Part shown: piece by piece, positions 1-64,000 of the stretch
Position numbering within the stretch: position 1 is the first letter of the stretch
Layout: every line of letters begins with the position of its first letter
DNA from: Leucobacter zeae
Lineage (GTDB): Bacteria > Actinomycetota > Actinomycetes > Actinomycetales > Microbacteriaceae
Direction: 5' to 3'
NCBI RefSeq assembly: GCF_016758175.1
Contig: NZ_QYAB01000001.1
Location: forward strand, 1,591,850-1,655,849
Length of the DNA stretch: 64,000 bases
Notes under the pieces: model-generated
Told to the model about the DNA's origin: nothing
Seen by the model: the letters and a program-made list of their open reading frames with translations, nothing else
Databases searched by the model: none
Made by a program: the position numbers and the translations under genes

Positions 1-155
1 CGGAACCGGCGTCGGAAGTCACAGGGCGGCGAGAGCGCACCTGCGGGCTCGGGACCCCGCTCACATGAGCCGTGAACGCACAGGGCGAAAGACGCGCGTC
101 GGTGCCCGCACGTCGAGACCGGAGGCGTATGCGGCGCGAGTTCCGGATGCAGACG

Positions 156-193
156 AAAGGCCCCGATCGGGATTTCTCCTGATCAGGGCCTTT
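156..193 (-). terminator. Rho-independent-type terminator of the initiator tRNA
   Basis: A 13-bp inverted repeat (AAAGGCCCTGATC paired with GATCGGGGCCTTT, one G-T wobble) with a 12-nt loop lies just downstream of the tRNA on the minus strand. The arm ends in TTT, so it can act as an intrinsic terminator. The A-rich start of the other arm means it could also work in the opposite direction. Nothing convincing is seen in 1-155. Confidence 0.75.
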
Positions 194-198
194 CTCAA

Positions 199-275
199 TG
201 GTTGCGGGGGCAGGATTTGAACCTACGACCTCCGGGTTATGAGCCCGGCGAGCTACCGAACTGCTCCACCCCGCG
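199..275 (-). tRNA. Initiator tRNA-fMet (CAT anticodon)
   Basis: The minus strand folds into a 77-nt cloverleaf including an encoded 3' CCA. It starts CGCGGGG, giving the unpaired C1-A72 position typical of bacterial initiators. The anticodon loop is CTCATAA, and the anticodon stem has the three consecutive G-C pairs diagnostic of tRNA-fMet. The T-loop GGTTCAAATCC is intact. It is read away from the surface-protein gene at 456 and is followed by a strong hairpin. Confidence 0.97.
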
Positions 276-287
276 GCACAAGAAATC

Positions 288-317
288 ACTCTAGCACGGA
301 TCCCGCGAATGTGCCAA
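288..317 (-). promoter_or_regulatory. Candidate promoter of tRNA-fMet
   Basis: On the minus strand TTGGCA (317-312) and TAGAGT (293-288) are separated by 18 nt, close to housekeeping -35 and -10 consensus. The expected start falls about 6 nt before the mature tRNA 5' end at 275, as expected for a short tRNA leader. Confidence 0.6.
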
Positions 318-455
318 ACGGGGGCGCACCGAGGCTCGTCCGGCCTGTGGAGAACCGACGGACCGCACCCGTCCCGTCCCGCAGCATCGATCCTGACCGC
401 CTCGACCGGGGCGGCACGGGCTGCCTCGGCAGCGGAGGACCGGAAGGGGTCGGAC

Positions 456-3400
456 ATGGCGATAGGCAAGCGCGCAACGGGCGTCGGCGGGGGAGGCGGC
501 CCTGGCGGGTCGTCCGGTCGCCGACGCGATGGGATGCCGAGGACGGGCGCCGTCGCGGGGACTCCCGTGAGAGCAGGAGGCGGCGGGCTCCTCAAGCGGT
601 ACGCCGGGGCGCTGCTCGCGATCCTGCTGCTCGCCGGCGGCATCGTGACCGGAACCGCTCCCGCGGCAGAGGCGCTGCCGCGAGGCGAATCGGTCTCGCT
701 GCCGGGCGGCATCGTGATCACGAACTACGTCATGCCGAACGGGCGGCGCGCCTACTGCGTCGAGATATCGATGAGCGAACCGTCCGGATACGCCTCCGGC
801 GGCGGGCGCACCACGTATCTCCCGGGCCGCGAGGGGAAGTTCCCCGGCTGGCGGTCGACCGAGGGGATGCGGCAGATGAACTACCTCATCGACACGCACG
901 GCCAGACGCGGAACGCCTGGACGGCCGCCGCCGTCCAGGTGACGATCTGGCGGATGCGCGAGAATTTCACACAGTCCAACGCACAGCTGAATCGCACGAT
1001 CGCGACCCTGCAGCAGTCTCGACAGGGCCGCGAACTCCTCGCGAAGTCCGACGCGCTGTACGCCGACGCGAAGCGGCGTGCGAAAGCGCCCGTCGCCCCG
1101 AAGCGCATTGCCGCCGACGGGTTCCGGCTGGAAGTCGACCCCGCCGGAGTCGACCGACGATACCGGATCAGCTACCCGAAAGGGACGACGAAGCTCGCCG
1201 TCGTCGGCGCGAAGTTCGTGCGGAACGGCCGGTCGACGATCACCGTCGACCCGGACGCGGCCGCGGCGCGGTACGCGACGATCGACCGCGGTGCGAAGCG
1301 GATCGAGGCGACCGGCTCGTGGGCCTCGGACGGGATCGCCGGGTGGGACGCGGCGCTCCACCTGTACGGGACGACGAACGCGTCCGGCGCCCTCGGCCAG
1401 CGGATCGCCGTGGCGACCGGCAAGTCGCTCCGGCCTCGCCTGACCGGAGAATTCCCGCGTCGGATCGCGGTGCCGGAACCCGAGCCCGGACCGCCCACCG
1501 CGTCGTCCCAGGCGCAGCCCTCGGCGACGGTCGGCGGCACCATGGGGGACACCCTGGTGCTCGCGCCGGCCGCGGACGGACCGACGAGGATCTGGCCGGG
1601 CGCGGTGGCAGACTTCACCGCCTACCTGCTCCCGGTCGCCGGGGCGTCCAAGTACACCGACGAGTGGGAGCCCGTGCTCGGCGAGGCGCACGAGGTGCAG
1701 GCCGAGGACCCCGAGACCGGGGAACCGGTCTGGCGGGAGTGGTGGGCGGATCGCTCCGGGGTCGCGCTGCTGGACGGCTCGGGGAAGCGGATCCCGAGGC
1801 TCGGCGCCGACGGAACGGAGACGGCGGGCACGGCGGCGGACGGCACGGAGTACCCCGTTGCGCTGATCGACGACGCGGGCGAGCCGGTGCGCGGCGCCGA
1901 CGGCGAGATCCGTTTCTCGGTCGTGCGGGAGCCGGTCACCGAGGAGCGCCGCGATCCCGTGCTCTGGACCGAGCGGGAGCTCGCCGCGATGAGCCCGGCG
2001 GCGCGATGCGTCGCCCAGCCGGTCCATCGCCAGGGCGGGATCCCGATCACCCGGGCTGGGCGCATCTCGAGCGCTCCCGTCGAGGTGCGCTCCGCGGGCA
2101 CGGTGCACTGGGTCGAGCGGATCTCGTCGCCCGCGGGGGAGCACCACGTCGGGCGGTGCGGCCTCCCCAACGAGACGACGCGGATCGGCCAACCCGGCGT
2201 CGTTACCCGGGCCCAGGCCACCGCGACGGTCGGCGATGCCGTCACCGACGTGGCGAGCGTGAGCGGCGCCTTCGCGCCTCATGCGACGTACACGCTCCGG
2301 TTCGAGGCCTTCGGATCGGCGGCCAGCGGCGATGAGGTCCAGCAGCCCGTCTGCGACGCCTCGACCCGCATCTTCCGCTCCGACGCGGTGCCTGTACCCG
2401 GTCCGGGCGACTACCGCTCGCCAGAGGTGACCGTGCGCTGGGCGCACGGCACGCGCATCTGGTGGGTCGAGACGCTCTCGATCGAAACCGACTCGGGCGC
2501 GCGCGTCCTCCACCGCGGCGCCTGCGGCCTCGAGAACGAGACGACGACGGTCGAGCGGCCGACCGTGCGCACGGAGGCCAAGCCGAGCGCGGTCTCGGGC
2601 GACCTGCTGACGGACACCGCCGTGATCGCGGGAGGACTGGCGGAGACCCGCAGCGCGCGGTGGGAGATCGGGTTCGAGGCGTTCCGAGAGGCGTACGACA
2701 CGGTCGACGATCGTTCCGATCCGGCGCGGAAGGGGGAGGAACCCGTCGAAGCGCCCGTGTGCGCGGCCGACAACCGCATCTTCGCGACGGAGCCGCGCGC
2801 CGTGACCGGTCCGGGAGACGTCGTCTCGGAGCCCGTGATCGCGAAACCCGAGTGGGCCGGGGCGATCTGGTGGGTCGAGACCCTCTGGCTCATCGAAGGC
2901 GAGCGGCGCACGCCGGTGCATCGCGGTGAATGCGGGCTCCCGAACGAGACGACCGAACTGACGACGCCGGAGGTGGTCACACGGGCCACCGGATTCGTCG
3001 CGGTCGGCGGGAAGATGCGGGACACCGCCACCGTGACTGGGCCTCTGGCCGCGCGCGAGGGAGCCGTGCACGAGATCGTCTTCGAAGGATATCGAGGCGA
3101 CGCCGGGGCGACCGGTACGGGACGTGCCGCCTGCACCGACCGCAATCGGCTGTTCGCGACGGACCCGGTCGTCGTCGAGCGGGCCGGTGACGTGCCTTCA
3201 CCCGAGGTCGTCGCGCTGCCGGAGTTCGGCGAAACAGTGTGGTGGGTCGAAACACTGCGCCTGCGGGTGGGCACCGAGGTCCAGGTGCTGAGCCGCGGGA
3301 CCTGCGGGCTGCCGGACGAGACGACCACGGTGCAGTTCCCCGTGGTGCGCACGGAATCCGCCGGGACGGTCGCCGTCGGGGACGAGCTGTTCGATACGGC

Positions 3401-3851
3401 GATCGTGGGCGGTGTGTTCCCCGAGCGGGACGGGCTGGAGTTCCGCGTCGTCTTCCGTGCGTACGAGCGCGCGGAGGACGTTCGGATGGAGTGCGCGCCG
3501 GAACGGGAGCTGACGCGGTTCTCGGACCATGACGGCGTCGTCGTCACCGGCCCAGGGAAGTACGAGTCGCGGAGGGTGCGCACGTCGGCCGACGATATCG
3601 GGCTCGGAGGGTTCGTCGAGACGCTCGTGATGGTCGAGGACGGGAAGGAGCACGTCGTCGCCGCGGGTGCATGCGGTGCGCCATCCGAACGGTTCGCCGT
3701 CACCTCGGGACCCGAACGCCCGCTGCCGAGAACGGGCGGAAGCGGCGACGTTCCCCTGCTGGTCGGGGCCGGCGCGCTGCTCGTGGGGAGCGCCGTCGTG
3801 CTCTCCGCACGCCTCGTGCGTCGGAGGAAGGAGGGCGGTCGAGGCGTCTGA
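456..3851 (+). CDS. LPxTG-anchored surface protein with thioester domain and VaFE-like repeats
   Basis: An 1131-residue secreted protein predicted to be sortase-anchored to peptidoglycan. ATG 456 is chosen because GGAAGGGG precedes it by 6 nt; the frame is also open upstream to 309. A Gly/Arg-rich segment (1-48) precedes a hydrophobic signal core (about 49-70). A thioester-type domain follows, with YCVE (Cys101) and TAAAVQ (Gln161) as the probable Cys-Gln bond pair. Repeat units start near residues 358, 591, 713, 850 and 974; each carries VGD/VGG and a D-T-x-x-V strand, and the later ones carry WWVETL and a CGLxxETT end. LPRTG (1090-1094), a membrane helix and an Arg/Lys tail close the protein. 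The architecture matches Gram-positive pilus-like adhesins that bond covalently to host or surface amines. No sortase gene lies nearby. The VaFE assignment is by resemblance. Confidence 0.8.
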   Translation: MAIGKRATGVGGGGGPGGSSGRRRDGMPRTGAVAGTPVRAGGGGLLKRYAGALLAILLLAGGIVTGTAPAAEALPRGESVSLPGGIVITNYVMPNGRRAYCVEISMSEPSGYASGGGRTTYLPGREGKFPGWRSTEGMRQMNYLIDTHGQTRNAWTAAAVQVTIWRMRENFTQSNAQLNRTIATLQQSRQGRELLAKSDALYADAKRRAKAPVAPKRIAADGFRLEVDPAGVDRRYRISYPKGTTKLAVVGAKFVRNGRSTITVDPDAAAARYATIDRGAKRIEATGSWASDGIAGWDAALHLYGTTNASGALGQRIAVATGKSLRPRLTGEFPRRIAVPEPEPGPPTASSQAQPSATVGGTMGDTLVLAPAADGPTRIWPGAVADFTAYLLPVAGASKYTDEWEPVLGEAHEVQAEDPETGEPVWREWWADRSGVALLDGSGKRIPRLGADGTETAGTAADGTEYPVALIDDAGEPVRGADGEIRFSVVREPVTEERRDPVLWTERELAAMSPAARCVAQPVHRQGGIPITRAGRISSAPVEVRSAGTVHWVERISSPAGEHHVGRCGLPNETTRIGQPGVVTRAQATATVGDAVTDVASVSGAFAPHATYTLRFEAFGSAASGDEVQQPVCDASTRIFRSDAVPVPGPGDYRSPEVTVRWAHGTRIWWVETLSIETDSGARVLHRGACGLENETTTVERPTVRTEAKPSAVSGDLLTDTAVIAGGLAETRSARWEIGFEAFREAYDTVDDRSDPARKGEEPVEAPVCAADNRIFATEPRAVTGPGDVVSEPVIAKPEWAGAIWWVETLWLIEGERRTPVHRGECGLPNETTELTTPEVVTRATGFVAVGGKMRDTATVTGPLAAREGAVHEIVFEGYRGDAGATGTGRAACTDRNRLFATDPVVVERAGDVPSPEVVALPEFGETVWWVETLRLRVGTEVQVLSRGTCGLPDETTTVQFPVVRTESAGTVAVGDELFDTAIVGGVFPERDGLEFRVVFRAYERAEDVRMECAPERELTRFSDHDGVVVTGPGKYESRRVRTSADDIGLGGFVETLVMVEDGKEHVVAAGACGAPSERFAVTSGPERPLPRTGGSGDVPLLVGAGALLVGSAVVLSARLVRRRKEGGRGV

Positions 3852-3872
3852 AGCCGGCTGCCGGGGGCTCCC

Positions 3873-3891
3873 TCGACGGAGATTCCGTCGA
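3873..3891. terminator. Short hairpin after the surface-protein gene
   Basis: TCGACGGA and TCCGTCGA form a perfect 8-bp stem with a 3-nt loop 22 nt after the stop codon at 3851. There is no T-tract, so it is a weak terminator candidate. It is followed by CTGCAG, five bases, CTGCAG. No clear promoter is visible before the protease gene at 3972. Confidence 0.4.
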
Positions 3892-3971
3892 TCTGCAGAT
3901 GCTCTGCAGTTCGTCCAAACGTTATTCATAGGAATGGACGCCAAGCTGGAGTCATCCAGAAGGGAGCCCCC

Positions 3972-5681
3972 ATGGCCAACAACTCCGAGCACGATCGTTC
4001 GGCATCCCAGCAGCCCGGCGAGCCGCTCGCACCGTCAGCGGATCACGACCCGGTCGCCGCGACAGACGCGCATCCCACCGTCCCGCTCGTCCCGGGCGAG
4101 AACGACGTCGACCGGTCGGCGACGCGGCCGCTCGCCGCTGGACCCGCCGAGGACGGCCGGGCCGCTGCAGCGGAGCCCGCGCCTGCAGCGCACCCCGGTC
4201 CGGCAGCGCACCCCGCTCCGGCAGCGCACCCCGCACCCGAGCAGCACGCGGCGCCCCGGTACCCGGAGACGACGCCGTACCCTGCCGCACCGCAGTACCG
4301 TGCGCAGCAGCATCCAGCACCGCCGTACGGCGCCACGGATGCGACCCCGGGGGCCGGACAGCAGCACGGGCACGGCTTCCTCGGCGCCGGCGCCCAGCAG
4401 GCCCCGTTCTCCGGCGGCGAGCCAGCAGGAACGCAGCAGGCGGTCTCCGCCGAGCGCCGTGATGCGCCGAAGGGGCGTGCGGGCATGCTGCTCGCCGGTC
4501 TGGCCATCGGGGCGCTCGTGGGCGGCGTGGTCGGCGGCGGCGTCGCCGCGGTCGTCGCCGCGAACACCTCGCAGCAGTCGGTCGCGCAGGGATCCGGAAC
4601 CGGCGCGATCACCCTGAACAACGCCGAGAACGCCACGGCGATCTCGGGCGTCGCCGCGGTCGCCACGCCGAGCGTCGTCACGCTCGAGGTCTCCGGTGGC
4701 AGCGCGAGCGGTTCGGGATCCGGAGTGATCTACAACGCTGACGGCTACATCATCACGAACGCGCACGTGGTTACGCTCGACGGGGCTGCCGCTGAGGGCG
4801 GCAACGTGCGGGTGAAGCTCAGCGACGGGCGGATCTTCGCCGGCGAAGTGGTCGGGACGGACCCCTATGCCGACCTCGCCGTCGTGAAGATCGACGCCGA
4901 CAACCTCCAGCCCATCGAGATCGCCGACTCCGACAAGCTCGACGTCGGCGACCTGACGGTCGCGATCGGCGCCCCGCTGAACCTCTCGAACACGGTCACC
5001 AGCGGCGTGGTCAGCGCGCTCAACCGAGGGATCTCGGTGGGGAGCCCGCTGATCCCCGAGGATCAGGGGCAGCAGGAGCAGCAGCCCGATGACGGCGGCA
5101 GCGGCGGCTTCCCCTGGGACTTCCGCTTCGGCAACCCCGACGAGCAGCCCCAGCAGCCGCAGCAGGCGTCCGGCGGCACGGTGACCCTGCCGGTGATCCA
5201 GACGGACGCTTCGATCAACCCGGGCAACTCGGGCGGCGCGCTCCTGAACGGCGAAGGCAAGCTGATCGGGATCAACGTCGCGATCGCATCGACCGCCGGC
5301 GACAGCGCGACGGCCGGAAGCGTGGGTCTCGGCTTCGCGATCCCGTCGAAGCTCGCCACGCGGGTCGCGGACGCCATCATCGCGGGCGAACAGCCGTCGC
5401 ACGGTCTGCTCGGCGCGTCGGTCGCCGACTCGACGAGCGACAGCGCGGCGAACCACACCGGCGGGCTGCTCGTCGACGTCATCGACGGCGGCGCGGCCCA
5501 GAAGGCGGGACTCAGGGCCGGCGACATCGTGACGGCGATCGACGGCGCGTCCGCCATCGACGGCACCTCGGTGTCCGCGCTCGTGCGGGTGCACGAGGGC
5601 GGGAGCACGGTGCAGGTCGATTACATCAGGGACGGCAAGGTGCAGCAGACGGAGGTCAAGCTGGGCACGCTCGAGTGGTGA
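3972..5681 (+). CDS. Membrane-anchored HtrA/DegP-type serine protease with PDZ domain
   Basis: A 569-residue protein that should degrade or chaperone misfolded proteins on the outer face of the membrane. The N-terminal 165 residues are a disordered Ala/Pro/Gln/His-rich cytoplasmic tail. One Gly/Ala/Val-rich transmembrane helix spans about 168-198. The trypsin-like domain has the complete triad: His265 in NAHVV, Asp301 in YADLAVVK and Ser420 in NPGNSGGALL. A Gln/Pro-rich insert of about 40 residues lies between Asp and Ser. A single C-terminal PDZ domain (about 475-565) carries GLRAGDIV. This is the usual actinobacterial HtrA/PepD layout. The start at 3972 follows AGAAGGGAG. Confidence 0.95.
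   Translation: MANNSEHDRSASQQPGEPLAPSADHDPVAATDAHPTVPLVPGENDVDRSATRPLAAGPAEDGRAAAAEPAPAAHPGPAAHPAPAAHPAPEQHAAPRYPETTPYPAAPQYRAQQHPAPPYGATDATPGAGQQHGHGFLGAGAQQAPFSGGEPAGTQQAVSAERRDAPKGRAGMLLAGLAIGALVGGVVGGGVAAVVAANTSQQSVAQGSGTGAITLNNAENATAISGVAAVATPSVVTLEVSGGSASGSGSGVIYNADGYIITNAHVVTLDGAAAEGGNVRVKLSDGRIFAGEVVGTDPYADLAVVKIDADNLQPIEIADSDKLDVGDLTVAIGAPLNLSNTVTSGVVSALNRGISVGSPLIPEDQGQQEQQPDDGGSGGFPWDFRFGNPDEQPQQPQQASGGTVTLPVIQTDASINPGNSGGALLNGEGKLIGINVAIASTAGDSATAGSVGLGFAIPSKLATRVADAIIAGEQPSHGLLGASVADSTSDSAANHTGGLLVDVIDGGAAQKAGLRAGDIVTAIDGASAIDGTSVSALVRVHEGGSTVQVDYIRDGKVQQTEVKLGTLEW
4185..4238 (+). repeat. 18-bp tandem repeat in the protease N-terminal tail
   Basis: Three consecutive 18-bp units (GCAGCGCACCCCGSTCCG-like, the third diverged at its end) encode AAHP(G/A)P repeats in the disordered cytoplasmic tail. 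Such in-frame units can vary in copy number by slippage without disturbing the protease domain. Confidence 0.8.
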
Positions 5682-5707
5682 CGGCGGTTCCGCAGGCACG
5701 ATGACCG

Positions 5708-5750
5708 CGGACGGCGATGCGGCGGGGCCTTCCCGCCGCATCGCCGTCCG
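5708..5750 (+). terminator. Long hairpin terminator after the HtrA gene
   Basis: A perfect 19-bp stem (5708-5726 with 5732-5750) closes a 5-nt loop 26 nt after the protease stop codon. There is no following T-tract. Very stable GC stems without U-runs are common at actinobacterial gene ends. Confidence 0.7.
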
Positions 5751-5815
5751 CCCGTGCGCGGCGTGCCGGCGACCGGACAGGGCCGGCGTCAGGGCGTTCG
5801 CAGGGGCGGGTGGCC

Positions 5816-5828
5816 TACAGTTGATGCA
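5816..5828 (+). promoter_or_regulatory. Leaderless-type promoter of the TagF-like gene
   Basis: TACAGT (5816-5821) is followed by 7 nt and then ATG 5829. There is no purine-rich ribosome site. This is the TANNNT(6-7)RTG spacing that places the transcription start on the start codon. Confidence 0.5.
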
Positions 5829-8234
5829 ATGAGCACAGGTGGTGGCGGGGCGACGGGCGGCCGATTCGGAAAGCTGCTCCAGATGATGACGTACCTGCTG
5901 TCGTTCGTGTGCGCCGCGTTCGTGCGCCGTCGCGACGATCAGTGGATCTTCGGCAGCTGGGTCGGGGTCGGCGAGGGCGCGCTCGCCGTCGCGAAGGAAC
6001 TCCGCAGGTCCGATCCCGCGGCGAGGATCCTTTGGGCGGTGTCCGGCGAATCCGAGGCCGCGCTCGCGGAAGCAGAGGGGTTCGAACCCGTGCTGCGCGA
6101 AAGCTGGGCCGGCTTCACCGCCACGCTCACCTCCCGCTTCATCGTGATCACGCACGGGTACGGCGACGTGAACCGTTTCGGCATCGCCGGGGCGTCCATC
6201 ACCCACCTCGGGCACGGGGTCCCGCTCAAGCGACTGCATCACCATCTCGCGGCCCGCACCGATGGGCCCGGGTTCGCGAAGTCGGTGCTGCGGCGGATCT
6301 ATCGACTCGGCGCGGAGCGCGTCCAGCTCTACGTGGCGGCCTCCGTCGTCGTGGCCGAACGACTGCGGAATGCGAACCGGGTGGCTCCCGGCCGCGTGCG
6401 TGCGCTGGGGGATCCCCGCGACGACGCGCTCTGCGAGCAGTCGCAGCACCCGGAGCTCGCGGACCAGGCACGGCGGCGAGTACGGGCGCTCCTCGAGCTC
6501 CCGTCGGACCCGGCGTCGCGCGGCGCGGAAGAGCTGCTCGTGCTCTACGCGCCGACGTGGCGCGACGGCGCTCCCGATCCCGCGGTGCCCGACTCCCGGG
6601 AGGCCGCCGAGATCAGGAGATGGCTCGCCGCGCGGAACGCGCGCCTCGTCATCCGCTCGCACCCGATGGGCAGCGGCGCCTACGACGCGGCGTTCGAGGG
6701 CGGCGACGGCGTCGCGCATGACGAGGAGCGCGTCCACGCCCTTCCGGCGGGGCTCGCCCCGGACCTCACTCCGCTGCTCGGAGCCTTCGACGTCGTGGTC
6801 ACCGACTACTCCTCGATCGCCCTCGACTTCTCGCTGCTCGGCCGCCCGGTCGTGTGGCTCGCGCCGGACCTGGGGGAGTACTCCAGCGTGCGCGGGCTCT
6901 ACGAGCCCCTCGAGGTCACGGCCGTCGGTCACGTGCAGCGCTCATGGGACGAAGCGCTCGTCCGACTCGACGACGTGACGGCGCCCGGCCCGATCGCCCG
7001 CAGCGCGCGCGCCGACGCGATGGCGCTGGCCGAGCGGTTCCACGACCACCCCGAGGGCGGGGCCGCGGCGCGCGTCATCGCCGAGATCAAGCGGCTCGCG
7101 CTCCCCGCTTCCGAGCGCGTGGCCGAGGGCGTCTTCTTCGAGAGCTTCGAGGGGCGTCAGGCGGGGTGCAACCCGTTCGCGATCGACCGCGAGATCGCGA
7201 CGCGATACCCGGACCTGCCCCGCTACTGGAGCGTCACGGACGAGCGCGTCCCGGTGCCGGACGGCGCGATTCCCGTGCTCGTCGGCGGAGCCGACTGGGT
7301 CGCCGCGCGCAAGCGGGCGCGGCTCCTGGTCGTCAACGACTGGCTCCGGAGCGGCTTCCGCCGCGGCCGCGGCCAGTTCGTGCTGCAGACCTGGCACGGC
7401 ACGATGCTCAAGCATCTCGCGCTCAGCCGACCGAACACCGGCCTGCAGACCCGGATCGCGACCCGGAGGGAGAGCCGGCGCTGGAGCCTGCTGCTCTCCC
7501 AGAACCCGCACTCGACCGCGCAGTTCCGCGTGAGCTACGCCTATCGCGGCGAGATCCTCGAAACCGGGTACCCCCGGGACGATCGGCTCGCGCGCGCAGT
7601 CGTCGACTCTCCGACCGGGCCGGAACGGATCCCGTTCGTGATGCAGGCCGCGCGCCGCTCGCTCGGAGTACCCGACGGCGCACGCGTGCTCGCGTATGCG
7701 CCGACCTGGCGCGAGCGGGCGCGCGGGCAGGCTTCTGGCCGGGTCGACCTGCTCGACGTCGCGGCGCTCGTCGACGCGCTCGACGCCCCGGACGATCCAT
7801 GGGTCGTCGTGGTGCGCGGGCACGCGCGCACGCAGGCGTTCGGCCGCTACGGAGGAGCCGAGCCGCGCGTGATCGACGCGTCGTCCCACCCCGATGTGAA
7901 CGACGTGCTGCTCGCCGCCGACCTGCTGGTCACCGACTACTCGTCGACCATGTTCGACGCCGCTGTCGCTGGCGTGCCGATGGCGTTCTTCGTTCCGGAT
8001 CTTGCGGACTACCGGGATCGCGAGCGCGGGTTCACCTTCGACTTCGAATCGGCGGCCCCCGGTCCGCTGCTCACCGAGCGCGATCAGGTCGTCGCTGCGG
8101 CCCGATCCGGTGTTCCGTACGGCCCCGCCTACGCTGCGTGGCGCGAGCGCTTCGTGCCGCACGACGACGGGAACGCGGCGGGCCGCGTCGTGGATGCGCT
8201 CGTCGCACGGGGCGCGTTCGGCCGCGAGGCCTGA
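5829..8234 (+). CDS. Double-domain CDP-glycerol glycerophosphotransferase family protein (TagF-like)
   Basis: An 801-residue protein of the TagF/Glyphos_transf family, which polymerises polyol-phosphate units of wall teichoic acid-like polymers at the cytoplasmic membrane face. Two related glycosyltransferase-B-like units are visible. The first ends with TDYSS at 325-329. The second contains WHGTMLKHL at 522-530, typical of the catalytic half, and TDYSS at 702-706 followed by a PDL-x-DY segment. ATG 5829 is supported by the leaderless promoter; an in-frame upstream extension to 5754 has no signal. The neighbouring glycosyltransferase and second TagF-like gene fit wall polymer synthesis. Whether it transfers glycerol-phosphate or another polyol-phosphate cannot be told. 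Confidence 0.85.
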   Translation: MSTGGGGATGGRFGKLLQMMTYLLSFVCAAFVRRRDDQWIFGSWVGVGEGALAVAKELRRSDPAARILWAVSGESEAALAEAEGFEPVLRESWAGFTATLTSRFIVITHGYGDVNRFGIAGASITHLGHGVPLKRLHHHLAARTDGPGFAKSVLRRIYRLGAERVQLYVAASVVVAERLRNANRVAPGRVRALGDPRDDALCEQSQHPELADQARRRVRALLELPSDPASRGAEELLVLYAPTWRDGAPDPAVPDSREAAEIRRWLAARNARLVIRSHPMGSGAYDAAFEGGDGVAHDEERVHALPAGLAPDLTPLLGAFDVVVTDYSSIALDFSLLGRPVVWLAPDLGEYSSVRGLYEPLEVTAVGHVQRSWDEALVRLDDVTAPGPIARSARADAMALAERFHDHPEGGAAARVIAEIKRLALPASERVAEGVFFESFEGRQAGCNPFAIDREIATRYPDLPRYWSVTDERVPVPDGAIPVLVGGADWVAARKRARLLVVNDWLRSGFRRGRGQFVLQTWHGTMLKHLALSRPNTGLQTRIATRRESRRWSLLLSQNPHSTAQFRVSYAYRGEILETGYPRDDRLARAVVDSPTGPERIPFVMQAARRSLGVPDGARVLAYAPTWRERARGQASGRVDLLDVAALVDALDAPDDPWVVVVRGHARTQAFGRYGGAEPRVIDASSHPDVNDVLLAADLLVTDYSSTMFDAAVAGVPMAFFVPDLADYRDRERGFTFDFESAAPGPLLTERDQVVAAARSGVPYGPAYAAWRERFVPHDDGNAAGRVVDALVARGAFGREA

Positions 8235-8300
8235 GGCCGCTGCCGCCCCGAGCGTTCGCGTCGCTCGCCGCCGGTCCCGCGGGGCGCGGCGGGTCGTCCG

Positions 8301-9344
8301 TCAGGCGACCCTGGAGCGATCCACGACGCGCCCCCCGCCGAAGACGATGCCCCGGAGGAACCCCGCGCCCCAGCTCAGATGCATCGTCACGAGGGCGGCC
8401 GCGGTGAGCAGACGGTCGCGGCCGCCCCGCTGATCGGGGATCCGGAGGGTCGCGTATGCGATCCCGAGCGCGTAGAGCGCGGGGGCGGCGAGCAGCACAG
8501 GCCACCCCGACGCCCACGGCAGCGCGCCGACGAGCAGCAGCACGAGCGCCGCGAGTCCGACCGCGAGGCCGACCACGAGCGCGCCGGGCGCGAAGAACCG
8601 CCAAGGGTTCGCTCCGCCGTACTTGCGCACCAGCACGGCACGCCACGTCCCCGTCGCGAAGAACTGCCGCGACAGGTCGGCGAGGCTCGCCCGGGGGCGA
8701 TAGGTGACGCCGAGCGCAGGCTCGAACCGGATGCCGAAGCCCGCGCGGCGGATTCGGAGGTTGAGCTCCCAGTCCTCGCCGCGGAGGATCGCGGGGTCGT
8801 AGCCGCCGACCGCGTCGAAGGCCTCGCGCCGGAAGACGCCGAGGTAGGCGGACTCCGCGGGGCCGGGCTCGCCGTCGCCGTGATACGCGCCGCCTCCGAG
8901 CCCGAACGGGCTGTTGTAGCAGCGGGCGATCGCGCGCTGCACCGGCCCGACGCCGGCTGCGCGCATGATCCCGCCCACGTTCGCGGCGCCGGTGCGCCGC
9001 AGGGCGGCCACCGCGATGCGCGTGTAGTCGGGGGCGAGCTCGGAGTGCGCGTCGACCCGCACGAGCACCGGGTGCCGACTTGCCGAGATCGCACGGTTGA
9101 GGCCGGCGGGGATGTCGCGTTCGGGGTTCTCGACGAGGGAGACCCGGGGATCCTCGGCGGCGAGACGAGCGGCGATCTCGTCGCTGCGGTCGCGAGACGG
9201 TCCGAGGGCGAGCACGATCTCCTTCTCGCCCGCGTAGTCCTGCGCGAGGATGGTGCGCACGGCCGTCTCGAGGAAATCCTCCTCGTTGAGCACGGGCATC
9301 ACGTAGCTCACTGCGGGCTGCTCGGGCAGCGGGGGGAGATCCAT
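8301..9344 (-). CDS. Glycosyltransferase family 2, membrane-associated
   Basis: A 347-residue GT2-fold enzyme. The N-terminal domain starts with SYVMPVLNEEDF, has the metal/nucleotide-sugar motif as D98-A99-H100 and the acceptor-site ED in RGEDWELNLR. The C-terminal third has hydrophobic segments (FFAPGALVVGLAVGLAALVL and two more), so the enzyme sits on the membrane. ATG 9344 is chosen because GGGAGGATCGAGGC precedes it; the frame continues upstream to 9524 without a site. It is convergent with the TagF-like gene at 5829 and divergent from the one at 9469, suggesting a role in glycosylating the same wall polymer. The substrate is unknown. It also resembles ExoA-type succinoglycan glycosyltransferases. 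Confidence 0.85.
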   Translation of the reverse strand: MDLPPLPEQPAVSYVMPVLNEEDFLETAVRTILAQDYAGEKEIVLALGPSRDRSDEIAARLAAEDPRVSLVENPERDIPAGLNRAISASRHPVLVRVDAHSELAPDYTRIAVAALRRTGAANVGGIMRAAGVGPVQRAIARCYNSPFGLGGGAYHGDGEPGPAESAYLGVFRREAFDAVGGYDPAILRGEDWELNLRIRRAGFGIRFEPALGVTYRPRASLADLSRQFFATGTWRAVLVRKYGGANPWRFFAPGALVVGLAVGLAALVLLLVGALPWASGWPVLLAAPALYALGIAYATLRIPDQRGGRDRLLTAAALVTMHLSWGAGFLRGIVFGGGRVVDRSRVA

Positions 9345-9456
9345 GCCTCGATCCTCCCACACGACGGCTGCCGGATCCCGGCTCCCGCATCCCGCATCCC
9401 GCGCCGGCGTGCGGGATTCCGAGCAACGGGTCGGGGGAGGCCCAGGGTCCGCCGAA

Positions 9457-9468
9457 TATGCTGGTGGC
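9457..9468 (+). promoter_or_regulatory. Leaderless-type promoter of the second TagF-like gene
   Basis: TATGCT (9457-9462), 6 nt GGTGGC, then ATG 9469. There is no other ribosome-binding sequence, which decides this start over the upstream ATG at 9343. Confidence 0.55.
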
Positions 9469-10707
9469 ATGCAGATGGTGAAAGACGCCAGGCGGGCCAA
9501 GCGCCTGGTGAAGCGGGTGCTCAAGGGCCGCAGGGCGTACTTCGACCTCCGCGGCCTGCTCGCCGAACGCGGGCCGCTCGCCGAGGGCGCGTACCGGATC
9601 GGCGTCTACTTCGCCGACAGCGACGTGAACATCTATCAGATGCGGCAGTGGTACGCGCCGCTCCAGGAGCTCTCGAAGACGCATCCCGTGCTCCTGCTCG
9701 CGCGGAATGCCGCGGGCGCTCGGCAGCTCATGACCGAGAGCGGGCTCGACGTCGCGTTCGTCAAGAAGGTCACCGACCTCGAGCGCATCGTCGAGGAGCA
9801 GCCGCTCGAGGTGATCCTCTACGTCAACCAGAACACGCGCAACTTCCAGATGATGCGCTACGGGCGCCGCTGGCACGTCTTCGTCAATCACGGCGAGAGC
9901 GACAAGATGTACATGACGAGCAATCAGCACAAGGCCTACGACTTCGCGTTCGTCGCGGGGGACGCGGCGCGAGCGCGGCTGTCGAAAGCGCTGTGGGACT
10001 ACGACGTCGACCGCTGCACGGTGGCGATCGGGCGTCCGCAGACGGATCACCTGGTCGGGACGCCGCCGTTCGAGCCGGACGACCGCACGGTCGTGCTGTA
10101 CGCGCCGACCTGGGAGGGCGACCGGCCCGCCGCGTGCTACGGCTCGGTCGTCACCCACGGCGAACGGCTGGTGCGGGAGCTGCTCGCGACGGGCAGGCAC
10201 CGCGTCGTGTACCGGCCGCATCCGCGCAGCGGCGTCGTCGATGGCGACTTCGGTGCCGCGAACCGGCGCATCATCGCGGCCATCGCCGAGGCGAATCGGC
10301 GGGATCCGTCGGCGCAGCACGTCTACGACGACTCGCCGAGCCTCGGCTGGCAGCTGAGCCTGCCGGATGTCGCGATCTGCGACATCTCGGCGATGGTCTA
10401 CGACCGGCTCGCGACGGGCAAGCCGATCATGGTCACCCGGCCGACGGCCCCCGAAGCCTCGATCGACGAGGGCGGGTACCTCAGCGTCTGCGAGTGGCTC
10501 GACGTCGCGGACACGGCGGAGGCTGCCGCCGTGCTTGACCGCGTCATCGGCGACGAAGCGGCGCGCGAGCGCCTGGGGACCTGGTCGAGCCACTACTTCG
10601 GCGACACGACCCCCGGTGCGCCCACGCGCCGGTTCCACGAGGCGATCGAGGGGCTGCTCGCGAAGGCCGACGCGCACCGCGCCGCGGACGCGGCCGCGGG
10701 AGCCTGA
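9469..10707 (+). CDS. Second CDP-glycerol glycerophosphotransferase family protein
   Basis: A 412-residue single-unit member of the TagF/Glyphos_transf family. FVNHGESDKM (His141) occupies the place of the catalytic WHG motif. LYAPTWEG and YRPHPRSG are the usual phosphate-binding strands. Where most members have TDYSS, this one has CDISAM (Asp305), so one acidic residue and a serine are kept but the motif is altered. A basic N-terminal helix (KDARRAKRLVKRVLKGRR) may attach it to the membrane. Its divergent partner is the glycosyltransferase at 8301. It probably primes or extends a polyol-phosphate polymer; which of the two TagF-like proteins primes and which polymerises is not visible. Confidence 0.8.
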   Translation: MQMVKDARRAKRLVKRVLKGRRAYFDLRGLLAERGPLAEGAYRIGVYFADSDVNIYQMRQWYAPLQELSKTHPVLLLARNAAGARQLMTESGLDVAFVKKVTDLERIVEEQPLEVILYVNQNTRNFQMMRYGRRWHVFVNHGESDKMYMTSNQHKAYDFAFVAGDAARARLSKALWDYDVDRCTVAIGRPQTDHLVGTPPFEPDDRTVVLYAPTWEGDRPAACYGSVVTHGERLVRELLATGRHRVVYRPHPRSGVVDGDFGAANRRIIAAIAEANRRDPSAQHVYDDSPSLGWQLSLPDVAICDISAMVYDRLATGKPIMVTRPTAPEASIDEGGYLSVCEWLDVADTAEAAAVLDRVIGDEAARERLGTWSSHYFGDTTPGAPTRRFHEAIEGLLAKADAHRAADAAAGA

Positions 10708-10742
10708 CCCCGGGCTGCTTCGACCGCGGCGCGCGGCGCCGG

Positions 10743-11606
10743 TCAGGGCTCGGGCTGAGCCCCTGGCCGTCCGAGGACCGCCGCCGCAGCCGCGATGCCG
10801 GCTCGCGCGGCCGCGGCGAGGTCCGCGCCGCGAGCGTGCGCGACCAGGAAGCCGGCGGCGAAATGGTCGCCGGCACCGGTCGTGTCGACGACGTCGGGGA
10901 TTTCAGGCACGGGGACCCGGACCGTGTCGTTCGAGGTCCGGATCGACACCGGAGACGCGCCGTGCTTCACGACGACAACGCGGTTCGCAGGAGGGCCGAC
11001 GACGTCGAGCCCGAGCAGCTCCGCCTCGTCGGCGTTCGCGAAGACGAATCTCGGTGCGATCGCGTCCAGTATCCCGTGGATCCGCGCCGCGCCGAGCCAG
11101 GTGATGAGGCCGGCGGAGGAGGTGTCGACGCTGACCGGGATACCCCGGCGCGAGGCTTCGGAGCAGAGCCGCAGGAAGACCGCGCTCTCGGGCTCGGTCT
11201 CGAACCCGTAGAGCGGAAGGTGCAGCCAGGCGACGCCGTCGAGCCAGTCCGGATCGAAGGGCTCGACTTCGCGGGACGCGGCCCGATCAGGCAGCATGGT
11301 GCGTTCGCCGAGGTGGTCGACGAGGATCACGATGGTGCCGGTCGCGCCGCCGCGCTGCGCGCGGGTGGGAACGCCGTCGCGCTCGAGCTCGGCGATGAGC
11401 CGGTCGCCCGTGCCGTCCGCGCCGACCCGCGTGAGCAGCCGCGTGCGGCCGCCCTGCGACGCGATGGCCGCGGCGACGTTCGCGGCGCTCCCGCCCCTGA
11501 CGCGGAAGATGCGCGACCGGGTGTCGGTTCCGTGGGCGATGTCGTTCTCGGCCCAGACGACGACGTCCTCGACGAGGTCGCCCGCGACCGCGATCACGGC
11601 CGTCAT
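10743..11606 (-). CDS. psuK: PfkB-family carbohydrate kinase, probable pseudouridine kinase
   Basis: A 287-residue ribokinase-fold kinase. Visible are the N-terminal GDLVEDVVVW, the GGSAANVAAA substrate-binding loop and the anion-hole/catalytic motif DTTGAGD (241-247, base Asp247). The assignment to pseudouridine kinase rests on context: the start ATG 11606 overlaps the stop of the pseudouridine-5'-phosphate glycosidase gene by 4 nt (ATGA). The kinase would make pseudouridine 5'-phosphate, which the partner splits to uracil and ribose 5-phosphate. Without that context it would only be called a PfkB sugar or nucleoside kinase. The gene ends convergent with the TagF-like gene at 10707, with an imperfect GC hairpin around 10722-10744. 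Confidence 0.75.
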   Translation of the reverse strand: MTAVIAVAGDLVEDVVVWAENDIAHGTDTRSRIFRVRGGSAANVAAAIASQGGRTRLLTRVGADGTGDRLIAELERDGVPTRAQRGGATGTIVILVDHLGERTMLPDRAASREVEPFDPDWLDGVAWLHLPLYGFETEPESAVFLRLCSEASRRGIPVSVDTSSAGLITWLGAARIHGILDAIAPRFVFANADEAELLGLDVVGPPANRVVVVKHGASPVSIRTSNDTVRVPVPEIPDVVDTTGAGDHFAAGFLVAHARGADLAAAARAGIAAAAAVLGRPGAQPEP

Positions 11607-12520
11607 CCGTCGATCGCGCTCAGCGCAGCGGCGATCCGCGCGCCGAGATCCACGTTCCCGCGATACGCCGCGAGGTTCGCCGCCATGCTCTCGCCGCCAG
11701 TGGACCTCGCGAAGTAGTCGAGCAGATAGGGCGTGGAATCGTGGCCCCTGATCCCGCCGGCCTCGGCCGACGACAGCGCCTCGGCCAGCACGCGGTCGTG
11801 CAGTTCGGGGGAGAGCTGGAGCTCCGCGGCGACGGGGTTCGCGACGAGCAGCGTCGAGGCGATGCCGAGCGCGTCCCGCGCGGCCGCGATGCGCGCGGCC
11901 TCCTCCGGGCTGTCGATCGAGTACTCGATGTCGAAACCGGAGTCTGCGACGTAGAACCCGGGGTAGTCGGTGGTGCCGTATCCGACGACCGAGAGGTTCA
12001 GCGTCTCGAGCCGTTCGAGGGTGAGGCCGATGTCGAGGATCGACTTCACGCCGGCGCTCACCACGATGAGGGGGAGCCCGGCGAGCGTGCCGAGGTCGGC
12101 CGATTCGTCGAAGCTGGTCTCCGCACCGCGGTGGACGCCGCCGAGCCCGCCAGTCGAGAAGACCCGGACCCCGGCGCGCACCGCCAGGTACGCCGTCGCC
12201 GCCACCGTGGTGCCGGCGCTCAGCCCCTTGGCGACCGCGATCGGGATGTCGCGCAGGCTCGCCTTCACGGCAGTGTCGTCTCGGGACAGCGCGACGAGCT
12301 CGTCGGTGGTCAGCCCGACCGTCGGGGTGCCGCCGACTACGCCGATGGTCGCGGGGGTCACGCCGACGGCCCGTACGCGCTCCTCGGTCTCGAGCGCGAG
12401 CTCCTCGTTCGCCGGCCGAGGAAGGCCGTGCGTGAGGATGGTGGACTCGAGCGCGAGCACGGGTCGTCCCGCGCGCACCGCCTCGCGGACCGCGTCCGAG
12501 ACGCGTACGGATTCTGCCAT
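11603..12520 (-). CDS. psuG: Pseudouridine-5'-phosphate glycosidase
   Basis: A 305-residue enzyme that reversibly cleaves the C-C glycosidic bond of pseudouridine 5'-phosphate. Family motifs are clear: ALESTILTHGLP near the N-terminus, TPATIGVVGG, KGLSAGTTVAAT with the catalytic lysine, FSTGGLGGVHRGA, and NPVAAELQL with the late TPYLL region. Length is normal for PsuG. ATG 12520 is preferred because GAAGGG lies upstream and family members begin close to this point; ATG 12547 is the alternative. A minus-strand TAAAGT (12577-12572) is a plausible -10. It forms an operon with the kinase at 10743 and diverges from the LacI regulator. Confidence 0.93.
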   Translation of the reverse strand: MAESVRVSDAVREAVRAGRPVLALESTILTHGLPRPANEELALETEERVRAVGVTPATIGVVGGTPTVGLTTDELVALSRDDTAVKASLRDIPIAVAKGLSAGTTVAATAYLAVRAGVRVFSTGGLGGVHRGAETSFDESADLGTLAGLPLIVVSAGVKSILDIGLTLERLETLNLSVVGYGTTDYPGFYVADSGFDIEYSIDSPEEAARIAAARDALGIASTLLVANPVAAELQLSPELHDRVLAEALSSAEAGGIRGHDSTPYLLDYFARSTGGESMAANLAAYRGNVDLGARIAAALSAIDG

Positions 12521-12571
12521 GGTGCCGCCCTTCTTCGCGCGTGCCATCGATGCGTGGCATCGGTCGCACCT

Positions 12572-12683
12572 ACTTTATGGAGTCCACGAGTCGGCGGGCA
12601 AGGGGGTGCGGCGCTCCGTGCGGAGCACGGCGAATGTCTCGGTTCGATAACAGCGGTTGACGGGCGGCGCGCTCGGGTATTCA
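12572..12683. promoter_or_regulatory. Divergent promoter region between psuG and the LacI gene
   Basis: The 242-nt gap between psuG and the regulator holds a minus-strand -10-like TAAAGT (12577-12572) for psuG. On the plus strand TTGACG (12657-12662) and TATTCA (12678-12683) are separated by 15 nt. I could not settle on a LacI-type CG-centred operator, although regulation of both arms from here is likely. The rest of the gap to 12763 shows no gene. Confidence 0.35.
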
Positions 12684-12762
12684 CTGATCTGCAACGACGA
12701 AACCCGGGTAACACGGCCCGGAGACGAGCGGGGCACACAGCGGTGCCGAGGGGAATCAGAAC

Positions 12763-13800
12763 ATGGTCGGTCGAGCGGACGTCGCGCGCCTCGCCGGGGT
12801 CAGCCCCGCCGTGGTCTCGTACGTGCTCAACGGCTCCCACCCCGTCGCACCCGCGACGCGCGAGCGGGTGCTGGCGGCGATCGCCGAGCTCGGCTACCGC
12901 CCCAACGCGCTCGCGCGCAGCCTCGCGACGGCACGGACGCACACGCTCGGGCTGCTGCTCCCCGAGTCGGCCAACCCCTACTTCGCCCGGCTCTCCTCGG
13001 CGATCGAGGACGCCGCGTTCGCGGCGGGCTTCGCGGTGCTGCTGGGCAACGGTGGAGACAACGCCGCGCGGGAGCTGGGGTACGTCAGGGCGTTCCTGGA
13101 TCGGCGCGTCGACGGCATCATCGCGGTGCCCGGGGGCGAGTTCGCCGAGGGGTGGCGCGAGCTCGAGGCGGCCAGGGTCCCCGCCGTCTCGCTCGACCGT
13201 CTGCAGCACGACTTCGACCTGCCGTCGGTGGTCGTGGACAACGCGGGCGGCGCTCGCGATGCGACGGAGCACCTCATCGGTCACCGCCGGACGCGCATCG
13301 CGTGCATCACGGGCGGAGCCGAGGTCTCCTCGGCCCAGGAGCGCGCCGTCGGGTGGCGCGAAGCGCTGACGGGAGCCGGGCTGCCGGTCGACGAGCGGCG
13401 GCTCCGGCGCACCGACTTCAGCGTCGAGGCCGGGCACCGGGCGACGCTCGACCTGCTCGAGTGCGACCCCGGGGTCGACGCCGTGTTCGCGGGGTCCGAC
13501 ACGCAGGCGGTCGGCGCCCTGCGCGCCCTCGCGGACCTGGGCCTGCGCGCGGGGGAGGACATCGCACTCGTGAGCTTCGACGGAACCCCGCTCAGCGACT
13601 ACACGACGCCCCGCCTGACCACGGTCGCTCAGCCGTACGCCGAGATCGCCACAGAGGTGGTCCGCATGCTGCTGGCGCTGATCGCGGACCCGGGTCAGGA
13701 TCGCAGCCGGCTGCACCGCGTGCTGCCGACCACGCTGATCCCCCGCGACACCTGCGGCTGCGGGCCGGGGGAGCGGGACGCTCCGCTCGCGCCCCGATGA
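12763..13800 (+). CDS. LacI-family transcriptional regulator of the nucleoside island
   Basis: A 345-residue LacI/GalR repressor. The N-terminal helix-turn-helix reads ADVARLAGVSPAVVSYVLNG, followed by the hinge helix YRPNALARSLATART. The periplasmic-binding-protein-like effector domain spans about 60-330, with the usual VFAGSDTQAVGALRAL and TTVAQPYAEIA segments. A small cysteine-containing tail (DTCGCGPG), common in this subfamily, ends the protein. It lies between psuGK, divergent, and the BMP transporter/nucleoside hydrolase genes, same strand, 66 nt ahead. A nucleoside or ribose is therefore the likely inducer. That is inference from position. Confidence 0.88.
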   Translation: MVGRADVARLAGVSPAVVSYVLNGSHPVAPATRERVLAAIAELGYRPNALARSLATARTHTLGLLLPESANPYFARLSSAIEDAAFAAGFAVLLGNGGDNAARELGYVRAFLDRRVDGIIAVPGGEFAEGWRELEAARVPAVSLDRLQHDFDLPSVVVDNAGGARDATEHLIGHRRTRIACITGGAEVSSAQERAVGWREALTGAGLPVDERRLRRTDFSVEAGHRATLDLLECDPGVDAVFAGSDTQAVGALRALADLGLRAGEDIALVSFDGTPLSDYTTPRLTTVAQPYAEIATEVVRMLLALIADPGQDRSRLHRVLPTTLIPRDTCGCGPGERDAPLAPR

Positions 13801-13866
13801 CCCGAGCGCACGAACGCACCAACGAACGAACGAACCGCATCACCTGATGGAACCGAAGGAGTTTCT

Positions 13867-14886
13867 ATGAGAAAGCACATCACCACCGCCGTCGCGCTGG
13901 CCGCAGTCGCCGCGCTCGCGCTGACCGGCTGCAGTTCCTCCGGAGGCGGCGGGGGCGACGACGAGCAGTCGTACGCCGTGGCCAACGTCGTCAACGGCAA
14001 CCTGGGCGACCAGGGCTTCTTCGACGACTCGGAGACCGGCATGACCGCGCTCAAGGAGCAGGGCATCGAGACCAAGACGCTGCAGGCCGACGCGAACAAC
14101 CAGTCGCAGTGGAAGGCGAACGTCGAATCGGTCTCCACCGGCAAGTACGACATGGTCGTGGTCGGCACCTGGCAGATGAACGACATTCTCGCCGACGCGG
14201 CGAAGAAGTACCCGAAGCAGCACTACGTGATCTACGACTCCGCGGTCGAGGGCGACAACATCGCTTCGATCCTGTACGCCCAGAACGAGGGGTCCTTCCT
14301 CGCGGGGGTGCTCGCCGCGACGACGGTCAAGAACCAGACGGGCCTCGCCGAGGGCAGCAAGAGCGTCGGTGTCGTGGGCGGCCAGGACGCCGTGCCGATC
14401 ACGGAGTTCGTGGCCGGATTCGAAGCCGGCGTGAAGGCCGTCGATCCGGCGATGGAGGTCCAGAAGGCCTTCGTGGGCGACTACGTGAACTCCACCAAGG
14501 CCTACGATCAGGCGACCGCGATGTACCAGAAGGGCGCAGGCGTCGTCTACGCCGTCGCAGGCCAGGCCGGACTCGGCGTACTGAAGGCCTCGAAGGAATC
14601 GGACAGGTTCGCGATCGGCGTCGACAGCAACCAGAACCAGATCCAGCCGGGCCACATCCTCGCGTCGATGCGCAAGTTCATCGGCAACTCGATCGTGACC
14701 GCGGTCGAGGCCGACCAGGCCGGAGAGCTCAAGTACGGCGAGACGACCGTCTACAACCTCGAGAACGACGGTGTCGGCCTCGACTTCGAGGACAACGGGG
14801 ACCTGGTGCCCGAGGACGTCATGCAGTCCGTCGAGGACTACAAGGCGAAGATCATCTCGGGCGAGATCACCGTTCCCACCGAGTAG
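13867..14886 (+). CDS. BMP-family nucleoside-binding lipoprotein of an ABC importer
   Basis: A 339-residue substrate-binding lipoprotein. The signal peptide ends in the lipobox LTGC with lipidated Cys22, followed by a Ser/Gly linker. The mature part is a PnrA/BmpA-type type I binding protein: NGNLGDQGFFDDSETGM near the start, YDSAVEGDNIASILYAQNEGSFLAGVLAA and VGVVGGQDAVPITEFVAGFEAG in the middle. BMP proteins bind purine and pyrimidine nucleosides. AAGGAG precedes the ATG. The transporter subunits and nucleoside hydrolases directly downstream support nucleosides as ligand. A short GAAC microsatellite lies at about 13812-13827 just upstream. Confidence 0.92.
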   Translation: MRKHITTAVALAAVAALALTGCSSSGGGGGDDEQSYAVANVVNGNLGDQGFFDDSETGMTALKEQGIETKTLQADANNQSQWKANVESVSTGKYDMVVVGTWQMNDILADAAKKYPKQHYVIYDSAVEGDNIASILYAQNEGSFLAGVLAATTVKNQTGLAEGSKSVGVVGGQDAVPITEFVAGFEAGVKAVDPAMEVQKAFVGDYVNSTKAYDQATAMYQKGAGVVYAVAGQAGLGVLKASKESDRFAIGVDSNQNQIQPGHILASMRKFIGNSIVTAVEADQAGELKYGETTVYNLENDGVGLDFEDNGDLVPEDVMQSVEDYKAKIISGEITVPTE

Positions 14887-14896
14887 TCCGCTGCAC

Positions 14897-14931
14897 GGCG
14901 GGGCGCGGCGCCGACGGCGCCGCGCCCCGCC
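14897..14931 (+). terminator. Intra-operon hairpin between binding protein and ATPase
   Basis: A perfect 16-bp GC stem (14897-14912 with 14916-14931) with a 3-nt loop lies 11 nt after the lipoprotein stop and 29 nt before the ATPase start. Such hairpins usually protect or partly terminate the upstream mRNA, so that binding protein is made in excess of membrane subunits. Confidence 0.65.
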
Positions 14932-14959
14932 ACCCGCCGTCAATCGGAAGGAATCCGCC

Positions 14960-17767
14960 GTGTCGGAGTTGACACCGATTCTGCAATTGAGCGGAATCAC
15001 CAAGGCCTTCGGGGAGAAGGTCGCGAACGAGGACATCTCGCTCTCGTTCCTGCCCGGGCGCGTCCACGCCATCGTGGGCGAGAACGGTGCGGGCAAGACC
15101 ACCCTCATGAACATGATCTCGGGCAACCTGCAGCCCGACGCCGGCGAGATCCGCTTCGACGGAACCGCGGTCACGGTCGACACCCCCAATCGGGCCGACG
15201 AACTCGGCATCGGGATGGTGCACCAGCACTTCAAGCTCGTGCCGTCGTTGACGGTCGCCGCGAACATCTTTCTCGGCAAGGAGCTCACCACGGGCCTCGG
15301 CCGCCTCGACCAGAGGGGGATGCAGGCGAGGGTGCGCGAGCTCTCGGAGCGCTTCGGCCTCGCGATCGACCCCGAGGAGATCGTCGAGGACCTCTCGGTC
15401 GGCGAACGGCAGCGCGTCGAGATCCTGAAGGCGCTCTCGCACGACACGCGCCTCCTCATCCTCGACGAGCCCACCGCGGTGCTGACGCCGGCCGAGGCCG
15501 ATGAGCTCTTCGTCGTCGTGCGACAGTTGGCCGCACGAGGGTGCGCGATCGTCTTCATCTCGCACAAGCTCGGGGAAGTGCTCGCGATCGCCGACGACAT
15601 CTCGGTGATCCGCGACGGCCGCGTGGTCGGCACCCAGCCGGCGGCCGGCCTCACCCAGACCGACATCGCGACCATGATGGTCGGGAGGGAAGTGCTGCTG
15701 CGCATCAAGCACACCCCCGCGAATCCGACGGACGAGGTGCTCAGCGTCGACGGGCTCACGGCGGTCGACAACCGGGGGATCCTCGCCCTCAGGGACGTCT
15801 CGCTCGCGATCCGCCGCGGCGAGGTCGTCGGCATCGCGGGCGTCGAGGGCAACGGCCAGTCCGAGCTCACCGCGGCAATCGCTGGCATGATCGACGTCCC
15901 GCGCGGCACGATCAGGATCTCCGGGCAGGACGTCACGCGCGCGTCGGTCGCGAAGCGCCGCGAGATCGGGCTCGCGTACGTGCCCGAGGACCGGCACGAG
16001 GAGGGTGCGGGACCGTCGCTCTCCATCGCCGAGAACATCGCGGCGACCAAGCTCGATCCGCCGCTCGTGCGCTTCGGCTGGCTCTCGCTCGCGAAGATGC
16101 GCGAGCTGTCGCAGAAGCTGATCGCCATGTTCGACGTGCGCGGGGCGTCGCCCGGCACACGCATCGGGGATCTCTCCGGCGGCAACATGCAGAAGGTGCT
16201 CATCGCGCGAGAGTTCACCTCCGATCCCGAGCTGCTCGTGATCTCGCAGCCGACCCGCGGCGTCGACGTCGGCGCGATGGAGTTCGTGCACAACTCGATC
16301 GTGGCCGCCCGCGACCGCGGCGCCGGAGTGCTCCTGGTCTCGGCGGACCTCGGCGAGGTCATGAGCCTGTCCGATCGTCTCCTGGTGATGTTCCGCGGCG
16401 AGTTCGTCGCCGAGTTCACGCAGGAGAACATGAGCGAGACCGCTGTCGGCCTCGCGATGGCGGGCACTCGGCCGACCCCCGAGGCGCTCGCCGAGGCGGA
16501 GGCGGAGCGCGCACGCGTCGCCGACGAGCTCGGCCTCGACACCGAGCTCGTCGCCGCGATCGAGGCCGACGCTTCGGTGGCGAACGTGACCGAGAGCGTG
16601 CACGTCGCCGAGCCCGAGTTCGACACGGCCGCGGTCTCGGTGGATCCGAACGGGGCGCCGCGCGGACGGTTCTTCGCGAGCCTCGCCAGCCGCGCGTTCG
16701 AGAGCGCCAAGCAGCCCGTCATCGCGGTGCTCGTCGCGCTCGTGATCGGGGTCTTCGTGATCCTGGCGATCGGGCGCAACCCGTTCGAGGCCTACGTCGC
16801 GCTCTTCACCTCCGGGTGGAGCGAGTCGTTCGGGATCTCGAACATCGTCGCGACATTCATCCCGCTCGCCGTGATCGCGGCGGCAACGATCGTGTCGTTC
16901 CGGGCCGGGTTCTTCAACATCGGCGCCGAGGGGCAGCTCTACTTCGGCGCCTTCTTCGGCGCAGTGGCGGGCGTCGCGTGCGCCGGCCTCCCTCCGTTCA
17001 CCGTGATGCTCGTCGTGATGGTCGTCGGGTCGCTGGCCGGGGCGCTCTGGGGGCTCCTCCCCGGCTGGCTGTTCGCCTTCTGGCGCGTCGACATCATCGT
17101 CACGACGCTCCTGCTCTCCGAGGTCGCGAAGCTCATCACCCGCTTCCTCGTGACCGGGCCGTTCAAGGATCCGACCGCGGGGTACGAAGCGTCCGAGAAG
17201 CTGCCGGAGGGTGTGCAGTTCACCATGTTCAGCCCCGAATACGGCATCGGCCCCGACCTGATCCTCGCCCTGCTGGCCGCGGTCGGCATCGCGCTGCTGC
17301 TCAGCCGCACGCGCTGGGGCCTGAAGGTCAAGCAGCTCGGCGAGATGAACCGTTTCGCGCAGTACACGGGCGTCTCGGTCAAGGCGATGTCGATCCAGGT
17401 CATGATGCTCTCGGGCGCGGTGGCCGGCTTCACCGGCGCGCTGCTCGTGCTCGGACCCAACGGCGATCGCTTCATCCAGGCCTTCTCGCCCGGGTACGGC
17501 TTCCTCGCCATCACGGTCGCGCTGCTCGCGCGCCTGAACCCGTGGGCGTCGCTCGTCGCGGCGCTGTTCTACGCGACGATGATGGCGGGCAGCACCGGCC
17601 TGCAAGAGATCGACGTGCCGTTCCCCGTGGTGAGTGTGCTCCAGGGCATCATCATCATCGCCATCACCGCGACCTTCGTGTGGAACCGCACGAGGCGCAC
17701 GTCGACCACAGCGAAGCGGGCGGTCGCGCCGAGCGCGCCCGCCGCGACCGAACGGAGCGCAGCCTGA
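14960..17767 (+). CDS. ABC nucleoside importer: twin ATPase fused to permease
   Basis: A 935-residue chain joining two normally separate subunits. Residues 1-510 are a tandem ABC ATPase of the NupO/RbsA type. The first domain has Walker A GENGAGKTT (40-48), signature LSVGE (145-149) and LLILDEPTAVL. The second has the degenerate P-loop GVEGNGQSE and LSGGNMQ. A charged linker of about 65 residues leads into a BPD_transp_2 permease from about 586, with eight or more hydrophobic segments and FRAGFFNIGAEGQLYFGA. GTG 14960 follows GGAAGGA. Reading is uninterrupted, so this is a true fusion rather than a frameshift. It would pair with the second permease at 17767 and the lipoprotein at 13867. Confidence 0.93.
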   Translation: MSELTPILQLSGITKAFGEKVANEDISLSFLPGRVHAIVGENGAGKTTLMNMISGNLQPDAGEIRFDGTAVTVDTPNRADELGIGMVHQHFKLVPSLTVAANIFLGKELTTGLGRLDQRGMQARVRELSERFGLAIDPEEIVEDLSVGERQRVEILKALSHDTRLLILDEPTAVLTPAEADELFVVVRQLAARGCAIVFISHKLGEVLAIADDISVIRDGRVVGTQPAAGLTQTDIATMMVGREVLLRIKHTPANPTDEVLSVDGLTAVDNRGILALRDVSLAIRRGEVVGIAGVEGNGQSELTAAIAGMIDVPRGTIRISGQDVTRASVAKRREIGLAYVPEDRHEEGAGPSLSIAENIAATKLDPPLVRFGWLSLAKMRELSQKLIAMFDVRGASPGTRIGDLSGGNMQKVLIAREFTSDPELLVISQPTRGVDVGAMEFVHNSIVAARDRGAGVLLVSADLGEVMSLSDRLLVMFRGEFVAEFTQENMSETAVGLAMAGTRPTPEALAEAEAERARVADELGLDTELVAAIEADASVANVTESVHVAEPEFDTAAVSVDPNGAPRGRFFASLASRAFESAKQPVIAVLVALVIGVFVILAIGRNPFEAYVALFTSGWSESFGISNIVATFIPLAVIAAATIVSFRAGFFNIGAEGQLYFGAFFGAVAGVACAGLPPFTVMLVVMVVGSLAGALWGLLPGWLFAFWRVDIIVTTLLLSEVAKLITRFLVTGPFKDPTAGYEASEKLPEGVQFTMFSPEYGIGPDLILALLAAVGIALLLSRTRWGLKVKQLGEMNRFAQYTGVSVKAMSIQVMMLSGAVAGFTGALLVLGPNGDRFIQAFSPGYGFLAITVALLARLNPWASLVAALFYATMMAGSTGLQEIDVPFPVVSVLQGIIIIAITATFVWNRTRRTSTTAKRAVAPSAPAATERSAA

Positions 17768-18738
17768 TGGATCCCATCGTTCTCATCACGGCGATCCTCG
17801 CCGTCATCCTGCTCAAGGTCACGCCGATCCTGCTCGCCGCGATCGGCGGCTCGTTCACCCAGACCGGCAACGTGCTCAACATCGGCCTCGAGGGCATGAT
17901 GCTCATGGGCGCATTCTCGGCGGTCGCGATCGGCGCGATCACGAACGCGTTCGTCGGGATCGCGGCGGCGCTGGTCGCCGGCGTCGTCATGGCGCTGATC
18001 TTCGCCGTCGCAGCGCTCACCTTCAAGGCCGACGTGATCGTGGTCGGCATCGGCATCAACCTGCTCGCCGCGGGCCTCGCGGTGCTCCTGCTCACGGTGC
18101 TCTACGGCAACGCGGGCGCGACGCCTCCGGGCGTCCAGGCGAACCTGCCGAAGATCGACCTCGGCATCGTCGGCGACATCCCGGTGATCGGTACGATGCT
18201 CAACAACCAGACGATCCTCGTCTGGGTCGCCATCCTCGCCGTCCCCGCGTACGCGTTCGTGCTGTACCGGACCCGTTTCGGGGTGCACCTGCGCGCGGTC
18301 GGGGAGGACGAGCCGGCCGCGCTCGCCGCGGGCATCAACGTGTTCCGCGTGAAGTTCATCTCGATTCTGCTCTCGGGCGCCTTCGCCGGCGTGGCGGGCG
18401 CGCAGCTCGCCATGGCGACGGTCGGCACCTTCACCTCGGGGATGACGGCTTCCCGCGGCTTCATCGCGGTCGCGGCGCTCACGTTCGGTCTCGCACGTCC
18501 GTATCGCACCATGATCGCCTGCGTGATCTTCGGCGTCGCAGAGGCGCTCGCGGACCAGCTCGGCCTGCTCGGGGTCAACTCGTCGCTGTCGCTCACGCTG
18601 CCGTACATCATCACGATCATCGCGCTGGTCTTCGCGTCGGTGCGCGTCCGCGCCGCGATCAAGGCCCGCACCAAGAAGGCGCTGCAGTCGGCGGACGCGG
18701 CGGCGCCCGCTCCCGCGGCATCCGCCGCGGCCGCCTAG
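17767..18738 (+). CDS. ABC nucleoside importer permease
   Basis: A 323-residue integral membrane protein of the BPD_transp_2 family (NupQ/YufQ-like). The N-terminal region has the family signature TGNVLNIGLEGMMLMGAFSAV. About eight to nine hydrophobic segments follow, and RAVGEDEPAALAAGINV is the cytoplasmic coupling-helix region. The Ala/Pro-rich tail is probably disordered. The ATG overlaps the stop of the fused ATPase-permease by 1 nt (TGATG), indicating translational coupling. With the fusion protein it would make a heterodimeric transmembrane channel for nucleosides. Confidence 0.93.
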   Translation: MDPIVLITAILAVILLKVTPILLAAIGGSFTQTGNVLNIGLEGMMLMGAFSAVAIGAITNAFVGIAAALVAGVVMALIFAVAALTFKADVIVVGIGINLLAAGLAVLLLTVLYGNAGATPPGVQANLPKIDLGIVGDIPVIGTMLNNQTILVWVAILAVPAYAFVLYRTRFGVHLRAVGEDEPAALAAGINVFRVKFISILLSGAFAGVAGAQLAMATVGTFTSGMTASRGFIAVAALTFGLARPYRTMIACVIFGVAEALADQLGLLGVNSSLSLTLPYIITIIALVFASVRVRAAIKARTKKALQSADAAAPAPAASAAAA

Positions 18739-18748
18739 ACCGACATCC

Positions 18749-18780
18749 GTCCTGCGGCTCGCGAGCGCGAGCCGCAGGAC
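18749..18780 (+). terminator. Intra-operon hairpin before the nucleoside hydrolases
   Basis: A perfect 14-bp stem (GTCCTGCGGCTCGC with its complement) and 4-nt loop lies 10 nt after the permease stop. The next gene has its own AGGAGG at about 18792, so this probably reduces rather than ends transcription. Its CTGCGGCTCGCGAGC theme resembles the 50-bp repeats at 27381. Confidence 0.55.
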
Positions 18781-18805
18781 CCATCACCCTTCAGGAGGCC
18801 CCTGC

Positions 18806-19789
18806 ATGGAACGGATCATCCTCGACTGCGATCCCGGGCACGACGACGCGATCGCGATCCTGCTCGCCGCGGGCAGTCCCGAGATCGAGCTGCTCGGCAT
18901 CACCACCGTCGCCGGGAACAACACGATCGAGAACGTGACGACCAACGCCCAGGCCGTGTGCCAGGTCGCCGGCATCGACGTCCCGATCGCGCGCGGCGCG
19001 AGCGCGCCGCTTGTCACTCCGCAGATCGTGTCGCACGACATCCACGGCGGAACGGGCATGGACGGGCCGGAACTGCCCGAGATCACCGGATCGCTCGACC
19101 CGCGTCACGCGGTCCAGTTCATCATCGACACCGTGATGTCCGAGCCGGCCGGCACCGTCACGCTCGTGCCCGTCGGCCCGTGCACCAACATCGCGCTCGC
19201 GATGCGTACGGAGCCCCGGATCGTCGAGCGCGTCAAGCGCGTCGTGCTCATGGGCGGCTCCTACACGCGCGGAAACGTCACTCCGAGCGCCGAGTACAAC
19301 ATCTACGTCGACCCCGAGGCCGCCGAGGCCGTGTTCCGCGCGGACTGGGACGTGACCATGGTGGGGCTCGACCTCACCCACCAGGCGCTCGCGACCGCCG
19401 AACTGCAGGATCGGGTCCGCGCCTGCGGGGGCGAGGTCTCGCGCTTCGTGCTCGACATCTGGGGGTTCATCGGCAGGACCTACGAGGACGTCTTCGAGTT
19501 CTCCGCGCCGCCCGTGCACGACGCCTGCTGCGTCGCCGCGCTCATCGATCCGTCCGTGATCCGCACCGAGGCGGCGCACGTCGCCGTCGAACTCCATGGA
19601 GAATGGACGAAGGGGATGACCGTGGTGAACTTCGCCGACCGCCCCGGCATGCACCACTCGACGGGCGTCGCCGCCCGACTGCAGGATCACCGCACCCGCG
19701 TCGCGACCGAGCTCGACTGGGATCGCTTCGCCGATCTGATCGCGCGCTCGATCGAACGCCTGAGCCCCACGACCCCCGGAAGGAACTGA
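18806..19789 (+). CDS. Nucleoside hydrolase 1
   Basis: A 327-residue inosine-uridine nucleoside N-ribohydrolase family enzyme, which hydrolyses nucleosides to base and ribose. The calcium/ribose-binding DxDxxxDD motif is present as DCDPGHDD (7-14). Also visible are VPVGPCTNIALA, MGGSYTRGNVTPSAEYNIYVDPEAA and, near the C-terminus, PVHDACC with the His-Asp pair of IU-nucleoside hydrolases. AGGAGG precedes the ATG. It is the first of three adjacent paralogues. The base specificity (purine or pyrimidine) cannot be read from the sequence. Confidence 0.93.
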   Translation: MERIILDCDPGHDDAIAILLAAGSPEIELLGITTVAGNNTIENVTTNAQAVCQVAGIDVPIARGASAPLVTPQIVSHDIHGGTGMDGPELPEITGSLDPRHAVQFIIDTVMSEPAGTVTLVPVGPCTNIALAMRTEPRIVERVKRVVLMGGSYTRGNVTPSAEYNIYVDPEAAEAVFRADWDVTMVGLDLTHQALATAELQDRVRACGGEVSRFVLDIWGFIGRTYEDVFEFSAPPVHDACCVAALIDPSVIRTEAAHVAVELHGEWTKGMTVVNFADRPGMHHSTGVAARLQDHRTRVATELDWDRFADLIARSIERLSPTTPGRN

Positions 19790-19792
19790 CCC

Positions 19793-20746
19793 ATGCCACG
19801 TCCCATCATCATCGACACCGATCCGGGTATCGACGACGCGCTCGCGATCATGCTGGCCGCTGCGAGCCCCGAGGTCGAGATCCTCGGCATCGTCGCCGTC
19901 GCGGGCAATGTCGGGATCGAGCGCACGGCGCCGAACGCCGCGGCGCTCGCGGACCTGCTCGGGCTCGAATGCCCGGTCGGGCGCGGCGCCGCCGCGCCGC
20001 TCTGGCGCGAGGCGACCTATGCTCCCCAGGTGCACGGGGAGAACGGCTTCGGCGGGTACGAGCTGCCCGTCTCGAACCGGACCCTCGAGCCCGGCGTTCC
20101 CCTGCTCGCGCGACTGATCGAGGAGAGCGCCGAGCCCGTGACCGTCGTCGCGATCGGTCCGCTCACCAACATCGCGATGCTGATGGTCGAGCATCCCAAG
20201 ACGGCGCGCCGGATCGAGCGCATCGTGATCATGGGCGGCGGCGCGCTGCGCGATCAGGGCAACGCCACCCCGACGGCGGAGTTCAACATCTTCGTGGATC
20301 CCGACGCCGCGGCCAAGGTGTTCGCATTCGGGGTGCCGATCACCATGGTCGGGCTCAACGCGACCCATCAGGCGCTCGTCGGGGCGCAGCACCTGCCCGA
20401 TCTCATGGCCTCCGGCGGCCCGGCGGCCCGGATGGTCGCGCACCTGCTGGGCAGCTACAGCGACGATGCGAACGCCGAGACCGCGGAGACCGGCATGGCG
20501 CAGCACGACTCGCTCGCGCTCGCGGCGGTGCTCGATCCCGCGATCATCACGACGGAGCACCTCTTCGTCGACGTCGAGAACACGGGTCGACGGACCACGG
20601 GCATGACCGTGATCGACTACCTCGGTCGGTGGGGCGCCCCCAACTGCGATGTCGCGTTCGGGGTCGACGTCGAGCGCTTCCGGGCGCTCCTGAACACGCG
20701 GTTGACCGAGCTCGACGCGCGGCTCGTCGCGGGGGCGGGCGCATGA
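19793..20746 (+). CDS. Nucleoside hydrolase 2
   Basis: A 317-residue paralogue of the enzyme at 18806. It has DTDPGIDD (8-15), VAIGPLTNIAMLM, MGGGALRDQGNATPTAEFNIF and MAQHDSLALA with the catalytic His-Asp pair. Only 3 nt separate it from the first hydrolase, and its stop overlaps the third hydrolase start by 4 nt. Divergence from its neighbours in loops and C-terminus suggests a different base preference rather than a recent duplicate. Confidence 0.93.
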   Translation: MPRPIIIDTDPGIDDALAIMLAAASPEVEILGIVAVAGNVGIERTAPNAAALADLLGLECPVGRGAAAPLWREATYAPQVHGENGFGGYELPVSNRTLEPGVPLLARLIEESAEPVTVVAIGPLTNIAMLMVEHPKTARRIERIVIMGGGALRDQGNATPTAEFNIFVDPDAAAKVFAFGVPITMVGLNATHQALVGAQHLPDLMASGGPAARMVAHLLGSYSDDANAETAETGMAQHDSLALAAVLDPAIITTEHLFVDVENTGRRTTGMTVIDYLGRWGAPNCDVAFGVDVERFRALLNTRLTELDARLVAGAGA

Positions 20747-21696
20747 GCGTGAAGGTGATCCTCGACTGCGACACCGGCGTCGACGACTCGATGGCCATCA
20801 TGTACGCGGCGCTCCATCCCGGCATCGATCTCATCGGCATGACGACGGTGTGGGGCAACGTCGATGTGCCGCTCGCGACGCGCAACACGCTGCGCGTGCT
20901 CGATCTGGTCGGACGCTCCGATGTGCCGGTCGCCCGCGGCGCGGCCGGCCCGCTGCTCGGGGGCCATGCCGACTTCGCCTACCACGTGCACGGACGCGAC
21001 GGGCAGGGGAACGCCGGGGACGACGCCCCCGTGCGCGCGGCCGAACCGATTCCCGCCGCGCAGCACATCATCGATCTGGTGCGCGCGCACCCGGGCGAGG
21101 TGTGGCTCGTCCCGGTCGGGCCGCTCACCAACATCGCCGCGGCGCTCGCCCTCGATCCCGAGCTCCCCGAGCTCGTCGCCGGGGTGTCGCTCATGGGCGG
21201 TACCGCTCTGGCTCCGGGCAACGTGACTCCGGTGGCCGAGGCGAACGTCTGGCACGACGCCGAGGCCGCCGCAGCGGTGTTCCGCGCCCCGTGGCGCATC
21301 ATCATGGCTGGCCTCGACGTCACGATGCGCGTGCTCATCACCCCCGAGCACAGCGCGCGCCTCGCCGCAGGCGGGCCGGCCGGCCGCTACCTGGCGCGGA
21401 TCATGGAGCACTACGGCGACTTCTACCGCGACAACGCGTTCGGTTTCTGGACCTGCGCGATGCACGACACGATCGCCGTGGCGGCCGCGGCGGGCACTCT
21501 CGACGTGCGCCTCGCACCCGTCGTGCACGTGGAGGTGGACACCTCGGGAGGGCCGGGCCACGGCCAGACCATCGCGGATCTGCGCGGCGCCTACCGGGGC
21601 TACCCCGAGCAGCCGGGCGCGCACTGCGCGGTGCTGCTCGACATCGACGACGGCATCGCCGACGACGTGGTCGACCTGATCGCGGCGGCCGAGTAG
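20743..21696 (+). CDS. Nucleoside hydrolase 3
   Basis: A 317-residue third member of the tandem set. It has DCDTGVDD (8-15), VPVGPLTNIAAAL, MGGTALAPGNVTPVAEANVWHDAEAA and AMHDTIAVAA with the His-Asp pair. It differs from the other two in having a Thr in place of Pro in the N-terminal motif and an Ala-Asn-Val-Trp segment where AEFNIF or AEYNIY is usual. That region contacts ribose, so specificity may be shifted. ATG 20743 overlaps the previous stop by 4 nt (ATGA). Confidence 0.92.
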   Translation: MSVKVILDCDTGVDDSMAIMYAALHPGIDLIGMTTVWGNVDVPLATRNTLRVLDLVGRSDVPVARGAAGPLLGGHADFAYHVHGRDGQGNAGDDAPVRAAEPIPAAQHIIDLVRAHPGEVWLVPVGPLTNIAAALALDPELPELVAGVSLMGGTALAPGNVTPVAEANVWHDAEAAAAVFRAPWRIIMAGLDVTMRVLITPEHSARLAAGGPAGRYLARIMEHYGDFYRDNAFGFWTCAMHDTIAVAAAAGTLDVRLAPVVHVEVDTSGGPGHGQTIADLRGAYRGYPEQPGAHCAVLLDIDDGIADDVVDLIAAAE

Positions 21697-21705
21697 GTGG
21701 GCGGG

Positions 21706-22659
21706 ATGCAGGTCGTCGTTGTCGGCAGCGCGAACGCGGACCTCGTGGTCGAGGTGCCGCGGCGTCCGGGCGCGGGGGAGACGCTGCTCGGCGGCGAGCT
21801 CAGCACGCTCCCCGGGGGGAAGGGTGCGAACCAGGCGGCTGCGGCCGCCCGCTGCGGCGCTGCGACCGGGTTCGTCGGGTCGGTCGGCGACGACGGCAAC
21901 GGCGCGTTCCTGCGCGAGCGCCTCGTGGCGGCAGGGGTCGACGTCTCGGGGCTCGTGTCCGTCGACGCGGCGACGGGGACGGCGATCATCTTGCTCACCC
22001 CGGACGGCGAGAACTCCATCGTGGTGTCGCCCGGGGCGAACCACGCGTTCGACGCAGCGGCGGCGGGGCGCGCCGCCGACGTCTGGCGAGGCGCACCGGT
22101 CGTGGTGCTCAGCCTCGAGATCCCGCACGCGACGGCCTTCCTCGTGGCGCGCGAGGCCAGGGAAGCGGGATCTCGTGTCGTGCTGAACGCCGCGCCGGCC
22201 GCGCGGATCGCCCCCGAGGTCCTGCGGCTCTGCGACCCGCTCATCGTCAACGAGCACGAGGCGCTGGAAGCACTGGGAGCCGACGGCTCGGATCCCGACG
22301 CGGACGACTACCCGCGACTCGTCCGCCGTCTGATCGCTGCCGGTGCCCGCTCCGTGGTCGTCACGCTCGGCGCCGAGGGGGCGCTGGTCGCCGAATCCGG
22401 CGCAGGGAATGGCCTCGGCGACGAGGCGGCGGTCGTCGTCGAAGCCGTGCCTGCGTACCGGGTCACGGCGCTCGATACGACGGGCGCCGGGGACGCCTTC
22501 GTCGGCGCGACGGCGGCCGAGCTCGCGCGCGGCGCGTCCCTCGGCGACGCGGTGCGCTTCGCGACGGCCGTCTCGGCGGTCGCCGTGCAGCGGGTCGGGG
22601 CCCAGGCCTCCTACGCCGACCGCGCGGAGATCGACGCATTCATCGCCGAGCGGGCCTGA
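21706..22659 (+). CDS. rbsK: Ribokinase
   Basis: A 317-residue PfkB kinase that phosphorylates ribose released by the preceding hydrolases, feeding the pentose phosphate pathway. GSANADLVVEVPRRP and GGKGANQAAAAARCG are classic ribokinase motifs, and DTTGAGDAFVGA carries the catalytic Asp. ATG 21706 is chosen, with GGTGGGCGGG in front; GTG 21697 directly abutting the previous TAG is an alternative adding three residues. It is the last gene of the nucleoside operon and is followed by a perfect palindrome. Confidence 0.92.
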   Translation: MQVVVVGSANADLVVEVPRRPGAGETLLGGELSTLPGGKGANQAAAAARCGAATGFVGSVGDDGNGAFLRERLVAAGVDVSGLVSVDAATGTAIILLTPDGENSIVVSPGANHAFDAAAAGRAADVWRGAPVVVLSLEIPHATAFLVAREAREAGSRVVLNAAPAARIAPEVLRLCDPLIVNEHEALEALGADGSDPDADDYPRLVRRLIAAGARSVVVTLGAEGALVAESGAGNGLGDEAAVVVEAVPAYRVTALDTTGAGDAFVGATAAELARGASLGDAVRFATAVSAVAVQRVGAQASYADRAEIDAFIAERA

Positions 22660-22681
22660 GCCGCGGGGACCGGAGCACCGG

Positions 22682-22703
22682 CCGCGCACCGGCCGGTGCG
22701 CGG
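22682..22703. terminator. Bidirectional palindromic terminator candidate
   Basis: A perfect 22-nt palindrome (11-bp arms CCGCGCACCGG and CCGGTGCGCGG) fills the 45-nt gap between the convergent ribokinase and exporter ATPase genes. Without a loop or T-tract, it would act as a GC-rich hairpin with the central bases unpaired. Confidence 0.5.
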
Positions 22704-22704
22704 T

Positions 22705-23454
22705 TCAGGCCGGGTGGTCGGCGTTGTAGCGGTCGAGCACCGCGTCGATCGGCCCGTCGAGCGCGAGACGGCCCCGGTCGAGGTAGAGGCCACGCGTGCA
22801 GAACCGGCGGAGGTCCCGTTCGCTGTGCGAGACGAGGAACAGGGTCTTGCCCTCGGCGAGCAGCTCGTCGATGCGCCGGTAGCACTTCGCGCGGAAGGCC
22901 TTGTCGCCCACGGCGAGCACCTCGTCGACGAGCAGCACGGGCTCGTCGAGCTGCGAGATCACCGAGAAGGCGACGCGGACCTTCATGCCGCTCGACAGAT
23001 GCTTGAACGGCGTGTCGATCACGTCGCCCGCGTCGGCGAAGTCGATGATCGAGTCGAACCGCTCGGCGATCTGCTTGCGGCTGAGACCGTGCAGGCCGCC
23101 CGCGAGGCCGATGTTGTCGCGCACGGTGAGGTCGCCGACGAATCCGCCGGTGATCTCGATGAGCGGGGCGACCCCGCTGCGCACGCGCACCGAACCCTCG
23201 TCGGGGAAGAGCACGCCGGCGACGAGCTTGAGCAGCGTCGACTTGCCCTGGCCGTTCCTGCCCACGACGCCGATGGCCTCGCCGCGGTGCACGTCGAAGT
23301 CGACGTCGCGCAGCGCCCAGAACTCGCCGGGCCGCGTGCGCCTGGACCGGCCGGCCAGCAGGTCCTTGAAGCTCCGTCGCGAGCCGCGGTTGCGGCGGAA
23401 CCGCACGCCGAGCCCGCGGGCCGAGATGATGACGTCCCCCGTCGCTGCCGTCAC
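22705..23454 (-). CDS. ABC exporter ATP-binding subunit for wall polymer (TagH/Wzt-like)
   Basis: A 249-residue ATPase that would energise export of a lipid-linked polysaccharide or teichoic acid. Walker A is GRNGQGKST (65-73), the signature is the Wzt/TagH-type LSSGM, and Walker B is PVLLVDEVLAVGD. The protein is short: it ends soon after the ATPase domain and lacks the carbohydrate-binding C-terminal domain found in O-antigen Wzt. GTG 23454 lies 1 nt after the permease stop. Together with the TagF-like genes at 5829 and 9469 it completes a teichoic-acid-type pathway, now split by the nucleoside island. Confidence 0.9.
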   Translation of the reverse strand: MTAATGDVIISARGLGVRFRRNRGSRRSFKDLLAGRSRRTRPGEFWALRDVDFDVHRGEAIGVVGRNGQGKSTLLKLVAGVLFPDEGSVRVRSGVAPLIEITGGFVGDLTVRDNIGLAGGLHGLSRKQIAERFDSIIDFADAGDVIDTPFKHLSSGMKVRVAFSVISQLDEPVLLVDEVLAVGDKAFRAKCYRRIDELLAEGKTLFLVSHSERDLRRFCTRGLYLDRGRLALDGPIDAVLDRYNADHPA

Positions 23455-23455
23455 G

Positions 23456-24244
23456 TCACAACTCCTTCAGCACGCCGCCGATGGTCCGGCGGAAGACGAC
23501 GATCCCGATCACGAGCAGCGCGACGGTGATGCCGGCGGACGTCGCGACGAGCGCCCAGTCCAGCTGATCGGGGAAGAACCCGGCCCGGAAGAGGGCGAAG
23601 ATGCCCGACAGCGGATTCAGCCAGGCGAGCGGCTGGGCGAATGCCGGCAGGTCGGACGCGCCGTAGATCACGGGCGAGGCGTAGAAGAGCACCCGGAGCA
23701 CGAGCTTCATGGCGCGCTCGAGGTCGCGGAAGAACACGACGAGCGGCGCGATGAGGAGCCCGACGCCCAGGGTCAGCATGGCCAGCAGGATCACCGCGAC
23801 CGGGAAGAGCAGGATGCCCCAGCCCACGGCGGCCCCGCTGAAGATCGCGAAGCCCGCGAGTACGGGAATACTCAGCAGGAACTCGATCCCCTTCGTGCAG
23901 ATGATGCGGCCCACCCAGATCCAGTGGGGGAGCGACACCGAGCGCACGAGCTTGACGTCGCGCAGGAAGGCGCGCGTCGAATCGGAGACGGCGCCGTTGA
24001 CCCAGACCCACGGCAGCATCGCGGTGAGGAGGAAGACGATGTACGGTTCCTCGCCCACGGAGCGCTCGAACACCTGCGTGAAGATGAACCAGTAGATGAG
24101 GCTCATGAGCAGGGGATCGAGGATCGACCAGAGGTATCCGAGCAGGGACGTCGAATAGCGGACCTTGAGGTCGCGCCGCGTCAGCAGCCACAGCGACGAC
24201 CACACGTTGGCGCGTGCCCGTCTGCGCTCGGAAGAATATGCCAC
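23456..24244 (-). CDS. ABC exporter permease for wall polymer (TagG-like)
   Basis: A 262-residue ABC-2 type permease. A basic amphipathic N-terminus (LLTRRDLKVRYSTSLLGYLWS) precedes six predicted membrane segments, and the conserved VFFRDLERAMKLVLRVLFYASPVIY stretch is typical of TagG/Wzm exporters. GTG 24244 is supported by CAGAAT and a 6-nt spacer on the minus strand, a leaderless-type arrangement. It is translated with the ATPase at 22705. The exported substrate is inferred, not seen. Confidence 0.9.
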   Translation of the reverse strand: MAYSSERRRARANVWSSLWLLTRRDLKVRYSTSLLGYLWSILDPLLMSLIYWFIFTQVFERSVGEEPYIVFLLTAMLPWVWVNGAVSDSTRAFLRDVKLVRSVSLPHWIWVGRIICTKGIEFLLSIPVLAGFAIFSGAAVGWGILLFPVAVILLAMLTLGVGLLIAPLVVFFRDLERAMKLVLRVLFYASPVIYGASDLPAFAQPLAWLNPLSGIFALFRAGFFPDQLDWALVATSAGITVALLVIGIVVFRRTIGGVLKEL

Positions 24245-24396
24245 GGGACCATTCTGCCGGTTCCCGGGGCCTCCGCGCGACGCGACCGCCCCGTCCCGTG
24301 CGCCGCCGAGACGGCGCGGAGCATTTCTCGGAGCCGATTCACGATTCCCAGGCCGTCGCGTGCTCGACGGGGTCGAGGGTTTGATAAATTGGTCGG
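24245..24396. promoter_or_regulatory. Divergent leaderless-type promoters for tagG-like and ABC ATPase genes
   Basis: On the minus strand CAGAAT (24256-24251) plus 6 nt precedes GTG 24244. On the plus strand TAAATT (24385-24390) plus 6 nt precedes GTG 24397. Neither gene has a ribosome-binding site, so both transcripts probably begin at the GTG. Confidence 0.5.
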
Positions 24397-25482
24397 GTGC
24401 CGTCCCAAACCTCGTCAGCCATGCCCGTTCCCGAGCCCCACCCGCAACGCAGCTCGATGCCGCAGCCGGTGAGCGCGCCGACGGGTCGTGAGACGGGCGT
24501 CGCGCAGGCGGGGGCCGCCCAGGCCGCAGGCCGACCGGGCGCTCCGCGCGTCCGTCCGAGCCGGTCGACCCCCGTCGATCCGGCTCAGGCTCCGGCCGGC
24601 CCGCATGCGCCCGAGCCGCAGCAGGCGGACGCGCGCGCGCCGCGCACCGGTCGGGTCGAGGTGCCGGTCCCGTCGATCGTGCGCGCCCGTGAGCGCGGTC
24701 GCCTCGCCGAGCAGAACCCGGTCGTGCTGCGCACCGAGATGCTCACCAAGGTCTTCGGATCCCTGATCGCGGCGAACGAGGTCTCGATCGACGTGCACGC
24801 GGGATCCTTCACGGGCATCGTCGGGCCCAACGGCGCGGGTAAGACCACGACGCTCTCCATGATCAGCGGCCTGCTGCGGCCGACCTCCGGACGCGTGACA
24901 GTCGGCGGCGTCGACGTCTGGTCCGACGGACCCGCGGCGAAGCGGCTCATCGGAACCCTGCCCGACCGCCTCCGGCTCTTCGACCGCCTCACCGGCGCGC
25001 AGCTGCTCTACTACTCGGGCGTGCTGCACGGCGTGCCCGAGGCCGCGGTCGCCGAGCGCTCGTCCGAGCTCGCCGCCGCCTTCGGGCTCGAGTCCGCTCT
25101 CGGCAGACTCGTCTCCGACTACTCGGCAGGCATGCAGAAGAAGATCGCGCTGGCGTGCTCGATGATCCACGCGCCCGAGGTGCTCGTGCTCGACGAGCCG
25201 TTCGAAGCGATCGATCCGGTCTCGGCCTCGAACGTCACCGAGATTCTCGAGAAGTACGTCGCGGGGGGCGGCAGCGTGGTGATGTCGAGTCACAGCCTCG
25301 ACCTCATCCAGCGCGTGTGCGACCACGTCTCGATCATCGTCGACGGCAGTGTGATCGCCCAGGGCACCGTCGACGCCGTGCGAGACGGCCTCAGCCTCGA
25401 AGAGCGTTTCACGCAGCTCACCGGTACCTCCGGCGCAGGGAAGGGGCTCGAGTGGTTGCACGGCTCTTCCGACTCCGAGTAG
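24397..25482 (+). CDS. ABC transporter ATP-binding protein with long disordered N-terminus
   Basis: A 361-residue ATPase. About 105 Pro/Ala/Gln/Arg-rich residues of low complexity precede a standard ABC domain starting near residue 110 (VLRTEMLTKVFGS). Walker A is GPNGAGKTTT, the signature is YSAGMQ, Walker B is VLVLDEPFEAIDP, and the switch His lies in MSSHSLDL. The domain resembles CcmA-like ATPases of ABC-2 exporters. GTG 24397 is supported by the leaderless promoter; ATG 24421 is the only nearby alternative. The end overlaps the permease gene by 31 nt. The substrate is unknown. Confidence 0.88.
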   Translation: MPSQTSSAMPVPEPHPQRSSMPQPVSAPTGRETGVAQAGAAQAAGRPGAPRVRPSRSTPVDPAQAPAGPHAPEPQQADARAPRTGRVEVPVPSIVRARERGRLAEQNPVVLRTEMLTKVFGSLIAANEVSIDVHAGSFTGIVGPNGAGKTTTLSMISGLLRPTSGRVTVGGVDVWSDGPAAKRLIGTLPDRLRLFDRLTGAQLLYYSGVLHGVPEAAVAERSSELAAAFGLESALGRLVSDYSAGMQKKIALACSMIHAPEVLVLDEPFEAIDPVSASNVTEILEKYVAGGGSVVMSSHSLDLIQRVCDHVSIIVDGSVIAQGTVDAVRDGLSLEERFTQLTGTSGAGKGLEWLHGSSDSE

Positions 25483-27023
25483 CTCTGCTGGGCGGCGGCT
25501 TCAGGGGGTCGTTCGCGAAGGGTCTCCGCACCTCGGCGCTGCTCCTCGTGCTCGCCGCCGTGGCGATCCTGCTCGCGATGCTGCCCGCGCGCCTCATCGC
25601 GGACCCGACGGCCAGGTCCGTCGTCGACCTGCTCGTCGGCGGCACGGTGCTCGCGGCCGCGTTCGTCGTCCCGTTCTTCGAGAACCGCACGATGCTCGAA
25701 CCGCGGCAGTTCGCGCAGTATCCGGCCTCGGCGGGAGCCGTCGGCCTCGCGCTCCTCGTCAGCACGATCCTGACCTGGCCCGTTCTGCTGCTCGCGGTCT
25801 GGCTCGGAGCACTCGCCGTGCTGCGGCCCGAGTGGTCGGCGGCCGGTTGGATCGCCCCCGTCGCGCTCGTCCTCGCCGCGCTGGTCGCGATCTCCTCGGC
25901 GCGGGTGTCGTCGCTCGTCTCGCGCCTCGTCGCGGGCGTGCGTCACGCTGGGACGCTGCGCACGACGGGCGTCGTCCTGCTGATCGCGCTGCTCCCGGTC
26001 GCCGTGTTCGCCGGGGCGACCGCATTCGGGGAGCAGGGATCGGCGTCCGCGGCCGAGGGCGCCCGCGTGCTGGGCTGGACGCCCTTCGGCGCCCCGTTCG
26101 CCGCGATCGTCGCCGCCGCTTCGGGGGAATCGGAGTCCGCGCTGCTGCATCTCGCGGTCGCGGGCGGCGGCCTCCTCCTGCTCGTGCTCGTCTGGGTCCT
26201 CCTGGTCGCCCGCAGCAACCGCACGATCGGCCGTCCGGTGGGTGCGGGCGTCGCGCGCAGCGGCCTGGGCTGGTTCGACCGCTTCGCCGCCCGCCCCGCC
26301 CAGGTGATCGCCGCGAGGCAGCTGACCTACTGGGCCCGCGACCCGCGCTACCGCGTCGCGCTCTTCGCGATCCCGGTCGCGCCCGCGGTGATGCTCGTCG
26401 CCTTCTGGGTCGCCGGTGCCGACCTCCGCTCGCTCGCGCTCGTCCCGCTCCCGGTGATCCTGCTCATGTTCGGCTGGTCGCAGCACAACGATGTCGCGAT
26501 GGACTCGACCGCGATCTGGCAGCACGTCGCGAGCGGGACCCGCGGCCGCCACGATCGCGCCGGGCGGCTCGCCCCCGTGCTGATGATCGGCGTGCCCGTC
26601 GCGCTCATCGGGTCGAGCATCACCGTGACCGTGCTCGAGGACTGGCGCGTGCTGCCGGCCGTGATCGGTATGAACCTCGCCGTGTTGCTCGTCTCGAGCG
26701 CGTCGACGAGCTTCTTCTCGGTGATGATGCCCTACCCGGCGACCCGTCCGGGCGACAGCCCGTTCGTGCAGCCGCAGTGGTCGGGCTCGGGGTCCGGGCT
26801 CGCGCAGACGATGTCCATGCTCGTCGCGCTGGTGCTCGCCGTGCCGCCCGTGTGGTTCGCCGTCGCGGCGATACTCGACCCGATGTTCGTCGAGAACGTC
26901 TGGGCCCTCGTCTTCGGAGTCGGCTACGGCGCGGTGGTGCTCGTGCTCGGCGTGCTGATCGGCGGCTGGGTGTTCGACCGCAGCGGCCCCGAGCTCGTCG
27001 CGGTGACGCAGGTCTTCGACTGA
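25452..27023 (+). CDS. ABC-2-type exporter permease partner
   Basis: A 523-residue membrane protein with roughly ten or more hydrophobic segments arranged as two halves. It starts at GTG 25452, inside the end of the ATPase gene, with GGAAGGGG 5-12 nt upstream; the upstream in-frame extension is antisense-like to ATPase coding and is rejected. The N-terminus VVARLFRLRVALLGGGFRG is basic and amphipathic. No known substrate-specific motif is visible. It forms a transporter with the ATPase encoded just ahead. Confidence 0.8.
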   Translation: MVARLFRLRVALLGGGFRGSFAKGLRTSALLLVLAAVAILLAMLPARLIADPTARSVVDLLVGGTVLAAAFVVPFFENRTMLEPRQFAQYPASAGAVGLALLVSTILTWPVLLLAVWLGALAVLRPEWSAAGWIAPVALVLAALVAISSARVSSLVSRLVAGVRHAGTLRTTGVVLLIALLPVAVFAGATAFGEQGSASAAEGARVLGWTPFGAPFAAIVAAASGESESALLHLAVAGGGLLLLVLVWVLLVARSNRTIGRPVGAGVARSGLGWFDRFAARPAQVIAARQLTYWARDPRYRVALFAIPVAPAVMLVAFWVAGADLRSLALVPLPVILLMFGWSQHNDVAMDSTAIWQHVASGTRGRHDRAGRLAPVLMIGVPVALIGSSITVTVLEDWRVLPAVIGMNLAVLLVSSASTSFFSVMMPYPATRPGDSPFVQPQWSGSGSGLAQTMSMLVALVLAVPPVWFAVAAILDPMFVENVWALVFGVGYGAVVLVLGVLIGGWVFDRSGPELVAVTQVFD

Positions 27024-27077
27024 TCCTGGCTGCGGGAGCGTTCGCGACCGGCGCCGCGCACTCCCGGCTCGCGGGTT

Positions 27078-27089
27078 TAGAATGAGCGC
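27078..27089 (+). promoter_or_regulatory. Leaderless-type promoter of the DUF3039 gene
   Basis: TAGAAT (27078-27083), 6 nt GAGCGC, then ATG 27090, with no Shine-Dalgarno sequence. Confidence 0.6.
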
Positions 27090-27374
27090 ATGGGTATCTT
27101 CACGCGCTCCGATTCCGACTCCTCCGGCGGCTCCGCGGGCGGGCTCGACGTGCTCGACCGCGAGCTCGAGAAGCTGCTCGAGGACGAGCAGATCGAGGAC
27201 GGCGACCATGAACGGTTCTCGCACTACGTCCCGAAGGACAAGATCCTCGAGTCGGCGGTGACCGGCAAGCCGGTCCGCGCGCTCTGCGGGAAGAAGTGGA
27301 CGCCGTCGCGCGATCCCGAGAAGTTCCCGGTCTGCCCGGACTGCAAGAAGGTCTACGAGCGGATGAAGAAGTGA
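27090..27374 (+). CDS. DUF3039 domain protein
   Basis: A 94-residue conserved actinobacterial protein of unknown function. The N-terminal third is acidic and Ser/Gly-rich (LDRELEKLLEDEQIEDGD). The C-terminal half carries a single Cys in RALCGKKW and a CPDCKK pair, looking like a small zinc ribbon with one ligand unaccounted for. HERFSHYV is the family's most conserved core. It has its own leaderless promoter and is followed by the 50-bp repeats. Confidence 0.88.
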   Translation: MGIFTRSDSDSSGGSAGGLDVLDRELEKLLEDEQIEDGDHERFSHYVPKDKILESAVTGKPVRALCGKKWTPSRDPEKFPVCPDCKKVYERMKK

Positions 27375-27380
27375 CGGACG

Positions 27381-27520
27381 GAGTCCGTCACCCTGCGCGA
27401 GCGGAGTGAGTCGCAGGGTCTGGGTGCGTCGGGTCCGTCACCCTGCGCGAGCGGAGTGAGTCGCAGGGTCTGGGTGCGTCGGGTCCGTCACCCTGCGCGA
27501 GCGGAGTGAGCCGCAGGGTC
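27381..27520. repeat. Three tandem 50-bp hairpin repeats
   Basis: Copies start at 27381, 27431 and 27481. The first two are identical apart from one base near the start. The third keeps 40 bases with one change and then runs into the pncB stop codon. Each holds ACCCTGCG and CGCAGGGT as an 8-bp stem around CGAGCGGAGTGAGT. They lie between the convergent DUF3039 and pncB genes and can serve as stacked bidirectional terminators. A separate GACGGA/TCCGTC hairpin overlaps the first copy. Confidence 0.92.
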
Positions 27521-27525
27521 TCCCG

Positions 27526-28848
27526 TCACCGGTACTCGGTCGGGATGGCCGGGTCCCCGCGCGTCAGGCTCATCGCGACGGGGGGCAGCTCTGCGACGCG
27601 GGCGGCGTGTCGCTCGCGCGCCGCGGCGATGCCGTCCGCGCCGACGTGCGCGCGCTGCACCTCGCCGTCCACGAGGAGCGGGACGAGCACCTCGCGCGCC
27701 GAATCGCCGAGTTCCGCGCCCTCGGGCTCGCCGCCCGGCCCATCGCCGAGGAGGATCAGCTCCGCGGTGGCCGTGCCGTGCGCGTTGTGCAGGCGCCGCA
27801 CGCTCTTGCGACCGCCCACCGAGGCCTTGTCGGCCGACTTCTTGGCGACCGATACCCAGTCGCCGGCGTCGTCCCGGTGCGCGACGAGCTTGTAGACCAT
27901 GCCCATCGTCGGCGATCCCGATCCGACGACGACCGAGGTGCCGACGCCGAACGCGTCGACGGGTGAGGCGGACAGCGCGGCGACGGTGTGCTCGTCGAGG
28001 TCGTTGGTCACGGTGATGCGCGTACCCGTCGCGCCGAGGTCGTCGAGCAGGCGGCGCACGCGCGCGACGACGACCGGCAGGTCTCCCGAGTCGATACGGA
28101 CGGCGCCGAGCTCCGGTCCGGCGACCTCGATCGCGGTGCGGACGCCCTGGTCGATGTCGTAGGTGTCGACGAGCAGCGTCGTGCCGGTGCCGAGCGCGGC
28201 GACCTGCGCCTCGAACGCGGCGCGCTCCGTGTCGTGCAGCAGGGTGAAGCTGTGGGCGGCGGTGCCCATCGTCGGGATGCCGTAGCTGCGTCCGGCCTCG
28301 AGGTTCGACGTCGCGCTGAATCCGGCGATGTACGCGGCCCGCGCTGCGGCGACGGCGCTGCGCTCTCCCGTGCGGCGGGAACCCATCTCGGCGAGCGGCT
28401 TGCCGTTCGCGGCGTGGACCATGCGCGACGCGGCCGTCGCGACCGCGGAATCGGAGTTCAGGATGCTGAGCGCGAGCGTCTCGAGCAGCACGCCCTCGGC
28501 GAACGTCGATTCGACCGTGATGAGTGGGGAGCCGGGGAAGAAGACCTCGCCCTCGGGGTATCCCCAGATGCTGCCGCGGAACCGGAAATCCGCGAGCCAG
28601 TCGAGCGTCCGTTCGCCGACGACCCGCTGGGCGCGGAGGAACTCGAGTTCGGCGTCGCCGAACCGGAAGTGCTGGATCGCCTCGAGCAGGCGCCCGGTGC
28701 CCGCGACCACGCCGTAGCGGCGGGCGCCCGAGAGGCGTCGCGAGAAGAGCTCGAACACGCTGCGGCGGTCGGCCGTGCCGGCCTGGAGCGCGGCGTCGAC
28801 CATCGTGAGTTCGTAGTGATCGGTGAGCAGGGCCGTCGAGGTATGCAC
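27526..28848 (-). CDS. pncB: Nicotinate phosphoribosyltransferase
   Basis: A 440-residue enzyme of NAD salvage that makes nicotinate mononucleotide from nicotinate and PRPP. Visible are TDHYELTM at the start, VFELFSRRLSG, the catalytic-His region TMGTAAHSFTLL, and VRIDSGDLPVV for phosphoribosyl binding. Length and order match class II PncB. GTG 28848 is preferred over ATG 28893 because TACACT plus a 6-nt spacer precedes it on the minus strand. It ends in the tandem repeat region. Confidence 0.95.
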   Translation of the reverse strand: MHTSTALLTDHYELTMVDAALQAGTADRRSVFELFSRRLSGARRYGVVAGTGRLLEAIQHFRFGDAELEFLRAQRVVGERTLDWLADFRFRGSIWGYPEGEVFFPGSPLITVESTFAEGVLLETLALSILNSDSAVATAASRMVHAANGKPLAEMGSRRTGERSAVAAARAAYIAGFSATSNLEAGRSYGIPTMGTAAHSFTLLHDTERAAFEAQVAALGTGTTLLVDTYDIDQGVRTAIEVAGPELGAVRIDSGDLPVVVARVRRLLDDLGATGTRITVTNDLDEHTVAALSASPVDAFGVGTSVVVGSGSPTMGMVYKLVAHRDDAGDWVSVAKKSADKASVGGRKSVRRLHNAHGTATAELILLGDGPGGEPEGAELGDSAREVLVPLLVDGEVQRAHVGADGIAAARERHAARVAELPPVAMSLTRGDPAIPTEYR

Positions 28849-28860
28849 GTCGCCAGTGTA
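28849..28860 (-). promoter_or_regulatory. Leaderless-type promoter of pncB
   Basis: Minus-strand TACACT (28860-28855), 6 nt GGCGAC, then GTG 28848. It separates pncB transcription from the upstream mutasome operon. Confidence 0.55.
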
Positions 28861-28896
28861 ATGCGGGATCGGCGTGCGCGGGCACGGGCGCACGGC

Positions 28897-31800
28897 TCAG
28901 CGGAAATCGCGTGACGCCACCCCGGACGGGGCGGCCAACGGCTCGAACCCCTCGGCGATGACGTTCACCACTCCCTCGGGCGAGCGCTCGAGGGCGCCCC
29001 TGACGATGAGCGCGGGGGACGCCTTCGCGACCAGACGATTCCGCGCCCAGACGTTCGCCCAGGTCACGACGTTCACGGTGCCGGCCTCGTCTTCGAGCGT
29101 GAGGAAGGTGATGCCGCCCGCCGTGCCCGGGCGTTGGCGGTGGGTCACGAGGCCGGCGACCTCGACGGCGGCACCCGGGCGCGTGCGCCGCAGTCGATCG
29201 GAGCGCACGACGCCGCGGGCGTCGAGTCCGTCGCGCAGCAGGGCGAGGGGGTGCGTTCCGCCCACCACCCCGGTCGTCCAGAGGTCGAGCGCGGTCTGCT
29301 CGGCCTCGCTGAGCACGGGGAGCAGCGGGGGCTGCACGTGGACCGCGATCCCCGGCAGGTAGCGCTCGCGGTTGTCTGCCGCCGGCCCGGCCGCCCAGAG
29401 CGCCGCTCTGCGGCCGATGCCGAGGCTCTCGCAGGCCCCCGCTGCCGCGAGCGCCTCGACTCTGGCGCGGTCGAGGTCGGCGCGCCTGGCGAGGTCCGCG
29501 AGGTCGGTGAACGGGGCGCGCTCGCGGGCGCGGACGATGCGCTCCGCGGTTGCGGCCTCGATCCCGCGCACCTCCGAGAGCCCGAGACGCACCGCGAAGG
29601 CGCCGTCGCGCCGGTGCGCGCCGCTCGTATCGGGCGCCGCGCGGTCGAACGGCCCGACCGGCGGCTGCTCGGGGGAGAGGCAGGCGTCCGTACCCGTCGG
29701 CCGAGGCCCCGACCCGCGCGGCGTTGCGCCTCCGGGGCCCGGTTCGGTCGGTTCGAGGCCCGCGTGCGCCTCGGAGCGCTGCACATCGGGGGGCAGCACC
29801 GAGACGCCGTGCCTGCGGGCGTCCTCGACGAGGCTGCGCGAGGAGTAGAACCCCATGGGCTGCGACCGCAGCAGGCCGGCGAGGAACGCGCCGGGGTAGT
29901 GCAGCTTGAACCAGGAGCTCACGTAGACGAGCAGCGCGAAGCTGAGGGAGTGACTCTCGGCGAAGCCGAAGTTGGCGAAGGCCTCGATCTGCGCGTAGAG
30001 GCGGGCGGCCTCCTCGTCCTCGATCCCGTTCGCGCGCATGCCCGCGAAGAGCTTCTCCCGCAGGCTCTCCATCCGCTCCTTGCCGCGCTTCGACCCCATC
30101 GACCGGCGCAGCAGATCCGCATCCTCTGCCGAGCAGTTGCCCACGGCCACCGCCATCTGCATGAGCTGCTCCTGGAACACGGGGACGCCCAGGGTGCGCT
30201 CGAGCACGGGGACGAGCCGGGGGTGCGGATAGTCCACGGCCTCCGCTCCGGTGCGCCGCCGCAGGTAGGGGTGCACGGCGCCGCCCTGGATCGGGCCGGG
30301 CCGGATGAGCGCGATCTCGATCACCAGGTCGTAGAACGCGCGGGGGAGCAGCCGGGGCAGCGTGTTGAGCTGCGCCCGGCTCTCGACCTGGAAGACGCCG
30401 ACCGCGTCCGCGCGGCAGAGCATGTCGTAGACCCCTGGCTCCTCCCTGGGGACGCTGTCGAGCGTCCACCGTTCGCCCGTCGCGGCGGCGATGAGGTCCA
30501 TCGTCTTCTGCAGCGCGCTCAGCATGCCGAGGCCGAGCAGGTCGAACTTGACGAGCCCCATCGACTCGCAGGAGTCCTTGTCCCACTGCAGCACGGTGCG
30601 ATGCTCCATGCGGGCGTGCTCGATGGGGCAGACCTCGCCGACCGGCCGCTCGGTGAGCACCATGCCGCCCGAGTGGATGCCGAGGTGGCGCGGCGCCCGC
30701 ATGAAGCGCTGCGCGAGCCGCTGCACGGGCACCGGGATCGGAGAGGCCTCGTCCACCTCCCGCAGGTCGCCGCGATCGACGACCCGGGTCCACGCGTGCT
30801 GCTGGCCCGCGCTGTATCCGAGTGCCTTGGCGGCGTCCCGGATCGCGGCCTTCGGCCGGTAGCTGATGACGTTCGCCACCTGCGCGGCGTTGCGCCTGCC
30901 GTACTTGGCGTAGGCGTACTGGATGATCTCCTCGCGCCGCTCGGAGTCGAAGTCCACGTCGATGTCGGGCTCCTCGTCGCGCAGGCTCGAGAGGAAGCGC
31001 TCGAACGGGAGGTCGTAGAAGATCGCGTCCACCGCGGTGATCCCGAGCACGTAGCACACGGCCGAGCTCGCTGCGGAGCCGCGCCCCTGGCAGAGGATGC
31101 CGCGGTCCCTGGCCTCGCGGACCAGGTCGTGCACGATGAGGAAGTAGCCGGGGAACCCCTTCCGGTCGATGACCGCGAGCTCGTGCTCGAGCCGCTGCAG
31201 CTTGGCCGCGTCGAGGGTGCTGCCGTAGCGGTGCTCGGCGCCCGCCCGCACGAGCTCGCGCAGCAGGCTCATCTGGGTGTGCCCGTCGGGCAGATCGATC
31301 CTCGGGAGTTTCGGGCGGGCCGACCTGAGGGGGAACGCGAGCTCTCGCGCGAGCGGCACGGTGCGGGCGACGGCGTCGGGATGCCTGCCGAATCTCCGGA
31401 GCATGGAGGCGCCGCTGCGGAGGCGGGCGGCGCCAGACGCCGGGAGGTGCGGGTCGAGCTCGTCGAGGCTGCGCCGGGAGCGCACCGCCGCCATCGCCTC
31501 GGCCAGCTCGGCGTCGACCGGCGTCGCGTAGTGCACGTTGCCCGTCGCGATCGTGGGGAGGCCCCGCTCGGCCGCGAGCGCCGCGAGCCTGGCATTGCGG
31601 CGGTCGTCGTCGGGCGCGCCGTGATGCGTGAGCTCGACGTGCACCGCGTCCGCGCCGAAGAGCGCGATCAGCCGCTCGATCTCGGCGAGCGCGAGGGTAT
31701 CGCCGGCCTCGCGCGTGGTCGCGGAGTCGAGCGCGCGGCGGACGAGGCCCTTGCGGCAGCCGGTGAGGATCGCCCACTCGCCCCGCCCCGTCGCGGCGAG

Positions 31801-32346
31801 GGCCTCGAGGTCGTACACCGGCCGTCCCTTCTCGCCGCCGGCGAGCTGGGCCTCGGTGATCGCGCCGGCGAGGCGGTGGTATCCGGACGAACCGCGTGCG
31901 AGGACGAGCAGGTGCGCCCCGACGGGGTCGGCGACGCCGAGCTGCGGCGCGTCGAGGCCGAGCGAGAGTTCGGCGCCGTACACCGTGAGCGGCGCGTGCT
32001 CGGGGTGGCCGGGGTGCTCGCGCCGGAGGGTCTCGGCCGCCTCCGCGAAGAGCGCGGCCCCGTAGAAGCCGTCGTGGTCGGTGATGGCGAGGCCGTCGAG
32101 CCGCAGCCTCGCGGCCTCCCGCACCAGGTCCTCGGGCGAGGACGCGCCGTCGAGGAAGCTGAACTGGGAGTGCGCGTGCAACTCGGCGTAGGGGACGCGG
32201 GGGCCGTCTTCGCTGGCCTCGGGGGCCTCGGGCGGCACCGCGTCCGGCACGGCGGTTCCGGATCGTGCCGCGTCGGGTCCGGGCGCCCGCAGGGAGAGCG
32301 TCCGCTCGAACTCGTTCCACGGCAGCGACGAGTTGCTCCAGCCCAT
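28897..32346 (-). CDS. dnaE2: Error-prone DNA polymerase III alpha-like subunit DnaE2
   Basis: An 1149-residue C-family polymerase for translesion synthesis in the SOS response. The PHP domain begins with YAELHAHSQFSFLDGAS. The palm shows QGRGSAASSAVCY and the metal-binding PDIDVDFDSERR. HSGGMVL and the helix-hairpin-helix and OB regions follow. The PHP-start and lack of the long DnaE1 tail fit DnaE2. Upstream ATG 32346 follows GGAAGGAGG, with 30 nt between it and imuB. Context with imuA'-imuB and a LexA box makes the DnaE2 call firm. Confidence 0.95.
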   Translation of the reverse strand: MGWSNSSLPWNEFERTLSLRAPGPDAARSGTAVPDAVPPEAPEASEDGPRVPYAELHAHSQFSFLDGASSPEDLVREAARLRLDGLAITDHDGFYGAALFAEAAETLRREHPGHPEHAPLTVYGAELSLGLDAPQLGVADPVGAHLLVLARGSSGYHRLAGAITEAQLAGGEKGRPVYDLEALAATGRGEWAILTGCRKGLVRRALDSATTREAGDTLALAEIERLIALFGADAVHVELTHHGAPDDDRRNARLAALAAERGLPTIATGNVHYATPVDAELAEAMAAVRSRRSLDELDPHLPASGAARLRSGASMLRRFGRHPDAVARTVPLARELAFPLRSARPKLPRIDLPDGHTQMSLLRELVRAGAEHRYGSTLDAAKLQRLEHELAVIDRKGFPGYFLIVHDLVREARDRGILCQGRGSAASSAVCYVLGITAVDAIFYDLPFERFLSSLRDEEPDIDVDFDSERREEIIQYAYAKYGRRNAAQVANVISYRPKAAIRDAAKALGYSAGQQHAWTRVVDRGDLREVDEASPIPVPVQRLAQRFMRAPRHLGIHSGGMVLTERPVGEVCPIEHARMEHRTVLQWDKDSCESMGLVKFDLLGLGMLSALQKTMDLIAAATGERWTLDSVPREEPGVYDMLCRADAVGVFQVESRAQLNTLPRLLPRAFYDLVIEIALIRPGPIQGGAVHPYLRRRTGAEAVDYPHPRLVPVLERTLGVPVFQEQLMQMAVAVGNCSAEDADLLRRSMGSKRGKERMESLREKLFAGMRANGIEDEEAARLYAQIEAFANFGFAESHSLSFALLVYVSSWFKLHYPGAFLAGLLRSQPMGFYSSRSLVEDARRHGVSVLPPDVQRSEAHAGLEPTEPGPGGATPRGSGPRPTGTDACLSPEQPPVGPFDRAAPDTSGAHRRDGAFAVRLGLSEVRGIEAATAERIVRARERAPFTDLADLARRADLDRARVEALAAAGACESLGIGRRAALWAAGPAADNRERYLPGIAVHVQPPLLPVLSEAEQTALDLWTTGVVGGTHPLALLRDGLDARGVVRSDRLRRTRPGAAVEVAGLVTHRQRPGTAGGITFLTLEDEAGTVNVVTWANVWARNRLVAKASPALIVRGALERSPEGVVNVIAEGFEPLAAPSGVASRDFR

Positions 32347-32376
32347 CGGTTCCTCCTTCCTGCTGGGGGTCGCGGG

Positions 32377-34029
32377 TCAGTCGTAGCGGCCCTCGGCGAA
32401 CCAGCCGTCGCCCTCGTGGTAGAGCAGCCAGGCGTCGCCCCCGGCGAGCATCAGCTGCAGCCGGAAACGGGCGGGAGCCCCTCGCCACCAGCGTTCGCGC
32501 ACGGCCCAGGGGAACGACCAGTCGCCGACCGGGTCGGGGAAGACCGTGCCCGCCACCCGGAGCCGGGAGGGCCGTCCCGTGAGCATGTCGTCGTCGTCGA
32601 TCCCGATCGGGTGTCCGGAGTCGTCCACGAGCTCGGCCGGGATCGGCTCGGGGAAGACCAGGCTCGGCTGCGGGCCGGGGACCGCGCCGGGCCAGGGGCC
32701 CGCCGCCGAGGCGCGCGGGTCGCGCGACCGGTCGCGGCTCGTGCCCCACGGCGCGAACCGCTGCCGGTCGGCGAGGAGGCGGCCGCCCGTCAGCTCCATC
32801 GTGCCGACCCCGGTGTGTCCGAGGCGGCTCTGCGCCCTGCTGAGGTGGTGGTGCACGCGTTCGTCGGGCTCGGTGCTCCACAGTCCCGGTTCGTGGCGTG
32901 CAGCGCGGTCAGTGTGGGTCGGCGTGATCCGCACCTGAGCGATCCCCGCGCCCCCGCGTTCGGCGTCGCCGGTCACCGACGAGGCCTGCCAGCGGACCCG
33001 GGCGAGCGCGTCCGCAGCCGTGAAACGGTGGGGGTGCACCCATTCCCGCTCGTGGCGCACCCCGATGTCGTCGGTGAGCTCGATGCGCAGCGCGGTGCAG
33101 ACGAGGCGTTCCTCGGCGATGCCGGCGATGAAGCGCTCGGTGAGCGTCGTGCAGGCGAAGGCGAGCTGATCCGTGGTGTCGACGGGCGGCTCGAGGTCGA
33201 GCGAGACCGAGAGCTCGCGCACCGGGGCGCGGGGCCGCACCTCGGCGCCGTGCCGGGGGCCCGCGGCGACGGCGCGGCGGTGGGCGGCGACGCCGTCGGG
33301 CCCGAACCGCTGCCTGACCGCGTCCTCGGGCAGCGCCGCGAGGGCCCCCATCGTGCGGATCCCGAGGCCGTGCAGCACCGAGGCGAATTCCGCGCCTGCT
33401 GCACGGGAGACCGGCAGCGGTCCGAGGAAGGCGGCCGAGCCTCCCGGCGGCACGATGCGCACGTCGGGGGACGGTGCCAGGACGCCCGGATCCATCGAGG
33501 AGGCTCTGGCGGCCTGCTCGGCCGCGAACAGGCCGTCCGCGATCCCGATCCGGGCATCGGGCAGGTCCAGATCCACCGCCAGGCGCAGCAGCGCGGCGGC
33601 GGCGGGTTCCTCGCCGCCGTAGTAGCGAGCGGGTCCCCGTGCGCGCATCGCGCAGAGGCCCGGACGCCGGGGCTCGACCCCGGGGATCAGCCGCTCGAGC
33701 GCGGCGAGCACCGGGCGGAAGCGCCGCTCGTCCACCTCCGGGTCGTGGGGGTGGACGGAGATCGCGGGACAGCGGCTCTGCGCTTCGCGCTCGCGGAGGC
33801 CGACCCGCACCCCCTCCGCGCGGGCGGCCGGGGAGCACGCGACGACCTGCCGATTCGCGATCAGCGCGATCGCGGACGCGACCTCGGAGCGCTCGGCGGT
33901 GCTGCCGGCGGCGTCCGTCTCGGCCCGTTCCCGCAGATGGGCGTGGATCGGCCAGTCCGGCACCCAGAAGACGATCGCGCGCTCAGCGCCGCTCGGCCGC
34001 GCGGCGTGCTGCTGATCCGGTGCGCTCAT
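32377..34029 (-). CDS. imuB: Y-family polymerase-like mutasome protein ImuB
   Basis: A 550-residue Y-family-like protein that links DnaE2 to the sliding clamp. The N-terminus IVFWVPDWPIHAHL lacks the metal-binding carboxylate pattern of active DinB, as in other ImuB proteins. CAMRARGPARYYGGEE and the little-finger-like region are recognisable. The C-terminal 150 residues are basic and Pro-rich, where clamp and partner contacts usually lie; I see no obvious clamp-binding QLxLF motif. ATG 34029 overlaps the imuA' stop by 4 nt (ATGA). Confidence 0.88.
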   Translation of the reverse strand: MSAPDQQHAARPSGAERAIVFWVPDWPIHAHLRERAETDAAGSTAERSEVASAIALIANRQVVACSPAARAEGVRVGLREREAQSRCPAISVHPHDPEVDERRFRPVLAALERLIPGVEPRRPGLCAMRARGPARYYGGEEPAAAALLRLAVDLDLPDARIGIADGLFAAEQAARASSMDPGVLAPSPDVRIVPPGGSAAFLGPLPVSRAAGAEFASVLHGLGIRTMGALAALPEDAVRQRFGPDGVAAHRRAVAAGPRHGAEVRPRAPVRELSVSLDLEPPVDTTDQLAFACTTLTERFIAGIAEERLVCTALRIELTDDIGVRHEREWVHPHRFTAADALARVRWQASSVTGDAERGGAGIAQVRITPTHTDRAARHEPGLWSTEPDERVHHHLSRAQSRLGHTGVGTMELTGGRLLADRQRFAPWGTSRDRSRDPRASAAGPWPGAVPGPQPSLVFPEPIPAELVDDSGHPIGIDDDDMLTGRPSRLRVAGTVFPDPVGDWSFPWAVRERWWRGAPARFRLQLMLAGGDAWLLYHEGDGWFAEGRYD

Positions 34030-34676
34030 CGGGCCGCCAGTCTGCGGACGGGCGCGGGCCCCGGCGCCGCGACGGCGCCGTTGCTGAACCGCACGGTGTG
34101 CTGCTGCGAGCCCCGCTTGTCGAGCGACTGCACGGTGAGCTCGCGGTCCTCGAGCATCCCGGAGCCCGCACCGAGGCCGTGCCAGCGCGACCCCGTGACC
34201 CGGAGCGTGCTCTCGGGGCGGGGCCAGTCGCCCGCGACCACGAGCGCCGAGCCGTGCTCGCGCAGGCGTGCGGCGATCCGCTCGACATCTCCCGAGGTCG
34301 CTGCTGCGGGGCGGCAGAGCAGGGTGACCGTGAGGATCTCGCTCAGGGCGCCGACCAGGCCGAGCCCGTCGGACGCCGGATCGGGGATCAGGACGCAGCG
34401 GTCCAGTGCGATGCCCAGAGCCGCCGCGGCCTCCGCCCCGAAAGCGGGGAAGCCGATCACGCCGCACCATGCGCCCGAGATCGAGGCCTCCGAGAGCAGG
34501 GCGAGCGCGAGCAGCCGGGAGCCGCGGACGACGTAGCTGGAGCCCTTGCGCAGGGCTCCGCCGGGCAGGAGGGATCTGAGTCCCGGAGCGGTGGGCAGTG
34601 CGCGATCGTCGAGCCGCAGCGGCTGCATCTCGGTGATGCGCTGCTGCAGCGATCGAACGGTCGCTGGGGAATTCAT
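34026..34676 (-). CDS. RecA-like mutasome accessory protein ImuA'
   Basis: A 216-residue protein of the actinobacterial ImuA' type, a truncated RecA-like partner needed for ImuB-DnaE2 mutagenesis. LRSLLPGGALRKGSSYVVRGSRLLALALL sits where a P-loop would be but lacks a Walker A motif. The C-terminus is Pro/Arg-rich. ATG 34676 is chosen because GAATAT plus GGCTCC precedes it in leaderless spacing; ATG 34694 falls inside the LexA box and would need an upstream promoter. Sequence similarity within the family is weak, so the name rests mostly on operon position. Confidence 0.8.
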   Translation of the reverse strand: MNSPATVRSLQQRITEMQPLRLDDRALPTAPGLRSLLPGGALRKGSSYVVRGSRLLALALLSEASISGAWCGVIGFPAFGAEAAAALGIALDRCVLIPDPASDGLGLVGALSEILTVTLLCRPAAATSGDVERIAARLREHGSALVVAGDWPRPESTLRVTGSRWHGLGAGSGMLEDRELTVQSLDKRGSQQHTVRFSNGAVAAPGPAPVRRLAAR

Positions 34677-34683
34677 GGAGCCA

Positions 34684-34705
34684 TATTCGAACATATGTTC
34701 GAATA
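34684..34705. promoter_or_regulatory. LexA (SOS) box of the mutasome operon
   Basis: A perfect 22-bp palindrome centred on CGAACATATGTTCG, matching the Gram-positive/actinobacterial LexA consensus CGAAC-N4-GTTCG. It overlaps the probable -10 element of imuA' and begins only 8 nt from the start codon, so bound LexA would block polymerase directly. Confidence 0.93.
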
Positions 34706-34731
34706 AGTCAATCTCGAAACGCCCGCCCGGA

Positions 34732-34756
34732 ACGCCGTCCGTGGACGGCGTAGGAT
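34732..34756 (+). promoter_or_regulatory. Promoter of the DUF2469 gene with inverted repeat
   Basis: TAGGAT (34751-34756) is followed by AGGAGGG and ATG 34764, so both a leaderless start and a Shine-Dalgarno start are possible. A perfect 9-bp inverted repeat, ACGCCGTCC/GGACGGCGT (34732-34751), abuts and overlaps the -10, as an operator would. Confidence 0.45.
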
Positions 34757-34763
34757 AGGAGGG

Positions 34764-35087
34764 ATGAACGAGGACGAGCTGGACGATTACGAGCGCGAAG
34801 CCGAGCTGTCGCTGTTCCGCGAATACCGGGACATCGCGAGCCAGTTCCGCTACGTCGTGGAGACCGAGCGTCGCTTCTACCTGGCGAACGAGGTCGACCT
34901 CAAACGGCAGGACGCCGGGAGCGACTTCTACTTCGAGCTCTCGATGACCGACGTCTGGGTCTGGGACGTGTACCGCGCAGACCGCTTCGTGAAGTCGGTG
35001 CGGGTGCTCACGTTCAAGGACGTGAACGTCGAGGAACTCTCCGCCCGCGAGTTCTCCCTCCCGCAGGAGCTCGCGCTCGACGAGTAG
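34764..35087 (+). CDS. DUF2469 family protein
   Basis: A 107-residue acidic protein found throughout actinobacteria next to yraN and the ComM/DprA genes. MNEDELDDYEREAELSLFREY and VVETERRFYLANEVD are the conserved family core; WVWDVYRADRFVKSVRVLTFKDVNVEEL follows. Function is unknown. It is divergent from the mutasome operon, and its promoter region lies 46 nt beyond the LexA box. No membrane or metal motif is seen. Confidence 0.92.
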   Translation: MNEDELDDYEREAELSLFREYRDIASQFRYVVETERRFYLANEVDLKRQDAGSDFYFELSMTDVWVWDVYRADRFVKSVRVLTFKDVNVEELSAREFSLPQELALDE

Positions 35088-35219
35088 CCGCTGTCGGAGC
35101 GTTCGACTCCGTCCACAAGCCCGGTCCGAATCGCCTTCCGGGCCACTTCCGCACAGTTCTCGCGAAACGCGGCCTCATCGCACCTCCGCCCGCCCAGGAT
35201 GGGCGGCAGGAGGTGCAGC

Positions 35220-35645
35220 ATGGACAGCACGGCAGCGCACGGAACCGCGGTCGCAGGGGCCGATGAGGCGCGATTGCGCGAGGCGCGCCCCTCGCGCAAT
35301 CGCGAGCTGGGCGCACGGGGCGAGGCGCTCGCCGCCGGGTACCTCGAGGGCCTCGGCTTCCGCATCCTCGACCGGAACTGGCGCAATCGGCACGGCGAAC
35401 TCGACCTCGTCGCGCGGGAGGGGCAGGCGCTCGTCGCGATCGAGGTGAAGACGCGCAGCGGAACGGGGTACGGCGGCCCGCTGGAAGCGATCACCGCGCG
35501 GAAGTCCGCCCGACTGCGGCGGCTCCTGCTCGACTGGGCGCGAGCGCACGAGGCGCACGCCCCTCTGCTGCGCGTGGACGCCATCGGCATCGTGCTCCGC
35601 AGGGGCGAGGCGCCCCGGATCGAGCATCTGCGGGGCATCTCATGA
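35220..35645 (+). CDS. YraN family (UPF0102) endonuclease-like protein
   Basis: A 141-residue protein with the restriction-endonuclease-like fold core: GARGEALAAGYLEGLGFRILDRNWRNRHGELDLVAREG then VAIEVKTRSG, which supplies the acidic and lysine residues of a PD-(D/E)XK site. ATG 35220 follows CAGGAGGTGCAGC; an in-frame ATG at 35199 has no ribosome site. The stop overlaps the comM start by 4 nt. YraN function is uncertain in bacteria generally. Confidence 0.92.
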   Translation: MDSTAAHGTAVAGADEARLREARPSRNRELGARGEALAAGYLEGLGFRILDRNWRNRHGELDLVAREGQALVAIEVKTRSGTGYGGPLEAITARKSARLRRLLLDWARAHEAHAPLLRVDAIGIVLRRGEAPRIEHLRGIS

Positions 35646-37210
35646 GCCGCGAGGTCTCCCGGGCGGCAGCGGTCGCGCTCACGGGGCTGACGGGCACGCC
35701 CGTGATGGTCGAGGCGGCGGTCTCACAGCAGCTCCCCGGCATGGCGATCATCGGGCTCCCGGACACCGCGCTGGCCGAAGCCAAGCTGCGGGTGCGGACG
35801 GCGACCGCGCACGTCGGGATGCCGGTGAGCGAACGCTTTGTGACGATCAATCTGGCGCCGGCTTCCCTGCCGAAGCACGGGTCGGGGTTCGACCTCGCGA
35901 TCGCGCTCTCGGCGCTCGCGGCATCCGGCAGGATCCCGGCGCGGCGGCTGAGCGAGGTCGTGCATCTCGGAGAGCTCGCCCTCGACGGGGAGCTCCGACG
36001 CCCCGCGGGGCTCCTGTCGTCGGCGATCGCCGCGAGAACGCTCGGATTCCGCCGCGTGATGGTTCCCGAGAGCTGCGCGCGCGAGGCGTCGCTGGTCCCC
36101 GGGGTCGAGATCGTCCCGGTGCGGGGGCTGCTCGACGCGGTCGAGTGGTACCGGGCCGGGGCGCCTCCGCTGACCGGGGAAGCGGCGCCGGCCGTGGACG
36201 GAGAATCGGCGCCCGCCGCGGCCTGCGCCCTCGACTCGCCCCACGCGCTCGACATGGCGGACGTCATCGGGCAGCCGGAGGCGGTGGAGGCCTTCGCCGT
36301 CGCGGCGGCGGGCAGGCACCACATCTCGCTCACCGGCCCGCCCGGAGCTGGGAAGACGCTGTTGGCGAGCCGGCTCCCGTCGATCCTGCCCGATCTCACC
36401 GATTCCGAATCGCTCGAGGCGAGCAGTATCGCCTCGCTCGGAGGGTCCCCGCTCATGGCGCTGGTGCGCAGGCCGCCGTTCGAGAGCCCGCACCACACCG
36501 CCTCCGCGGTCTCCATCATCGGGGGAGGCGGCGGCAACGAGGTCAGGCCGGGCGCCATCACCCGCGCATGCCACGGGATCCTCTTCCTCGACGAGGCACC
36601 CGAGTACGGCAGAGCCGTGCTCGACGCGCTCCGGCAGCCGCTCGAGAACGGGATCGTCGAGATCCATCGCTCCCGAGTGCGCGCCACCCTGCCCGCCAGG
36701 GTGCAACTGGTGCTCGCCTCGAACCCCTGCCCGTGCGGGAACGCGGGCTCGCCCGACACCGCGACCGAATGCCGATGCACGCCGAGCGTGCGATCCCGCT
36801 ACCAGCAGCGCATCTCCGGGCCGCTCAGCGATCGCATCGACGTGCGACTCGTCCTCCGCCGCGTCCCCCGAGCGCTGCTCGGCGCCGACGAAGGCCGATC
36901 GGCCTCGAGCCGGGCGCTGCGCCGACGTGTGGAACAGGCCAGGGCGCAGGCGTCGGAGCGGCTCCGCGGCACACCCTGGCGGGTGAACGCCGAAGTGCCC
37001 GGCAGCTGGCTGCGCGCACGGGACATGCGCTTGCCGAAGGGGGACACCGCAGTGCTCGACCGCGCGCTCGACCTCGGCTCCCTGACGATGCGCGGATACG
37101 ACCGGGCGCTGCGTCTCGCCTGGTCGATCGCCGACCTCTCCGGTCGCGATCGCCCGGGCCGGAGCGAGCTCGCCCGCGCGCTCGCACTGCGCGGCGGGAG
37201 TGCGGCGTGA
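35642..37210 (+). CDS. comM: YifB/ComM family AAA ATPase (Mg-chelatase-like)
   Basis: A 522-residue AAA+ protein of the ComM/YifB family, linked to branch migration during DNA integration. The N-terminal domain starts with SQQLPGMAIIGLPDTALAE and has INLAPASLPKHGSGFDLAIAL. Walker A is GPPGAGKT (232-239), ILFLDEAPEY is Walker B, and NPCPCG plus CRCT form the family cysteine cluster. It overlaps yraN and dprA by 4 nt each, so the three are one translational unit. Confidence 0.95.
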   Translation: MSREVSRAAAVALTGLTGTPVMVEAAVSQQLPGMAIIGLPDTALAEAKLRVRTATAHVGMPVSERFVTINLAPASLPKHGSGFDLAIALSALAASGRIPARRLSEVVHLGELALDGELRRPAGLLSSAIAARTLGFRRVMVPESCAREASLVPGVEIVPVRGLLDAVEWYRAGAPPLTGEAAPAVDGESAPAAACALDSPHALDMADVIGQPEAVEAFAVAAAGRHHISLTGPPGAGKTLLASRLPSILPDLTDSESLEASSIASLGGSPLMALVRRPPFESPHHTASAVSIIGGGGGNEVRPGAITRACHGILFLDEAPEYGRAVLDALRQPLENGIVEIHRSRVRATLPARVQLVLASNPCPCGNAGSPDTATECRCTPSVRSRYQQRISGPLSDRIDVRLVLRRVPRALLGADEGRSASSRALRRRVEQARAQASERLRGTPWRVNAEVPGSWLRARDMRLPKGDTAVLDRALDLGSLTMRGYDRALRLAWSIADLSGRDRPGRSELARALALRGGSAA

Positions 37211-38562
37211 CCGCGGGAGCGGGAATCCCTGCCGACCCCGGAAGGGCGCCCGCACCCGACCGACCCGAACCGGGGATTCGCGCTGACGCCGAGATCCGCC
37301 GCCTGCTCGAGGGCACCGGCGGAGCGCCCGGAGCGGGTGCCGAGGGCGCGCCCGGTCGTGCGGCGGCGGACGAGCGCCTCGCCAGGGTCGTGTGGGCGCG
37401 GCTCGCCGAGCCCGGCGACGCGGTCGCGGGAGCGCTGGTCGCGGCGCTGGGAGCGCTCCCCGCATTGGACCTGCTCGCATCGGGACGCGGAGCGGGCGCA
37501 TGCGAACGGGCGCTCGCGGACGCCGGCTTCGCGGAGCCCGAACTGCGACCGGGGCGGCTCTCCGCGGCGATCGGGCGATGGCTCCCGCGGCTCGACCGGG
37601 CGGCCACGCTCGGCGACCTCGAGCACGCGCTCCGCGCCGGCATGACCATCGTCGTCCCCGGTGACGACGCCTGGCCCGCAGCCCTCGACGACCTGGGCGC
37701 TCACGCGCCGCACGCCCTCTGGGTCAGGGGACGCGGTGAACTGCTCGCCGACCGATCGCTCGCGGTGGTCGGCGCGCGGGCCTGCACGGGGTACGGCAGC
37801 CACGTCACCGCCGAACTGACGGGCGAAGCCTGCGATGGGGGATACGCGATCGTTTCGGGCGCGGCCTACGGAATCGACGCGGTGGCGCATCGCACGGCGC
37901 TCGCCGCAGGGGCTCCCACCGTCGCGGTGCTCGCGGGCGGCGCCGACCGCGCCTACCCCGCAGCGCACGGGGAACTGCTCGATCGGATCGCCTGGCACGG
38001 GGCGGTCTGCTCCGAGCTCGTACCGGGGTCGGCCCCGACCCGCTGGAGATTTCTCCAGCGGAACCGCGTGATCGCCGCGCTCGCGAGAGCGGTGCTCGTC
38101 ACCGAGGCGGGCGTCCGCTCCGGAACCCTGAACACGGCCGGGCACGGGGCCGAGCTGGGCCGCGCGCTCGGAGCGGTGCCCGGACCGGTCACCTCGGCGG
38201 CATCCGCCGGATGCCATCGACTGATCCGGGAGTACGGGGCGGCGCTCATCACGAACCGGGCCGAGCTGCTCGAACTGCTCGGCGCCTCCGAGGCGCTGCC
38301 TCTCGCCGGCGAGTTCGGGGTCGGCGGCGCGGGTGCCGAGGACGGCGCCGCTGGCGGACGGGCGCCCGCACTGCACCTCAGGGTGCTCGACGCGCTGCCG
38401 CTCCGGGGCGGGCGGAGCCGCTCGGACGCGGCTCGACTGGCCGGAGTCTCGGAGCAGGAAGCCGCGGAGGTGCTGGCCGAGCTCGAAGTGCTCGGGTTCG
38501 TGGCCTCGCGGGACGCCGGGGACGGATCGGAGACGCGCTGGGTGCTGCTCAAACGGGGGTGA
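37207..38562 (+). CDS. dprA: DNA-processing protein DprA
   Basis: A 451-residue DprA/Smf protein, which loads RecA on incoming single-stranded DNA. The Rossmann-fold core shows LAVVGARACTGYGSHV, SGAAYGIDAVAHRTAL, VLAGGADRAYP and RFLQRNRVIAALA. The N-terminal 70 residues are Ala/Gly/Pro-rich and poorly conserved. The C-terminal winged-helix-like domain ends SEQEAAEVLAELEVLGFV. GTG 37207 overlaps the comM stop (GTGA). Together with ComM it suggests a capacity for DNA uptake or recombination, though no uptake apparatus is in this window. Confidence 0.95.
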   Translation: MTAGAGIPADPGRAPAPDRPEPGIRADAEIRRLLEGTGGAPGAGAEGAPGRAAADERLARVVWARLAEPGDAVAGALVAALGALPALDLLASGRGAGACERALADAGFAEPELRPGRLSAAIGRWLPRLDRAATLGDLEHALRAGMTIVVPGDDAWPAALDDLGAHAPHALWVRGRGELLADRSLAVVGARACTGYGSHVTAELTGEACDGGYAIVSGAAYGIDAVAHRTALAAGAPTVAVLAGGADRAYPAAHGELLDRIAWHGAVCSELVPGSAPTRWRFLQRNRVIAALARAVLVTEAGVRSGTLNTAGHGAELGRALGAVPGPVTSAASAGCHRLIREYGAALITNRAELLELLGASEALPLAGEFGVGGAGAEDGAAGGRAPALHLRVLDALPLRGGRSRSDAARLAGVSEQEAAEVLAELEVLGFVASRDAGDGSETRWVLLKRG

Positions 38563-38654
38563 GCGCGGCGCGGGAGCCCTGGGCCGGGCAACGCCAGGGG
38601 AAACGCCGGAGCCATCGTGGCGGTGCGCGCACGCGGCGCGCGAGAATAGCGGGC

Positions 38655-39620
38655 ATGGAGCGGAACGCGGCGATCGAGGGCTTCCTCGCGGCGGTCCGCG
38701 TCGAGTACGGCTACTCCGAGCACACCGTGCGGGCGTACGCGCGCGACCTGCAGGACTTCGCCGCGTACGCCGAGCGCCAGGGGCTCGGCCGCGTCGCCGA
38801 CTGCGACCTCGAAGCGATGCGCGGGTGGCTCTGGGAGCGGCAGCAGCGCGGGCTCGCCCCCTCGACCCTCGCCAGGAACGTCGCCACCCTGAAGTCGTTC
38901 GGGGCGTGGCTGGAGCGGACAGGGATCGCGCCGGGCAACCCCGCCTCGCGGCTGCGCTCGCCGAAGGCGCCGCGCGACCTGCCGCGGGTGCTCGGCGACG
39001 AGCAGATCAGGCGCGTGCTCGAGCGCGCTGAGTTCCGCGCGGAGTCGGGGGATCCCGACGCGCTGCGCGATCACGCGGTGCTCGAGCTGCTGTACGCCTC
39101 TGCGCTGCGCGTCTCCGAGCTCTGCTCGCTCCCGCTGCACGGGTTCGATCGCCGTGAGCGCACCGTGCGCGTGCTCGGGAAGGGGAACAAGGAACGCATC
39201 GTTCCGCTGGGCGCCCCTGCGGCACGGGCGCTGGAGCGCTACCTCTCGGACTCCCGGCCCGCACTCGTCGCCCGCGGCGCATCCCGCGCGGCTGCCGCCT
39301 CCCCGCCGATGGCCGCCGATGCTTCTCGGGCTCCCGAGCGCGCGTCCCGCTTCTTCCTCGGAGCGCGCGGCGGCGCGCTCTCGACGAACGCGGTCTACCG
39401 CATGGTCGCCCACGAGCTCGAACAGGAACCCGGCGGGGGGCCCAGAGGGCCGCACACGCTGCGGCACACCGCCGCGACCCACCTGCTGAACGGGGGAGCG
39501 GACCTCCGTGTCGTGCAGGAGATGCTCGGCCACTCGAGCCTCGCGAGCACCCAGGTCTACACCCACGTCTCCACGGAGCGCCTCGCGCAGAGCTATCGTC
39601 AGGCGCATCCCCGCGCCTGA
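38655..39620 (+). CDS. xerC: Tyrosine recombinase XerC
   Basis: A 321-residue site-specific recombinase that resolves chromosome dimers at dif. The catalytic residues are present: Arg152 in ALRVSEL, Lys176 in GKGNKER, His267 and Arg270 in HTLRH, His293 in GHSS and the nucleophile Tyr302 in TQVYTHV. A 30-residue Ala/Pro/Arg insertion (ARGASRAAAASPPMAADASR) separates the lysine strand from the HxxR motif. ATG 38655 is preceded by GAGAAT plus 7 nt and has no Shine-Dalgarno, possibly leaderless. The position after dprA and before rpsB is conserved in actinobacteria. Confidence 0.94.
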   Translation: MERNAAIEGFLAAVRVEYGYSEHTVRAYARDLQDFAAYAERQGLGRVADCDLEAMRGWLWERQQRGLAPSTLARNVATLKSFGAWLERTGIAPGNPASRLRSPKAPRDLPRVLGDEQIRRVLERAEFRAESGDPDALRDHAVLELLYASALRVSELCSLPLHGFDRRERTVRVLGKGNKERIVPLGAPAARALERYLSDSRPALVARGASRAAAASPPMAADASRAPERASRFFLGARGGALSTNAVYRMVAHELEQEPGGGPRGPHTLRHTAATHLLNGGADLRVVQEMLGHSSLASTQVYTHVSTERLAQSYRQAHPRA

Positions 39621-39715
39621 CGCGGCGGTTCCCGCATCTGACCCGGCGACTCGCAGAGCCCCGGCGACTTGCCCGTCCGGACGACTCGCCCGTCCGGCAC
39701 GCCGCCGCGAGCGCC

Positions 39716-40384
39716 TCACGGCCCCTCGAGCGGGAGCAGGATCGGACGCTCGATCAGGAACGGCGTCGGGTTCGCGTACTCGCCGTCGATCCGCACGCCG
39801 AGATGCACGCATCCGCCGTCGCAGTGCCCGCCGTCCGCGAGCGTGCCGATCGACTCGCCCCGGCTCACCGCATCACCGACGGCGAGGACGCTCGAGACCG
39901 GTTCGAGCGAGACGAGCGTGCGGTCGTCGATCCGGATCGAGACGACCGGTCGATCGACCACGCGCCCCGCGAACGAGACCGTGCCGGAGGCGGGAGCCGC
40001 CACGGGAATCGATCCGCCGGGCTCCGCCGATGGGTTCGGCAGCAGGTCGATGCCGCGGTGCCCGGCGCCGTACCGATGCGGCGGAGCCCGGTACGCGGCG
40101 GCGACGTCGATCGGGAAGCCGAGCGGAGGGGCCCAACTCGGCGAGCGGTCCGCGGCGTGCTCGGGGAAGACCCCGTGCTCGGAGAAGACCCCGTGCTCCG
40201 CCGTCGCGAGCGCCGCGGCCACGGTCGGGGGCGCTCCGCAGAGCCATACCCCGCAGAGCCACAGCGCGCAGAGCCACGGCGCGCCGAGCGCCGCGAGCCG
40301 TCGAGCCGCCGCGCCTCGTCGACCGGCCGCGCCTCGTCGAGCGGCGATGCGGTGTGGCCGGCGTGGCGTGCGATGCGATTCCAT
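39716..40384 (-). CDS. Secreted M23 (LytM-type) peptidase-like protein with repetitive signal region
   Basis: A 222-residue protein. The N-terminus is Arg-rich and then has a tryptophan- and cysteine-containing hydrophobic stretch made of WLCxx units, probably a signal peptide or anchor. The LytM domain shows GHRGIDLLP with zinc-binding His and Asp, PVAAPASGTVSFAG and HCDGGCVHLGVRIDGEY. The usual HxH pair is CxH here, as in many actinobacterial members, so catalytic competence is uncertain. It is convergent with xerC. The position beside rpsB is typical of actinobacteria. Confidence 0.85.
   Translation of the reverse strand: MESHRTPRRPHRIAARRGAAGRRGAAARRLAALGAPWLCALWLCGVWLCGAPPTVAAALATAEHGVFSEHGVFPEHAADRSPSWAPPLGFPIDVAAAYRAPPHRYGAGHRGIDLLPNPSAEPGGSIPVAAPASGTVSFAGRVVDRPVVSIRIDDRTLVSLEPVSSVLAVGDAVSRGESIGTLADGGHCDGGCVHLGVRIDGEYANPTPFLIERPILLPLEGP
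40157..40200. repeat. 18-bp direct repeats in the M23 gene
   Basis: GTGCTCGGGGAAGACCCC (40157-40174) is followed by a one-base variant (40175-40192) and the start of a third copy. They encode the EHGVFxEHGVF repeat after the signal region. Confidence 0.8.
40237..40276. repeat. 15-bp direct repeats in the M23 signal region
   Basis: CGCAGAGCCA recurs at 40237, 40252 and 40267 with a 15-bp period, encoding WLCxx units of the hydrophobic segment. Further upstream GCCGCGCCTCGTCGA occurs twice at about 40310-40342. Confidence 0.75.
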
Positions 40385-40523
40385 GCGGTAACGCTGTCAC
40401 GCGGGAGGTCGTGGTGGTGCCCGGGAGCGGGGAACGGTGGACAACCCGGCGCGGGGCGCGATGCATCGGGAATGTGAGCGGACTCGCCCCGTCGAGTGCG
40501 GAGAGGCGGGGGCATCGCAGTGC

Positions 40524-40703
40524 TACACTGGTCGATGCACCTCGACAGAGGTGACTTCGCGTGCCCGCTCATCGGAGCGACGCCACCGGTCTCCGCCACG
40601 GCGGAGCGGCGGACCCCGAGGGCACCAGGAACAGGTCGCATCCGCGGCCGATATCAACCGCAAGAGGCGTGCCCGCAGGGGTGCGCGGAACAGGAGACCG
40701 GCA
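40524..40703 (+). promoter_or_regulatory. rpsB promoter and structured 5' leader
   Basis: TACACT (40524-40529) is a good -10, giving a leader of about 165 nt before rpsB. The leader holds nested inverted repeats: ACCTC/GAGGT, CTCCGC/GCGGAG with a CACG loop, and GTGCCC (40561-40566) pairing with GGGCAC (40620-40625) to close a multibranched fold. Ribosomal protein leaders of this kind often bind the encoded protein. The gap 40385-40523 otherwise holds only upstream sequence of the M23 gene. Confidence 0.55.
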
Positions 40704-41561
40704 ATGGCCGTCGTCACCATGCGCCAGCTGCTCGACAGCGGCGTCCACTTCGGACACCAGACCCGCCGCTGGAACCCGAAGATGAAGCGCTTCATCTTCA
40801 CCGAGCGCTCGGGCATCTACATCATCGACCTGCAGCAGTCGCTCGGCTACATCGACTCGGCGTACGAGTTCGTGAAGAACACCGTCGCGCGCGGCGGTAA
40901 CATCCTCTTCGTCGGCACGAAGAAGCAGGCTCAGGAAGCGATCGCCGAGCAGGCGACCCGCGTGAACCAGCCCTACGTCAACCAGCGCTGGCTCGGCGGC
41001 CTCCTCACCAACTTCCAGACGGTCACCGGCCGCCTGGAGCGCATGAAGGAGCTCGAGCAGCTCGATTACGAGGGCACCACGAGCGGCTTCACCAAGAAGG
41101 AGCTCCTCCTCAAGAAGCGCGAGCTCGAGAAGCTCCAGAAGTCGCTCGGCGGCATCCGTCACATGACGAAGACCCCGTCGGCCATCTGGGTCGTCGACAC
41201 CAAGAAGGAGCACCTCGCGATCGACGAGGCGAAGAAGCTCGGGATCCCCGTGATCGCGATCCTCGACACCAACTGCGATCCCGACGAGGTCACCTACCCG
41301 ATCCCGGGCAACGACGACGCGATCCGTTCGGTCGCGCTGCTCACCCGCGTGATCGCCGACGCCGCAGCCGAGGGCCTCATGGAGCGCCACCAGAAGCCGG
41401 CCGAGGGTGCCGAGCAGGCCGCCGAGCCGCTCGCCGAGTGGGAGGTCGAGCTGCTGAACGCCGACCAGACCGCCGAGGCCCCCGCCGCGGACGCGACCGA
41501 GGCTCCCGCAGCCGAGGCGACCGAGGCCGCTGCCGAGACCACCGAGGCGGCCGCCGAGTAA
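40704..41561 (+). CDS. rpsB: 30S ribosomal protein S2
   Basis: A 285-residue S2 protein. The N-terminus [32 protein letters not shown] is diagnostic. The C-terminal 60 residues are an Ala/Glu/Thr-rich acidic tail longer than in Escherichia coli and common in actinobacteria. ATG 40704 follows AGGAGA at proper distance; the open frame upstream to 40437 is the leader. It heads the rpsB-tsf unit. Confidence 0.98.
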
Positions 41562-41590
41562 TTCCGGTTCGCCGGACCGTATTCGTGAGG

Positions 41591-41612
41591 ATCCCGCGCC
41601 ACCGCGCGGGAT
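41591..41612 (+). terminator. Hairpin between rpsB and tsf
   Basis: ATCCCGCGC and GCGCGGGAT form a perfect 9-bp stem with loop CACC, 29 nt after rpsB and 24 nt before tsf. It probably tunes the S2 to EF-Ts ratio by partial termination or processing, as tsf has no separate promoter. Confidence 0.55.
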
Positions 41613-41636
41613 GACTGAGAACTGAAGGAGTCATAC

Positions 41637-42467
41637 GTGGCTGCAGTAAGCATGGCCGCAGTGAAGGAACTGCGCGAGCGCCTGGGCGCCGGCATGGTCG
41701 ACAGCAAGAACGCGCTGGTCGAGGCCGAGGGCGACATCGAGAAGGCGATCGAGATCCTCCGCCTCAAGGGCCTCAAGGGCGTCGCCAAGCGCGGCGACCG
41801 CGAGGCGAGCGAGGGCCTCGTGGCCGTCCGCCAGACCGAGGGCGCCGCGACGATGATCGAGCTCGTCTGCGAGACCGACTTCGTCGCCAAGAACGAGAAG
41901 TTCGGCGCGCTCGCCGAGCGCGTGCTCGAGGCCGTCGTGGCCGCGGGCGCCGCCGACGTCGAGGCCGCACTCGCCGCCCCGGTCGAGGGCAAGACCGTCG
42001 CCGACATCATCACCGACGACTCGGCGATCATCGGCGAGCGCCTCGAGCTCCGCAAGGTCTCCCGCATCGAGGCTCCGGCCACCGCGGTGTACCTGCACCA
42101 GACCTCGAAGGATCTGCCCCCGCAGATCGGCGTGGTCGTGGGCTACGAGGGCGACGACGCGGATGCCGCCGTCAGCATCGCCCGTCACATCTCGTTCGCC
42201 GACCCGATGTACCTCAACCGCGAGGACGTGCCCGAGGCCGACGTGGAGAAGGAGCGCGCGCTCGTCACCGAGATCTCGAAGAACGAGGGCAAGCCCGAGG
42301 CCGCCCTTCCGAAGATCGTCGAGGGCCGTCTGACCGCGTACTTCAAGCAGGTCGCGCTCAACGAGCAGGTCCACGCGCTCGACGCCGACAAGCGCTCGGT
42401 GAAGCAGGTGGCTGATGCCGCGGGCATCACCGTCACGGGCTTCGCCCGCAGCAAGGTCGGCGCCTAG
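41637..42467 (+). CDS. tsf: Elongation factor Ts
   Basis: A 276-residue guanine nucleotide exchange factor for EF-Tu. The N-terminal UBA-like domain reads [34 protein letters not shown], and the core [10 protein letters not shown] motif that contacts EF-Tu is intact. GTG 41637 has AAGGAG 7-12 nt upstream; ATG 41652 is a less well placed alternative. Confidence 0.98.
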
Positions 42468-42475
42468 CCCACCCT

Positions 42476-42510
42476 CACGAGACCCGAGCCGATCCGGCTC
42501 GGGTCTCGTG
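42476..42510 (+). terminator. Terminator after tsf
   Basis: A perfect 15-bp stem, CACGAGACCCGAGCC with its complement, and a 5-nt loop lies 8 nt after the tsf stop codon. There is no T-tract. The pyrH promoter candidate TAGTAT (42523-42528) follows immediately. Confidence 0.75.
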
Positions 42511-42562
42511 CTGTGTCCGCACTAGTATTACCCCAGACCCCGCAGAACTCGAAGGAGCCCAC

Positions 42563-43282
42563 ATGACCCAGACCGCCGATCGCACACGCCGCGTCCTGCT
42601 CAAGCTGTCGGGGGAGGCCTTCGGCGGGGGCACGCTGGGGGTGAATCCCGACGTGGTGAGCCAGATCGCGCGCGAGATCGCGGCAGCGGTGGACACCGTC
42701 GAGGTCGCGGTCGTCGTCGGCGGGGGCAACTTCTTCCGCGGCGCCGAGCTCTCGCAGCGCGGCATGGACCGCGCGCGCGCCGACTACATGGGCATGCTCG
42801 GCACCGTCATGAACGCCCTCGCGCTGCAGGACTTCCTGGAGCAGGCGGGCGTCGACAGCAGGGTCCAGTCGGCGATCACCATGACCCAGGTCGCCGAGAC
42901 CTACATCCCGCTCCGCGCGATCCGACACATGGAGAAGGGCCGCGTCGTGATCTTCGGCGCCGGTGCCGGTCTGCCCTACTTCTCGACGGACACCGTCGCC
43001 GCTCAGCGCGCCCTCGAGATCCATGCGGAGGAGGTGCTCGTCGCGAAGAACGGCGTCGACGGGGTCTACACCGCCGATCCCCACCAGGATCCCGACGCCA
43101 CGCTCATCGACGAGATCACCTACAACGACGCGCTCGTGCGGGGCCTCAAGGTCGTGGACTCGACCGCATTCAGCCTGTGCATGGACAACGGCATGCCGAT
43201 GCGCGTGTTCGGCATGGAGCCGGCGGGCAACGTCACCGCGGCGATCCGCGGCAGCGAACTCGGCACGCTCGTCCACCGCTAA
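42563..43282 (+). CDS. pyrH: UMP kinase
   Basis: A 239-residue hexameric UMP kinase of the amino acid kinase fold. [11 protein letters not shown] is the phosphate-binding start, [14 protein letters not shown] follows, and the UMP/GTP sites [18 protein letters not shown] and VDGVYTADP are in place. AAGGAG precedes the ATG. A -10-like TAGTAT at 42523 gives it a leader of about 30 nt, separate from tsf. It is co-transcribed with frr and cdsA. Confidence 0.97.
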
Positions 43283-43313
43283 GCTTGAACCAGTCAATCC
43301 GAAAGGGGCACCC

Positions 43314-43868
43314 GTGATCGAAGAGGTCTTCGCCGACGTCAAGGACCGTATGGCCAAGGCGGTCGACGCCGCCAAGGAGGGCTTCGCCACGGTGCGAACC
43401 GGGCGGGCCAACCCGGCGCTGCTGCAGAACGTGCAGGTCGACTACTACGGCACGCCCACGCCGCTGCCGCAGCTCGCCTCCGTGCAGAACCAGGATGCGC
43501 GCAGCCTGCTGATCTCCCCCTACGACAAGGGTGCGCTGAAGGGCATCGAGCAGGCCATCCGCGACATGCCGAACCTGGGGGCGAACCCGTCCAACGACGG
43601 CAGCGTGATCCGGGTGACGCTCCCCGAGCTCACCGAGGAGCGCCGCAAGGAGTTCGTCAAGATCGTCCGCGGCCGCGCCGAGGACGCGCGCGTCGCCATC
43701 CGCAACGTGCGCCGCGCGGGCAAGGACGACTTCGACGCGCTCAAGAGCGAGATCGGCGAGGACGAGATCGTGCGCGCCGAGAAGGAGCTCGAGACCGTGA
43801 CGAAGCAGTTCATCGAGCAGGTCGACGATGCGCTGAAGCGCAAAGAGGCTGAACTGCTGGAGGTCTAG
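43314..43868 (+). CDS. frr: Ribosome recycling factor
   Basis: A 184-residue recycling factor that splits post-termination ribosomes with EF-G. The helical arm motifs [11 protein letters not shown] and PLPQLASVQ, and [12 protein letters not shown]-like [15 protein letters not shown], are intact. GTG 43314 follows GAAAGGGG; the frame is open well upstream but without homology. Gaps to pyrH (31 nt) and cdsA (5 nt) indicate one operon. Confidence 0.97.
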
Positions 43869-43873
43869 GCCAC

Positions 43874-44791
43874 ATGTCCGGTGCGGATAAGCGAGACGAG
43901 ATCCGGAACGCTCTCGAATCGACCCGCGCACAGTTCGAAGCGACGAACGCCCGGATCGAGGCCCGTGCCGGACGCAATCTCGTGTTCGCGATCGGCTCGG
44001 GGCTCGTCTTCGGCGGGGTGTTCCTGGCGAGCCTGCTGCTCGTGAAGCAGGTGTTCGTCGGACTCGTCGCGGTCCTCGTTGCCGTCGCGCTCGTCGAGCT
44101 CGCCGCAGCGTTCCGCGTCGCCGGCCGACGCGTGCCCCGCGTGGGGGTGGTGCTCGCCGGTCTCGTGGTCGTCGCGGGGGCGTTCTTCTTCGGCGCGCAG
44201 GGGATGCTGCTCGGGCTGTTCGCCGGATCCGCTCTGCTCGTCGTCTGGCGGCTCGTCGAGGGACTCGTGCCCGCGTGGGAGACGCCGCCGCGCACGCTGG
44301 TGCGCGACGTGTTCTCGGGGCTGTTCACGCTCGTCTACGTCGCCTTCCTCGCATCGTTCACGGTGCTGCTGATCGCTGCGGACGGCGGCGAGTGGTGGGT
44401 GTTCGCGCTCGTACTGGTCGTGGTCTCGGTCGACGTCGGCGCATACGCTGCAGGGGTCTCCTTCGGCAAGCACAAGATGACGCCGAGGATCAGCCCGAAC
44501 AAGACGTGGGAGGGCTTCGCCGGCGCCGCCGTCGTCGCCACAGGCGCCGGGATCGGCGTGGCGGTGCTCGCACTCGAGCAGCCGTGGTGGATCGGCGCGA
44601 TCCTCGGCGCGGTCGTGCTGCTGACGGCCACCGGCGGCGACCTGACGGAGTCGCTCATCAAACGCAATCTGGGGGTCAAGGACATGAGCTCGTGGATCCC
44701 GGGTCACGGGGGCTTTCTCGATCGACTCGACTCGCTGCTGCCCTCCGCGGTCGGCGTCTACGGCATCGCGCTCGCGGTGGGGGTGGTGTGA
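43874..44791 (+). CDS. cdsA: Phosphatidate cytidylyltransferase
   Basis: A 305-residue integral membrane enzyme making CDP-diacylglycerol for phospholipid synthesis. A charged N-terminal stretch of 35 residues, possibly helical, precedes about eight membrane segments. The C-terminal signature is clear: GGDLTESLIKRNLGVKDMSSWIPGHGGFLDRLDSLL, with the metal-binding Asp residues. The stop overlaps the start of the next gene by 1 nt (TGATG). Confidence 0.96.
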   Translation: MSGADKRDEIRNALESTRAQFEATNARIEARAGRNLVFAIGSGLVFGGVFLASLLLVKQVFVGLVAVLVAVALVELAAAFRVAGRRVPRVGVVLAGLVVVAGAFFFGAQGMLLGLFAGSALLVVWRLVEGLVPAWETPPRTLVRDVFSGLFTLVYVAFLASFTVLLIAADGGEWWVFALVLVVVSVDVGAYAAGVSFGKHKMTPRISPNKTWEGFAGAAVVATGAGIGVAVLALEQPWWIGAILGAVVLLTATGGDLTESLIKRNLGVKDMSSWIPGHGGFLDRLDSLLPSAVGVYGIALAVGVV

Positions 44792-45405
44792 TGACCGAGG
44801 GACGGAGCACGCGCGACTCCCAGCGGGAGCAGCGCCGCGGCGGGCACAATGGAACGGTGCACAACTCGTTCCCGCTCGCCACCGGTTCCCAGCCCGGCTA
44901 CGCTCCCGACCAGGTCGAGGAGTTCCTCGCGCAGGCGCGCGCCGCCTACGAGGGATCGGGCGACGCGAAGCTGACCTCGGACGACCTGCGGTCGACGGCG
45001 TTCGGGATGCGTCGCGGCGGATACGCGGTGCGCTACGTGGACGCCGCGATCGACCGGCTCGAGGAGGTCTTCTTCGAGCGGGAGCGCCGCGCGCGGGTCC
45101 GCGAGGCGGGGGAGGAGGCCTGGTGGGACGAGACCAGGCAACTGCTCTCAGAGGTGCGCGGGCGGCTGCAGCGTCCAGCGGGGAGACGATTCAAGCGGCG
45201 CGGGATCTTCGCGACCGGCTACCGCCGCTCCCAGGTGGACGCGTTCCTCGACCGCGTCTCCGAGATGTTCGAGCGCCGCGAGATCGCGATCCAGCCCTCG
45301 GAGGTCAGGGACGTCGTCTTCCACGCGCAGTGGCGGGGATACGACGAGGACCAGGTGGACGCGCTCCTCGACGGGGTCGTCGAGCTCATCCTGTCCACGC
45401 GCTGA
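44791..45405 (+). CDS. DivIVA (DivI1A) domain protein
   Basis: A 204-residue soluble protein with four GY-x(4)-VD/VE-x-FL/LL-type motifs: PGYAPDQVEEFL, GGYAVRYVDAAID, TGYRRSQVDAFLD and RGYDEDQVDALLD. They form two copies of the DivI1A-type membrane-curvature/polar-targeting module, separated by a charged helix (about 85-130). ATG 44791 overlaps cdsA. GTG 44857 is an alternative start preceded by CACAAT plus 6 nt in leaderless spacing, so the first 22 residues may be absent. A scaffold at poles or septum is plausible but not shown. Confidence 0.85.
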   Translation: MTEGRSTRDSQREQRRGGHNGTVHNSFPLATGSQPGYAPDQVEEFLAQARAAYEGSGDAKLTSDDLRSTAFGMRRGGYAVRYVDAAIDRLEEVFFERERRARVREAGEEAWWDETRQLLSEVRGRLQRPAGRRFKRRGIFATGYRRSQVDAFLDRVSEMFERREIAIQPSEVRDVVFHAQWRGYDEDQVDALLDGVVELILSTR

Positions 45406-45455
45406 ACGACCGCTCGGCCCGGCGCACGGCGGTGACGCGCGGGGGATCGTCCGCA

Positions 45456-45492
45456 TTGATCCTCGAGCTGCGCTGAGATATAATCGTTATAT
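45456..45492 (+). promoter_or_regulatory. Strong promoter with palindrome over the -10
   Basis: TTGATC (45456-45461), a 17-nt spacer and a perfect TATAAT (45479-45484) make the closest match to the housekeeping consensus in the window. ATATAA-TCG-TTATAT (45478-45492) is an inverted repeat covering the -10 and expected start site. The GTG start at 45494 would leave a leader of about 3 nt. Confidence 0.75.
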
Positions 45493-45493
45493 T

Positions 45494-46153
45494 GTGTCTT
45501 CTGCGAACTCGAACTCCGTGTCCCGCTGGTCCCGCGTCCGCGGGCCCTTCGCCGCGCTGACCGTCGCCGCATTCTTCGGTGCCGCGGTCGTCGCCCCGTT
45601 CGCGATGCCGAGCGCTCCCGCCGACGCCGAGACGCTCGCGTTCCAGGCGCGTATCCACCAGGAGTTCGTGCCCAACGAATCGCCCGAGGCTGACTTCGTC
45701 TTCACGGACATCCAGACCGACCTCTCCGACGAGGCGCGCCAGCAGGCCGAGGCCGAGAAGCTCGCCGCGAAGAAGGCGAAGGAGGCCGCCGAGAAGGCGA
45801 AGTCCGACGCCGAGGAGGACGGCGGGTCGGAGACCTCGTCGGGCGGCGTCGATGCGCCCCCGAAGTACACCGGCGGGGGATCCCCGGCCGAGTGGATGAA
45901 GGCCGCAGGCATCGCGGAGAGCGACTGGGGCTACGTCGACTACATCGCCACGCGCGAGAGCGGTTGGAACCCGAACGCGACCAATGCGTCGTCCGGCGCC
46001 TGCGGGCTGATCCAGGCGCTGCCGTGCAGCAAGGTGCCCGGGAGCGGCTACGATCCCGTCGACAACCTCAAGTGGGCCAACGGATATGCGGTCGACCGCT
46101 ACGGCAGCTGGAAAGAGGCCTACGCCTTCTGGACCTCCAACCACTGGTGGTGA
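45494..46153 (+). CDS. Secreted lytic transglycosylase-like protein
   Basis: A 219-residue exported protein. The signal peptide is about 1-45 (basic start, hydrophobic AALTVAAFFGAAVVAPF, then SAPADA). A Lys/Glu/Ala-rich helical segment (about 78-105, EARQQAEAEKLAAKKAKEAAEKA) and a Gly/Pro linker lead to an SLT/aggregation-promoting-factor-type domain. That domain carries ATRESGWNPNA with the likely catalytic Glu155, GACGLIQALPCSKV and the C-terminal YGSWKEAYAFWTSNHWW. Such enzymes cleave or remodel peptidoglycan. The strong promoter and AT-rich palindrome suggest regulated high expression. Confidence 0.88.
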   Translation: MSSANSNSVSRWSRVRGPFAALTVAAFFGAAVVAPFAMPSAPADAETLAFQARIHQEFVPNESPEADFVFTDIQTDLSDEARQQAEAEKLAAKKAKEAAEKAKSDAEEDGGSETSSGGVDAPPKYTGGGSPAEWMKAAGIAESDWGYVDYIATRESGWNPNATNASSGACGLIQALPCSKVPGSGYDPVDNLKWANGYAVDRYGSWKEAYAFWTSNHWW

Positions 46154-46162
46154 CGGGACGCG

Positions 46163-46459
46163 ATGGCGCGTAGCCGACGGGTCAGCAAGTACCAGCGCGC
46201 GGCTCAGCGCCCGCAGCACGACGTGACGCGTCTCGCGCACGGCGGTGCGCGGACGGAGAGCCGCAGGGGCGAGGAGTGGTTCGTGCGCGACGTCCCCGCC
46301 CATCGCGCCGAGAAGAGCTACGTCTGCCCGAGCTGCGGCCTGCCGGTGCCGCCGGGCCAGGCGCACCTCGTCGCCTGGCGCGCCGAGCACCTCTTCGGCG
46401 ATGAGGCCGCGCTGCGCGACCGTCGCCACTTCCACGCCCACTGCTGGCGGCTGGGGTAG
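46163..46459 (+). CDS. Conserved small protein with zinc-binding-type motif
   Basis: A 98-residue basic protein. The first 40 residues are Arg-rich (MARSRRVSKYQRAAQRPQ). The second half carries YVCPSCGLPVPPGQAHLVAW and RRHFHAHCW, which together offer three Cys and several His ligands for one zinc. Family members in actinobacteria are often labelled ATP/GTP-binding protein, but no nucleotide-binding motif is present here and I do not support that label. It starts 9 nt after the transglycosylase stop. Confidence 0.8.
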   Translation: MARSRRVSKYQRAAQRPQHDVTRLAHGGARTESRRGEEWFVRDVPAHRAEKSYVCPSCGLPVPPGQAHLVAWRAEHLFGDEAALRDRRHFHAHCWRLG

Positions 46460-46510
46460 CCGCGGCCGCGGGTCCCGGAACCACCGTGGCGTCGGTGCCG
46501 CGGAAGTCCG

Positions 46511-47041
46511 TTAGAAGAGCGTCGGGGGACCCGCGGGCGCGCTCAGGTCCACTTCCGCGACCGGAACGGGACCCGCTCCGGCGATCCCCGGGCCGCGCTC
46601 CGGCTCACGGCCGGCTTGGAAGGCGGTAGCAGCGGCGCGCGCGCGATCGTCAGCTGCTTCGTTCAACGGATGGCCGGCATGCCCCTTCACCCACTGGAAG
46701 CGGACCTCGCGCCCGGCGAGCGCCGCGTCGAGCTGCTCGAGCAGCTCTCGGTTGAGGACGGGTTTCCCGTCTGCCTTGCGCCAACCGCGGCGCTTCCACC
46801 CGGGCATCCACTGGGTCACCGAGTTGATCACGTACTGGCTGTCGCACAGCACGAGCAGGGGTTCTGCTGCGCGCGACTCGGTCGCGCGCAGCAGATCGAG
46901 CACGGCCATGAGCTCGCCCTGGTTGTTGGTGGCGCGCGGCCAGCCGCCCGCGCGCCACTGGCGGTCGTCGACGACCCAGGCCCAGCCGGCAGGCCCGGGA
47001 TTGCCCAGTGCCGAACCGTCGGCTGCGGCCGTGATCGTCAC
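46511..47041 (-). CDS. rnhA: Ribonuclease HI
   Basis: A 176-residue RNase H1 that degrades RNA in RNA-DNA hybrids. The four-carboxylate site is complete: Asp8 in ADGSALGNPG, Glu43 in NNQGEL, Asp67 in LCDSQYV and Asp131 in NEAADDRAR, with the catalytic-loop His121 in KGHAGHP. A Pro/Ala-rich tail of 35 residues follows the domain. GTG 47041 overlaps the stop of the upstream coiled-coil gene by 4 nt (GTGA), so the two are translationally coupled. Confidence 0.95.
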   Translation of the reverse strand: MTITAAADGSALGNPGPAGWAWVVDDRQWRAGGWPRATNNQGELMAVLDLLRATESRAAEPLLVLCDSQYVINSVTQWMPGWKRRGWRKADGKPVLNRELLEQLDAALAGREVRFQWVKGHAGHPLNEAADDRARAAATAFQAGREPERGPGIAGAGPVPVAEVDLSAPAGPPTLF

Positions 47042-50000
47042 GCGTCGCGCCCGTCAGCGTGGGGAGCGATGCGGGGGACCGCGCGGGTGTCGTCGTCGGC
47101 CCCTCCGTCCACGCTCTCCGCGACCGGTCGGTCGACGAGGCGACCCGCGACCGTGCTCATCTTCTGCGCGTTCGTGATCACCTCTCCGAGGCTCTCGAAG
47201 TACCGGGCGACCGCTCCGCGCTCCACCTTCAGCTGGGTCATGCGGTCCTCGGCGGCAGCGAGCACCTTGGCGGCGCGCTCCTCCGCCGCGGCGAAGGTGG
47301 TCTGCGCGCGCCGCTCGGCTTCGAGCACGGTCTCGGCGGCGCGGCGCTCGGCATCGGCGCGCGTGCGTCGCGCGTCCTGCTCGGCCTCGGAGGTGACGCG
47401 CTCGTACTCCTCGCGCGCGGCATCGAGCTGCGCGCGCAGTTCCTCGAGTTCTGCCGTGGTCGCCTCGAGCTCGAGCTTCGCCGTATCGGCTGCGGCGCGC
47501 TGGCGCGTCGCGAGGTCGGTCTCGAGCTCCTCCCGCTGCTGCGCGGAAGCGGTGCGGAACGTGCGGGTGTCGGCCTCGATCTGCTCGCGCAATCGCTGCG
47601 CTGCGTCCTCCGTCTCGGCGCGCAGCGCCGCCAGGCGGGCCTCTTCTCCTGCGCGGTACTCCGCGAGCTCCGCGACCGTGTCCGCGCGCAGCAGGTCGGT
47701 CTCCTCGGTGACCGCCGCGCGTTGGGCCTCGACCTCTCGGGCGATCGCGGCGGCCTGGGCCTCGCGTTCGCTCGCGAGGTCGCTGCGATGCTGCTCGAGC
47801 GCCGCCGCGATCGCGCGCTCGTGCTCCTCCCGCTCTCGGGCGATATCCGTCGCGAGCTTGGCGCGATCCCGCTCCGACTGCAATGCGAACGCTTCGCGCT
47901 CGAGCCCGAGCGCCTCGGCCGCCTCCTCGCGCTGGATGCGCAGCCGCTCATCGGCAGCAGCTGCTTCGTCGGCGATCCGGAGCTCGTGCTCCCGGACGCG
48001 CGCGGCGATGCGCTCGTCGTGCATCATCGACTCATCGGCGATGCGCGCCTCGTGCTGCTGCAGCGCGACGGCCATTTCGCGTTCGCGCTCGGCTCGGGCG
48101 TCGGCGAGTTCGCGTTCCTGGGCCTCCCGCTCGGCGTCGATGCGCGCCCGGTGGGTCTCCCACTCGGCGATCAGCCGATCCTGGTGGGCGACGAGCTCGC
48201 CGCCGATGCGCGACTCGTGCTGTTCGCGTTCGCGCGCGATCCGCATCTCGTGCTGCCCACGAGCCTCACCGAGGCGGCGTTCCTGGGCCGTGCGCTCCCG
48301 CTCCAGATCCGTCGCGTGCTGGGCGAGCTCGCCCGCGATGCGCGCTGCAACGGAGTCCTGCTCGGAGCGCAGCCGCGTGTCGTGCTGCTCGAGCTCCAGC
48401 GCGATGCGGGCGTCGTGCTCGGCGCGCTCCTGCGCGAGCGCCTGCTCGAACGCTTCGCGCTCCGCGGCGAGCAGCGAGGCCTGACCGTCGCGCTCGGAAC
48501 CGAGGGCGGCGTCGTGGGCAGTGCGCTCGGCCCTCAGTGCGGTGTCGTGGGCCTTCCGCTCCGTGGTGAGCTTGGTGACGTGCGCATCGAGCTCGGCCGC
48601 GATCCGTGCGTCGTGCTCGGCGCGTTCGGTCGAGATCTTCGCGGTGTGGGCCTCGAGCTCCGCAGCGATGCTCGCGTCGTGCTCGGCGCGCTCGGTCGAG
48701 ATCCGCGAGGTGTGCGCCTCGAGCTCGGTGCTCAGACGTGCGTCGTGCTCGGCGCGCTCGCGCTCGATGCGCGACGTATGCGCTTCGAGCTCCGAGGCGA
48801 GCTTCGCGTCGTGCTCGGCGCGCTCGGCCGCGAGCGTGGTGTCGTGCGTCGCCCGCTCGGAGGCGAGCTTCGCGTCGTGGGCCGCGCGCTCGCCCGAGAG
48901 CGCGGTATCGTGGGCGTCGCGTTCAGCGGCGATCGCGGCTTCGTGGACGCTCCGCTCCGACGCGAGTCTCGTCTCGTGGGCCTCGCGCTCGGTCGTCAGC
49001 GCGGTGTCGTGGGCCGCGCGCTCGGTCGCGATGGCGGTCTCGTGCGCGCCGAACTCCTCGGCGATCCGGGCCGCGTGCGCGGCCAGCTCGGCGGCGAGCC
49101 GCGCTTCCTGCTCGTCCTGCTCGTCGCGCAGGCGCGCACGCAGCGTGACCTTCTCGCTCTGCAGGGCCTCGTCGTGCGCGGCGCGGGCCTCCGCCAGAGC
49201 GAGGGACTGCGCCTCGCGCTCGGCATCGATCCGGTCCGCATGGGCGGACGCGGCCTCGGCGAGGCGGCGCTCCTGATCGTCGCGCGCAGCGGCGAGCTCC
49301 GCGTCCGAACGCGCGCGCTGCGCCGCTCGCTCCTGGACGGCGAGCTCGTCGGCGCGCTCGCGCTCGCGCTCGGCCTGAGCCGCGAGCGTCTCGAGCTCGC
49401 TCTGCAGCGCGGTCTGCTCGCGGGCGATGCGCGCCTCGTGCTCCTGGCGCTCCTGCGCGATCCGCTCGACGTGCGCCTGCAGCTCCGACGCCAGTCGCCG
49501 GTCGTGCTGCTCGCGCTCCGACGCGAGCGCGGCGTCGTGCTCATCGCGCTCCTGGGCGATGCGGCCGCGGAGGGTCTCGATCTCGGTCTCGAACGCGCGT
49601 CGCTGCGCCGCGAACCCGTCCTCCAGCTCGCGCGACCGCTCGGTGTGCCGCTCCTCGAGCTCGGCCTCCTCCCGCTGCCGGCGCGCCTCGAACTCCGCAC
49701 GCGCCCGTTCGCCGTCGCGAGTGAGACGCGCCCGTTCCAGCTCGGCCTCGCGCTCCTCCTCCTCGCGGCGACGGGCCAGCTCCTGCGCCTTGCGCTCGGT
49801 CTCGGCGCGGAGCTCGGCCGCTGCCGTCGCCGCGTCGATGGACAACCGCTCGGCCTCGGCCCTGGCGCGGGCGAGCAGCTCCTCGGCATCGCGGTGCGCG
49901 GTCTCCCGCTCGGCGATGCTCTCGCGCTCGGCGGAGCTGCGGGTGAGCTCCGCGGCGCGCCTGGCCTCGTCGAGCAGCCGCTCGCGCTCGGCATTGGCCG

Positions 50001-50457
50001 CCGCGGACTGCGCGGCCAGGTCGCTGCGCGCTCCCGTGATGACGATCTCGGCCTGTTCCGCGGCAGAGGCGAGCATCTCGTCCGCGCGCGCCTGAGCGCT
50101 CGTGAGCACCCGGTTGCTCTCCTCCTCCGAGGAGCGGCGCAGCTTCTCGGCGTCGAGATCGGCCTGCGCCATGAGGCGCTGGGCGTGATCCTCCGCGACC
50201 TGGAGGCTCTTCTCGACGCGCAGGCCGAGCCCGGAGTATCCGGACGCTCCGAGCTCCGCGACCTGCTCCTGCAGTTCGGCGATGAGCTGGAGCTGCTCCT
50301 GGCCCGTGCGCGTGGCCTGCTGATGCGCCTGCTGCAGCGACTCGAGGTGCGCCTCGAGGCCCTGAACCTGCCCGGTGAGCGCGCCGACCCTCGCGTCGAC
50401 CTCCTCACGGTTGTAGCCGCGGAAGGCAGGAGTGAACGGTTGGGCTGATTCGGACAC
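47038..50457 (-). CDS. Giant hendecad coiled-coil protein with DivIVA-like N-terminus (Scy/FilP-like)
   Basis: An 1139-residue cytoskeleton-like protein. GTG 50457 follows GGAGGCCAC; upstream in-frame codons have no site. Residues about 8-30 (FTPAFRGYNREEVDARVGAL) are a DivI1A-type targeting motif. A heptad-like coil follows to about 300. Residues 303-940 are 58 consecutive 11-residue units in one unbroken register, consensus E-R/L-x-A/E-H-D-x-x-I/L-A-x, with His at position 5 in 36 of them. A further helix and an acidic tail end the protein. Hendecad-rich coils with a polar targeting head recall Scy and FilP, which organise growth poles and intermediate-filament-like bundles in Streptomyces. 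It leads an operon with rnhA. Confidence 0.85.
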   Translation of the reverse strand: MSESAQPFTPAFRGYNREEVDARVGALTGQVQGLEAHLESLQQAHQQATRTGQEQLQLIAELQEQVAELGASGYSGLGLRVEKSLQVAEDHAQRLMAQADLDAEKLRRSSEEESNRVLTSAQARADEMLASAAEQAEIVITGARSDLAAQSAAANAERERLLDEARRAAELTRSSAERESIAERETAHRDAEELLARARAEAERLSIDAATAAAELRAETERKAQELARRREEEEREAELERARLTRDGERARAEFEARRQREEAELEERHTERSRELEDGFAAQRRAFETEIETLRGRIAQERDEHDAALASEREQHDRRLASELQAHVERIAQERQEHEARIAREQTALQSELETLAAQAERERERADELAVQERAAQRARSDAELAAARDDQERRLAEAASAHADRIDAEREAQSLALAEARAAHDEALQSEKVTLRARLRDEQDEQEARLAAELAAHAARIAEEFGAHETAIATERAAHDTALTTEREAHETRLASERSVHEAAIAAERDAHDTALSGERAAHDAKLASERATHDTTLAAERAEHDAKLASELEAHTSRIERERAEHDARLSTELEAHTSRISTERAEHDASIAAELEAHTAKISTERAEHDARIAAELDAHVTKLTTERKAHDTALRAERTAHDAALGSERDGQASLLAAEREAFEQALAQERAEHDARIALELEQHDTRLRSEQDSVAARIAGELAQHATDLERERTAQERRLGEARGQHEMRIAREREQHESRIGGELVAHQDRLIAEWETHRARIDAEREAQERELADARAEREREMAVALQQHEARIADESMMHDERIAARVREHELRIADEAAAADERLRIQREEAAEALGLEREAFALQSERDRAKLATDIAREREEHERAIAAALEQHRSDLASEREAQAAAIAREVEAQRAAVTEETDLLRADTVAELAEYRAGEEARLAALRAETEDAAQRLREQIEADTRTFRTASAQQREELETDLATRQRAAADTAKLELEATTAELEELRAQLDAAREEYERVTSEAEQDARRTRADAERRAAETVLEAERRAQTTFAAAEERAAKVLAAAEDRMTQLKVERGAVARYFESLGEVITNAQKMSTVAGRLVDRPVAESVDGGADDDTRAVPRIAPHADGRDA
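47638..49551 (-). repeat. 58 in-frame 33-bp units encoding the hendecad array
   Basis: The DNA of residues 303-940 is a degenerate 33-bp tandem array, best conserved around 48570-49020, where adjacent units differ by few bases. A 66-bp higher-order unit (ERAEHDAxLxx followed by ELEAHTxxIxx) is repeated four times at about 48573-48836. Confidence 0.85.
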
Positions 50458-50694
50458 GTGGCCTCCGGAATCTGAACAGGGTCTCGACGGCAGCGCGGAG
50501 TCGCGTCGCGCGCAGTGGAATTGTGGTCCAACGATAGCGCAGTTCGCTCCGGGGGCGCGGCGCTTCGGGACAACATGCCGGGATCGTGCGCAGCCCATAT
50601 CCGGAAAGCTCCGGTAGCGTTGAAGGCCGATATGCCCGCGCCCGAGTGGCGGAGCGACGAGACGCGCGGGAACACCTGTATGTAAGGAGCTTCC
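50458..50694. promoter_or_regulatory. Divergent intergenic region
   Basis: The 237-nt gap has a plus-strand TAGCGT (50615-50620) that could be the -10 for the gene at 50695, leaving a leader of about 68 nt with TAAGGAG before the GTG. On the minus strand TATCGT near 50533-50538 is a candidate for the coiled-coil gene. No -35 consensus or gene is visible. Confidence 0.3.
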
Positions 50695-52629
50695 GTGCGA
50701 TATGTGCTTGCGATCGGAGCACTGGTGCTTTCCGGAGTGCTACTGCTGCTGGGCATCGGCCAGCGCACCTTCCTCGCGGGTCCATCGGAGATCAGATTCC
50801 CCGTGGACACCGTCGCCGAGACCGGGTACGCCGTCGTGAGCGGATCCGAGTTCGGCAAGCTGCCCGGCCAGGCGAACGTGGTGGTCAAGGGCGGCGAGGC
50901 GTTCGTCGCGACCGGTGCGGAACGCGATGTGCAGGGATGGGTGGCCGAGTTCCCCCACGCGGAGCTCTCAGTGGACACGCAGCAGCGCCGCCTGATGAGC
51001 GCCCTCGTGGCCGGTGCGGTCGCGAGCGACGACGCGCCCGCGGAGTCCGACGCCGCGCCCGCCGCCGGGCTGGATCCCCGGGGGAGCGACCTCTGGCTCG
51101 AGGAGCGATCGCTCGACGCGTCCGCGAGCGACGTCGAGGTGCAGTCGCTCCGAGTGCCGGTGTCGCTGGCTCCCGACCAGGCGGTGCTGATCGCCTCGAA
51201 CGGCACCGACCCGGTTCCGAGCGATCTCGCGCTCGTGTGGGTGCAGGATCGCGATACGCCGTGGGCGGGCCCGCTGCTGGCAGCCGGAGGCCTGTTCGCG
51301 CTCATCGGCGGGATCCTCTACCTGGTCGCGATCGACCACAACCGCCGCGGCCTCGGCCCGCGCCGGGGGCGCCGCGGCCCGCTGCAGGGCATCCGCAACT
51401 CGTTCGGCAGGCGGTCGCGCCGCCCAGCGACTCCGGCAGCGACCGATTCCGAAGCGGGGCGCGCCGGTCGCGACGCGGTCCGGCCCGCGGAGCCCCGCGG
51501 CCGGCGCAGGCGCCTGAGCGCGATCGTGCCCGCGGTCGGCGTGGCGGCGGCGCTCGGCCTGAGCGGCTGCTCGGCAGACTACTGGCCCGACTTCTCGTCG
51601 CAGCCGGCCGAGGAGACGCCCGCGACCGAGGCGCCGTCGGGCGTCGCCCCGGTCCCGGTCACCGACGCCCAGGCCGATCGCATCATCACGAGCGTCGCAG
51701 GCGTGGCCGCGACCGGCGACGAGGCGCTCGACGCCGAGCTGCTCGAGGAGCGCTTCACGGGCGATGCCCTCGCGCAGCGCGTCGCCAACTACAAGATCCG
51801 CGCGGAGATCCCGGACTACGGCGTCGTTCCGCCGACGATCACCGACGAAGGCCTCGACTACAACCTGGTGCAGAGCACGGAGACCTGGCCGAGGACGCTC
51901 TTCCTCACCGTCGCATCGGAGGCGGGCGGCGCGAAGGCGGCTCCCGAGGACGTGGCGGCCGAGGGCGATCAGACCGCGGACGCCACCGCCGAGGACGCGA
52001 AGGCGTCGCCGTCGCTCGCGATGATCCTCACGCAGCAGACGCCGCACGACAACTACCTCGTATCGCGCATCGTCGCGCTCCGCGGCGGGATCTCGATGCC
52101 CGCGGCCGCGCCTGCGGAGGAGGGGACCGCGCTGCTCGCCAACGACAGCACGAACCTCGTGCTGCCTCCCGAGGAGGTGGGCGCCGCGTACGCGACCCTG
52201 CTGCAGGGAGGCACCGCCGTGCCTGAGGCGGAATCGTTCGACCTGTCCTCGGATACGCTGCTCGAGAGCTACGGCAAGGCGCGCGCCGAGCAGGCCCAGA
52301 AGGCGAACGAGGACGAGGATCAGACCGTGAAGTTCTCGGCGACGGCGCGGCAGGGCGACGAGCCCGTGGTCGCCCTGTCCACGGGAACCGGCGGCGCGCT
52401 CGTCTCGACGACCGTGATCGAGGAGCAGCTCGCCGACGCGGCGGGCGGGCGCTACAAGCCCCAGGCCAAGGACGTCGTGTCGGCGCTCTCGGGGCTGAAG
52501 GGCGAACAGGACAAGATCGTGCAGGTAGTGGCGCATCAGCTGCTCTTCTACGTGCCGAGCAAGACCGACGGAGCGAAGATCGAGCTGCTCGGGGTGACGA
52601 GCGAGCTCGTGGGAGCGAGGAACGAATGA
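50695..52629 (+). CDS. Membrane protein of unknown function with internal lipobox
   Basis: A 644-residue protein I do not recognise. Hydrophobic segments lie at about 3-24, 190-213 and 274-292. The first two flank an extracytoplasmic domain of about 165 residues. An Arg-rich loop (RRGLGPRRGRRGPLQGIRN and RRRR) precedes the third, which ends LGLSGC (Cys292) followed by SADYW and an acidic Pro/Thr linker, exactly like a lipoprotein signal peptide. The C-terminal 340 residues should be outside the cell. GTG 50695 follows TAAGGAG. The stop overlaps the thioredoxin-like gene by 4 nt, so a joint role in envelope or redox protein quality control is possible but unproven. Confidence 0.8.
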   Translation: MRYVLAIGALVLSGVLLLLGIGQRTFLAGPSEIRFPVDTVAETGYAVVSGSEFGKLPGQANVVVKGGEAFVATGAERDVQGWVAEFPHAELSVDTQQRRLMSALVAGAVASDDAPAESDAAPAAGLDPRGSDLWLEERSLDASASDVEVQSLRVPVSLAPDQAVLIASNGTDPVPSDLALVWVQDRDTPWAGPLLAAGGLFALIGGILYLVAIDHNRRGLGPRRGRRGPLQGIRNSFGRRSRRPATPAATDSEAGRAGRDAVRPAEPRGRRRRLSAIVPAVGVAAALGLSGCSADYWPDFSSQPAEETPATEAPSGVAPVPVTDAQADRIITSVAGVAATGDEALDAELLEERFTGDALAQRVANYKIRAEIPDYGVVPPTITDEGLDYNLVQSTETWPRTLFLTVASEAGGAKAAPEDVAAEGDQTADATAEDAKASPSLAMILTQQTPHDNYLVSRIVALRGGISMPAAAPAEEGTALLANDSTNLVLPPEEVGAAYATLLQGGTAVPEAESFDLSSDTLLESYGKARAEQAQKANEDEDQTVKFSATARQGDEPVVALSTGTGGALVSTTVIEEQLADAAGGRYKPQAKDVVSALSGLKGEQDKIVQVVAHQLLFYVPSKTDGAKIELLGVTSELVGARNE

Positions 52630-53594
52630 TGCATCAGCAGATCCCCGGAGGGGGCATGGACCTCAGCCATCTGGCGGCCCGGGCGCAGGCCCCTCAGCCG
52701 GGCGACGGGGCGCCCGCGGCCGCCGATCCGACCGCCGCCGACGGGCAGGCGGGGCGCGTCGTCGACGTGCCGTCGCTCGTCGTGGACGTCACGGATCAGA
52801 CCTTCGAGCAGGTGGCGCAGCTCTCGTCCGTCGTGCCGGTCGTCATCGACCTGTGGGCGGAGTGGTGCCAGCCCTGCAAGACCCTCGGACCCGTGCTCGA
52901 GAAGGTCGTCGACGAGTTCGGCGGTCGGGTCATGCTCGCGAAGGTCGATGTCGACGCGAACCCCGGGTTGGCCCAGGCGTTCCAGGCCCAGTCGATCCCG
53001 ACCGTCGTCGCACTCGTCGGCGGGCGACCGGTCCCGCTCTTCCAGGGAGCGGTTCCCGAGACCCAGGTGCGCGAGGTCTTCACCCAGCTGCTGCAGCTCG
53101 CCGAGCAGCATGGAGTCACCGGTCGCGTGAGCGCGCCCGGAGCCGCAGGTGCTGAGGCCGACGCCCCCGCCGAGCCGCAGATCCCGGCCGCGCACGTGGC
53201 AGCGGTCGAGGCGGCCGAGCGCGGGGACTACGCCGGATCGATCGCGGAGTGGGAGGCGGTGCTCGCCAAGGCGCCTGCCGATGCCGAGGCGCGGGCGGCG
53301 CTCGTGCAGATGCGGCTGCTGCAGCGGCTCGACGGGCTCGGCGCCGACGAGATCCGCACGGCCGCAGCAGCGCAACCGGCGGACGCGGAGGCGCAGATGC
53401 GAGTGGCCGATCTCGACGTCGCCGGCGGTCACGTCGAAGACGCGTTCCTGCGCCTCCTCGACCTCTTCGCGGCGAGCGACCAGGATGCGCGGCCGGCGGT
53501 GCGCGAGCGCCTGCTCGAACTCTTCGAGGTCGTGGGCGTCGCGGATCCCCGCGTGATCGCCGCGCGCGGTCGCCTCGCCAACCTGCTCTACTGA
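52626..53594 (+). CDS. Thioredoxin/TPR co-chaperone, CnoX/YbbN-like
   Basis: A 322-residue cytoplasmic protein. After about 45 disordered residues a thioredoxin fold carries the redox motif WCQPC (Cys81, Cys84), followed by KTLGPVLEKVVDEF and SIPTVVALVGG. The C-terminal half (about 190-320) is Ala-rich helical repeats of TPR type (GDYAGSIAEWEAVLAKAPADAEARAAL). Unlike Escherichia coli YbbN, which has SxxC, the CxxC is intact, so it may be an active oxidoreductase. It overlaps the preceding membrane protein gene. Confidence 0.88.
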   Translation: MMHQQIPGGGMDLSHLAARAQAPQPGDGAPAAADPTAADGQAGRVVDVPSLVVDVTDQTFEQVAQLSSVVPVVIDLWAEWCQPCKTLGPVLEKVVDEFGGRVMLAKVDVDANPGLAQAFQAQSIPTVVALVGGRPVPLFQGAVPETQVREVFTQLLQLAEQHGVTGRVSAPGAAGAEADAPAEPQIPAAHVAAVEAAERGDYAGSIAEWEAVLAKAPADAEARAALVQMRLLQRLDGLGADEIRTAAAAQPADAEAQMRVADLDVAGGHVEDAFLRLLDLFAASDQDARPAVRERLLELFEVVGVADPRVIAARGRLANLLY

Positions 53595-53617
53595 ACGTCG
53601 CCGAGGCAGGTCCACCC

Positions 53618-54829
53618 GTGCGCAACGAACCGTCGGAGTCCCGGCGCGCGTACCTCGATCACGCCGCGACGTCGCCGATGCCCGAGGCCGTGCTCGCGGC
53701 GTACGCCGGGGCGCTGCGCGGCGTCGGGAATCCCGCTTCCACGCACGGCCACGGCCAGCGGGCGAGCGAGCGACTCGAGGCCGCGCGCGAGCGGATCGCG
53801 CGGGGCCTCGGGTGCGACCGGGCCGAGGTGATCCTCACGGGCGGCGGCACAGAGTCGATCAACCTCGCGCTCAAGGGCATGTACTGGGCGCGGAGGCGCG
53901 CGGGCGCAGGACCGGTGGTCCTCGTCGCCGACGGCGAGCACCACGCCACGCTGGAGGCGTCGGAGTGGCTGCGCGACGCGCAGGGCGCGCGCCTGGTACC
54001 GATCCCGCTGGACGCCACGGGCCGGATCCTGCCCGAGGCGCTCGCGAGCGCGATCGCCGAGGCAGGCGCGTCGAACGTCGCACTCGCGACCTTCCTGTGG
54101 GCGAACAACGAGGTGGGCGCGGTGCAGCCGGTGCGCGAGCTCTGCGGGATCGCGGCCGGGGCGGGGATTCCGACCCACGTCGACGCCGTCGCGGCGCTCG
54201 GACAGGCGGCCATCGACTTCGCGGCCTCCGGCGCGGCCGCGGTCAGCGTCTCGGCGCACAAGATCGGCGGGCCCGTGGGCGTCGGGGCGCTCGTGCTGGG
54301 ACGACGCACCGCCGCCGATCCGCTCATGCACGGCGGCACGCAGCAGCGAGCGCGCTCGGGGACTCAGGACGCCGCGGGTGCCGTGGCGTTCGCGGCGGCG
54401 ATGGACCTCGCGCTCGGCGACGGCGTCGAGCCGGACCCGACGCGCACCGCGGCACTCGCGACGCTGCGCGACCGCTTGATCGCGGGGGTGCTCGCCATCG
54501 ACCCGACCGCGGTGCTCCGCGGCCCCGATCCCGCGTCACCCGGGACCCGTCTGCCGGGCAACGCCCACTTCACCTTCCCGGGCTGCCAGGGCGATTCCCT
54601 CGTGTTCCTGCTCGACGCCGCGGGCGTCTCGGCGTCGGTCGGCTCCGCGTGCCAGGCCGGTGTCGCCGAGATCTCTCACGTGCTGCTGGCGATGGGGCTC
54701 CCGGAGCACGAGGCCGCCGGAGCGCTGCGCTTCACGCTCGGGCCGGACAGCTCGGACGCGGACGTGGACGCGCTGCTCGCGGCGCTTCCCGACGCGATCG
54801 CGCGTGCGCGATCGGCCGGCCTGGCCTAG
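53618..54829 (+). CDS. Cysteine desulfurase (NifS/IscS-like)
   Basis: A 403-residue PLP enzyme that releases sulfur from cysteine. YLDHAATSPMPEAVLAAY starts the fold, ILTGGGTESINLALKG binds PLP phosphate, the Schiff-base lysine is Lys215 in SAHKIGGP, and the persulfide-forming Cys345 lies in VGSACQAGVAE. GTG 53618 is chosen 23 nt after the thioredoxin gene; the in-frame upstream extension overlaps that gene and is rejected. Only 9 nt separate it from mnmA, so it most likely supplies sulfur for tRNA thiolation. Confidence 0.94.
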   Translation: MRNEPSESRRAYLDHAATSPMPEAVLAAYAGALRGVGNPASTHGHGQRASERLEAARERIARGLGCDRAEVILTGGGTESINLALKGMYWARRRAGAGPVVLVADGEHHATLEASEWLRDAQGARLVPIPLDATGRILPEALASAIAEAGASNVALATFLWANNEVGAVQPVRELCGIAAGAGIPTHVDAVAALGQAAIDFAASGAAAVSVSAHKIGGPVGVGALVLGRRTAADPLMHGGTQQRARSGTQDAAGAVAFAAAMDLALGDGVEPDPTRTAALATLRDRLIAGVLAIDPTAVLRGPDPASPGTRLPGNAHFTFPGCQGDSLVFLLDAAGVSASVGSACQAGVAEISHVLLAMGLPEHEAAGALRFTLGPDSSDADVDALLAALPDAIARARSAGLA

Positions 54830-54838
54830 GATGTTCCG
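54827..54838 (+). promoter_or_regulatory. Leaderless-type promoter of mnmA overlapping the upstream stop codon
   Basis: TAGGAT (54827-54832) plus GTTCCG precedes GTG 54839. The TAG of the desulfurase stop codon is the first half of the -10 hexamer. There is no ribosome-binding site. Confidence 0.55.
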
Positions 54839-55990
54839 GTGAAGATTTTGGCGGCGATGAGCGGCGGGGTGGATTCCGCAGTGGCGGCAGCCCGCGCCGT
54901 CGAAGCCGGGCACGAGGTCGTCGGGGTGCATCTCGCACTGAGCCGGATGCCCGGCACGATCCGCACCGGATCGCGCGGATGCTGCACGATCGAGGATGCG
55001 ATGGACGCTCGGCGCGCGGCGAACCTGCTCGGGATCCCGTTCTACGTCTGGGACCTCAGCGAGCGGTTCAAGGAGGACGTCGTCGACGACTTCATCGCCG
55101 AGTACGCCGCGGGCCGCACCCCGAATCCCTGCATGCGCTGCAATGAGAAGATCAAGTTCGCGGCGCTGCTCGACAAGGCCGTCGCCCTGGGCTTCGACGC
55201 CGTGGCGACCGGGCACTACGCCACGCTCGAGGACGGGGAGCACGGCCGCGAACTCCACCGGGCGAGCGCCTGGGCGAAGGATCAGTCCTACGTGCTCGGC
55301 GTGCTCACATCCGAGCAGCTCGCGCACTGCTACTTCCCGCTGGGGGATACGCCCTCGAAGGAGCTCATCCGAGCCGAGGCCGAGGAGCGCGGACTGCAGG
55401 TCGCGCAGAAGCCCGACAGCCACGATATCTGCTTCATCCCGGACGGCGACACGCGCGGGTGGCTCTCCGACCACGTGCGGCGCGAACCGGGGGAGATCCT
55501 CGACGAATCCGGCGAAGTGGTCGGCACGCACGACGGCGCGCACGGCTATACCGTCGGCCAGCGCCGCGGCCTGCAGCTGGGGCGCCCGGCGCCCGACGGC
55601 AATCCCCGCTACGTGCTGTCGATCCGACCGGTCTCCAATCAGGTCGTGGTCGGCCCCAAGGAGAGCCTCGAGATCGGCGCCATCGCCGGCGGCAGGTTCA
55701 GCTGGGCGGGGGAGCCCGGGTTCGACCCCGAAGCCGCCTTCTCGTGCGACGTGCAGATCCGCGCGCACGCCGATCCGGTGCCGGCGTCGGCCCGGCTGGT
55801 GCCGATCTCGGACGCGGATCGCACTGAGCAGCATCGCGCCGGCGCGACGCATGAGATCGTAGCCGAGGTCGACCTGGAGCACGCCGAGCCGCTCCTGGGC
55901 GTCGCGCCGGGGCAGACCGCCGTGCTCTACCGCGGCACCCGCGTCCTGGGCCAATTCACGATCGATCGCGCGCTCCCCGTCGCGGCCTGA
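54839..55990 (+). CDS. mnmA: tRNA-specific 2-thiouridylase
   Basis: A 383-residue enzyme that thiolates U34 of Glu, Gln and Lys tRNAs. The PP-loop is [13 protein letters not shown], the nucleophilic/catalytic cysteines lie in [12 protein letters not shown] and [11 protein letters not shown], and GHYATLE plus AKDQSYVLG match the family. The C-terminal beta-barrel ends [16 protein letters not shown]. The start is GTG with leaderless spacing. The paired desulfurase provides the sulfur. Confidence 0.96.
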
Positions 55991-56048
55991 GCCCCGGGGC
56001 CTCGCCTCCTCCGCCCGACCCTTCCTCCCCGATGTCCGAGGTCGATCC

Positions 56049-58421
<2,373 letters not shown>

Positions 58422-58503
58422 GGGGGATCGGCCCCCGAGCCCCGGATCCCGACGAGTTCTCCACAGATCCTCGGATTCGGCGACCGGGCCGTCGCACGAT
58501 GGC

Positions 58504-58509
58504 TAGCCT
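58504..58509 (+). promoter_or_regulatory. -10 candidate of the glycosylase gene
   Basis: TAGCCT (58504-58509) lies 55 nt before ATG 58565, which has GGAGG 8-12 nt upstream. This gives a conventional leadered transcript of about 50 nt. The rest of the 143-nt gap after ligA shows nothing. Confidence 0.35.
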
Positions 58510-58564
58510 GAGTGCACGTCCGGTCGATCCACCGGCCGAACCGTATCGAATCGGAGGTTGATAC

Positions 58565-59212
58565 ATGCCTGATCCCGCGCCGGCGCCCGTCCGCGCCTCC
58601 TGGGCTGCCCAGGATCCGCTGCTCACGGAGTACTACGACACGGAGTGGGGCATGCCGGTCTCCGATGAGACGGGGGTGTTCGAACGCTTGACCCTCGAGG
58701 CTTTCCAGTCGGGGCTCTCCTGGCTCATCGTGCTCCGGAAGCGCGACGCGTTCCGCGCGGCGTTCGACGGGTTCGTCCCCGACGTCGTCGCGGAGTACGG
58801 CGATGCGGAGATCGCCCGGCTGCTCACCGACGCGGGCATCATCCGCAACCGGCTCAAGGTGACGGCGACCATCGCGAACGCGCAGGCGACGATCCGTCTG
58901 CGGGAAGGCGGGGAGAGCCTCCAGCAGCTCGTCTGGGAGCACATGCCCGAGCGGTCGCCGTGCCCGGAGCGCGACGCCGATGTACCGTCGACGTCGCTCG
59001 AGTCGGTCGCGCTCGCGAAGGCCCTCAAGCGGCGCGGGTTCCGATTCGTCGGACCGACGACCGCGTACGCGCTGATGACGGCGATCGGGATCGCGGATGC
59101 CCACCTCGTCTCGAGCCACAGGCGCGGCTGCTCGGGTCTGTGGAACGCCGATGGCACTCGGACGGGACGGGTGCCCGACGGCGTCACGATCGCAGATGCC
59201 GCGGGTTCATGA
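58565..59212 (+). CDS. tag: DNA-3-methyladenine glycosylase I family protein
   Basis: A 215-residue Tag-family protein for base excision repair. EYYDTEWGMPV, FERLTLEAFQSGLSWLIVLRKR (catalytic Glu45, Trp53) and LKRRGFRFVGPTTAYALMTAIG match the family closely. The zinc ligands do not: the Cys of RCxW is Ala11, the His of YHDxEWG is Tyr24, and the C-terminal HxxxC reads HLVSS, leaving only His. The fold may be stabilised otherwise, or specificity changed. GGAGG precedes the ATG. Confidence 0.88.
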   Translation: MPDPAPAPVRASWAAQDPLLTEYYDTEWGMPVSDETGVFERLTLEAFQSGLSWLIVLRKRDAFRAAFDGFVPDVVAEYGDAEIARLLTDAGIIRNRLKVTATIANAQATIRLREGGESLQQLVWEHMPERSPCPERDADVPSTSLESVALAKALKRRGFRFVGPTTAYALMTAIGIADAHLVSSHRRGCSGLWNADGTRTGRVPDGVTIADAAGS

Positions 59213-59280
59213 GTCCTTCGTGCTGAACGGGCGGCGCGGGCCTCGGGGTCGTGCCGGGATGATGTCCGGCGCGACGTCGA

Positions 59281-59286
59281 TAGGAT
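59281..59286 (+). promoter_or_regulatory. -10 candidate of the gatCAB operon
   Basis: TAGGAT at 59281-59286 would start transcription about 40 nt before gatC (ATG 59333), whose ribosome site is GGAG at 59325-59328. Confidence 0.45.
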
Positions 59287-59332
59287 GGGAGGGTTCACGA
59301 CCCTTTCACTCCCGACGTCTCGATGGAGCAGC

Positions 59333-59668
59333 ATGCCTGAAATTCCTGCGGCCGACAGTGCCGCGGCGAACGGCGAGATCACGGCTGAGACCGTGCAGCA
59401 TCTCGCCGGCCTCGCCCGGATCGCCCTCACCGATGCGGAGATCGATTCGCTCACGTCCGAGCTGGACTCGATCCTCGCCAATATCGCGAAGGTGAGCGAG
59501 GTGGCCGGACCCGATGTGCCGGCGACCAGCCACCCGATCCCGCTGAGCAACGTGACCCGACCCGATGAGGTCACCGACGTGCTCACTCGCGAGCAGGCGC
59601 TCGCGAACGCGCCGGAGACGGCTGACGGGATGTTCCGCGTCTCGTCGATTCTGGGCGAAGAGCAGTAG
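59333..59668 (+). CDS. gatC: Asp/Glu-tRNA amidotransferase subunit C
   Basis: A 111-residue GatC that wraps around and stabilises GatA. EITAETVQHLAGLARIALTDAEIDSLTSELDSIL and the late region RPDEVTDVLTREQALANAPETADGMFRV are typical. The first 14 residues are an extension. ATG 59333 is used rather than the upstream in-frame ATG 59285, which lacks a site. It is followed 9 nt later by gatA. Confidence 0.96.
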   Translation: MPEIPAADSAAANGEITAETVQHLAGLARIALTDAEIDSLTSELDSILANIAKVSEVAGPDVPATSHPIPLSNVTRPDEVTDVLTREQALANAPETADGMFRVSSILGEEQ

Positions 59669-59677
59669 GGGAGCGGA

Positions 59678-61201
59678 ATGAACGACATCATCGCATTGAC
59701 CGCGGCGGAACTCGCCGCGAAGCTCTCGGCGGGAGAGATCTCCTCGGTCGAGGCCACCCGTGCCCACCTCGACCGCATCGCGCAGGTCGACGGCGAACTC
59801 CACGCGTTCCTCGCCACCGACGAGCAGGCGTCGCTCGCCGCCGCAGCCGCCATCGATGCGCGCCGAGCGGCCGGAGAGTCGCTCGGCGAGCTCGCGGGCG
59901 TGCCGCTCGCGATCAAGGACGTGCTCGTCACGACGGACATGCCGGCCACCTCGGGCTCGAAGATCCTCGAGGGCTACCGCTCGCCGTTCGACGCGACCGC
60001 GGTCGCGAAGGCGCGGGCCGCCGGCCTGGTGAACATCGGCAAGACGAACATGGACGAGTTCGCGATGGGGTCCTCCACCGAGAACTCGGCGTACGGGCCG
60101 ACCCGCAACCAGTGGGACGCGTCGCGCGTGCCCGGCGGTTCCGGCGGCGGTTCCGCGGTGGCGGTCGGCGCATTCGAGGCGCCGCTCGCCCTCGGCTCGG
60201 ACACCGGCGGCTCGATCCGCCAGCCCGCGGCGCTCACCGGAACCGTGGGCGCGAAACCCACGTACGGCGGGGTCAGCCGGTACGGCGCGATCGCACTGGC
60301 ATCGTCCCTCGACCAGATCGGGCCGTGCGCCCGCACCGTGCTCGACACCGCGCTGCTGCACGACGTGATCGCCGGTCACGACCGCCATGACTCGACCTCG
60401 CTCGACTTCGCGTGGCCGTCGATGGCAGCGGCGGCCCGCGGAGGCGCCGACCCCGCGTCGCTCGCCGGCCTGAAGGTCGGCGTCGTGAAGCAGCTGACGC
60501 AGGGCGGCGTGCAGCCCGGCGTCCAGGCACGCTTCGACGAGGCGCTCGCGCTGCTCGTGGCTCAGGGCGCCGAGGTCGTCGAGATCGATGCCCCGCACTT
60601 CGAGTACGCCGTCGCCGCGTACTACCTCATCCTCCCCTCGGAGGCCTCGAGCAACCTGGCGAAGTACGACTCGGTGCGCTTCGGTCTGCGCGTCACCCCC
60701 GAGGGCGGCGGCACCGTCGAGAGCGTCATGAGCGCCACTCGTGAGGAGGGCCTCGGCGCGGAGGTCAAGCGCCGGATCATCCTCGGCACCTACGCGCTGT
60801 CGGCCGGCTACTACGACGCGTACTACGGCAGCGCCCAGAAGGTGCGCACGCTGATCCAGCGGGACTTCGCCGCGGCGTTCGACCAGGTCGACGTGATCGC
60901 GTCGCCGACCGCTCCGACGACCGCATGGACGCTCGGCGCGCACAGCGGGGATCCGATGCAGGACTACCTCAACGACGCGACGACGATCCCCGCGAACCTC
61001 GCCGGCATCCCGGGCCTCAGCCTGCCGATCGGCACCGCGAGCGAGGACGGCCTCCCGGTCGGTCTGCAGCTCATGGCGCCAGCCTTCGAGGACGCCCGTC
61101 TGTACCGCGCCGGAGCCGCCATCGAGCGTCTCATCGCCGATCGCGACGGCGCACCGTTCTGGGCGCAGGCGCCCGCACTCACCGGAAAGGCTGGCGAGTA
61201 A
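59678..61201 (+). CDS. gatA: Asp/Glu-tRNA amidotransferase subunit A
   Basis: A 507-residue amidase subunit producing ammonia from glutamine. The Ser-cisSer-Lys triad is complete: Lys80 in AIKDVL, cis-Ser155 in PGGSGGGSA and nucleophile Ser179 in [30 protein letters not shown] is the family signature region. GGAGCGGA precedes the ATG. The stop overlaps gatB by 1 nt (TAATG). Confidence 0.97.
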
Positions 61202-62721
61202 TGGCCAAGACGAAACTGATGGACTTCGACCGGGCGCTCGAGCTCTTCGAGCCGGTCATCGGCCTCGAGGTGCACGTCGAGCTGAACACCCGGACGAAGA
61301 TGTTCAGCACCGCGCCGAACGTGTTCGGCTCCGAGCCCAACACGAACCTCGCACCCGTGTGCCTCGGGCTGCCCGGATCGCTGCCCGTGATCAATCACGA
61401 GGCCGTGCGATCGTCGATCAGCCTCGGCCTCGCGCTCGGCTGCGAGATCGCCGAGGTGTCCGGCTTCGCGCGCAAGAACTACTTCTACCCCGACATGGGG
61501 AAGAACTACCAGATCTCGCAGTACGACGATCCGATCGCGCACGACGGATCGGTCGAGATCGAGCTCGCCTCGGGGCGCGTCGTCCACGTGCCGATCGAGC
61601 GCGCGCACATGGAGGAGGACGCAGGCAAGCTCAACCACGTCGGCGGCTCCACCGGGCGGATCCAGGGCGCCGAGTACTCGCTCGTCGACTACAACCGCGC
61701 CGGCGTGCCGCTCGTCGAGATCGTCACGCGCCCCATCTTCGGGGGCGAGGCGGACGTCGCCGAGATCGCCGCAGCGTACGTGTCGACGATCCGCGACATC
61801 GTGGTGGCGCTCGGCATCTCGGACGCGCGCATGGAGCGCGGCAACATCCGCTGCGACGCGAACGTCTCGCTGCGCCCCCGGGGCAACGAGGACGCCGGCA
61901 TGTCGGTGCTCGGCACGCGCACCGAGACGAAGAATGTGAACTCGCTGCGTTCCATCGAGCGCGCGGTGCGCTTCGAGATCCAGCGCCAGGCGCGCATCCT
62001 CTCGGAGGGCGGCTCGATCGTCCAGGAGACCCGTCACTGGCATGAGGACACGGGGGAGACCTCGCCCGGCCGTCCGAAGAGCGACGCCGACGACTACCGC
62101 TACTTCCCCGAGCCCGATCTCGCGCCGCTCACGCCCTCGCGCGAGCTCGTCGAGGAGTTGCGCGCCGCACTGCCCGAGCACCCGACGGTACGCCGTCGTC
62201 GGCTGCGCGAGGAGTGGCGCTTCTCGGGACTCGAGTTCCAGGACGTCGTGAACGCCGGGCTGCTCGGCGACGTCGAGGCGACCGTCGCCGCGGGCGTCGC
62301 ACCGCAGGCCGCGCGCAAGTGGTGGATGGGCGAGATCGCCCGCATCGCCAAGGAGCGATCCGCCGCGCCGACCGACCTCATCACGCCCGCCCAGATCGCC
62401 TCGGTCGTCGCCCTCGTCGACGCGGGCACGCTCAACGACAAGCTCGCGCGTCAGGTGATCGCCGGCATCATCGACGGCGAGGGCACCGCGCAGGAGATCG
62501 TCGACGCCCGCGGCCTCGCGATCGTCTCCGACGACGGCGCCCTCATCGCCGCCGTCGACGCGGCGCTCGCGGAGCAGCCCGACGTGCTCGCGAAGATCCG
62601 CGACGGCAAGGTGCAGGCGGCCGGAGCGATCATCGGTTCGGTGATGAAGGCGATGCGCGGTCAGGCCGACGCGGCCCGCGTGCGCGAGCTGGTGCTCGAG
62701 CGCGCGAGCGCGGAGGCCTAG
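61201..62721 (+). CDS. gatB: Asp/Glu-tRNA amidotransferase subunit B
   Basis: A 506-residue kinase/tRNA-binding subunit that activates misacylated Glu-tRNA(Gln) or Asp-tRNA(Asn). [36 protein letters not shown] and the metal-site region [16 protein letters not shown] are diagnostic. The YqeY-like tail domain ends with [25 protein letters not shown]. It completes gatCAB, followed by two hairpins. Confidence 0.97.
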
Positions 62722-62733
62722 ACCGCGTTCACG

Positions 62734-62767
62734 AGCGGTCCCTGCGATCCGGATCGGAGGGACCGCT
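62734..62767. terminator. First terminator hairpin after gatB
   Basis: AGCGGTCCCT (62734-62743) pairs with AGGGACCGCT (62758-62767), a 10-bp perfect stem followed by TCC. It begins 12 nt after the gatB stop. Confidence 0.65.
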
Positions 62768-62770
62768 TCC

Positions 62771-62802
62771 CGCGGGCCCGGAGCATCGGCTCCGGGCCCG
62801 CG
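62771..62802. terminator. Second terminator hairpin between gatB and glpK
   Basis: A perfect 14-bp stem, CGCGGGCCCGGAGC with its complement, and loop ATCG. It follows the first hairpin by 3 nt. Together they insulate the convergent gatB and glpK genes. Nothing else is seen up to 62892. Confidence 0.65.
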
Positions 62803-62892
62803 TTCGTGCAACGGGCGCCGACGAACCGGTCCGCCCGGCCATGGAGGGTCGCCGCGCCCGACAGCCCGGCTTCGACCCGCTGAGACCGGGGG

Positions 62893-64000
62893 TCACCCGC
62901 GCGCGTCGCCGTCCACCCAGTCCATGGACTTCCCGACGGCCTTCCGCCACTGGCGCAGGAGCCGATCTCGCTCGGCGGCCTCGATCCCCGGCGAGAACCG
63001 GCGGTCCTCGTCGCGGTTCGCGCGCAGCTCGTCGAGCCCGGACCAGAATCCGACGGCGAGCCCGGCGGCGTAGGCCGCCCCGAGCGCCGTGGTCTCTGCG
63101 ATCCGCGGTCTGACCACGGGGACGCCGAGCATGTCGGCCTGGAACTGCATGAGCGTCTCGTTGGCGACCATCCCGCCGTCGACGCGGAGCTCTGCGAGTG
63201 GCACGCCTCCGGTCTCCGCGACATCGGCGTTCACCGCGTCGAGCACGTCGCGGGTCTGGTAGGCGACGGCCTCGAGAGCCGCCCGAGCGATGTGGCCGCG
63301 ATCGGAGTAACGGGTCAGCCCGACGATCGCCCCGCGAGCGTCGGGCCGCCAGTACGGCGCGAAGAGGCCTGAGAACGCGGGCACGAAGTAGACGCCGCCG
63401 TTGTCGGAGACCGACCGCGCGAGCTGCTCGACCTCGGACGCAGAACGGATGAGTCCGAGCTGATCGCGCAGCCACTGGATCAGGGACCCGGTCACCGCGA
63501 TGGACCCCTCGAGCGCGTAGTGGGCCGGGCCGTCACCGAGCCGATAGCCGACCGTGGTCAGCAGGCCGTTCGTGGAGTGCACGATCTCGGTGCCGGTCTG
63601 GAAGATGAGGAAGCAGCCCGTGCCGTAGGTGTTCTTCGACTCGCCAGCGTCGAACGCCGCCTGGCCGAAGGTGGCCGCCTGCTGATCGCCGAGGATCCCG
63701 GCCACCGGAGTGCCCCGCAGCAGCGACGACGCCTCGACCGTGCCGTAAACCTCCGACGAGGACCGGATCTCGGGGAGCATGGAGCGCGGTACTCCGAACG
63801 CCTCGAGCAGGTCCTCACGCCACGCGAGCGTCTCGAGGTCCATCAGCAGCGTGCGCGACGCGTTGGTCACGTCGGTCGCGTGCACGCCGCCGTCGACGCC
63901 GCCCGTGAGATTCCAGAGCACCCAGGTATCGGTCGTGCCGAACAGCAGCTCGCCGCGCTCGGCGCGTTCGCGTGCGCCGGGGACGTGCTCCAGGAGCCAG
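62893..64000 (-). CDS. glpK: Glycerol kinase, 5' end outside the window
   Basis: The C-terminal 368 or so residues of a FGGY kinase that makes glycerol 3-phosphate. The frame continues to the window edge ([34 protein letters not shown] region). [32 protein letters not shown] and [15 protein letters not shown] are typical of GlpK, and the visible length leaves about 135 N-terminal residues missing. Glycerol 3-phosphate could also feed CDP-glycerol for the TagF-like enzymes, but that link is inference. Confidence 0.95.

Follow-up and report, generated by a model that had tools for sequence, protein, structure and literature searches.

A clade-specific histidine ladder in the hendecad rod of a DivIVA-motif coiled-coil protein from Leucobacter and its sister genera

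Introduction

A 64,000-nucleotide stretch of the Leucobacter zeae genome (the whole of which is called the window here) encodes a long coiled-coil protein whose central rod carries a histidine at every eleventh residue over much of its length. We ask whether this ladder of histidines is maintained by selection, which way it faces in the coiled coil, and what it may do. Hendecad coils are known as such, and among the matches listed in the open-licence PMC literature (subscription papers being outside its scope) no paper dealt with a histidine ladder of such a kind or with this protein. A core position occupied by histidine along most of a rod, apparently gained once and kept while the length of the rod drifts, would amount to a natural experiment on what a coiled-coil core tolerates. 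It also supplies a ready-made repeat with which rods tunable by pH or metal could be tested, as well as an entry point to the Leucobacter cytoskeleton, and may represent a natural rod with an assembly that depends on stacked histidines.

Results

The gene and its neighbourhood

The gene lies on the reverse strand of the window. Its features and those of its neighbours (profile matches where stated) are the following:

46511..47041, (-), rnhA (RNase HI), downstream and co-oriented, profile match
47038..50457, (-), gene of the histidine-hendecad coiled-coil protein, 1139 aa, most likely GTG start at 50457
47143..47505, (-), conserved C-terminal region, about residues 985-1105, ..ERGAVARYFESLGEV.., from orthologue conservation
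47638..49551, (-), rod of 58 hendecads (residues 303-940); position 5 is His in 36 of them, position 9 Leu/Ile in 51
48496..49089, (-), uninterrupted run of 18 hendecads (units 15-32), each with His at position 5, the densest His
49978..50457, (-), conserved N-terminal region, residues 1-160, used as orthologue query
50395..50421, (-), DivIVA-like motif RGYNREEVD, residues 13-21, fitting RGYDxxEVD / GY[DN]xx[QE]V[DN] (PMC9858780)
50695..52629, (+), divergent lipoprotein-like gene, weak match to the SCO2278 family below cut-off, syntenic in Microbacteriaceae
52626..53594, (+), thioredoxin-TPR (Trx-TPR) protein gene, syntenic marker, profile match

We take the GTG at 50457 as the most likely start because GTG or TTG stands at the aligned place in 49 of 53 ladder-bearing orthologues. 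At the other end, the stop codon overlaps the start of rnhA by 4 nt. No Pfam family matched the protein at E 0.1, and a search against solved structures returned 0 matches at E 0.001. A 1129-aa open frame on the forward strand (47059-50448), antisense to the gene, is probably a by-product of GC-rich repeats.

A hendecad register with histidine at position 5

The translation of residues 303-940 divides into exactly 58 units of eleven residues with histidine at position 5 in 36 of them, as the earlier note on this DNA had read it, and position 9 is mostly Leu (29 units) or Ile (22 units), also in agreement with that reading. The same note called the register unbroken; this holds for the phase, which is continuous over residues 299-936 under a model trained on these very units, but position 9 is polar or charged in units 6, 7, 51, 57 and 58. 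At position 5, the 22 units without histidine carry eight Gln, four Leu, four Ala, two Phe and four residues found once each. Position 2 is Arg in 32 of the 58 units and hence mostly not hydrophobic.

Periodicity was measured against shuffled sequences. The phase coherence of histidine at period 11 over the whole protein is 0.86, compared with a maximum of 0.43 in 2000 shuffles, and in the rod the power of Leu/Ile/Val/Met/Phe at 3.667 residues per turn is 45.0, compared with a maximum of 12.0 in 500 shuffles. The same hydrophobic power is 0.7 at the heptad value of 3.5 and 0.1 at 51/14, a comparison that rests on all 638 residues of the rod, windows of 99 residues being unable to separate 11/3 from 51/14. 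The register of the rod is 11/3 alone, far beyond chance, and the proposal of a pure hendecad run as opposed to a 51-residue pattern stands. The length of about 95 nm given in the earlier note (638 x 0.1485 nm) holds only with a continuous helix. The AlphaFold2 single-chain model, which cannot decide the oligomer, is mostly helix at low confidence (mean pLDDT 62.9) and breaks within the rod at residues 490-502, 653-664, 693-703 and 865-884.

Distribution and origin of the ladder

Searches with the N-terminal region gave a match in every one of the 36 further Leucobacter genomes examined and in 212 of 299 genomes of the family, its own included; the nearest named relatives are Leucobacter species. 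From the homologues we defined a ladder set of 53 full-length proteins, 43 from Leucobacter (the L. zeae protein included) and 10 from six sister genera, and an outside set of 39, comprising 37 from Microbacteriaceae or titled close to them and 2 from Actinomyces. Rows were excluded as truncated (L063, L076), as repeat genomes or truncated (L126-L129, L131, L132, L134-L144, L164), or as a repeat of L119 (L148).

All 53 full-length clade proteins carry the ladder at varying strength: they are 816-1194 residues long and contain 17-52 histidines, with a longest run of histidines at spacing 11 of between 3 and 22. The 39 outside homologues measure 455-969 residues and contain 1-12 histidines, in spacing-11 runs of at most 2. 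The distinct variant that had been proposed from the single sequence is real, but it is a property of a clade and not of one protein. In a tree built from the N- and C-terminal parts only (86 rows; a quicker tree was also made), the ladder proteins form one clade with a support of 100 after re-rooting, and the ladder takes one change of state. The ladder seems to have a single origin in the ancestor of Leucobacter and the six sister genera and to have been kept since.

Hendecad stretches are found by the same loose register model in 38 of the 39 outside homologues, whereas position 5 of their 570 units is Ala in 143, Thr in 102, Leu in 69, Val in 43 and His in only 13. The hendecad rod therefore looks older, with the histidine ladder as the novelty.

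Gene order bears on whether the outside homologues are comparable. The divergent SCO2278-like gene with the Trx-TPR gene behind it has the same layout at 31 of 31 loci outside the clade (L148-L179 without L164), and at clade loci the two genes are present in 23/23 and 22/23 cases, respectively. Given this shared arrangement, the shorter homologues are most likely true orthologues. In 21 of 23 clade loci, the other two being cut short, an rnhA-like frame is present within 1 kb downstream, as against 0 of the 31 outside loci. A query with part of the rod itself (units 16-32) matched its own genome alone among 198 genomes of the order at E 1e-15, a weak negative lacking a positive control, since scoring stopped at 17 first-look candidates in each genome and the draw contained no further Leucobacter.

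Some ladders are eroded. L079 and L108 have 14 position-5 histidines each, and in small genomes (1.4-1.9 Mb) of the genus g27 (L110, L111, L114, L117) the ladder is partly eroded, with 8-14 histidines at position 5. Separately, in the homologue from Salinibacterium sedimenticola (L153), which has no histidine ladder, the hendecads within about residues 191-761 have Lys as the commonest residue at position 5 (9 units), Val at position 2 (12) and Ile at position 9 (15). From one genus to another, the hendecad register seems to tolerate cores of different chemistry.

Conservation of position 5

To avoid circularity, the register was re-assigned with histidine hidden and position 5 ignored. In this histidine-blind register 1350 of the 1485 histidines in hendecad segments of the 53 clade proteins fall at position 5, compared with 13 of 92 in the 39 proteins outside the clade. 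Conservation was measured in 16 disjoint orthologue pairs, that is 32 of the 53 proteins, using an alignment matrix that rewards His-His matches and so introduces a mild bias. Of the eleven positions, conservation is highest at position 5 (identity 608/659, 0.92), followed by position 1 (589/660, 0.89), position 2 (553/660, 0.84) and position 9 (545/667, 0.82), while the other seven range from 0.66 to 0.75 (pooled 3277/4644). Histidine is kept at position 5 in 420 of 451 cases versus 98 of 134 outside the hendecad segments of the same pairs, and position-5 histidine codons show 54 synonymous versus 31 amino-acid differences.

Arg is one transition away from the histidine codons. When position 5 is histidine in only one partner of a pair, the other partner carries Gln in 24 of 31 cases, Tyr in 1 and Arg in 0, counted without regard to the direction of change. 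The excess of Gln has a p-value of 1e-9 on the assumption that all non-synonymous single-base neighbours are equal.

Length variation and DNA repeats

Indels within the rod are a multiple of 11 residues in 219 of 256 cases, compared with 9 of 181 outside the rod (the pairs overlap and are not independent). The length of the rod drifts mostly in whole 11-residue units, a pattern that slippage of 33 bp could also explain without selection. DNA repeats of 33, 66, 99 and 132 bp occur in 48490-49050, and repeats of 33 bp in 49424-49552; because of the former, more recent duplication of units is suggested around 48490-49050 (units 15-32). Residues 488-709 contain five blocks of 11, 11, 33, 11 and 77 residues that 80% or more of 20 aligned orthologues do not have, and most of these blocks fall within the tandem-repeat region.

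These repeats, and the fact that the blocks specific to the L. zeae protein come in whole units, are what one would expect if the ladder were a neutral by-product, with a single histidine-bearing unit amplified by tandem duplication and its histidine merely copied. We consider this highly improbable: the repeats span part of the rod and histidine is present in other units too, position 5 is the position most conserved between orthologues, and its histidine codons have changed more often synonymously than to another amino acid.

Geometry of the core

The hendecad core is given as a, d, h in the accessible text of PMC9858780 and as a, d, e, h in that of PMC6131620. The four most conserved positions of the rod, 9, 1, 2 and 5, correspond to a, d, e and h, with histidine at h. 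Because conservation is highest at exactly these core positions, we conclude that the ladder is selected and that, as far as the sequences tell, it is most likely core-facing. The earlier note had likewise placed histidine on a core-facing stripe, which both geometry and conservation support; the stripe that it drew through positions 2, 5 and 9 is better replaced by positions 9, 1, 2 and 5.

The hydrophobic moment points to 69-71 degrees and the conservation vector to 44, with histidine at 33 and Leu/Ile at 65. In a straight-helix model the histidines are 11-37 degrees from the direction of the axis, and the modelled distances between their Calpha atoms are 5.4-6.8 A across a dimer (three phase choices) and 7.5-8.5 A between neighbours in a trimer. 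Across the 2083 units of the clade, Leu or Ile forms a stripe at position 9 in 88%, 33 degrees from histidine, and position 5 is Gln in 14%. The two positions are coupled: the ratio of Leu to Ile/Val at position 9 is 248:43 with Gln at position 5 and 599:714 with His, and Gln goes with Leu in the same direction in 49 of 53 proteins (raw counts, kinship ignored). Such coupling is expected if both positions share one interface. An acid at position 1 accompanies histidine in 1172 of 1342 units, versus 505 of 741 other units.

It is unlikely that the stripe instead faces outward, or that the rod is a single alpha-helix with i/i+4 charge pairs, and that the histidines bind a partner such as membrane, polyphosphate or a cell-wall enzyme. 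The rod does have low hydrophobicity, with about one Leu/Ile per 11 residues, 15.5% aliphatic plus aromatic residues and 39% charged residues, and with so poor a hydrophobic core a single stable helix is conceivable; charge pairs are many (Arg/Lys at position 2 with an acid at position 6 in 932 of 1196 units), and the FilP and Scy coiled coils are reported as cellulose binders in the accessible part of PMC6224456. Against an outward stripe stand the continuous Leu/Ile stripe so near to histidine, the residues found at position 5 where homologues lack the ladder, most of them small or hydrophobic, and the coupling of positions 5 and 9.

Relation to DivIVA, FilP and Scy

The N-terminal motif matches the pattern GY[DN]xx[QE]V[DN], the definition of PMC9858780, with GYNREEVD at residues 14-21, and R13, G14, Y15 and V20 are invariant across 21 aligned sequences. 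After the motif, where DivIVA-like proteins have a dimeric heptad coiled coil, a helix is predicted over residues 17-69 at block pLDDT values of 49-62, and residues 1-99 give no clear 3.5 signal. Like DivIVA/Wag31, the protein combines the motif with a coiled coil, and its N-terminus has weak similarity to the NCBIfam models at 17.3 versus a cut-off of 22 bits (TIGR03544) and 19.5 versus 260 bits (NF050102). With these scores below the curated cut-offs and no Pfam match at E 0.1, the protein falls short of DivIVA proper (PF05103 / TIGR03544, NF050102); a separate 240-aa DivIVA-type open frame is present elsewhere in the genome. It also differs from PolyDIV proteins, which have two or more such domains in tandem, in that a single copy of the motif was seen in its 1139 residues.

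FilP and Scy have a 51-residue (7+11x4) super-repeat, unlike the present protein, which has no 51-residue signal. They are described in the accessible text of PMC9858780 as hendecad-containing actinobacterial rods, grouped with DivIVA and GpsB, in a range of lengths from under 200 to over 1000 residues. Our protein shares with them RGY[ND]xxEVD at the N-terminus, a long Ala-rich coiled coil with extended hendecads, and actinobacterial origin. A methylmalonyl-CoA epimerase adjoins Scy and some FilP clusters (PMC9858780, same text), whereas the neighbours here are rnhA, SLT, the lipoprotein-like gene and Trx-TPR; no epimerase over the TIGR03081 cut-off was found in the genome, and its three weak matches lie outside the 64-kb window. 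Since the 51-residue feature and the epimerase neighbourhood were both looked for and neither was found, we did not file the protein as Scy or FilP, and the likeness lies in the motif and the general build; to judge by these, it would work in the manner of FilP and Scy. The histidine at h also sets the Leucobacter rod apart, homologues outside the clade mostly having Ala, Thr, Leu or Val there. We regard the protein, by sequence comparison, as a real, constrained and clade-specific variant of the hendecad rods of DivIVA-motif cytoskeletal proteins.

One order-level homologue (L040) adjoins a thiolase gene, possibly a remnant of the metabolic gene surroundings that some FilP clusters are reported to have.

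A proposed structure for the rod

Our main reading, to which we give a probability of about 0.5, is that the protein is a DivIVA-motif, FilP/Scy-like cytoskeletal coiled coil. Its central rod would have been remodelled a single time, in the common ancestor of Leucobacter and the sister genera, to give a pure hendecad coil that contains a polar layer of histidines. We infer that the histidines are buried in an oligomer as follows. Chains would pair in parallel through the N-terminal motif, and the rod would be an almost straight coiled coil with an 11/3 register. Along its core, Leu/Ile at a would take turns with His at h, and Glu at d and Arg at e from the neighbouring chains would lie to either side. 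Hydrogen bonds made by the stacked layers of His or Gln, across the interface and to the Glu one turn earlier (i-4), would fix in-register parallel pairing and prevent sliding or aggregation of the long rod, in a core less stable than a hydrophobic one. At about 95 nm, the rod could be a spacer, or the subunit of a filament, in scaffolds for cell shape or polar growth.

Gln does not titrate and is a poor metal ligand. Because Gln so often stands where the partner protein has histidine, the exchange favours a structural, hydrogen-bonding polar layer over obligate metal binding, and does not favour pH or metal sensing. It is accordingly somewhat doubtful that the ladder is a switch, the main rival reading and the response to pH or metal suggested in the earlier note. 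In such a switch, protonation or a metal (zinc, nickel or copper) would act cooperatively through the 36 stacked layers to make the rod assemble or dissolve, and the scaffold would possibly sense cytoplasmic or local pH or metal. Such a switch would agree with the strong retention of histidine at the probably inward position 5 and with the accompanying acid at position 1, which would shift the histidine pKa or complete a metal site; filaments designed so that each subunit buries six or nine histidines disassemble within 0.1-0.3 pH units (PMC11286511, accessible text). Those filaments, however, switch at about pH 3-4.5, far below the usual cytoplasmic pH. The 14% of units with Gln, the threefold variation in histidine number (17 to 52) across the 53 proteins and the near absence of a Cys ligand (1 Cys in all their hendecad segments) also speak against a switch.

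A stronger form, in our view improbable, makes the rod with its dozens of stacked core histidines a cooperative proton- or metal-gated cytoskeletal element that changes sharply between two states, one assembled and one dissolved, or else one stiff and one soft, many weakly titrating layers per chain sharpening the switch. To our knowledge, cooperative proton or metal gating by stacked core histidines is so far known from designed filaments only. The pH-responsive designed filaments of PMC11286511 resemble the proposed rod in their repeated buried polar histidine layers within helical bundles; unlike it they are engineered and use His-Asn-Thr networks with six or nine histidines per subunit, and the accessible text mentions no hendecad design.

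Among natural hendecad coils, the peripheral stalks of rotary ATPases (PMC6131620) resemble the main reading in their a-d-e-h core and in the abundance of Ala, Leu, Glu and Arg in their subunits E and G. They differ from the Leucobacter rod in belonging to the ATPase and in their length of about 14-17 nm, and the accessible text of that source mentions no histidine ladder.

A tandem-DivIVA gene in the window

A gene at 44275-45405 on the forward strand encodes a tandem DivIVA-domain protein, with a TIGR03543 score of 174.3 bits (cut-off 154.2) over a matched part of about 44878-45396. About 1.6 kb separates its end from that of the coiled-coil gene, and upstream of it are tsf, an amino-acid-kinase-family gene at the UMP kinase position, frr and a cdsA-like gene. 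By its predicted domains this protein fits the PolyDIV group of PMC9858780, where most PolyDIV clusters are reported, in the accessible text, to lie near a UMP kinase.
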